A stretch of 30,403 nucleotides of DNA, from the IMG/VR virus record IMGVR_UViG_3300042691_020478, positions 1 through 30,403 of that record. The stretch is one strand, 5' to 3'. Below are positions 1 through 30,403 of this stretch, one piece after another. How positions within the stretch are numbered: position 1 is the stretch's first letter; every line of letters starts with the position of its first letter. Source of the DNA: a virus. The notes under the pieces are model-generated. The model had not been told where the DNA came from, ran no database searches, and saw only the letters and a program-made list of their open reading frames with translations. The position numbers were made by a program, and so were the translations under genes.

Positions 1-1
1 T

Positions 2-1126
2 TACAATCTTGCACCAACACTCACTCTATCTGGTATTGGCGGTGCGGGAACTGGTCTTTACGGAAATGCAACTGCCCTGATAAGCGCGGTTATTTACAAT
101 GGCTCCATAAAAATGGTGTCAATCACGGACCCGGGTACTGGTTATCCTGTTGGTACATCAACAGTAATTACAGTTCAGGGTGACGGTGATGGCGCGGCAA
201 TGACTCCTGTTGTTTACAACGGAGAACTTATTGACGTTATTCTTGATAGCCCAGGAAGTGGCTACTCATTTACAATCATTAGCGTTGACGATACAGTGGG
301 TACTCCAACAACCCCAGCGGTAGTTGAGGGTATTATTGACCAATCTGATTACGAAAGTGATCAGTCAATCATTGAACAGACTGCTGTTCCGGGTGCGATT
401 TATTCAATTGGCATAACAGATGGTGGCAACGGCTATTCGCAAAACACCACATTAACCATTGAGGGTGATGGCACTGGTGCAACAGCAACCTGTGAAGTTC
501 TAAACGGCGAGATTACAAGAACACAGGTAACAAACTTTGGTAGTGGCTACTCATACGCAAACATAGTAATTAACGATCCTGCTACTATACCCGGACAAGG
601 CGCTGAATTATACGCTATCATGCCGCCAGCGGGTGGGCATGGAACAAATGCTCCTCTTGAGCTCTATGGCGACACTGTCATTCTAAATTCATCTTTGAGA
701 AATGAAGTAGTTGCTACGGCAGTTGATCAAGACTTTAGACAGTTTGGAATTCTCAAGAATCCAAGAGACGCAATTTCCTTTGCAAACTTTACCCAGGAAA
801 GTTCACTGATACTTTACAAGACAACGTTCACTAGTGTGACGGGGTTGTTGAAAGATGAGATTTTGATTCAGGGTAACAACCGATTTGTGGTTGCCGACAT
901 CACCGGAACCACGGTCTATTTGATGAAACTAAATGCATCTGGCACGTTGCAAACCGGAGAACTAATAGCCGAAGCGGAACCAAGCAGGGACTACAACTGC
1001 GCTGCAATCCTAACTACTCCAAGCTTCAATAAATATTCGGGTAGTTTGTTGTACGTCTCAAATGAAGCACCGTTCACGTTTACACCTGAACAGGGCATCA
1101 TTATCAAAACACTAATTCAATTCTAA
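2..1126 (+). CDS. T4 gp8-like baseplate wedge protein, C-terminal part (5' truncated by window edge)
   Basis: The reading frame is already open at base 2 and has no start in the window, so the N-terminus is missing; an internal ATG at 113 is not a convincing start. Seen: the C-terminal 150 residues contain AGGHGTN, then DQDFRQFGILKNP, and end with GSLLYVSNEAPF...LIQF. Known: T4 gp8, a dimeric baseplate wedge protein, has a comparable GFRQ-x-x-x-x-x-NP stretch and ends with an S-G-x-x-x-Y-x-x-N-x-x-P segment followed by a hydrophobic Phe-terminated strand; cyanophage gp8 proteins carry a GGHGS loop. Inferred: a gp8 homologue that helps join the wedges of the tail baseplate. Odd: before this tail come at least four copies of a GxGY...G-x-G-A...NG beta repeat, absent from T4 gp8. 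The next gene starts 3 bases after the stop, so the two are probably translated together. Confidence 0.75.
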   Translation, partial: YNLAPTLTLSGIGGAGTGLYGNATALISAVIYNGSIKMVSITDPGTGYPVGTSTVITVQGDGDGAAMTPVVYNGELIDVILDSPGSGYSFTIISVDDTVGTPTTPAVVEGIIDQSDYESDQSIIEQTAVPGAIYSIGITDGGNGYSQNTTLTIEGDGTGATATCEVLNGEITRTQVTNFGSGYSYANIVINDPATIPGQGAELYAIMPPAGGHGTNAPLELYGDTVILNSSLRNEVVATAVDQDFRQFGILKNPRDAISFANFTQESSLILYKTTFTSVTGLLKDEILIQGNNRFVVADITGTTVYLMKLNASGTLQTGELIAEAEPSRDYNCAAILTTPSFNKYSGSLLYVSNEAPFTFTPEQGIIIKTLIQF

Positions 1127-1129
1127 GCC

Positions 1130-4100
1130 ATGGCAGTAGACCTAAACATAAATCCGTATTACGACGATTTTGATGAGTTCAAGAACTTTCATCAGTTGCT
1201 TTTTAGACCTGGCTATGCGGTTCAAGCACGTGAACTGACTCAATTGCAGTCGATCATAAGTGATCAGATCAAGAAGTTTGGTAATCACATTTTCCAGCAA
1301 GGCTCCATTGTAGTTCCCGGAAATTCTTTTTTCGATCTTTACACACCCTACATCAAATTAGAGACATCATACAACAGCCAACCAGTAGATGGTACCCAGT
1401 TTGTTGGTAAAGTTGTAGTTGGAGACACTAGCGATGTTCGTGCCATTGTTAGAGCCTATGAGCCAGCAACATCTTCTAGTCCCCTAACGCTGTATTTGTC
1501 TTACTTGTCTGGTGGTGGAACAAACGGTGAGTTTTCAACCTTCCAGCCAACAGAAGAACTATTCCTTGAGTCTGATTCAACAACTCGTGCAACTGTTCAG
1601 ACTACTACGCCCACAGGCTATGGCAGTCTAGCATTCATCAAGACAGGTGTGTTCTTTGTAAACGGCAGATTTGTAACCGTACAAGATTCACAAGTAGTTA
1701 TCTCTAAGTACGATTCGGTTCCTTCTTGCAGAGTTCTTCTAAAGATTACCGAAGAAATTGTCACATCTAACGACGACGATTCTCTATTAGATCCAGCATC
1801 GGGCTCTTACAACTTTGCGGCTCCCGGTGCAGATAGACTAAAGGTAAGCCTAACTCTTACCTCTCTACCACTTGCAACAGCCATAAATGATGACTATGTT
1901 GAAATCATGCGCTTCAATGCGGGTGTGTTGGAGGAACATGCTCGTTTTCCAAAATACTCAGAGCTAGAAAAAACTCTTGCCCGCAGAACCTATGATGAGT
2001 CTGGTGATTACATCGTTAATGGTTTCAAGTTGGCTATCACCGAGCACCTAAAGACTTCTTTCAACGACGGTCTTCTAACAGAAGAAAATGGTGGTGATAG
2101 AGATAAGTTTGTATACAAGGTAAACCCAGGTAAGGCATACGTTAGAGGGTTTGAGGTAGAAAAAATTGCAGATTCAACCATAGTTGTTGATAAAGCAAGA
2201 ACAGAACCCGATCACGTAAAGATCAAAGATCATTCCATTCAACCATTCTATGGTCAGTACATCTTTGTAACTAACCTAGTCAAGCTACCAAACTTTAGAC
2301 AAAGAGAAAAAGTTGACTTGTGGTCAGCTTCAACAGGCGGTGCCAAGATTGGTGAGATGTATGTTTACGCAATAGACTTGCTTGAGGGTGACGCAACAGG
2401 TCAAAACGCTGTTTACAAATTGTACTATCATGACGTTTCCTTGACTGGTTCAAACAAACTAAGTGATGTTGGAAGAATTGTATATGGTTCTGGTGGTTCT
2501 GCGAAAGTTCTAACAAGATACAATGTAATCAATCTAGATAAAGATTTCTTTGACGCCGAGGATTCACCACAGGACACAATTACAAACACCGGCAGCACTC
2601 GCACCGCAAAGGTACATCGTTTTGTTAGAGCAGATTCAACACTGTTTGTATTTCGACATGACTCAACAAAGCAGATTCCCACAGATGGTGACTTTATAAC
2701 AGGTTCCGGTGTAAACACACCAACAGCAACAATCAAAGCAACAACAGCTACTGTTCAACAAGGTTCTCTTCCTATGTTGAGGGTTGATGTTGATTCATTA
2801 AAGAGCATAAAGAATCTAGCATCAACATACGCAGATTTAGAATACTACGCTTGGACTATTGTATCTATCACTACAGATGGTTCTGGTGATGGCACAGTTT
2901 CAATTTCAAACGCCACATTTGTTACTCCCGACACCGGTATTGTGGTAGCTTCGGGTGCTAGTGGAATTGTATCTCCTTCAAAGATCAGCTTGTTGTCACC
3001 AACAATTCTAAAAATTACCGCTGGTCCTGCAAGTGAGACAGTAAATGTCCTAGTACAAGTCAAGAAAACCGCTGTTTCACCAAAGAGCAAAGTTCTTACA
3101 ACGCTAACGCTAACCAACGTTGTGCCTTCAAGCAGCATATCACTTACTGTGTGTGATGTTTACGAAGTGACCAGCATTTTTGATGCATCAGGAAACGATG
3201 TGTCGGGTGAATTTGCTTTTGATAATGGTCAAAGAGACTTTTACTACGGAATTGGTGCTCTAAATCTAATCGGCGAACTGCCTACATCAAACCTAACAAT
3301 TCAACTGAAATATTTTGCCCACACAGGAAGTGGCGACTTCTTTAGTGTTGATTCATACGCTACTCTTGGTGCTGATTACATAAGCAAAGTACCAAGTTAC
3401 AAATCAACAAACAATAATAGAATCTATAACCTAAAAGAACAATTAGACTTTAGACCAAGAGTAGACAACTCAACAGGTCTATTCAGTTCGGGTGGCGCTT
3501 CTCTATCAGACTTCCCTGTTGTTGAAAGTCTTCTATCAACACCTGTTCAGTTTTATGTTCCAAGAATTGACTCAATTGTTCTTTACAAAAATGGATCTTT
3601 GCAGGTAATTGCAGGCGAGCCGGGAGAAAGACCAAAGAAGCCTAACATTCCATCTGATTCATTAGAATTGTATACTTGTTTTGTCCCTGCATATACTACT
3701 TTTGCAAAGGGTGTAACCAGTTTGTTGACTAGCACAAAGCGTTACACCATGAAGGACATTTCGGGTCTTGAGGGAAGAATCTCGAGCATTGAGCGCCTAT
3801 CAATTCTAAACAATGATGAGAGTAGCATCGTAAGAAAAGATGTAATTGATCCAATAACTGGTTTGAACAGATTCAAGTCTGGCTATCTTGTTGATAACTT
3901 CACAAATCCGTTTGTAATGATGGATATGTCTAAAAGTCCTAATGCCGCAAGTTTCTTTAACCAAAAGTTCAGTTCTTCAAGAGAAGGATTTGTTGCGTTG
4001 GCTAATTTGTTTACTGCAAACGGATCGCAAAATTATCAGAATACAAACGGACAGATCACACTACCCTACACAGAGACTCAGTTTATAGGTCAGACTTCAT

Positions 4101-4744
4101 CGTCAAAGACAAACACACTAAACCCATTCAGCGCAATTTCATGGGAGGGTGTGTTGAAAGTGGTGTCAAACTTTGATCTTACCGTACAAACACCAAGACG
4201 AGATGAAGTTACTGTTGTTCCTGTTGAACAACCTCCTTTGAATGTTGAAACAATAGTTGTGTCACCACCAGCGGTTGTTACTATTGCCGAAAGCCAACCA
4301 ATTGAAGAAATTATTCCACCGCCCCCACCACCCCCACCACAAGAACCACAATGGGTTGAAGTAGAAGTAGTAGCCGGAAATGTTGGTTTAGACAATTACT
4401 CTAATAGTGACACGGTGACAGTGACTGTATCACAGACAACCGTTGATACATTTAGAACTATTACAAACAATGCAACAACATTTAGTGCAGATATAGATGT
4501 AGACAATTGGGCAAGAGCTTATGCCGCTGCTTTGGTTGCAACAACGACCAAAGATTCTGCTGAATGGAAGAGAGCAGTAAATAATGCTGTTGATTATCTA
4601 AGAGCAGAGGGGTTCCAAGCAGAATGGGAAATGGATCCATCATGGCAACCCGGCAAAACAACTTCAACTCGTGGAATTTATGACATTCTTGATGACGCGT
4701 ACAATGCGGTTCTAAATTCTGGAATACGATACGAGGGTCGCTAA
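1130..4744 (+). CDS. DUF4815 virion structural protein (1204 aa)
   Basis: Residues about 8-60 carry the DUF4815 signature: NPYYDDFD, FRPGYAVQARELTQLQ and an amphipathic QIKKFGNHIFQQGSIVVPG. Known: DUF4815 proteins are large tail or baseplate-associated structural proteins of T4-like marine phages; their exact virion position is mostly unassigned. The body is beta-rich. Near the C-terminus eight consecutive prolines (residues 1063-1070) separate the body from a terminal domain of about 130 residues containing an Asp/Trp-rich helical stretch (DSAEWKRAVNNAVDYLRAEG). No Shine-Dalgarno precedes the ATG; it lies 3 bases after the gp8-like stop, suggesting coupled translation. The following 47-base gap is AT-rich and contains two CTAAATA boxes. 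Confident as a structural protein, unsure of its place in the particle. Confidence 0.8.
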   Translation: MAVDLNINPYYDDFDEFKNFHQLLFRPGYAVQARELTQLQSIISDQIKKFGNHIFQQGSIVVPGNSFFDLYTPYIKLETSYNSQPVDGTQFVGKVVVGDTSDVRAIVRAYEPATSSSPLTLYLSYLSGGGTNGEFSTFQPTEELFLESDSTTRATVQTTTPTGYGSLAFIKTGVFFVNGRFVTVQDSQVVISKYDSVPSCRVLLKITEEIVTSNDDDSLLDPASGSYNFAAPGADRLKVSLTLTSLPLATAINDDYVEIMRFNAGVLEEHARFPKYSELEKTLARRTYDESGDYIVNGFKLAITEHLKTSFNDGLLTEENGGDRDKFVYKVNPGKAYVRGFEVEKIADSTIVVDKARTEPDHVKIKDHSIQPFYGQYIFVTNLVKLPNFRQREKVDLWSASTGGAKIGEMYVYAIDLLEGDATGQNAVYKLYYHDVSLTGSNKLSDVGRIVYGSGGSAKVLTRYNVINLDKDFFDAEDSPQDTITNTGSTRTAKVHRFVRADSTLFVFRHDSTKQIPTDGDFITGSGVNTPTATIKATTATVQQGSLPMLRVDVDSLKSIKNLASTYADLEYYAWTIVSITTDGSGDGTVSISNATFVTPDTGIVVASGASGIVSPSKISLLSPTILKITAGPASETVNVLVQVKKTAVSPKSKVLTTLTLTNVVPSSSISLTVCDVYEVTSIFDASGNDVSGEFAFDNGQRDFYYGIGALNLIGELPTSNLTIQLKYFAHTGSGDFFSVDSYATLGADYISKVPSYKSTNNNRIYNLKEQLDFRPRVDNSTGLFSSGGASLSDFPVVESLLSTPVQFYVPRIDSIVLYKNGSLQVIAGEPGERPKKPNIPSDSLELYTCFVPAYTTFAKGVTSLLTSTKRYTMKDISGLEGRISSIERLSILNNDESSIVRKDVIDPITGLNRFKSGYLVDNFTNPFVMMDMSKSPNAASFFNQKFSSSREGFVALANLFTANGSQNYQNTNGQITLPYTETQFIGQTSSSKTNTLNPFSAISWEGVLKVVSNFDLTVQTPRRDEVTVVPVEQPPLNVETIVVSPPAVVTIAESQPIEEIIPPPPPPPPQEPQWVEVEVVAGNVGLDNYSNSDTVTVTVSQTTVDTFRTITNNATTFSADIDVDNWARAYAAALVATTTKDSAEWKRAVNNAVDYLRAEGFQAEWEMDPSWQPGKTTSTRGIYDILDDAYNAVLNSGIRYEGR

Positions 4745-4791
4745 ATATTTTCTTTTCAACTAAATAAAATACTAACCACCAAAGTGTAAAC

Positions 4792-7251
4792 ATGAGCACA
4801 ACTCGAATCGATCAAGTGGACGAATTGACATCAGTTCAATTTTTGAGCTATATAACACCTATTGAAATAAAAATATCTGCGAACCTAATGAAGCCGTCAA
4901 CAAGGTACAACTTGTTCTTTGATGGTGTGAATGTAAACGATTACTCAAAACAAGAAGGAAAAACTACAGGCGATCCCATCATCAGTGATGCAAATGGTGT
5001 TGCAAATATAACACTTTACCTTCCGGGTTATAAATTTACTGCTGGTCAAAAGCCTATTGTACTTACACAAGAAAGCACACCAGATACACCAGCTGGTTCT
5101 AACATTTCCAGAGCCGAAACAACATTTATTTCCTACACCACTGATTCACTATATGATGTCTACCTAGAAGGAAACATTGTAACTATCAGTGAAGCAGTTT
5201 CAAGACCAAACATAATTCCAGTTCAGCCGCAAGTTTCTTCGGATGATGCAATAGCACAGTCTTTCTTCACTTATGGCGTTGAGGGTGGTATCTTTTTGAC
5301 CTCTATAGAATTGTTCTTCTCGTCAAAAGACAACTTTCTTCCTGTATGGGTTGAAATTCGTGAGATGGTAAACGGGTTCCCAAGTAAAAATTACATTTCC
5401 CCCGAGGCAATAGCGTACAAGAATGCTGCCGATGTCAACATTTCTTCATCAGCATCTACTTCCACCAAGTTCACATTCAACAAACTAATCTATCTTGCAC
5501 AAGACAAGGATTTTTGTTTTGTTGTTCGTTCACGTTCAAGCAACTACAATTTGTGGTCTTCACGTATTGGTGAGAGATCAAAAGAAACAGGAAACGTTAT
5601 CACCGAACAACCATACACTGGTTCGTTGTTCAAGACAGATAACAACATTACCTGGTCAACAGATCAGTTTGAAGACATAAAGTTCATTCTAAACAGAGCA
5701 AATTTCAACACAAGCGTATCTTCTACGCTAAAGGTTCCTGTAAACGCAATGCCCGTTGTTTCAGACGGTGCAAGACTACAAACTTTTGCTTCAAGCAATG
5801 TTTTAATTGTTGACTTTCCGCACAAACACGGACTCGATACAAACTCAACGATCATGTTGAAATGCGACACAAGTGGAAAGTACAATGGAGTGGTGGGAAC
5901 ATTGTTGAACGGCACCTATAATGTGTTCAAGATTCTAACAGACTACTCTTTTGCTGTAAATGTCACTGGTGCAACATTCTCTAAAACTGGTCCTATAGAG
6001 TATGGTGGCAGAATTAGAAACATTGTTGTAACAAATGGCGGAACTGGTTATTCATCAACATCACTCCCCACTGTTACAATTTCCCCACCTACTGAAACTG
6101 GTACTCAAGCAACAGCTGTTGCTGTCGTTGAGAACGGTGTTATTACAAGAATAAACGTAACAAATCAAGGAACTGGTTACACTGCTCCTGCAACCGTTAC
6201 TATAACATCTGCAACCGGTTCGGGTGCCTCTGCAAAAGCAGTAAACAATGCAGTATTTGGTGTTTTGACAAACAGAGTGTTCAACACGGTTTCTCCTTCA
6301 CTAGCATACAATGTTCCTCCTGGCACAGATTTTTCTGCTAGACTTGAAACTACGACAGCAAGATTTACTGGTAGTGCAACAACAAACTACAATTCTGGTG
6401 CAGAATACGGCATAAAGGTTGGTACACTAAACAATCTCGATAATTACTTCCTTATTTCATCCGTTCCCAACGAAACAGCAAACATGGGTGGCAACTCATC
6501 ATGTTTGTTTGATTTCTCAATGAGCAGCCAGAACAACAGAGTTTCTCCAATCATTGATTTGGCTAAATCATCTTTCATATTCTATAACAATAGAGTAAAC
6601 GATCTCACGGAATACGAAAACATTGACGCGACACAAGGTTCGGGAACACTACAAACAATTACTGTTACAAGCGGTGGTACTGGCTATACATCAACACCTA
6701 CAATAGAAATTCGTGGTGGGGGTTCTGGTGCAACAGCAACAGCAACTGTTGTCGGTGGTGTGGTTACCGCAGTCAACGTTACTGCTCCAGGAACAGGTTT
6801 CTTTGTTCCTCCAACAATTCTATTCATAGGTGGTTCACCAACAACAAGAGCTACTGCCACAGCCACAATATCAAAATTCAACAGCGAACTGCTGGCTGGA
6901 AATGGAAGCGCGTCAACAAAGTACATCACAAGAGCCCAGCAACTTGAGACACCTTCAACATCAATAAAATTGTGGGTTACTGCGTATTCAAACAAAGATT
7001 CATCCTTTGAGGTGTACGCAAAGACATCGTTGTCATCTTCCAACATTGATCATGAAAGCCAAAGTTGGACCAAACTTTCTTGTGACATTACAAGAAACAA
7101 ATCTGATAGACCAGGAAAAGAACTAGAATATGAGTTCTACGCTGATGACATGTCATTGTTTGACATCTATTCTTTCAAAATAGTTCTTCGTTCACAGACA
7201 CCATGGGATCCTCCATACGTGAGCAACTACAGAGCAGTGCTACTTGCATGA
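4792..7251 (+). CDS. Large virion structural protein with GxGY beta repeats (819 aa)
   Basis: Residues about 36-51 (STRYNLFFDGVNVNDY) followed by SDANGVANITLYLPG and a TAGQKP...LTQE strand match a beta-sandwich module that I recall from large structural proteins of T4-like marine phages, with an FF-D-x-x-V-x-x-Y core. Two blocks of GxGY repeats follow: residues about 407-480 (GGTGYSST, NQGTGYTAP) and about 620-681 (GGTGYTST, APGTGF), each with an intervening ATA...V-x-G-V-I/V-T strand. The same repeat type occurs in the gp8-like protein upstream. The C-terminus ends WDPPYVSNYRAVLLA, compatible with a compact terminal domain. No Shine-Dalgarno is seen before the ATG. Its stop overlaps the next start as ATGA. 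Likely part of the baseplate or tail tip next to DUF4815; exact role unknown. Confidence 0.7.
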   Translation: MSTTRIDQVDELTSVQFLSYITPIEIKISANLMKPSTRYNLFFDGVNVNDYSKQEGKTTGDPIISDANGVANITLYLPGYKFTAGQKPIVLTQESTPDTPAGSNISRAETTFISYTTDSLYDVYLEGNIVTISEAVSRPNIIPVQPQVSSDDAIAQSFFTYGVEGGIFLTSIELFFSSKDNFLPVWVEIREMVNGFPSKNYISPEAIAYKNAADVNISSSASTSTKFTFNKLIYLAQDKDFCFVVRSRSSNYNLWSSRIGERSKETGNVITEQPYTGSLFKTDNNITWSTDQFEDIKFILNRANFNTSVSSTLKVPVNAMPVVSDGARLQTFASSNVLIVDFPHKHGLDTNSTIMLKCDTSGKYNGVVGTLLNGTYNVFKILTDYSFAVNVTGATFSKTGPIEYGGRIRNIVVTNGGTGYSSTSLPTVTISPPTETGTQATAVAVVENGVITRINVTNQGTGYTAPATVTITSATGSGASAKAVNNAVFGVLTNRVFNTVSPSLAYNVPPGTDFSARLETTTARFTGSATTNYNSGAEYGIKVGTLNNLDNYFLISSVPNETANMGGNSSCLFDFSMSSQNNRVSPIIDLAKSSFIFYNNRVNDLTEYENIDATQGSGTLQTITVTSGGTGYTSTPTIEIRGGGSGATATATVVGGVVTAVNVTAPGTGFFVPPTILFIGGSPTTRATATATISKFNSELLAGNGSASTKYITRAQQLETPSTSIKLWVTAYSNKDSSFEVYAKTSLSSSNIDHESQSWTKLSCDITRNKSDRPGKELEYEFYADDMSLFDIYSFKIVLRSQTPWDPPYVSNYRAVLLA

Positions 7252-7463
7252 GAGTTGCAGATTCTACTGGTGCAATAGTTGAGGGAGTATATAGAACTCC
7301 CACGAATGGTTTGGTTGTAAAAAATCAAGCAGCGTATCAAAAGTACCTTTCCGAAAAACAAAGATTAGAAAAACTACATAATCTAGAGAAGGAAGTTTCA
7401 GAGATGAAAACCACTCTCTCTGAGATTCTAAGGCTTTTACAAGAAAACAAACACACAGGTTAA
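7248..7463 (+). CDS. Small coiled-coil protein, coupled to the preceding structural gene (71 aa)
   Basis: The reading frame is also open from an ATG at 7203, but the start chosen is 7248, where ATGA overlaps the stop of the 819-residue gene, a classic coupling arrangement; this avoids a 49-base overlap. Residues 1-30 form a short beta stretch (ADSTGAIVEGVYRT, GLVVKNQAAYQKY). Residues about 31-66 form a charged amphipathic helix with a heptad pattern (EKQRLEKLHNLEKEVSEMK then TTLSEILRLL), predicted coiled coil. I recall similar 60-80 residue proteins in the structural cluster of cyanophages and related myoviruses, but none with an assigned function. A trimeric or dimeric connector, or an assembly factor for the neighbouring large protein, is possible. 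Confidence 0.7.
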   Translation: MRVADSTGAIVEGVYRTPTNGLVVKNQAAYQKYLSEKQRLEKLHNLEKEVSEMKTTLSEILRLLQENKHTG

Positions 7464-7469
7464 ACCATA

Positions 7470-10400
7470 ATGGCAAATATTGTTTATAGAGGCGGGGTTG
7501 CACCTTCTGAAAATAATAGTACACAATTCAAAGGCACGCCTCTTACAAATAACCAAATTGATGGTAACTTCTTGGGCTTGCAGAATGAAATTCTGACAAA
7601 GGCACCAACAAATTCTCCTTCTCTTACTGGGACTCCAATTGCTCCCACCGCTGCTGCTGGTACAAACACTACACAGATTGCAACTACAGAATTTGTCATA
7701 GCAGAGAGAACCAACACAGCGACTCTTACAAACAAGACGCTAACCAACCCAACAATCAATGCTGGTAGTGGAACTGTAGTTCTTCCGGCAGCAACTGCTC
7801 CTGCACAAACAGCAGAGGGTTCTGTTGTTTGGGATAGTGATGATGATCTACTCACCGTGGGTACTGGTGCTGGTAGAAAGACAATGGTTGATACCGATTC
7901 AACACAGAGTCTAACAAATAAGACAGTAAACAGACTAACAATTACTGCTCCTGCTACAAGTGCAACACTAACCATTGCAAACGGCAAGACATTTACTCTA
8001 AACAACACGCTTACATTCAGTGGTACTGATGCTTCGAGTGTTGCGTTTGGTGCGGGTGGCACTGTTGCTTATCAGGGTGGAACCCTAGCACAGTTTGCTG
8101 CAACTACATCTGCACAACTAGCGGGCGTAATTTCCGATGAGACTGGTACAGGTGCACTAGTTTTTGCATCATCACCAACTCTTGTTACTCCCATCATTAA
8201 CACAAGCCTAAGAGTTCCTATTGTTTACGGTTCAAACGTAAACTCAGCAAACCTAACAATATCATCAACCAGTGCTGGAACAAAGGGTGCAGTTCTTCTT
8301 GGTGAAACTGGTGATACAGTTCGTCTAAACACAACAACAAACGGTGTACTGACTACGTCTAGTGCAAATGGTACTCTAACAGTTGACACTGGCACTTACT
8401 ACAAGGCAGGCGGCACTGACATCGCCATTGCCGACGGTGGTACTGGTTTAAGCACAACTCCTACAGCTGGTCAACTTCTAATTGGTACTAGTGCGAACAA
8501 CTACACACTGGCAACCATATCCCAGGGTTCCGGTATTAGTGTTTCAAGCACTTCGGGTAGCATCACTGTTGCAAACACGGGTGTAACAAGTCTCACAGGA
8601 ACTGCAAATAGAGTCACAGTAAGCGCATCTAGTGGTGCAGTAACATTGTCGGGTCCCCAGGACCTTCACTCTGCTGCAACACCATCATTTGTTCAGGTTA
8701 ACCTAACAAACGCGCCAACAAACGCGGGTCATGCAGCTACAAAGGCATATGTTGATAGCATTGCACAGGGTCTTGATGTAAAGCAATCTGCTCGTGCAGC
8801 CACAACAGCAAACATCACTCTTTCAGGTACACAGACAATTGATAACGTTGTTTTGGTTGCTGGTGATAGAGTTCTTGTAAAGAATCAAACAACAGCATCG
8901 CAGAACGGTATCTATGATGTTGCTGCGGGTGCATGGACACGTTCTATTGACATGGACGCTTGGTCCGAAGTTCCCGGTGCATTCGTATTCGTTGAAGAAG
9001 GTGATACACTAGCAGACACTGGTTGGGTAGCCACAGCAAACCAGGGCGGTACACTAGGCACAACCAACATTACATGGAACCAATTCTCGGGCGCTGGCAC
9101 ATACACCGCTGGTGGTGGTATTGGTCTAACAGGAACCACCTTCAGCGTTGCTGCTGGTACTGGTCTAGTACAAGATGCCGATGGCATTTCACACGCCGAT
9201 ACATCATCACAAGCATCAGTAGACAACAGTGGCAATACGTTCGTCCAAGACATCACACTTGATGGATTTGGTCATATTACTGGAATTGCGTCAGCCACAG
9301 TAACAATTGGTGATGGTGCAATGACCGTCACTGCTGGTGCGGGTCTAACAGGTGGTGGTCAATTAGGGACTGCTAATCAGTCTGGTGCATCTAGCATTAC
9401 TATTAGCCACGCCGATACAAGTTCTGTAACCGATCTAACTGCTGCGACAAATACCTTTATTGCAGCCCAGACATACGACACTTATGGTCATGTGCTAACA
9501 CGCACAACCGGAGCAGTAGACTTTACGGTTGCTGCTAACCATGCCTTCCAAAACTTTGCTATTGGTGCAGATTCTGGTTACACATGGGGCGTTGCCAACA
9601 CAAACACAACCCAAGCAGCCGAGTCTAGCAGTGACACATTGACCCTTGTCAATGGCGGTGGTATCAATCTGTATACCAACACAGTCGCGGGCACTGATGC
9701 TATTAGAATTGAACACGCGGACACTAGTTCTGCTGCTGGTTTCACTGTTGACAATGGTGTAAACACATTCATTCAAGATATCACTGTCAGCGTAGATACA
9801 TATGGTCACGTAACCACATCAACAATCACTTCTGCTGGTGTTGACTTTACTGTTGCCGCAAACCACGCATTCCAAAACTTTGCCATTGGAACTGACTCCG
9901 GGTATACCTGGGGTGCTGCTAACACAAATACCACACAGGCTGCCGAGTCAAGCTCGGATACACTGACTCTGGTAAACGGTGGTGGTATCAATTTGTACAC
10001 CAACACCGTTGCTGGTACAGATGCCGTTAGAATTGAACACGCGGATACGAGCTCAGTAACCAACCTAACCGCTTCTGGTAGAACATATGTAACTGGTCTA
10101 ACATTTGACACCTATGGTCACGTTACTGGTTATACAACAGGCACAGAGACTGTAGTAGATACAAACACAACCTACTCAAAAGCAACCAGCACTGTATTGG
10201 GTCTAGTTGAGTTGGGTTCTGACACCGTACAGACTGTTGCTGCCAACGCAGTAACAACAACCGCAAGCAGAAGCTATGCTATTCAGCTCAATGCAGCTGA
10301 TCAGATGGTGGTAAACGTACCCTGGACAGACACAGTACCAAACAATGGCACATTGACTCTTGCAGTATCTGGTACTGGTCTAAGCGGAAGCGCATCGTTT

Positions 10401-10805
10401 ACAGCAAACCAGAGCACAGCATCCACATTCACAGTAACCAGCAATGCAACATCAGCGAACACAGTAAGCACAATTGTTGCTCGTGATGCTAATGGTGACT
10501 TTGCCGCAGGGGTTGTCAATGCCACTGACTTCAACTCAACATCAGATGCGAGATTGAAGGAAAATATTTCCGGCATCTCGGGCATTGATCTACTAAATAA
10601 TCTACACCCAGTTCAATTCAACTGGAAAGATTCGGGCAAGAAGTCATACGGTTTGATTGCCCAGGAAATTGAGAACATTCTACCAGAATTGGTAAACGAA
10701 AGAGAAGACGGCATGAAGGGTGTTTCATACATTCCAATCATTGCCATGCTAGTAGACGCTGTAAAGAAACTAGAATCTAGAGTAAAAGAACTAGAAACTA
10801 AATAA
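7470..10805 (+). CDS. Long tail fibre with C-terminal self-cleaving Peptidase_S74 chaperone (1111 aa)
   Basis: N-terminus: LTNNQIDGNF, a virion-attachment motif of myovirus fibres; then SLTGTPIAPT...TQIATTEFV and TLTNKTL shaft motifs. Residues about 434-545 are a common fibre domain (GLDVKQSARAATT, GDRVLVKNQT, QNGIYDV, W...FVFVEEG). Residues about 560-910 hold repeats of HADTSS plus T-F-D-x-YGHVT strands, including a 71-residue block repeated twice (residues 684-754 and 792-862). Residues 1025-1111 are a Peptidase_S74 intramolecular chaperone: SDARLKENI, then YGLIAQE and LPELV, and a closing coiled coil (VDAVKKLESRVKELE). Known: S74 domains drive trimerisation and cut themselves off with a Ser/Lys pair five residues apart; here S1025 and K1030 fit, releasing 87 residues. 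Likely a trimeric fibre binding host surface glycans or proteins. The start lies 6 bases after the previous stop with only a weak AGG. Confidence 0.9.
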   Translation: MANIVYRGGVAPSENNSTQFKGTPLTNNQIDGNFLGLQNEILTKAPTNSPSLTGTPIAPTAAAGTNTTQIATTEFVIAERTNTATLTNKTLTNPTINAGSGTVVLPAATAPAQTAEGSVVWDSDDDLLTVGTGAGRKTMVDTDSTQSLTNKTVNRLTITAPATSATLTIANGKTFTLNNTLTFSGTDASSVAFGAGGTVAYQGGTLAQFAATTSAQLAGVISDETGTGALVFASSPTLVTPIINTSLRVPIVYGSNVNSANLTISSTSAGTKGAVLLGETGDTVRLNTTTNGVLTTSSANGTLTVDTGTYYKAGGTDIAIADGGTGLSTTPTAGQLLIGTSANNYTLATISQGSGISVSSTSGSITVANTGVTSLTGTANRVTVSASSGAVTLSGPQDLHSAATPSFVQVNLTNAPTNAGHAATKAYVDSIAQGLDVKQSARAATTANITLSGTQTIDNVVLVAGDRVLVKNQTTASQNGIYDVAAGAWTRSIDMDAWSEVPGAFVFVEEGDTLADTGWVATANQGGTLGTTNITWNQFSGAGTYTAGGGIGLTGTTFSVAAGTGLVQDADGISHADTSSQASVDNSGNTFVQDITLDGFGHITGIASATVTIGDGAMTVTAGAGLTGGGQLGTANQSGASSITISHADTSSVTDLTAATNTFIAAQTYDTYGHVLTRTTGAVDFTVAANHAFQNFAIGADSGYTWGVANTNTTQAAESSSDTLTLVNGGGINLYTNTVAGTDAIRIEHADTSSAAGFTVDNGVNTFIQDITVSVDTYGHVTTSTITSAGVDFTVAANHAFQNFAIGTDSGYTWGAANTNTTQAAESSSDTLTLVNGGGINLYTNTVAGTDAVRIEHADTSSVTNLTASGRTYVTGLTFDTYGHVTGYTTGTETVVDTNTTYSKATSTVLGLVELGSDTVQTVAANAVTTTASRSYAIQLNAADQMVVNVPWTDTVPNNGTLTLAVSGTGLSGSASFTANQSTASTFTVTSNATSANTVSTIVARDANGDFAAGVVNATDFNSTSDARLKENISGISGIDLLNNLHPVQFNWKDSGKKSYGLIAQEIENILPELVNEREDGMKGVSYIPIIAMLVDAVKKLESRVKELETK
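9519..10055 (+). repeat. Two 213-bp tandem-type repeats in the S74 fibre gene (9519-9731 and 9843-10055)
   Basis: The two copies encode 71 residues each beginning DFTVAANHAFQNFAIG and ending RIEHADTSS. By hand alignment without gaps, 3 residues differ (A/T, V/A, I/V). At codon level 40 of the 71 codons differ silently and 28 are identical. They are separated by 111 bases (37 codons), so the period is 324 bases. Confidence 0.9.
10798..10805 (+). promoter_or_regulatory. Possible weak late-promoter-like box CTAAATAA overlapping stop codon
   Basis: CTAAATAA overlaps the TAA stop of the S74 fibre gene, 32 bases before the ATG at 10837. It differs from NATAAATA at one key base. The overlapping stop codon makes a chance match likely, so support is low. 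Confidence 0.15.
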
Positions 10806-10836
10806 GACTATAAAGCCGAGTCAATAGGAGACGAAG

Positions 10837-11109
10837 ATGGCGATAAAAATTAGCAACACCACGGTCATCAACGACAGCCGTGGGTTGGAAAATATCACGA
10901 ACCTAAAAACCGTAAACGGTAACACTATTTTAGGCACAGGTGATATTACAGCAGGTGCGGGAGCAAATATTTTCTGGGAAAATGATCAAACCCTCTCCGC
11001 CAACTACACAATCACAACAAACAAGAATGCCGGTACATTTGGACCCATAAGCATTGCTAACGGGGTTACGGTTACCATTCCCAATGGTAGCACATGGACC
11101 ATCGTATAA
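10837..11109 (+). CDS. Short fibre-like structural protein (90 aa)
   Basis: The ATG is preceded by a strong AGGAGA Shine-Dalgarno at about 10826, unlike the upstream structural genes. The protein has an N-terminal KISNTTVINDSRGL strand, a central TVNGNTILGTGDI motif common in phage fibre shafts and tips, and ends in FGPISIANGVTVTIPNGSTW, a beta-helical cap motif that I recall at the C-terminus of many short marine-phage fibre proteins. It is a complete small protein, not a visible truncation: start, ribosome site and stop are intact. Likely a minor fibre or a collar/tip piece within the fibre cluster; its partner is unknown. Confidence 0.65.
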   Translation: MAIKISNTTVINDSRGLENITNLKTVNGNTILGTGDITAGAGANIFWENDQTLSANYTITTNKNAGTFGPISIANGVTVTIPNGSTWTIV

Positions 11110-11119
11110 GGAATAAGAA

Positions 11120-11899
11120 ATGCCCGTAACTATAAACGGTACAACTGGTATTGTATCTCCAGCATTAGATTTGACCACTCCTTTGCCCGTGGCAGATGGC
11201 GGCACTGGTGTCGGCACTCTGACTGGTGTTGTCAAGGGCAATGGCACTTCGGCGTTTACGTCAGGCAATGTTAGTTTGGCATCTGAAGTAACAGGAACTC
11301 TTCCTATAGCAAACGGTGGTACTGGTTCTACATCAACCCAGTTTGCGAATCTAACAACCAATGTTACTGGTACTTTGCCGATTGCTAATGGTGGTACTGG
11401 TTCTACTACTCTTGCGGGTGCAAATATTGCAGCTTTTAACGCTGCTAATACATTTACTGCCACACAGACATTCTCTGGTTCTACAAGTGCTATTGCGATG
11501 GTTCTAAACGATGCAGCAGAGACTTGCACCGTATCAGCTACAGCGGCAACTGGTACAATCAATTACGACATCACAACTCAATCGGTCTTGTACTATACAA
11601 CAAACGCATCAGCAAACTGGACAGTGAACTTCCGTGCATCAAGCGGCACTACTCTAAATACAGCACTTGCAACAGGACAAAGCGTCACGGTTGCATTTTT
11701 AGTGACCCAGGGTTCTACTGCATACTATAACAATGTGGTTCAAGTGGATGGAACCACTAGCGGTGTGACTACCAGATGGATTGGCGGTGCACCTACTGCT
11801 GGAAATGCCAGCGGAATTGATAGCTATCGTTATTTGATTATCAAAACAGCGGCTTCCACATATACTGTGTTGGCTTCTGTTACTCAGTTCAAAGCCTAA
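11120..11899 (+). CDS. Short tail fibre with GTLPxANGGTG shaft (259 aa)
   Basis: An AAGGAA ribosome site precedes the ATG. Residues 1-18 (PVTINGTTGIVSPALDL) are an N-terminal anchor seen in phage fibres. Residues about 24-105 contain three G-G-T-G shaft units (PLPVADGGTGVGT, TGTLPIANGGTGSTS twice); the unit starting at residue 57 is repeated exactly 25 residues later. Residues about 106-130 (FNAANTFTATQTFSG) form a transition. The C-terminal domain of about 130 residues ends SYRYLIIKTAASTYTVLASV-TQF, a beta-sandwich tip that I recall from other phage fibre proteins. The same 75-base shaft unit is shared with the gene at 14375. Likely a trimeric minor fibre; the tip ligand is unknown. Confidence 0.75.
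   Translation: MPVTINGTTGIVSPALDLTTPLPVADGGTGVGTLTGVVKGNGTSAFTSGNVSLASEVTGTLPIANGGTGSTSTQFANLTTNVTGTLPIANGGTGSTTLAGANIAAFNAANTFTATQTFSGSTSAIAMVLNDAAETCTVSATAATGTINYDITTQSVLYYTTNASANWTVNFRASSGTTLNTALATGQSVTVAFLVTQGSTAYYNNVVQVDGTTSGVTTRWIGGAPTAGNASGIDSYRYLIIKTAASTYTVLASVTQFKA
11288..11401 (+). repeat. 75-nt GTLPxANGGTG shaft units (gene at 11120)
   Basis: Unit starts lie at 11288 and 11363, exactly 75 bases apart, each encoding VTGTLPIANGGTGS. The segment GGTGGTACTGGTTCTAC followed by ATCAACCCAGTTTGC (32 bases in all) is also present, unchanged, in the fibre gene at 14375. Confidence 0.8.
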
Positions 11900-11902
11900 A
11901 TT

Positions 11903-13861
11903 ATGCCTTTACAAGAAACTTCTGGTGCTGTTTCATATGATGCTTTTGGTGGTGGCGCGCCTGTTTTTAATTACATAGAAGATGTTTTTAGTACGTACCT
12001 CTACACCGGCAACGGCTCCACACAAACCATCACCAACGGTATTGATCTGTCGGGCAAGGGTGGGTTGGTTTGGATTAAAGACAGAACGAGTGGTTGGGCC
12101 CAACAACATCAGCTTTGGGATACAGCAAGAGGTGCGACAAACGTAATTTATTCGGATTCAACCGTTCCTCAAGCCACTAGTTCGCAAGGGCTTACTGCAT
12201 TTTTGTCGAATGGATTTTCGCTCGGCACCAACCAAAGCAACAACCGAGACACAAACATCTACGCCTCATGGACCTTCCGCAAGCAGCCGAAGTTCTTTGA
12301 TGTGGTGACGTATACGGGCGCTTCGCCTTCTTCAGTTACCGTCAATCACAACCTTGGTTCTGTTCCTGGTTGCATCATCATTAAGTGCACAAACGATACA
12401 GCTAGCTGGGCTGTTTATCACAGGTCAACCGGTATTGGTCAAATACTTTATTTGAACGGCACACAGGCTGCATCCAGCGACACCACATTCGTTACTGCCG
12501 TTACATCAACATCGTTTACCGTAGGCGACGACACCTTTACCAACAACAGCCCCACAAAAACCTACGTAGCCTACCTCTTCGCCCACGATGCAGGCGGCTT
12601 TGGAATTTCTGGCACGGACAATGTGATTACGTGTGGGTCGTACATGGGCAACGGAAGCACAACAGGGCCTGTAGTGACGCTTGGATATGAGCCTCAATGG
12701 TTGATGATAAAGAGATCTGATACTGCTGGCGGCTGGGTAATTCTCGACAATATGCGAGGAGCTACGACAGCGTCTGGGCAGGTGTTGATGGCGCAGTCTA
12801 CTTTAGCAGAAGAAAATTGGGCGTTTGTTCAACTGCTGGCAACCGGATTTCAGCCGACTTCTCTTGACACATGGATAAACGCTAGTGGCTCCACCTACGT
12901 TTACATCGCCATCCGTCGCGGTCCTATGAGGACTCCGACGCCGGGGACGAGTGTGTTTAATACGGTTTTGCAATCACCGCAATCAGCAGGTACATTAAGG
13001 ACTATTGGTTTTACAGGTGATTTAATTATTGGGCAAACCAGAAATGGAAGCGATCATTATTTTCAAGATAGATTGCGTGGGTTACCGTCTACAGGCACCA
13101 CAACAAACACAGCATCAATTCTCAGTGCTGTAACAAATGCCGAAGCTAATGCTTACCCGTACTTATACAATGTCTGGAATACTAATGCACGTGATGGTGA
13201 TTTGTCTTATACGGTTAATGGCGTGGGGTGGATTTTTGGTCGCGCCCCCGGCTTTTTTGATGTGGTTTGCTATACGGGGACGGCAAGTGGCACTTTGAGT
13301 GTTAACCATAATCTTGGTGTTGCACCGGAATTTATGATCGTAAAAGCACGATCACCATCTGGGTGGGATTGGTACTGTTATAGCCAATCGTTAGGTCCAT
13401 CACAAGTAATTTTCCTTAATCAAAATAATGCAAGCAGTACTGATACTGCTGCATGGAATAATCAAGCACCAACGAGCACAGTGTTTAGATTAGCCCAGAG
13501 TAGTTTCTTAAATCAAACCTTTAATTACGTAGCTTACCTTTTCGCCACCGTTGCAGGCGTCAGCAAGGTGGGCAGCTACACCGGCACAGGCACCACGCTG
13601 CAAGTCAACTGCGGCTTCACTGGTGGCGCGAGGTTTGTCCTCATCAAGCGCACGGACTCAACGGGTGACTGGTACGTCTGGGACAGCGCACGGGGGATTG
13701 TTGCGGGCAACGACCCATACCTTTTGCTGAACTCCACTGCGGCGGAAGGCACCGGTACTGACTACATTGACACGTTCAGTTCTGGGTTTGAGATCAGCAG
13801 CACAGCACCAGCAGCGATCAACGCCAACGGCGGCACATTCATCTTCCTAGCCATTGCTTAA
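11903..13861 (+). CDS. DUF7483-type phage adhesin (652 aa)
   Basis: The protein is a chain of related beta modules of the DUF7483 type, identifiable by GNGSTQTITNGIDLSGKGG, VWIKDRTSGW, WDTARGAT, FFDVVTYTG...VNHNLG (twice: about residues 131-150 and 451-470), VAYLFA (twice) and a terminal RFVLIKRTDSTGDWYVWDSA module ending NGGTFIFLAIA. Known: these modules occur in tail proteins of many phages; no enzymatic activity is assigned, so a surface-adhesin role is inferred. The ATG lies 3 bases after the preceding stop without a clear Shine-Dalgarno. Odd: G+C is patchy, with about 58% for 13561-13860 against 35% for 13021-13080 and 13381-13440 by hand count, suggesting that conserved end modules and the middle have different histories. 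A chaperone gene follows directly. Confidence 0.75.
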   Translation: MPLQETSGAVSYDAFGGGAPVFNYIEDVFSTYLYTGNGSTQTITNGIDLSGKGGLVWIKDRTSGWAQQHQLWDTARGATNVIYSDSTVPQATSSQGLTAFLSNGFSLGTNQSNNRDTNIYASWTFRKQPKFFDVVTYTGASPSSVTVNHNLGSVPGCIIIKCTNDTASWAVYHRSTGIGQILYLNGTQAASSDTTFVTAVTSTSFTVGDDTFTNNSPTKTYVAYLFAHDAGGFGISGTDNVITCGSYMGNGSTTGPVVTLGYEPQWLMIKRSDTAGGWVILDNMRGATTASGQVLMAQSTLAEENWAFVQLLATGFQPTSLDTWINASGSTYVYIAIRRGPMRTPTPGTSVFNTVLQSPQSAGTLRTIGFTGDLIIGQTRNGSDHYFQDRLRGLPSTGTTTNTASILSAVTNAEANAYPYLYNVWNTNARDGDLSYTVNGVGWIFGRAPGFFDVVCYTGTASGTLSVNHNLGVAPEFMIVKARSPSGWDWYCYSQSLGPSQVIFLNQNNASSTDTAAWNNQAPTSTVFRLAQSSFLNQTFNYVAYLFATVAGVSKVGSYTGTGTTLQVNCGFTGGARFVLIKRTDSTGDWYVWDSARGIVAGNDPYLLLNSTAAEGTGTDYIDTFSSGFEISSTAPAAINANGGTFIFLAIA

Positions 13862-13870
13862 GGAACCAAA

Positions 13871-14362
13871 ATGGAAATTAGAATTAGAGACACAGGTCAA
13901 GTAATGTTTGAAGGCGAATTTCGTGCCTATCAAAGAGCCAACGGCGGGCCAACCTGGGAACAAACAACACCAGAAATTCTCGACTCTTTGGGAGCCGATG
14001 TTGTTTTTGAGGGACCCCAAGCAACAGGTGGTACAGTGTATCAATACTCCATGCGCCAGGGTGTTGAACAACAAGCCGATGGCAAGTGGTACACTAAATA
14101 TGTACTTGGTCCGGTATTTGTTGACACAGAGCAAGCAACTGCTGCCGAACAAGAAATACAGTACAAAGCACTAAAAGACGAAGAGCAAGCAAGAATGATT
14201 CGCACCGAGAGAAATCTAAAGCTCAACGAAACTGATTGGACACAGGTACTTGATGCTCCTGTTGACAAAGATGCATGGGCAGCTTACCGACAGGCATTGC
14301 GTGATATTACTGCTCAGCCCGGATTTCCGTGGGAAATTTCTTGGCCTGTAAAACCAGAATAA
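13871..14362 (+). CDS. Tail fibre assembly chaperone, Phage_tail_APC type (163 aa)
   Basis: An AAGGAA ribosome site lies 6 bases before the ATG. The N-terminal half (IRDTGQVMFEGEFRAYQ, NGGPTWEQTTPEIL, GADVVFEGPQA) is a beta region; residues about 90-125 are a charged helix; the C-terminal end NETDWTQVLDAPVDKDAWAA then YRQALRDIT, a proline-rich PGFPWEI and WPVKPE match the Phage_tail_APC family. Known: these proteins help fold or attach tail fibres and are usually encoded next to the fibre they serve. Here the neighbours are the DUF7483 adhesin upstream and a propeller-tipped fibre downstream. Its last 28 codons plus the following 16 bases or so are duplicated at the end of the gene at 16147. 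Confidence 0.85.
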   Translation: MEIRIRDTGQVMFEGEFRAYQRANGGPTWEQTTPEILDSLGADVVFEGPQATGGTVYQYSMRQGVEQQADGKWYTKYVLGPVFVDTEQATAAEQEIQYKALKDEEQARMIRTERNLKLNETDWTQVLDAPVDKDAWAAYRQALRDITAQPGFPWEISWPVKPE

Positions 14363-14368
14363 AGAGAA
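14278..14368 (+). repeat. Chaperone-end direct repeat, copy 1 (partner 16308-16398)
   Basis: Ungapped hand alignment of 91 bases with 16308-16398 gives 77 matches. The first 19 bases and the last 28 bases are identical; the last block runs from the codons for WPVKPE through the stop and into the ribosome-binding region AAAGAGAA of the next gene, so the copy extends past the coding end. Confidence 0.9.
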
Positions 14369-14374
14369 ATTTAG

Positions 14375-16132
14375 ATGACCATTTCAATCAAATCAAATCC
14401 AGACGGTGTTACAGGTGCCATTCAGGTCAACGGTGTTGACGCTGTTGGTATTGGCGCAACTGGTATAACAACATTTGCGGGTGGTGGTTCCGCTGTCAGC
14501 ACAACCGGTACACAAACGCTTACCAACAAAACCATCAGCGGTGCAAGCAATACCATTACCAATGTCAGTTTGACTACTGGTGTCACTGGTACGCTACCTG
14601 TTGCCAATGGTGGTACTGGCACAACATCAACCCAGTTTGCAAACCTAACAACCAATGTCACTGGTACATTGCCGATTGCCAATGGTGGTACTGGTTCTAC
14701 ATCAACCCAGTTTGCAAATCTAACATCTAATGTTACAGGCACGCTACCAGTAGCAAACGGTGGTACTGGTGCTGCTACATTGACTGCAAACAATGTATTG
14801 CTGGGTAATGGTACATCGGCAGTACAAGCAGTTGCACCCGGAACCTCTGGAAATGTTTTAGTAAGTAACGGCACTACCTGGACTAGCGCTGCTGTGCCGT
14901 CTGATAACTGGACAACCCTTGGTTCAACTATTGTTTGGCGTGGATCACCTAGCGACACATCCCCATATAATTTTAGTGCAGCAGGAATGTTATGGGCTAC
15001 TGATAATATTTTAACAAAGCGCCCTAAGTTAATAAGCACACCACCAATTGAGCAACAATTAAATATTACTCCTCTTACTGTTAGCACAAATACAACGTAT
15101 GAATACTTAACAGTATCAGCACTTACCGCACTTGGAGTAAGTAATACTCTTGATGGTACAATACAAAAATTAGTAAGAGACGGGTTTACTGGTAGATATT
15201 CTGTTGCCCCTGCATGCGCCGGTCTAGAGTCATACAACAGCGACGTAAAGTATTTTATGTCTGGATTTACTACAGATTTTGTTCAATGGGCTCCGTACCA
15301 AGGTGCAAGTAGTGGTTCACCAAGTCCTTACATTTCTGCATTTAATCATTATACCGGCACTAATATTTCTGTGTTATTGCCAAGTGCAGCGTTCCAAGCG
15401 ACTTTTTATAGATACATCGCAAATATTGCGTATAATCTAAAATCTGCAACAAATTCTTTCAATATCAATTCAATTGTTGGTGGTACTGATGTAAGAGCTC
15501 ATAACGTAGGATTTTTAGATACTGGCACACAGAGCACATCTAGGCTATATGTTATTGCCCGTGAGAACAGTGGCGGCACCGCTGCTGCTTATTTTGTATA
15601 CAGCACAGGGACTAATGATGGGGCAACAGGTACGTGGACTTCAGTTTCTATTGGTAACACCACAACTATTCCAAGTAGAATTGTTGGCTCAACTGCAGAA
15701 ATAATGTTTTATGTTAATAACAGTGGAATATACAGATCTACTAATTTGGGAGATACTTGGAGCACTTATGTGTTTGGTGATAATGTTATTGGTACCAATG
15801 GAAGTTACTATCCAATGTCAATAACATGGAATAATACAACCTGGTTAGCAGTTTTTAATAACAATTTAGTTACAAAAACCATGGGTAGTGGAACGTCATG
15901 GACAAGATTAACAAATGCTAGCAGCATTTTTCCAACACCAGGCGCTGGCGCAGTTGCTTATAATCCTACTTTGAGTGCTTGGTTAGTTATTAGTGTTGAT
16001 GGAGAAATATATTATAACACCAACAGCGATCCAAATGCGGGAACGTGGACTTTTGCAAGTAGAGTTACCGCTGGCAATACTAATTTTGGTTTTGGTTTAT
16101 CCGTCATTGCTGCTAATACGTTTAACTTCTAA
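14375..16132 (+). CDS. Tail fibre with GTLPxANGGTG shaft and propeller-like tip (585 aa)
   Basis: AAAGAGA precedes the ATG. Residues 1-69 are an anchor (SIKSNPDGVTGAIQVNG, TLTNKTISGA); residues 70-132 hold three 25-residue VTGTLPxANGGTG units; residues about 133-177 are NNVLLGNGTSAVQAV...GNVLVSNG, a common shaft-to-tip linker. From about residue 178 a different domain begins, rich in aromatic and Asn residues. It contains a canonical Asp-box (S455-T-N-L-G-D-T-W462) and repeated WNNTTWLAVF and AWLVISVDGEIYYN strands, typical of beta-propellers of the sialidase/photosystem-assembly type. No sialidase catalytic arginine triad was recognised, so binding rather than cleavage is inferred. G+C falls from about 52% (14581-14640) to 32-33% (15001-15120) and leucine TTA codons become frequent at the tip, suggesting a swapped module. 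Flanked by two chaperone genes. Confidence 0.75.
   Translation: MTISIKSNPDGVTGAIQVNGVDAVGIGATGITTFAGGGSAVSTTGTQTLTNKTISGASNTITNVSLTTGVTGTLPVANGGTGTTSTQFANLTTNVTGTLPIANGGTGSTSTQFANLTSNVTGTLPVANGGTGAATLTANNVLLGNGTSAVQAVAPGTSGNVLVSNGTTWTSAAVPSDNWTTLGSTIVWRGSPSDTSPYNFSAAGMLWATDNILTKRPKLISTPPIEQQLNITPLTVSTNTTYEYLTVSALTALGVSNTLDGTIQKLVRDGFTGRYSVAPACAGLESYNSDVKYFMSGFTTDFVQWAPYQGASSGSPSPYISAFNHYTGTNISVLLPSAAFQATFYRYIANIAYNLKSATNSFNINSIVGGTDVRAHNVGFLDTGTQSTSRLYVIARENSGGTAAAYFVYSTGTNDGATGTWTSVSIGNTTTIPSRIVGSTAEIMFYVNNSGIYRSTNLGDTWSTYVFGDNVIGTNGSYYPMSITWNNTTWLAVFNNNLVTKTMGSGTSWTRLTNASSIFPTPGAGAVAYNPTLSAWLVISVDGEIYYNTNSDPNAGTWTFASRVTAGNTNFGFGLSVIAANTFNF
14582..14770 (+). repeat. 75-nt GTLPxANGGTG shaft units, three copies (gene at 14375)
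   Basis: Units start at 14582, 14657 and 14732 with an exact 75-base period, each encoding VTGTLP(V/I)ANGGTG. They match the units in the gene at 11120 more closely than expected for unrelated fibres, including a shared uninterrupted 32-base segment. Confidence 0.85.
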
Positions 16133-16146
16133 TAAGGAATTAGTTT

Positions 16147-16392
16147 ATGGATCTCACATACGAAGAAACAAGAGCGCTGCTTCTAGCTGAAGTTGAAACA
16201 CATCGTAAAGAGATTGAAGCTCGCGCCCGCAGAAGCGGAGAACTTGCCAGGTCTGATATTGACATAATTCGCTCATATGAATCAGGGTCTCCAGTACCAC
16301 AAGAATTGGCAGCTTACCGACAGGCACTACGTGATATTACTCTACAACCCAGATTTCCCAACGAAATAGTTTGGCCTGTAAAACCAGAATAA
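16147..16392 (+). CDS. Short tail fibre assembly chaperone, reduced Phage_tail_APC protein (81 aa)
   Basis: AAGGAA precedes the ATG. The last 27 residues or so (AAYRQALRDIT, QPRFPNEI, WPVKPE) match the end of the 163-residue chaperone encoded at 13871, in both protein and DNA. The N-terminal 50 residues (DLTYEETRALLLAEVETHRK, IEARARRSGELARSD) are a charged helix that does not resemble the beta region of the longer protein. Inferred: a paralogue that kept the fibre-binding end and lost, or replaced, the N-terminal part; the intact start, ribosome site and stop argue that it is expressed and not debris. It sits directly after the propeller-tipped fibre gene, its probable client. Confidence 0.75.
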   Translation: MDLTYEETRALLLAEVETHRKEIEARARRSGELARSDIDIIRSYESGSPVPQELAAYRQALRDITLQPRFPNEIVWPVKPE

Positions 16393-16398
16393 AGAGAA
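16308..16398 (+). repeat. Chaperone-end direct repeat, copy 2 (partner 14278-14368)
   Basis: This is the second copy of the 91-base segment, 85% identical by hand count, again covering the gene end, the stop codon and the ribosome-binding region of the following fibre gene. The copies are 2030 bases apart and bracket the whole propeller-tipped fibre gene at 14375. Confidence 0.9.
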
Positions 16399-16403
16399 CT
16401 TAA

Positions 16404-17084
16404 ATGAGCGTCTTAAAAACTAACAAGGTACAGATAGGTCAGAGTGGAACAGCAACACAGAACTTTGTGTTGGAAGTTCCTGCATCTCCAGACGGTACCG
16501 TGGCTCTCAGAAGGGGCATTCCCGGAGCAACCACACAGGACATTCTGTCTGTTGCTGCAGATGGTACCGTTTCGATCTCAAATGGTTCAACTTTGTCTGC
16601 TCCTGTAGGTGTTACTGTCTATGAATACGCAAACAGAGGGCAACTAAGAACTACCACACCCAATCAGGGCGCCCAGGCAATAGTAAGAGGTGTGGGTCTA
16701 TTCATATGGGTTTCGGGTGACACAAGTTTAGACGATGATGAAACCTGTTTTGCCACTGCATCTGGTCGTTGGTTGTTGGAAGCAATTGGTTGGGACTTTG
16801 TTGATAGTCAACTACCATATGTACCAAAAGTTCTAACGCAAACGTTCCCCAATACGCTGACAACACTAAGCGCAAACACATCGGTGTCTTTTGTGGTTAC
16901 ATTGATGGGGTTAACCGCGGGAACGGCAGTAACAGTAAACTTTCTTGGTACTCTCCCAGCTAGAGGGACCGTAACGGCTTACAGCGTAATAAATAATCAA
17001 GTAACAGTAGTGGTGTCTAACACTTCTGAGACATCTTCAATTACTATCCCCACTGGAAACTGGGTAGTAAGTGCTTTAGTATAA
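16404..17084 (+). CDS. Fibre or fibre-adaptor protein (226 aa)
   Basis: AAAGAGA precedes the ATG. Residues 1-40 (SVLKTNKVQIGQSGTATQNF, LEVPASPDGTVALRRG) are a widespread phage fibre N-terminal motif that I associate with virion attachment. Residues about 90-130 (VRGVGLFIWVSGDTSLDDDE, TCFATASGRWLLEAIGW) are a recurrent small beta domain of tail proteins. The C-terminal 90 residues (TLSANTSVSFVVTLMGLTAG, VTAYSVINNQVTVVVSN, GNWVVSAL) form a terminal beta-sandwich seen at the end of many short phage fibres. All three parts have the usual length. It could be a complete short fibre or the adaptor carrying the giant propeller protein that follows 12 bases later. Confidence 0.7.
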   Translation: MSVLKTNKVQIGQSGTATQNFVLEVPASPDGTVALRRGIPGATTQDILSVAADGTVSISNGSTLSAPVGVTVYEYANRGQLRTTTPNQGAQAIVRGVGLFIWVSGDTSLDDDETCFATASGRWLLEAIGWDFVDSQLPYVPKVLTQTFPNTLTTLSANTSVSFVVTLMGLTAGTAVTVNFLGTLPARGTVTAYSVINNQVTVVVSNTSETSSITIPTGNWVVSALV

Positions 17085-17096
17085 TAAGGAAAAACT

Positions 17097-20036
17097 ATGC
17101 CAAGTATCAATGGTGTTCGTATTCTAGATAGTATAGAATCTGGTACAACAAATTCTGCTGCCCTACAATCATTGCTTGGTACTGCAAGCAATGTAGGTGC
17201 ATGGCAGAGCCTTCTAGCAAGCCAACCTCACGTTGAAAGAATTCTAGAGTCAGATTCTGCTTGGGCAAGTACGCGAGATTCTGATTTGGCTCTACAAACA
17301 CTTGCCAACTCAAAGAATGGTTTTGCTGGTTTGTACAACAACAAAACCCGATTGAGCAATCTACTCAGCAATCGTACACGCATGCAGTACGCAATGTCGA
17401 ATGCTCCGTACATGAACCAGAACTATACGACAAATGCATCTTGGGTTGGCAAGAATACTGGATTTGGTTCGTCAGCCGCGGTAAGAGACATAGTTGGTGT
17501 TACTACGGTTGGTACTGGAACATTTTACACTATTGTTGGTGACTTTGGAAAGATTGCAACTTCTCCTGACAGTAATACATGGACACAACGAAACAGTGGT
17601 TTTGGTGACAGCAATATTGATGCTATAGAATATGGAAATTCTCTTTATGTGATAGCAGGTGATGACGGAAAGATCAGCACATCTTCTGACAGCATTACAT
17701 GGACATCAAGAACAAGTAATTTTGGAACAAGTCTCATAAGAGCAGTTGCGTATGCAAACAGCCTATGGGTTGCTGTAGGTAATGATGGAAAAATCAGTAC
17801 ATCTACCGACGGCACAACTTGGACTGCAAGAACATCACAGTTTGGTACTACAAGTATAGCAAGCGTTGCTTATGGAAATGGTACTTGGGTGGCTGTTGGT
17901 GATGATGGAAAGATCAGTACATCTACTGATGGCTTAACTTGGACTGCAAGAACAAGTGGTGTAACAACTAACTTGAATGCCGTAATATACGGCGATAAAT
18001 TTTTTGCTGTTGGAGATAATGGTATAAATTTGTATTCTTCCGCAGGCACTTCTTGGACAAGTGGCGGAACCACTAACAGCAGCTACAAACTAGTTGGGGC
18101 TTCATATAAATTTGGTTATTATTATGCGTGTGGCGTCGCCAACACAACCACAGTTATTTATTATACAAACACCTCATTCCCTGGCTGGTCGTCTACTGGT
18201 TCCATTTCTTCAATAATAGGTTGTAATGTTAAGCTTGTATCTGGTACACAAATTATTTGTGGTACTTCTGGAAACTTATATCTTGAACTTAAACAGCTTG
18301 ACTATGTTAATAGCATAGCAAGCATTGTCACCGGTGGCTATAATTTACAATGCGTTGCGTATGGTAATGGAAAGTGGTTATTTTCAACAGGACAAAATTC
18401 ATCTACAGGATTATGGGTTTTTAATAGCTCACCACCAGCTGGTGGTAGCCCAACACAATACCTTTCTGGTAATCCAATTTATACCATAGAATACTTGAAT
18501 AACAGTTTATTTTTGGCTGGGGGCAACGGTGGATTTCTTAGAACTTCAACAGACGCAGCTACTTGGACGTCAAGAACAACAAATACAGCCCAGAATATCT
18601 ATGGTATGGCATATGGAAACGGAAAATATGTCATTGTAGGTAGTGGTGGAATGGCAAATACGTCCACAGACGGTATAACTTGGGGAACTCCAGTAACAGT
18701 TAGTACCGGTAATGAGTTGTCTAGCCTTGCTTTTGGTAATGGAATTTTTGTTGCTACCAGGAATACTTCCACAAATCAAATTGTAACATCAACAGATGGT
18801 GTTACTTGGAATACTGTGAATTTAAGTGGTTTCAGTGGTACTGGAGCAGGAACCGTATTTTTTGGAAATGGTTTGTTTGTTGTTGGTGGAGCTAGTGGCG
18901 GCTACATTGCTACTTCTACAAATGGTACTACTTGGACAGCTAGTGTAGCTGTCACCGGCGGATTTTCTGCGTATGGAAGAATTGGTGTATATGCAGATGG
19001 CGTATATATGCTTCCTAACTCTCAGGGTGGTATTTCATATTCTACAAATGGAGTTACTTGGACAACAGAGACAATTAGCGTTGACTATAATAGACCCGCC
19101 GCACTAGCTGTGGGAGAAGGTTATGTAATTGGTGCCGGCAAATATACATCAGATAATGGTTGGTCAGGTGTTGCAAGGGTATTTGATTTGGTTGGCTCAG
19201 GGTGGGCAACTAAAACTACCGGTTTTTCAACTAGTAACGTACTACAATTAGAATTCGGAAATAGTCTATATGTAGCATCTGGTAGTAACGGTAGACTTTC
19301 AACATCTACTGATTTGACAACCTGGACACCCAGAGACAGTGCTTTTGGTAGTACTGATATTAACGATGTTACATATGCAAACAGCTTATGGGTCGCCGTA
19401 GGTCAAAGTGGTAAAATATCAACATCTACCGATGGCTTAACATGGACTGCAAGAACTAGTGGCACTGGTGACATTCTAAATTCAGTAGCATACGGTAATG
19501 GTATTTGGGTCGCAGTCGGTAACAGTGGTGCGCTGACAACTTCAATTAACGGCACAACTTGGACAGCAAGACTTAGTTCTCTTGGAATATCCGGCGCTGC
19601 ATATGAGGTAGTGTTTGCTAATAATCTTTTTGTTGTTGGTTGCGATGGCGGAGTTATAACAACTTCTCCAGATGGAATCAATTGGTCACCAACTACTAAT
19701 GGTGCTGGGGGCAATGTACGTTCTGTGGCTTATGGAAACGGATTATTTGTATCGGGAACTACTTCAGGACAAATTAGTACCTCAAATGATGGAGTAAGTT
19801 GGACTACACAAACAATTTATCCTTTGGGTAGCAGCACAATATCATCAATTGTTTATGGAAATGGTTTATGGATGGCAGTTGGTGGTGGTACCAAAGTAGC
19901 TACATCGACGGATGGATTAAACTGGCGTAGCAGTGATGTTGTTTCCACAAATAGCATCCCATCAGTAAATTCAGTTAACTATGCAAATGGTAACTTTATA
20001 ATTTGTGCTAATAATGGTCTATACTTGAACTATTGA
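17097..20036 (+). CDS. Giant beta-propeller adhesin with about 20 Asp-box-like blades (979 aa)
   Basis: AAGGAA precedes the ATG. Residues 1-110 form a helical, Leu/Ser/Asn-rich anchor (SAALQSLLGTASNVGAWQSL, ERILESDSAWASTRDSDLAL, MQYAMSNAPYMNQNY) found in no neighbour. From about residue 115 to the end run repeats of 40-45 residues of the form V-A-Y-G-N-G-x-W-V-A-V-G-x-x-G-K-I-S-T-S-T-D-G-x-T-W-T-A-R. I count about 20 positions, of which some 15 keep the (S/T)xDGxTW core; it is one residue shorter than the canonical Asp-box SxDxGxTW. Known: such repeats fold as beta-propellers, often binding glycans. Twenty blades exceed one normal propeller of 6-8 blades, so two or three propellers in series are likely. 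No catalytic residues recognised. Probably a receptor-binding tip; the small gene following at 2 bases may assist it. Confidence 0.75.
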   Translation: MPSINGVRILDSIESGTTNSAALQSLLGTASNVGAWQSLLASQPHVERILESDSAWASTRDSDLALQTLANSKNGFAGLYNNKTRLSNLLSNRTRMQYAMSNAPYMNQNYTTNASWVGKNTGFGSSAAVRDIVGVTTVGTGTFYTIVGDFGKIATSPDSNTWTQRNSGFGDSNIDAIEYGNSLYVIAGDDGKISTSSDSITWTSRTSNFGTSLIRAVAYANSLWVAVGNDGKISTSTDGTTWTARTSQFGTTSIASVAYGNGTWVAVGDDGKISTSTDGLTWTARTSGVTTNLNAVIYGDKFFAVGDNGINLYSSAGTSWTSGGTTNSSYKLVGASYKFGYYYACGVANTTTVIYYTNTSFPGWSSTGSISSIIGCNVKLVSGTQIICGTSGNLYLELKQLDYVNSIASIVTGGYNLQCVAYGNGKWLFSTGQNSSTGLWVFNSSPPAGGSPTQYLSGNPIYTIEYLNNSLFLAGGNGGFLRTSTDAATWTSRTTNTAQNIYGMAYGNGKYVIVGSGGMANTSTDGITWGTPVTVSTGNELSSLAFGNGIFVATRNTSTNQIVTSTDGVTWNTVNLSGFSGTGAGTVFFGNGLFVVGGASGGYIATSTNGTTWTASVAVTGGFSAYGRIGVYADGVYMLPNSQGGISYSTNGVTWTTETISVDYNRPAALAVGEGYVIGAGKYTSDNGWSGVARVFDLVGSGWATKTTGFSTSNVLQLEFGNSLYVASGSNGRLSTSTDLTTWTPRDSAFGSTDINDVTYANSLWVAVGQSGKISTSTDGLTWTARTSGTGDILNSVAYGNGIWVAVGNSGALTTSINGTTWTARLSSLGISGAAYEVVFANNLFVVGCDGGVITTSPDGINWSPTTNGAGGNVRSVAYGNGLFVSGTTSGQISTSNDGVSWTTQTIYPLGSSTISSIVYGNGLWMAVGGGTKVATSTDGLNWRSSDVVSTNSIPSVNSVNYANGNFIICANNGLYLNY
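17440..20036 (+). repeat. Beta-propeller blade repeats, period about 125-140 nt
   Basis: Blades with KI(S/A)TS-x-D-x-x-TWT are densest at both ends (about 17540-17960 and 19290-19940), and more degenerate in the middle (about 18050-18450). Two distant blades (17907-17960 and 19410-19463) encode the same 18 residues, GKISTSTDGLTWTARTSG, with 8 of 18 codons changed silently. Confidence 0.8.
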
Positions 20037-20037
20037 T

Positions 20038-20421
20038 ATGAAACTTATTCTACAAGGTGACCGCATTGTCGGAACCGCAACTGATGAGTTTGTGGGCGGG
20101 GATACACTTTCTGTAAGTGATGACTTTGATAGCTACAGCATATCAAAGTACAGAGTAGTTGATAGGCAGCTAGTACCACTTGTTCCTCAGGTGGTAACTA
20201 TGCGCCAAGCAAGAATCGCATTGCACAGAAAGAACTTGTTAACAACAGTAGAAACTTCGTTATCAAGTCTACCGGAGCCCCAAAAAACAGAGGCTCTGAT
20301 AGAGTGGGAGTATGCAACAGAGGTACAAAGAACTTCTCCGCTAGTTCAATCTTTAGCAATGGTGCTAACTCTCTCAGAACAACAAGTAGATGAACTATTT
20401 GTACTAGCATCAGCTCTGTAG
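20038..20421 (+). CDS. Small tail-fibre-associated protein (127 aa)
   Basis: Start one base after the propeller gene stop (TGATATG), with no separate ribosome site, so translation is probably coupled. Residues 1-50 are beta (MKLILQGDRIVGTATDEFVG, DDFDSYSISKYRVVD). Residues 55-127 are helical: VTMRQARIALHRKNLLTTVE, PEPQKTEALIEWEYATEVQR, SPLVQSLAMVLTLSEQQVDE. The C-terminal MRQARIAL...IEWEYA...R-x-SPLVQ pattern is common in small phage proteins encoded just after tail-fibre or adhesin genes; no function is proven that I know of. From position and size I infer an assembly factor or adaptor for the propeller protein. Complete and intact. Confidence 0.65.
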   Translation: MKLILQGDRIVGTATDEFVGGDTLSVSDDFDSYSISKYRVVDRQLVPLVPQVVTMRQARIALHRKNLLTTVETSLSSLPEPQKTEALIEWEYATEVQRTSPLVQSLAMVLTLSEQQVDELFVLASAL

Positions 20422-20423
20422 TC

Positions 20424-20678
20424 GTGATAAGATCTTTCTCGCAATACATTCTTCAGTTTCTGATCGCCATTGATCAGGTATTCAACACGATACTCTTTGG
20501 ATATGCCGATGAGACGTTGAGTGCCCGAGCATGGCGAGCGGAACAAAAAGGCAAGATCTTTGGTAGAATCTTTAGACCTATCATAGACCTCATAATGTTT
20601 TTTCAGAAAAACCATTGTAAACTAGCACATGAGGCGGAGATTAAACGAAGACATTTACCGCCCGAAATGCGCCCATAA
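20424..20678 (+). CDS. Conserved small phage protein, ADETLSARAWR family (84 aa)
   Basis: The start is GTG, 2 bases after the previous stop. Residues 1-25 are hydrophobic (SFSQYILQFLIAIDQVFNTI), followed by LFGYADETLSARAWRAEQKG, a second hydrophobic helix (FGRIFRPIIDLIMFFQ), then KNHCKLAHEAEIKRRHLPPE at the end. I recall the ADETLSAR-x-(W/Y)R...NHC...E-x-x-R-x-x-L/Y-P-x-E pattern in many 70-100 residue proteins of phages and prophages of Proteobacteria, often near lysis or tail genes; no activity is established. The paired hydrophobic helices suggest membrane contact. Its stop codon lies inside a CATAAATA late-promoter-like box. Base composition is like its neighbours. Confidence 0.7.
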   Translation: MIRSFSQYILQFLIAIDQVFNTILFGYADETLSARAWRAEQKGKIFGRIFRPIIDLIMFFQKNHCKLAHEAEIKRRHLPPEMRP

Positions 20679-20681
20679 ATA
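20674..20681 (+). promoter_or_regulatory. Putative T4-type late promoter CATAAATA
   Basis: The box matches NATAAATA, the late promoter element of T4-like phages read by sigma factor gp55 with clamp gp45. It overlaps the stop of the 84-residue gene and ends 27 bases before the ATG at 20709. Confidence 0.5.
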
Positions 20682-20708
20682 CCACACATGACTTGAAAGG
20701 AATCTATC

Positions 20709-20876
20709 ATGATTAATCTAACGCTAACCGTAGACGAAGTAAACCTAGTTCTAACTGCACTCTCTAAACTTCCACTGGAAAGTAGCCTAAACACATTCAT
20801 GAAAGTGAAGTCAGAGGCAGAGAAACAGGTTCGTCCACCGGCACCACCCGCGGAACCCCCAGCGGATGCCGCATAA
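20709..20876 (+). CDS. Small hypothetical phage protein (55 aa)
   Basis: ATG at 20709 with GAAAGGAA about 7 bases upstream, a good ribosome site. Residues 2-36 are an amphipathic helix pair (INLTLTVDEVNLVLTALSKL, PLESSLNTFMKVKSEAEKQ) and residues 43-55 a Pro/Ala tail (RPPAPPAEPPADAA). I recall short phage proteins with an I-x-L-T-V-E-E-x-N-x-I-L-x-A-L-x-x-L-P pattern, of unknown function, in T4-like and cyanophage genomes. It sits alone between a late-promoter box and a strong terminator, so it may be made from its own short transcript. Confidence 0.65.
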   Translation: MINLTLTVDEVNLVLTALSKLPLESSLNTFMKVKSEAEKQVRPPAPPAEPPADAA

Positions 20877-20880
20877 AACT

Positions 20881-20904
20881 AAACCACCCTAGGGTGGTTT
20901 TTTT
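20881..20904 (+). terminator. Rho-independent terminator
   Basis: AAACCACC-CTAG-GGTGGTTT is a perfect 8-bp stem with a 4-base loop; the 20 bases form an exact palindrome. It is followed by TTTT, giving a run of seven T. It ends the block at 20709. The A-run on the left arm makes it usable in both directions. Confidence 0.85.
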
Positions 20905-20911
20905 ATAAATA
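20904..20911 (+). promoter_or_regulatory. Putative T4-type late promoter TATAAATA
   Basis: Exact match to the T4 late consensus. It begins at the last T of the terminator and ends 26 bases before the ATG at 20938. The expected transcript start, about 6 bases downstream of the box, leaves a leader of about 20 bases with the AAAGAG ribosome site. Confidence 0.65.
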
Positions 20912-20937
20912 GTGTATAAGTTTCTATAGAAAAGAGT

Positions 20938-21315
20938 ATGGCAACAATTTCACTTGATCCTGCAGGCACCGTAGAAGAACTGCAAACCGAAAGTCTACCA
21001 ACCACGATCAGTCTGGGTGCGGTAGTTGTTGATCCTAACCCCGAACTAATCGTCAGTGTAGAGTCTGCAACTCCTCCAACGACTGTTGACATAGTAGAAA
21101 CCGAACCTCCGTTAAATGTTGAACCACAACCAGCACCCCAAGAAACTGTGGTTTTTCCTGGCGTAACTATTGCCGCGGCTCCTCTAAGTGGGTTACCAGA
21201 CGTTGACATTACTGGTCTAGAGGACAAATCTTTATTATTGTACAACGCATCACAGGGCATGTGGAGACCATCTAGAACTCTTGAAGATCACTTCATAGTA
21301 GCGGGTCAATTCTAA
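20938..21315 (+). CDS. Small structural protein with fibre-type C-terminal motif (125 aa)
   Basis: AAAGAG precedes the ATG. Residues 1-75 are an extended, Pro/Thr/Glu-rich segment (VDPNPELIVSVESATPPTTV, ETEPPLNVEPQPAPQETVV). Residues about 85-125 contain LSGLPDVDITGLEDKSLLLY, NASQGMWRPSRTLEDHF and end VAGQF. The LxDVD-I-x-x-L-x-x-x-x-L-x-Y-N-x-x-x-x-x-W pattern is a well-known phage structural motif found in fibres and small accessory proteins. Likely a small virion protein or connector for the fibre gene that begins 9 bases downstream. It is the first gene of the late block following the 20904 promoter. Confidence 0.65.
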   Translation: MATISLDPAGTVEELQTESLPTTISLGAVVVDPNPELIVSVESATPPTTVDIVETEPPLNVEPQPAPQETVVFPGVTIAAAPLSGLPDVDITGLEDKSLLLYNASQGMWRPSRTLEDHFIVAGQF

Positions 21316-21324
21316 AGGTAAAAA

Positions 21325-23301
21325 ATGGCAACACTAATTAAGATCAAACGTTCGGCTACTGGCGGCAATCCAGCGATACTTGGAGCCGGTGAACTAGCTT
21401 ATTCTTCTCTAACTGATAACGGCTCCAACGGTGGTGATCGCCTATACATTGGTACTGGCACAGAAACCAACGGAGATGCAGCAAATCACGTGGTCATTGG
21501 CGGTAAGTATTTTACCGACATGTTGGACCACAACAAAGGTACACTAACCGAATCAAGCGCTATCATTGTTGGTGCCAATAAGAAAATAGATGATCTTCTT
21601 GTTGATGACATTCAGATCAATGGTAACACAATTAGCACCACGGTAACAAACGCCAATCTAATTCTATCACCCAATGGTACTGGTAAGATTAGCATTGCGG
21701 GTGCTTATGTAATCCCCAGAGCAGATGGTACTATTGGTCAGGTTCTAACAACCGACGGTGCGGGCAATGTAACCTTCCAGTCACCTGCTGCTTCTAGTTT
21801 CACTATTGCGGGAAATACAGGCACTGACACGTTCAATACGGGACAGACGCTAACCATCACTGGTACCACTCCTGTATCAACAGCAGTAACAGACAATACA
21901 GTAACAATCTCTGTAGCAGACGCAACGACTACAACCAAGGGCATTGCTAGCTTCTCTGCAACAAACTTTGCGGTTGCATCTGGTGCGGTTTCGATCAAAA
22001 CTGGAGGGGTTCCAAATGCTGCGCTTGTTAATTCTTCCGTTACTGTTGGTACTACTGCTATATCTCTTGGTGCTAGCTCTACCACACTTGCCGGTCTAAC
22101 ATCTGTAACATCAACAAGTTTTGTTGGTGCTTTGACAGGTAACGCATCCACAGCTACTACACTAGCAACAGCCAGAACTATCGCAATCAGCGGTCCGGTT
22201 ACTGGTACTGCAACATCGTTTGATGGCTCTGCTAACATTACCATTCCAGTCACTGCACTCGACGTAGGACACGCAAACGTTACTGGTACATTGGCAGTGG
22301 CAAGAGGTGGTACTGGTGTTACTACGAGCACAGGAACAGGTTCTGTTGTTCTTTCTGATTCACCTGCACTTGCCGGTACACCAACAGCACCCACAGCAAC
22401 TGCCGGTACAAACTCTACACAGATTGCAACTACTGCATTCGTTACAACTGCCGTTGACAATGCAAGAGTTGGTCTTGATGTTAAGGAATCTGTAAGGGCT
22501 GCAACTACTGGTCCTATTACACTTTCTAATACCCAAACAGTTGACGGTGTAGCTCTATCTGTTGGCGATCGTGTATTGGTAAAAGACCAGTCAACTGGTT
22601 CTCAGAACGGTATCTACCTTGTTGCATCGGGTTCATGGACACGCACAACAGATGCAAATACCAGTGCCAAGGTAAATCCTGGACTATTCGTATTCGTTGA
22701 ACAAGGTACAGCAAACGCAGACTCGGGTTGGGTACTAACAACAGACGCACCAATAACACTTGATACAACTGCTCTAACATTTGCACAGTTCAGTGGTGCA
22801 GGACAGATTACAGCAGGTAGCGGTCTAACCAAGACAGGTAACACTCTAGCCGTTGGTGCGGGTACTGGCATTACAGTAAACGCAGATGACGTTGCGTTGA
22901 CAGGTCAAGCACTTGCATTCCATAACCTGGCAACGAACGGTCTTGTTGCAAGAACGGCTGCAAATACTGTAGCTGGTAGAACACTAACCGGAACAACAAA
23001 TAGAATCACCATAACAAACGGTGATGGCGTTTCGGGCAATCCAACGGTAGATATATCAACATCATACGTTGGTCAATCAACAATCACCACCCTGGGCACT
23101 ATTGCAACTGGTGTTTGGAACGGTACAACAATTGCCACTGGTTATGGTGGTACAGGATTGACCACATATGCAACTGGTGATCTATTGTATGCATCAGCAG
23201 CAAACACACTCGCCAAGTTGGCTTTGGGTACAGACGGTAAGGTGCTTCAGTCTAACGGAACCACAATAGTATATGCAGACATAGACGGCGGCACGTACTG
23301 A
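21325..23301 (+). CDS. Long tail fibre with GLDVK domain (658 aa)
   Basis: AAAGGT precedes the ATG. Residues 2-60 (TLIKIKRSATGG, LGAGELAYSSLTDNG, GDRLYIGTGTE) are the virion-anchoring domain typical of marine myovirus fibres. Residues 95-150 carry INGNTISTTVTNANLILSPN and DGTIGQVLTTDGAGNVTFQS shaft motifs. Residues about 320-380 have ARGGTGVTT and a GTPTAPTATAGTNSTQIATT block; residues about 383-495 are the same fibre domain as in the gene at 7470 (GLDVKESVRAATT, GDRVLVKDQS, QNGIYLV, FVFVEQG). The C-terminus (GVWNGTTIATGYGGTGLTTY, DLLYASAANTLAKLALGTDG, KVLQSNGTT) is an unfinished-looking shaft with no distinct tip, so it may be a proximal fibre segment joined to the next protein. The gene ends in a TGA that overlaps a GATAAATA box. 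Confidence 0.8.
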   Translation: MATLIKIKRSATGGNPAILGAGELAYSSLTDNGSNGGDRLYIGTGTETNGDAANHVVIGGKYFTDMLDHNKGTLTESSAIIVGANKKIDDLLVDDIQINGNTISTTVTNANLILSPNGTGKISIAGAYVIPRADGTIGQVLTTDGAGNVTFQSPAASSFTIAGNTGTDTFNTGQTLTITGTTPVSTAVTDNTVTISVADATTTTKGIASFSATNFAVASGAVSIKTGGVPNAALVNSSVTVGTTAISLGASSTTLAGLTSVTSTSFVGALTGNASTATTLATARTIAISGPVTGTATSFDGSANITIPVTALDVGHANVTGTLAVARGGTGVTTSTGTGSVVLSDSPALAGTPTAPTATAGTNSTQIATTAFVTTAVDNARVGLDVKESVRAATTGPITLSNTQTVDGVALSVGDRVLVKDQSTGSQNGIYLVASGSWTRTTDANTSAKVNPGLFVFVEQGTANADSGWVLTTDAPITLDTTALTFAQFSGAGQITAGSGLTKTGNTLAVGAGTGITVNADDVALTGQALAFHNLATNGLVARTAANTVAGRTLTGTTNRITITNGDGVSGNPTVDISTSYVGQSTITTLGTIATGVWNGTTIATGYGGTGLTTYATGDLLYASAANTLAKLALGTDGKVLQSNGTTIVYADIDGGTY

Positions 23302-23307
23302 TAAATA
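23300..23307 (+). promoter_or_regulatory. Putative T4-type late promoter GATAAATA
   Basis: The box overlaps the last two bases of the TGA stop of the 658-residue fibre gene and lies 42 bases before the ATG at 23350. It is immediately followed by a GC-rich hairpin, an unusual order. Confidence 0.5.
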
Positions 23308-23308
23308 C

Positions 23309-23326
23309 GGGGAGTTTTTACTCCCC
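23309..23326 (+). terminator. Hairpin, probable terminator or transcript-end structure
   Basis: GGGGAG-TTTTTA-CTCCCC forms a perfect 6-bp GC-rich stem with a 6-base loop, followed by TACTTCTCCTTTTT. The T-run starts about 10 bases after the stem, so it is a weaker terminator than that at 20881. A start site about 6 bases after the 23300 box would fall inside the stem. Confidence 0.5.
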
Positions 23327-23349
23327 TACTTCTCCTTTTTAGGATTGTT

Positions 23350-26300
23350 ATGCCAAATAAAGTTCTTCTGAAAAAGTCGTCTGTAGCGGCTAAGGTTCCT
23401 CTTGTTACAGATTTAGATTATGGTGAGCTTGCTCTAAATTATACAGACGGAAGACTCTACTACAAAGATGGTGCTAATGCAATACAGGTTATTGCATCAA
23501 CTGCATCAACATCCGGACAATTCACTGTTCCTAGTGTCATTTCTGTAAATTCTAGTACAGAGGCTTTACGCATCACTCAAATTGGTTCTGGTGATGCGTT
23601 AAGAGTAGAAGACGCGGCAAATCCCGACACAACACCTTTTAGAATAAGTAGCGATGGTTTGGTTCTTGTAGGAGGACCCCCAGTAATTGGTGGTGCAAGT
23701 ACATATCCCGTTTTGCAAGTTACTGGTTACGGCGATGGTTCAATAGGCGCAAATGCCGCTGCGATGGGCATAAATGGATTTCTTCCTTCTGGTGCTGGAG
23801 GATATTTTGCATTCAATCGTTCTAATTCTGCAACTGTTGGTACTAACGCAACAGTAGTAAATGGTGATCAAATTGGTAGAATTGTGTGGAGCGGTGCAGA
23901 TGGCACCAACTACATAAGAGCAGCTCAGATAAGTGTTGAAGTAGACGGAGTTCCGGGCACTAATTCAATGCCCGGTAGATTGATTTTTGCAACTACCGCA
24001 AGCGGGCAGACCAGCAGCACTGGTCGCATGGTAATCACAGGTGAAGGTATAGTTGGTATAGGAACAACTAACCCAGTTACAGGAACAAGGTTAAATATAG
24101 GTTCAACCTATCTATCAGCTGGAGGTTATTCCGCTGGTATATCTTTGACCGGAACTGTTCCAGTTGCTACAACTATTTCACATTCAAACTACGCATCACT
24201 TATTTATATTCAAGACCCTGGTTCTGCCGGAAATACAATTCCCAATGTAATACATTTTGAAACAACTCAGCCCAACGCATTTGTAAACACAGTAGTAACA
24301 AACCAAATTGGTTTTAGAGCTGGATCAAACCTAACGGGTGCTGCCAATAATTACGGATTTTATGGCAATATACCAAGTGGTACTGGTCGTTGGAACTTTT
24401 ATGCTGCTGGTACTGCCGACAACTATTTTGGTGGACCCATCAAGTTGGGTCAGACATACTATTCAAATATAGGTATAGGAATATTTTACGCTCCTGCTTC
24501 TGTTGCTGCTACAGGAATCTATCAAGATCCTACAATTAACAGTGCCACAACAAGCAGTTATACATTAAATAGTACGTATCCTACTACTGCAGCTGCTAGT
24601 TTTACACTCGGTACACTCACACACTATAATGCAAATCAAGGCACTCTGGGAGCAGGTTCAACAATAACCAATCAGTATGGATTTAGTGCTGGAGGCGGAT
24701 TAACTGGTGCCACAAATAATTACGGATTTTATGGCAATATACCAAGTGGTACTGGTCGTTGGAATTTTTATGCCAATGGTACCGCAAGCAACTACTTTGC
24801 TGGTAATGTAAACGTTGGAACAACTGGTGGTGATTTTTCTAGAACCTGGAGGTTTGTTGCTCGCCAGGACCAAAACGATGTATCACAGTTTGGGTTTATA
24901 AACGCCACGGTTGGTGCAAACGCAGCAGTACAAATTGCCAAGATAGGTGGTACTGGTAACAATTTCTTGAACTGGGCATTGTTCGATAACAATGGTGCAC
25001 CATATGACGCTTTCAACTATGGTTCCGCAGTAACACATGTTGTATGGACACTTGGTGGTTCGGAGAGATTGAGGGTCAACTCAACAGGAACTGTAAGCAT
25101 CGCGGGCGCACCACCCACTGCAACTATAACATCAAAACTCTACACCGCAAGTGATATTACACTAGCAGGTGCTAACAGATCTATTTTAGGTAATCTATAT
25201 TACGACACTGGTTGGAAATACACCGGTAACGGGTATGGATGGGGCATACGAGAAGACAATACGGGCAAAGTACAGTTCATAAGAGCGGGAAATAACACAG
25301 GCGGTGCAAACGCAGCTGCCACAGTAACTCTTTCAGATCTTATAACTCTAGATCTTGTAAACAATCGCATTGGTATGGGCACCAATGCGCCCGGTGCAAA
25401 ACTAGAGGTGTACGGTGATACAATACTAGGTGGTACCACAAGTGCTGGTAGAAGACTTAGCATAGACGCAAATGGTGTAGCTACTTTTAAGTACAATGAT
25501 AATAGCTTAGCTACTCTAATGAACTGGGATAACCTAGAGCTAGCTGCAGGTGCAAATCATGGTGTACTAATAAATTGTAGGTTTGGAACTGATGTTTCAC
25601 AAACACCTATCAATGCAGCTAGAATTGCAGTAGCCAAAGAACAGATTTGGACGAGCACCGCGACCACGCAAGATTCATACATGTCGTTCTCAACGACACT
25701 TGATGGAACTTTAGGTGAAAAAGTAAGAATAACAAGTTCCGGTAGTGTTGGTATTGGAACAACATCGCCGACAACTATTCTACACATCAACGATACCGCT
25801 GCCACAGGAACAGGATTAAGAGTCAGCGGCGGTGGCTCTGGAACAGCATTAGCAGTATTTGAGAGAACAGTTGGTGCTTCAGGAAGTTCTATAGAAATTA
25901 ACGCTTCATCAAATGATCCTCAAATAAAATTTGCTAGATCTGGTTCAGGAACTTATAATATTGGCGTTGATGAGGATGGGAGTTTAAGATTTGCGGCTAA
26001 TAACACTATTGGGCTTGCTAACGACAGAGTTGTCGTGACTTCTGGTGGTAATGTTGGTATTGGAACAACAGCACCCGGATACAAACTAGAAGTAAACGGA
26101 TCATTCGCGGCAACAACCAAGAGCTTCTTGATTACCCATCCAACCAAACCCAACATGAAACTGCGCCACGGATCCTTGGAAGGTCCCGAGCATGGTGTTT
26201 ATGTAAGAGGAAGATTGAAAGGAAAGGTTATTGAGTTGCCCGAGTACTGGACCAAACTAGTCGATCCCGATTCTATCACTGTGCAGTTGACCGCAATAGG

Positions 26301-26454
26301 AAAGGGTCAGAAACTTTACGTTGAAGATATCCGTGACAACAAAGTCTATATTGCAAATGATGGGATGTTCGCGGGCGATCCAAACTGTTTCTACTTGGTT
26401 CAAGCCGAGAGAGTTGACATCGAGAAGATGAATGTAGAAATTGAGGTTCAATGA
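23350..26454 (+). CDS. Long tail fibre with GIGTTxP repeats and a conserved C-terminal tip domain (1034 aa)
   Basis: AGGA precedes the ATG. Residues 1-50 (PNKVLLKKSSVAAKVPLVTD, LDYGELALNYTDGRLYYKDG) are a virion-anchor domain shared with many T4-like fibres. Four G(I/M)GT-(T/N)-x-P stretches (VGIGTTNP, IGMGTNAP, VGIGTTSP, VGIGTTAP), each followed by a short beta strand, mark the shaft. Two NNYGFYGNIPSGTGRWNFYA units near residues 333 and 456 come from a 50-base exact DNA repeat. The last 115 residues (TKSFLITHPTKPNMKLRHGS, LEGPEHGVYVRGRL, IELPEYWTKLVD, SITVQLTAIGKGQ) are a C-terminal domain that I recall from many phage fibres, used in place of S74; its catalytic status is unknown to me. The stop overlaps the next start as ATGA. 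Likely a distal receptor-binding fibre. Confidence 0.8.
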   Translation: MPNKVLLKKSSVAAKVPLVTDLDYGELALNYTDGRLYYKDGANAIQVIASTASTSGQFTVPSVISVNSSTEALRITQIGSGDALRVEDAANPDTTPFRISSDGLVLVGGPPVIGGASTYPVLQVTGYGDGSIGANAAAMGINGFLPSGAGGYFAFNRSNSATVGTNATVVNGDQIGRIVWSGADGTNYIRAAQISVEVDGVPGTNSMPGRLIFATTASGQTSSTGRMVITGEGIVGIGTTNPVTGTRLNIGSTYLSAGGYSAGISLTGTVPVATTISHSNYASLIYIQDPGSAGNTIPNVIHFETTQPNAFVNTVVTNQIGFRAGSNLTGAANNYGFYGNIPSGTGRWNFYAAGTADNYFGGPIKLGQTYYSNIGIGIFYAPASVAATGIYQDPTINSATTSSYTLNSTYPTTAAASFTLGTLTHYNANQGTLGAGSTITNQYGFSAGGGLTGATNNYGFYGNIPSGTGRWNFYANGTASNYFAGNVNVGTTGGDFSRTWRFVARQDQNDVSQFGFINATVGANAAVQIAKIGGTGNNFLNWALFDNNGAPYDAFNYGSAVTHVVWTLGGSERLRVNSTGTVSIAGAPPTATITSKLYTASDITLAGANRSILGNLYYDTGWKYTGNGYGWGIREDNTGKVQFIRAGNNTGGANAAATVTLSDLITLDLVNNRIGMGTNAPGAKLEVYGDTILGGTTSAGRRLSIDANGVATFKYNDNSLATLMNWDNLELAAGANHGVLINCRFGTDVSQTPINAARIAVAKEQIWTSTATTQDSYMSFSTTLDGTLGEKVRITSSGSVGIGTTSPTTILHINDTAATGTGLRVSGGGSGTALAVFERTVGASGSSIEINASSNDPQIKFARSGSGTYNIGVDEDGSLRFAANNTIGLANDRVVVTSGGNVGIGTTAPGYKLEVNGSFAATTKSFLITHPTKPNMKLRHGSLEGPEHGVYVRGRLKGKVIELPEYWTKLVDPDSITVQLTAIGKGQKLYVEDIRDNKVYIANDGMFAGDPNCFYLVQAERVDIEKMNVEIEVQ
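24346..24395 (+). repeat. 50-bp exact direct repeat, copy 1
   Basis: The segment from AATAATTACGG to TCGTTGGAA is identical to 24715-24764, 369 bases (123 codons) away and in the same frame. Flanking bases differ on both sides. Confidence 0.95.
24715..24764 (+). repeat. 50-bp exact direct repeat, copy 2
   Basis: Second copy of the 24346-24395 repeat. The surrounding protein is also similar (N-Q-x-G-F-x-A-G-x-x-L-T-G-A before, FYAxGTAxNYF after), but its DNA is diverged, so the exact block stands out. Confidence 0.95.
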
Positions 26455-26618
26455 TGCTAATAAAAGTGAAAATAAATACTAGTACCCTGGAAGCTGTATG
26501 TGATGATCCCTTAGTCACAATCAATAGCATAAAGCAACTAGAAAACTTTATTGAGATTGAAGTGTCTAAGCCCGACGAAGAACAAAATTTATATAATACA
26601 ACGCAACCATGGCAGTAA
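26451..26618 (+). CDS. Small overlapping hypothetical protein (55 aa)
   Basis: The ATG at 26451 overlaps the fibre stop as ATGA, and its TAA stop lies inside the first codons of the next gene (overlap 26609-26618), so it fills what would otherwise be a 154-base gap. Product: MMLIKVKINTSTLEAV at the N-terminus, LVTINSIKQLENFIEIEV in the middle, and an acidic, Asn-rich tail (KPDEEQNLYNTTQPWQ). No family recognised. The two-sided overlap favours a real gene: translation of the large downstream structural protein may depend on it, since no Shine-Dalgarno is seen before 26609. It could alternatively be a leader ORF with only a coupling role. Confidence 0.55.
   Translation: MMLIKVKINTSTLEAVCDDPLVTINSIKQLENFIEIEVSKPDEEQNLYNTTQPWQ
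26471..26478 (+). promoter_or_regulatory. Possible internal late promoter AATAAATA
   Basis: The box matches NATAAATA and lies inside the 55-residue ORF, 130 bases before the ATG at 26609. It could give the 822-residue gene its own transcript. A chance match is quite possible at this base composition. Confidence 0.25.
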
Positions 26619-29077
26619 TTACATCAGCACAATCAGGAAATTTTGATGCAGGAACTACCTGGGTTGGTGGTGTTGTTCCTGTTGATAACGATTCTTTCGT
26701 AATTGCAACGGGGCATACAGTCACATACAACGTTTTGACACCAGTGACAACTGGCTTTGATGATAGTGACGTATACGGAATTTTACAAACTCAATCTGGT
26801 GTGTCAACTGTTCTTAGAATGAACGGCAGACTGAGAGTAAGAACAAATGGTACATTCCATGCACGTGCAGGGCACAAACTACAGTTTAGAGGAACCGCTG
26901 CATCATCTCATATTCTCTACGTTGTGGAAGAAGCAGGAGCTTCTCTAATAATGGAGGGGTCGGATGGAATGCCCACTACCACTCTGTCTGCTGGTGCCAA
27001 CGAAGGTTCTACTAGTTTTTCCTTTACCAGTGCCACAAATTTTGCAGCGGGTGAATGGTTTGCCATCTACGATCATACAACAGCCCAGACAGGTAACGGT
27101 GGTTCAACTACCCTTCGTGATGAGGGTTTTTGGGTTCATGACATTTCAGCAAACACAGTCTATTTTAGACAGTTTGTTGGTCCCGAGTCTACAATCTCCT
27201 CTGCTGTAGGTTCCACTATAACAGTTGCAAACGCTAAAGTTTTCAGAGCAGGACAAAAGATCATTTTTGGTACTGGTGCCAATCTAAACGTAAAAACAAT
27301 TAGCACAATCAACTATTCCACAAACGTAATCACGTGTGATAGCGCCATAACAGGAACTGTGACTGGTCTTACTGTATACGAAACAGGATCGGACAAGATT
27401 CATACATCCGGAAACAAAGTTAGAAAAGTAGCAACAGTAACCACAACTTCATCTACATCAACCTCTAGCGCGATAACAGTGGCAAATGCAAACATGTTTA
27501 CCGCGGGTGATGAAATATGGATCGAAGCAAAAAGTGAGTGTGGTGGTACGACAGACAGAGCATACAACGCTTATGGTACTGATGCGGGACCTCGATACAG
27601 ACACGTTGTGCTATCTGTATCATCAAATACCATTACCCTAAATGCAACAATTGGTTACAATGTTGTATCCGGTGCGCTTGTAACAAGACTTACCAGGGAC
27701 GTTATAGTTGAACCAGTAACCGCAAACACCGACTACTATGGTGTATGGGCTGGTTATTTTGGCACAAACTACACAAGAAAACTAATAGTAAAAGACGTAT
27801 TCTTTAGATGCGTGGGAAGCTCACAAGGGCAGCCAGAAGGCGGAGTAACATTTAGAGGTTATTTTAGTACCAATTCTCCTGCTGTAACTCTAACAAATAC
27901 AGTTCCGGCATGGAGCCAACAATCTTGGTTAGAGGGAATAACACTAACTGGTTCAAACTCAACGCGGGACCTTGGCGGTCTTTGGAACTACAACAATAGG
28001 TATGGTCAGTTTAGATGCTGCACAGTAGTTGGAATATTCAACAGCGGAATTGTGCCGGGTTGGTATGAAGCAGGAAACGCAGCGTATAATTGTATTTCCG
28101 CGGGAAGCAACAACTGGGGTTATAGAGTAGAGCACTTGGCTGAATGGGGTGAGTTTGCCTATAACTACCTCTCAAGAAGCTATTACGGTTGTAGAATGTC
28201 TAATTATGACGGCAACTGTGGGTTTCATCATAACATTATGGATGCCATTACCGACGGACCGTATGTTCTTATATCAAGCAATATACCATTCTATAAATTC
28301 AAAGTTACAGGTGGTTATTATGGTCCACAAGCAGAAAGATCTACTGGACAATTTCTATATTCAATCATAAGATCTGTTAGCGGTATTCCCAATGTTTTTG
28401 CAGCTACACCAGGTACATACCAAAGAGGGTTTTACCATACACAAGCAGATAGAGGCGATCAGAGCTTTTTCTTTGTAACTAGTGTTGAAGATAACATGGA
28501 GATTGATAGAGTAAGGCAGTTTGTTTATGGAACAGAAAGATTTTGGGATCTAACCGAAAACGCATGGCGGGTAGTAAACGCAGCTGATTTTACTGAGGCA
28601 GGCAGGGGATGGTATCAAACAGTGTATGTTCCACCAAACGTCACTCTAATTGCAAGAGTTAGATTAAAACTAGCACCTAGTTTCGTTGGTACGTATCCCT
28701 ATCTTACAATTATTTCAAGTCAGTCTGGAATAACTGTTAACAGGTTAGGAAATGCAGGGGGTTCTTGGAGTAGCCCAATATCGGGCGGAGAACAATTTTC
28801 TCAGTTCACAGCGGCGGCTGCAAACAGCTATGAAACAAGAGAATTGACACTAACACCCAAACCATTCCATCGTTGGGTTCAAGTTGGTGTATGGGATGCA
28901 AACGTAGATGCTCAAGAAGGATGGTGGATGAAACCAATTGAGGTAGTTCTAAGTTCTGACTATACAAACCCTGCAGCTGCTGTAGTGAACATGGGTCCGG
29001 GACATATTTGGGAAAATTATAATGTTTCAAATTCTGCGGTTCAAAACATAGTAAGAATTGGCGGGAGAATTAGGTAA
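26609..29077 (+). CDS. Beta-helix-like virion protein with G8-type N-terminus (822 aa)
   Basis: Residues 1-40 (AVITSAQSGNFDAGTTWVGG, VVPVDNDSFVIATGHTV) resemble the G8 fold entry motif (SAQSGNW...TW-x-G-G-x-x-P...GHTVT), followed by RVRTNGTFHARAGHKLQFRG, a parallel beta-helix pattern. ITVANA-x-x-F-x-AGD/QxI strands at residues about 200-215 and 289-306 form barrel or sandwich inserts. Residues about 430-570 (SWLEGITLTG, YNNRYGQFRCCTVVGIFNSG, WGYRVEHLAEWGEFAYNYLS) look like right-handed beta-helix rungs typical of tailspikes. The C-terminus (FHRWVQVGVWDANVDAQEGW) is a Trp-rich beta-sandwich that may bind a carbohydrate. Known: G8/beta-helix proteins in phages are often polysaccharide-binding or depolymerising; no catalytic site was identified here. 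Its stop overlaps the next start as TAATG. Composition matches its neighbours. Confidence 0.65.
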   Translation: MAVITSAQSGNFDAGTTWVGGVVPVDNDSFVIATGHTVTYNVLTPVTTGFDDSDVYGILQTQSGVSTVLRMNGRLRVRTNGTFHARAGHKLQFRGTAASSHILYVVEEAGASLIMEGSDGMPTTTLSAGANEGSTSFSFTSATNFAAGEWFAIYDHTTAQTGNGGSTTLRDEGFWVHDISANTVYFRQFVGPESTISSAVGSTITVANAKVFRAGQKIIFGTGANLNVKTISTINYSTNVITCDSAITGTVTGLTVYETGSDKIHTSGNKVRKVATVTTTSSTSTSSAITVANANMFTAGDEIWIEAKSECGGTTDRAYNAYGTDAGPRYRHVVLSVSSNTITLNATIGYNVVSGALVTRLTRDVIVEPVTANTDYYGVWAGYFGTNYTRKLIVKDVFFRCVGSSQGQPEGGVTFRGYFSTNSPAVTLTNTVPAWSQQSWLEGITLTGSNSTRDLGGLWNYNNRYGQFRCCTVVGIFNSGIVPGWYEAGNAAYNCISAGSNNWGYRVEHLAEWGEFAYNYLSRSYYGCRMSNYDGNCGFHHNIMDAITDGPYVLISSNIPFYKFKVTGGYYGPQAERSTGQFLYSIIRSVSGIPNVFAATPGTYQRGFYHTQADRGDQSFFFVTSVEDNMEIDRVRQFVYGTERFWDLTENAWRVVNAADFTEAGRGWYQTVYVPPNVTLIARVRLKLAPSFVGTYPYLTIISSQSGITVNRLGNAGGSWSSPISGGEQFSQFTAAAANSYETRELTLTPKPFHRWVQVGVWDANVDAQEGWWMKPIEVVLSSDYTNPAAAVVNMGPGHIWENYNVSNSAVQNIVRIGGRIR

Positions 29078-30403
29078 TGCCAAAAGACGTAATCATAACG
29101 CCAGCCAGTGGTTTAGTAGATTTCTATGATGCTGCTAGCAACCTCGACGCCAAGATACAGATAGACGACACTGGTAATCTTAGCATCACCAATAGTGGCG
29201 GTGTCCTTAGCATAGGAAACACAGCCGCTAATGTATACATTGGCGATGGAACAAACAGCGTTGACATAATTTTTGAACAGAACGGTGCTATACGAGCGCT
29301 AACTGGGAAAACTCTGACTCTGGGGCAGAGTGATAGTAACTTATCGGTAAGTTCTCCCATCACCATTAACTCTCCATTTCTAAACACAACCACAACTGGT
29401 GACTTTGAGGTACGACAGACAGTAAGTTCTTGGACTAATAGCACAAGCCACCCAATCATAAAGTGGACATACAATGCTACCTATGATGACAACTTGTATT
29501 TGGCAAGTGGTGGTAACGCGGGAGGCACAACTCAAACTGCTCTTGTTATTACAGAAAGCGCAGGTGTAGTGATTGGAGCGGGACCAAGTACACCCAATAG
29601 CACTAGTGTATTGTCTGCAGAATGGTTTCGATTTGACAATAGTGTGTTTACTATTACAAGAAATACGGGTCAGTACATAAATTTTGAAAATAGTGGTGCG
29701 GCAGGTGCCCTTATATACTCATATAGTGCATCAAATAATGCAAAACCTGTAACGTTTGATAGTAAAACAGATGCCGCAAATACAACTCCTACTGCTGGAA
29801 CACTAGGCTTCGAATTTAGGGTAAACGGCACAAATGCTCTAACCATAAACACAGATAGAACCATTAGCACAAACACAAATTTGAGTGTTGGTGGTACTCT
29901 TACTGTCACAGGCAACCTTACAGTCAACGGAACAACCACAACCGTAAATTCTACCACCGTTACGATTGACGACCCAATTTTCACATTGGGTGGCGATACA
30001 GCGCCAGGAACAGATGATAACAAAGATCGTGGCATAGAATTTCGTTGGCACAATGGTACCACATCAAAACTAGGATTTTTTGGTTTTGATGACAGCACTG
30101 GTTACTTTACTTTCATTCCCGATGCAACAAACACAAGCGAAGTTTTCAGTGGCACACAGGGTGACATTCAAGCCACCAACTTCCGTGGTACTCTAATAGG
30201 AAGCATTAGCAATAGCATAACTTTCAACAATGGTGGTGCCGGTGCTGCTAGTGGTAGTACATACAATGGAAGCGCGGCAGTTACTGTAAGCAACAACACT
30301 ATTGGTGCACTAAGCAGTTCTACTACAAGTACCCAGAGCGGCTATTTTGGTGATATCTTTTTGTATGATGATAGCACTCCTAGTCATTATCTGGGAATAA
30401 CAA
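29077..30403 (+). CDS. Tail fibre, N-terminal part (3' truncated by window edge; at least 442 aa)
   Basis: The ATG at 29077 shares its first base with the TAA stop of the previous gene, and the frame remains open to the end of the window. N-terminus: PKDVIITPASGLVDFYDAAS, then LDAKIQIDDTGNLSITNSGG, a fibre entry motif with strands similar to VLSIGNTAANVYIGDGTNSV. Further on, TLTVTGNLTVNGTTTTVNST followed by TVTIDDPIFTLGGDTAPGTD and DNKDRGIEFRWHNG is a hallmark module of large marine-phage fibres. It ends at the window with GYFGDIFLYDDSTPSHYLGI, so the tip is not visible. Likely another long, trimeric fibre of the same arsenal. Confidence 0.85.
   Translation, partial: MPKDVIITPASGLVDFYDAASNLDAKIQIDDTGNLSITNSGGVLSIGNTAANVYIGDGTNSVDIIFEQNGAIRALTGKTLTLGQSDSNLSVSSPITINSPFLNTTTTGDFEVRQTVSSWTNSTSHPIIKWTYNATYDDNLYLASGGNAGGTTQTALVITESAGVVIGAGPSTPNSTSVLSAEWFRFDNSVFTITRNTGQYINFENSGAAGALIYSYSASNNAKPVTFDSKTDAANTTPTAGTLGFEFRVNGTNALTINTDRTISTNTNLSVGGTLTVTGNLTVNGTTTTVNSTTVTIDDPIFTLGGDTAPGTDDNKDRGIEFRWHNGTTSKLGFFGFDDSTGYFTFIPDATNTSEVFSGTQGDIQATNFRGTLIGSISNSITFNNGGAGAASGSTYNGSAAVTVSNNTIGALSSSTTSTQSGYFGDIFLYDDSTPSHYLGIT

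Follow-up and report, generated by a model that had tools for sequence, protein, structure and literature searches.

The sequence analysed here, called the window, is the whole 30,403-base stretch of IMG/VR virus record IMGVR_UViG_3300042691_020478, a metagenomic contig from an uncultured virus. It contains a tail-fibre-like gene with two copies of a core unit, and linkers lie before, between and after them. The features are listed below together with their counterparts in a close relative, L001, and in two distant relatives, L002 and L003.

7470-10805, plus strand: tail-fibre-like gene, an open frame of 1111 aa that houses both copies; Peptidase_S74 intramolecular chaperone at the C terminus
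9408-9515, plus strand: linker before copy 1, HADTSS...DTYGHV; a linker of this type also lies ahead of the core in L001, L002 and L003
9516-9731, plus strand: core unit copy 1, 72 codons; orthologous to the sole unit of L001
9703-9721 (10027-10045 in the second copy), plus strand: longest identical DNA tract in the copy-versus-copy comparison, TTAGAATTGAACACGCGGA
9732-9839, plus strand: linker between the copies, after HADTSS, of the VDN..NTFIQDI..DTYGHVT type; unlike both outer linkers in length and sequence
9840-10055, plus strand: core unit copy 2, 72 codons; 96% identical to copy 1 in protein and 78% in DNA
10038-10136, plus strand: linker after copy 2, HADTSSVTNLTASGRTYV..GHVT; found directly after the single unit in L001

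The repeat pair and its gene

The C terminus of the 1111-aa protein matched PF13884 (Peptidase_S74) at residues 1025-1075 (Pfam, E=1.2e-13), and several PHROG tail-fibre families match the protein. The repeated unit itself matched no Pfam family. A PDB sequence search for solved structures of the unit returned weak matches only, the best of which was a pilin (E 0.013). AlphaFold2 modelled the unit poorly as a monomer (pLDDT 52), and a hairpin in the linker was the sole confident part.

In a repeat search of 8-12 kb, the copy 1/copy 2 pair was the largest family. The copies are separated by 108 bp (324 bp start-to-start) and share 78.2% nucleotide identity. Comparison of their 72 codons revealed 28 that were identical, 41 with silent changes and 3 with non-synonymous changes, leaving 69 residues the same. 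Identity of 96% over a block of 72 residues cannot be chance. An earlier note on this DNA had described 71 residues, of which 3 were replaced and 40 had silent codon changes, and a gap of 111 bases between the copies. Both descriptions hold exactly if the block is taken to start at 9519; it begins one codon earlier, with a valine codon (GTA/GTT), which gives 72 codons and the 108-bp gap.

Other frames of the window were also noted. Two tail-fibre-assembly-like proteins (phrog_4912) are encoded at 13871-14362 and 16147-16392, the second being much shorter and located directly after a fibre-like frame; their C-termini are similar (AYRQALRDIT.QP.FP.EI.WPVKPE). A 979-aa frame at 17097-20036 is made up of many short STSTDG.TWT-type repeats and had no PHROG match; we read it as sialidase/BNR-like. 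The product of 1130-4744 is a DUF4815 protein; 1505 phage records contain distant relatives of it, some of them annotated as VrlC/virulence-associated protein.

Silent saturation and protein-level constraint

The Nei-Gojobori method gave a pS of 0.79 between the copies, which is saturated and beyond correction, and a dN of 0.0345. With a pairwise codon model (maximum likelihood), dS was 5.8 and omega was 0.006. The lower bound on dS was ~1.55, taken as a profile drop of 1.92 log units that falls between the values computed at dS 1.5 and 2; omega was at most ~0.022. The copies thus combine a low dN/dS with saturated silent sites.

We compared these values with a null simulation in which synonymous codons for copy 2 were drawn independently from the usage of the same gene. 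Over the 69 same-residue codons, the 41 observed silent changes compare with 42.1 +/- 3.6 under independent codon choice. Because the silent count equals the independence expectation, the "scrambling" of the DNA represents full synonymous saturation and not an excess. The longest identical run between the copies was 19 nt, versus 14.0 +/- 3.2 in the null (P=0.08 for a run as long or longer), and by this measure no recent gene conversion patch was detected between them. An excess of silent divergence was also considered and was rejected by the simulation: the count was not above random and the identical tracts were not shortened.

Third-position GC content (GC3) was 0.43 and 0.46 in the two cores, versus 0.33 in the gene. 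In a post hoc comparison, both cores had the most atypical synonymous codon use in the gene (z ~-2.1 and -2.2); L001 showed this feature less strongly, and L002 and L003 did not show it. The atypical codon use of both cores could be a sign of import, and would then count against an old pair within the genome.

The orthologous gene of L001 (2297-5302, 1001 aa) differs from that of the window with a whole-gene dS of 0.23 and dN of 0.027. Constraint was checked INDEPENDENTLY: between the window and L001, omega was 0.014 over residues 545-755, a segment that includes copy 1 and excludes copy 2, compared with 0.088 in the part before it (residues 50-545) and 0.138 in the part after it (863-1111). 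The shaft stretch with the repeat is the most constrained of the three gene parts between orthologues, and this comparison shows the constraint independently of the copy-versus-copy comparison. Since the orthologue omega of 0.014 stands alongside a value of at most ~0.022 between the copies, ordinary purifying selection suffices for their protein identity, with no call for an additional cause. The constraint may plausibly stem from packing of a trimeric fibre shaft. The earlier note had offered two alternatives for the pair, the first of which was an old duplication under strong protein-level constraint. This alternative is supported by the saturated silent sites and by the same constraint seen there in L001, with separate acquisition still a rival.

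Loss or gain of a unit

L001 has a single unit and aligns to the window with a clean gap of exactly 108 residues. The protein sequence of its unit is identical to that of copy 1, and the Nei-Gojobori dS between the two is 0.17. The DNA of L001 is copy-1-like through diagnostic base 9702 and mostly copy-2-like from 9722, although three scattered copy-1-type bases lie past the junction (9725, 9733 and 9750), and the switch is therefore not perfectly clean. The interval in which L001 switches, 9703-9721, coincides with the longest identical tract of the copies, a location that fits unit loss by recombination in the L001 lineage. Duplication after the split of the window and L001 was excluded: the dS of the copies far exceeds the gene-wide value of 0.23, and thus the window did not acquire copy 2 in that way. 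Of the two routes to the present difference, loss in L001 takes one crossover and import into the window takes two. We infer that the direction was loss in L001, with the caveat that one close relative is not enough to tell loss apart from a later acquisition by the window. The one-copy relative suggests that silent divergence is not a block to recombination between the copies.

The distant relatives L002 and L003 each have one unit, with a copy-1-type linker before it and a VDN-type linker after it. A VDN-type linker thus follows the core in L002, L003 and window copy 1 alike, but not in L001. This core-linker adjacency weakly favours loss in L001; the argument is weak because linker types vary in order among phages. 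At the protein level, copy 1 is 96% identical to copy 2, 81% to the unit of L002 and 79% to that of L003, and on these values the two copies are sisters relative to L002 and L003. DNA identity to the distant relatives is much the same for the two copies (67-69%). Searches of IMG/VR, GTDB species genomes and GenBank phages turned up no other phage that has two units.

HADTSS...GHV linkers of several types were seen in varied order beside different cores in L001, L002, L003, L008, L009, L011, L059, L062 and L064-L069. Judged from the sequences, modules may be reshuffled at the HADTSS hinge among phages.

We consider it likely that the copies are an old module pair under strong protein-level purifying selection, that their silent sites have drifted to saturation, and that L001 probably lost a unit. 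One ancestral module would have given rise to both copies in the repetitive shaft of the tail-fibre protein. Under purifying selection the residues would have stayed the same as silent changes built up to saturation, and the "scrambling" would then reflect age plus constraint, with the age of the pair far beyond the split of the window and L001. Most likely, the diverged copies recombined in frame in the L001 lineage and a 108-residue module was dropped; the crossover would have occurred at the longest remaining identical tract, which extends into the conserved HADTSS hinge. A recombinase was presumably behind this loss.

In a less probable history, which we nevertheless take seriously, the copies diverged in separate phages, and an ancestor of the window imported a linker plus copy 2 (~324 bp) at the HADTSS hinge, with L001 keeping the original one-unit state. 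The order of linker types among phages indicates that reshuffling at the hinge occurs; for example, the QASVDN.GNTFVQDITLD linker precedes the core in the window but follows it in L002. The elevated GC3 of the cores relative to the gene is likewise consistent with import. However, the flanks on either side are orthologous to L001 with similar dS, and import would therefore require two crossovers instead of one. In addition, the codon use of copy 2 is not distinct from that of copy 1, and a search for a donor among IMG/VR, GTDB genomes and GenBank phages gave none. We favour an old pair with loss in L001.

Repeats in other fibres and known systems

We surveyed fibre genes in metagenomic and cultured-phage loci for repeats of at least 20 residues and at least 85% protein identity inside long frames. 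The survey yielded 25 pairs in the metagenomic loci and the window (the copy 1/copy 2 pair included) and 15 in the cultured-phage loci. Silent change reached at least 0.8 of the independence expectation in 11 of the 25 and 7 of the 15 pairs, counts that are not independent, as some pairs overlap or sit in one gene. Among cultured phages, BUCT-ZZ01 has a directly adjacent repeat of 67 residues (88% identity) with a ratio of observed to expected silent change of 1.01, and Xanthomonas phage X1 has a repeat of 30 residues (100%) with a ratio of 0.99. These results show that saturated, protein-conserved repeats are also present in other environmental phages and in cultured phages. Near-identical repeats were few, with a ratio of 0.2 or less in one pair of the metagenomic and window set and two of the cultured set. 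Their scarcity could be due to the disappearance of young repeats or, for the metagenomes, to short-read assembly. A literature search gave no paper dealing directly with natural silent divergence of repeats inside phage genes.

The window also contains an exact 50-bp repeat (24346-24395 and 24715-24764), which is embedded in a repeat of 123-residue period in a different gene. The flanks of this tract are silently diverged at 15 of 24 shared residues, while all 16 full codons inside it are identical (P=1.6e-6 if saturated). From these sequences, the tract looks like a recent local conversion-like patch in a diverged repeat. The earlier note had drawn a sharp contrast between this tract and the copy 1/copy 2 pair; the silent divergence of the tract's own flanks removes that contrast. 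Since the patch sits in a repeat that has diverged in the manner of the copy 1/copy 2 pair, the cases are not opposed.

A broader idea, which we regard as doubtful, is that fibre genes retain repeated shaft modules in the long term only after silent divergence, either via direct selection or via loss of young identical duplicates. If this were true, silent divergence would be a stabiliser that determines which fibre lengths persist.

For the pair itself, the earlier note's second alternative was that silent divergence had been favoured as protection from recombinational deletion. We find this very improbable. Protein identity with saturated codons at a 324-bp spacing is compatible with such selection, as is the scarcity of young near-identical long repeats in the survey; however, that scarcity is equally explained by survivorship (young repeats being deleted) and by short-read assembly. 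The silent changes are within random expectation (41 versus 42.1 +/- 3.6), the identical runs are not shortened (19 nt versus 14.0 +/- 3.2), and L001 has one unit fewer, with its switch in the longest identical tract. Moreover, lambda Red recombines genes with 22% divergence at high yield (PMC2327257), and the copies are 22% diverged, so any protection may be small. Least credible of all is an assembly artefact, in which the contig joins two phages or the repeat was collapsed in L001: both contigs are uncultured-virus assemblies, but the longest identical stretch shared by the copies is 19 bases, too short for collapse, the sequence on either side of the repeat is orthologous to L001 with a similar dS, no stop interrupts the reading frame, and cultured phages carry similar repeats.

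Together, the pair and its one-unit relative provide a measured example of module gain or loss in fibre shafts, in which modules are kept interchangeable by protein-level constraint and the site of the one-copy difference is marked by a short stretch of identical DNA at a conserved hinge. Repeats that are protein-identical with scrambled DNA require no special selection, as the count of silent changes is explained by independent codon choice. The copy 1/copy 2 case is ordinary in kind, yet it is a clean worked example.

The gene resembles modular, repeat-bearing fibres with S74 (endosialidase-type) chaperones in its C-terminal PF13884 domain, its reusable shaft modules and its PHROG tail-fibre matches; it differs from them in that the repeated unit matches no Pfam family or solved structure. 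In the distal tail-fibre locus of T-even phages, recombination reportedly takes place between conserved motifs, as described by Tetart et al. The present case is similar in that modules are gained, lost or swapped at conserved motifs inside fibre genes. In contrast to the T-even locus, it involves a shaft module between repeats and not an adhesin tip, and is drawn from two metagenomic contigs and not from crosses.

Recombination of 22%-diverged genes by lambda Red was of high yield (PMC2327257). This is the same divergence as that of the copies thought to have recombined in L001, and on that account such divergence need not block phage recombination, although the phage studied here is known from a 30-kb window that is only part of its genome. 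Persi, Wolf and Koonin (2016; PMC5120217) found that repeats within one protein evolve faster than orthologues. We made the same comparison of within-protein and orthologous divergence. In contrast to that trend, the omegas of the window are alike and very low (at most ~0.022 between the copies versus 0.014 between orthologues), with no acceleration between the copies.
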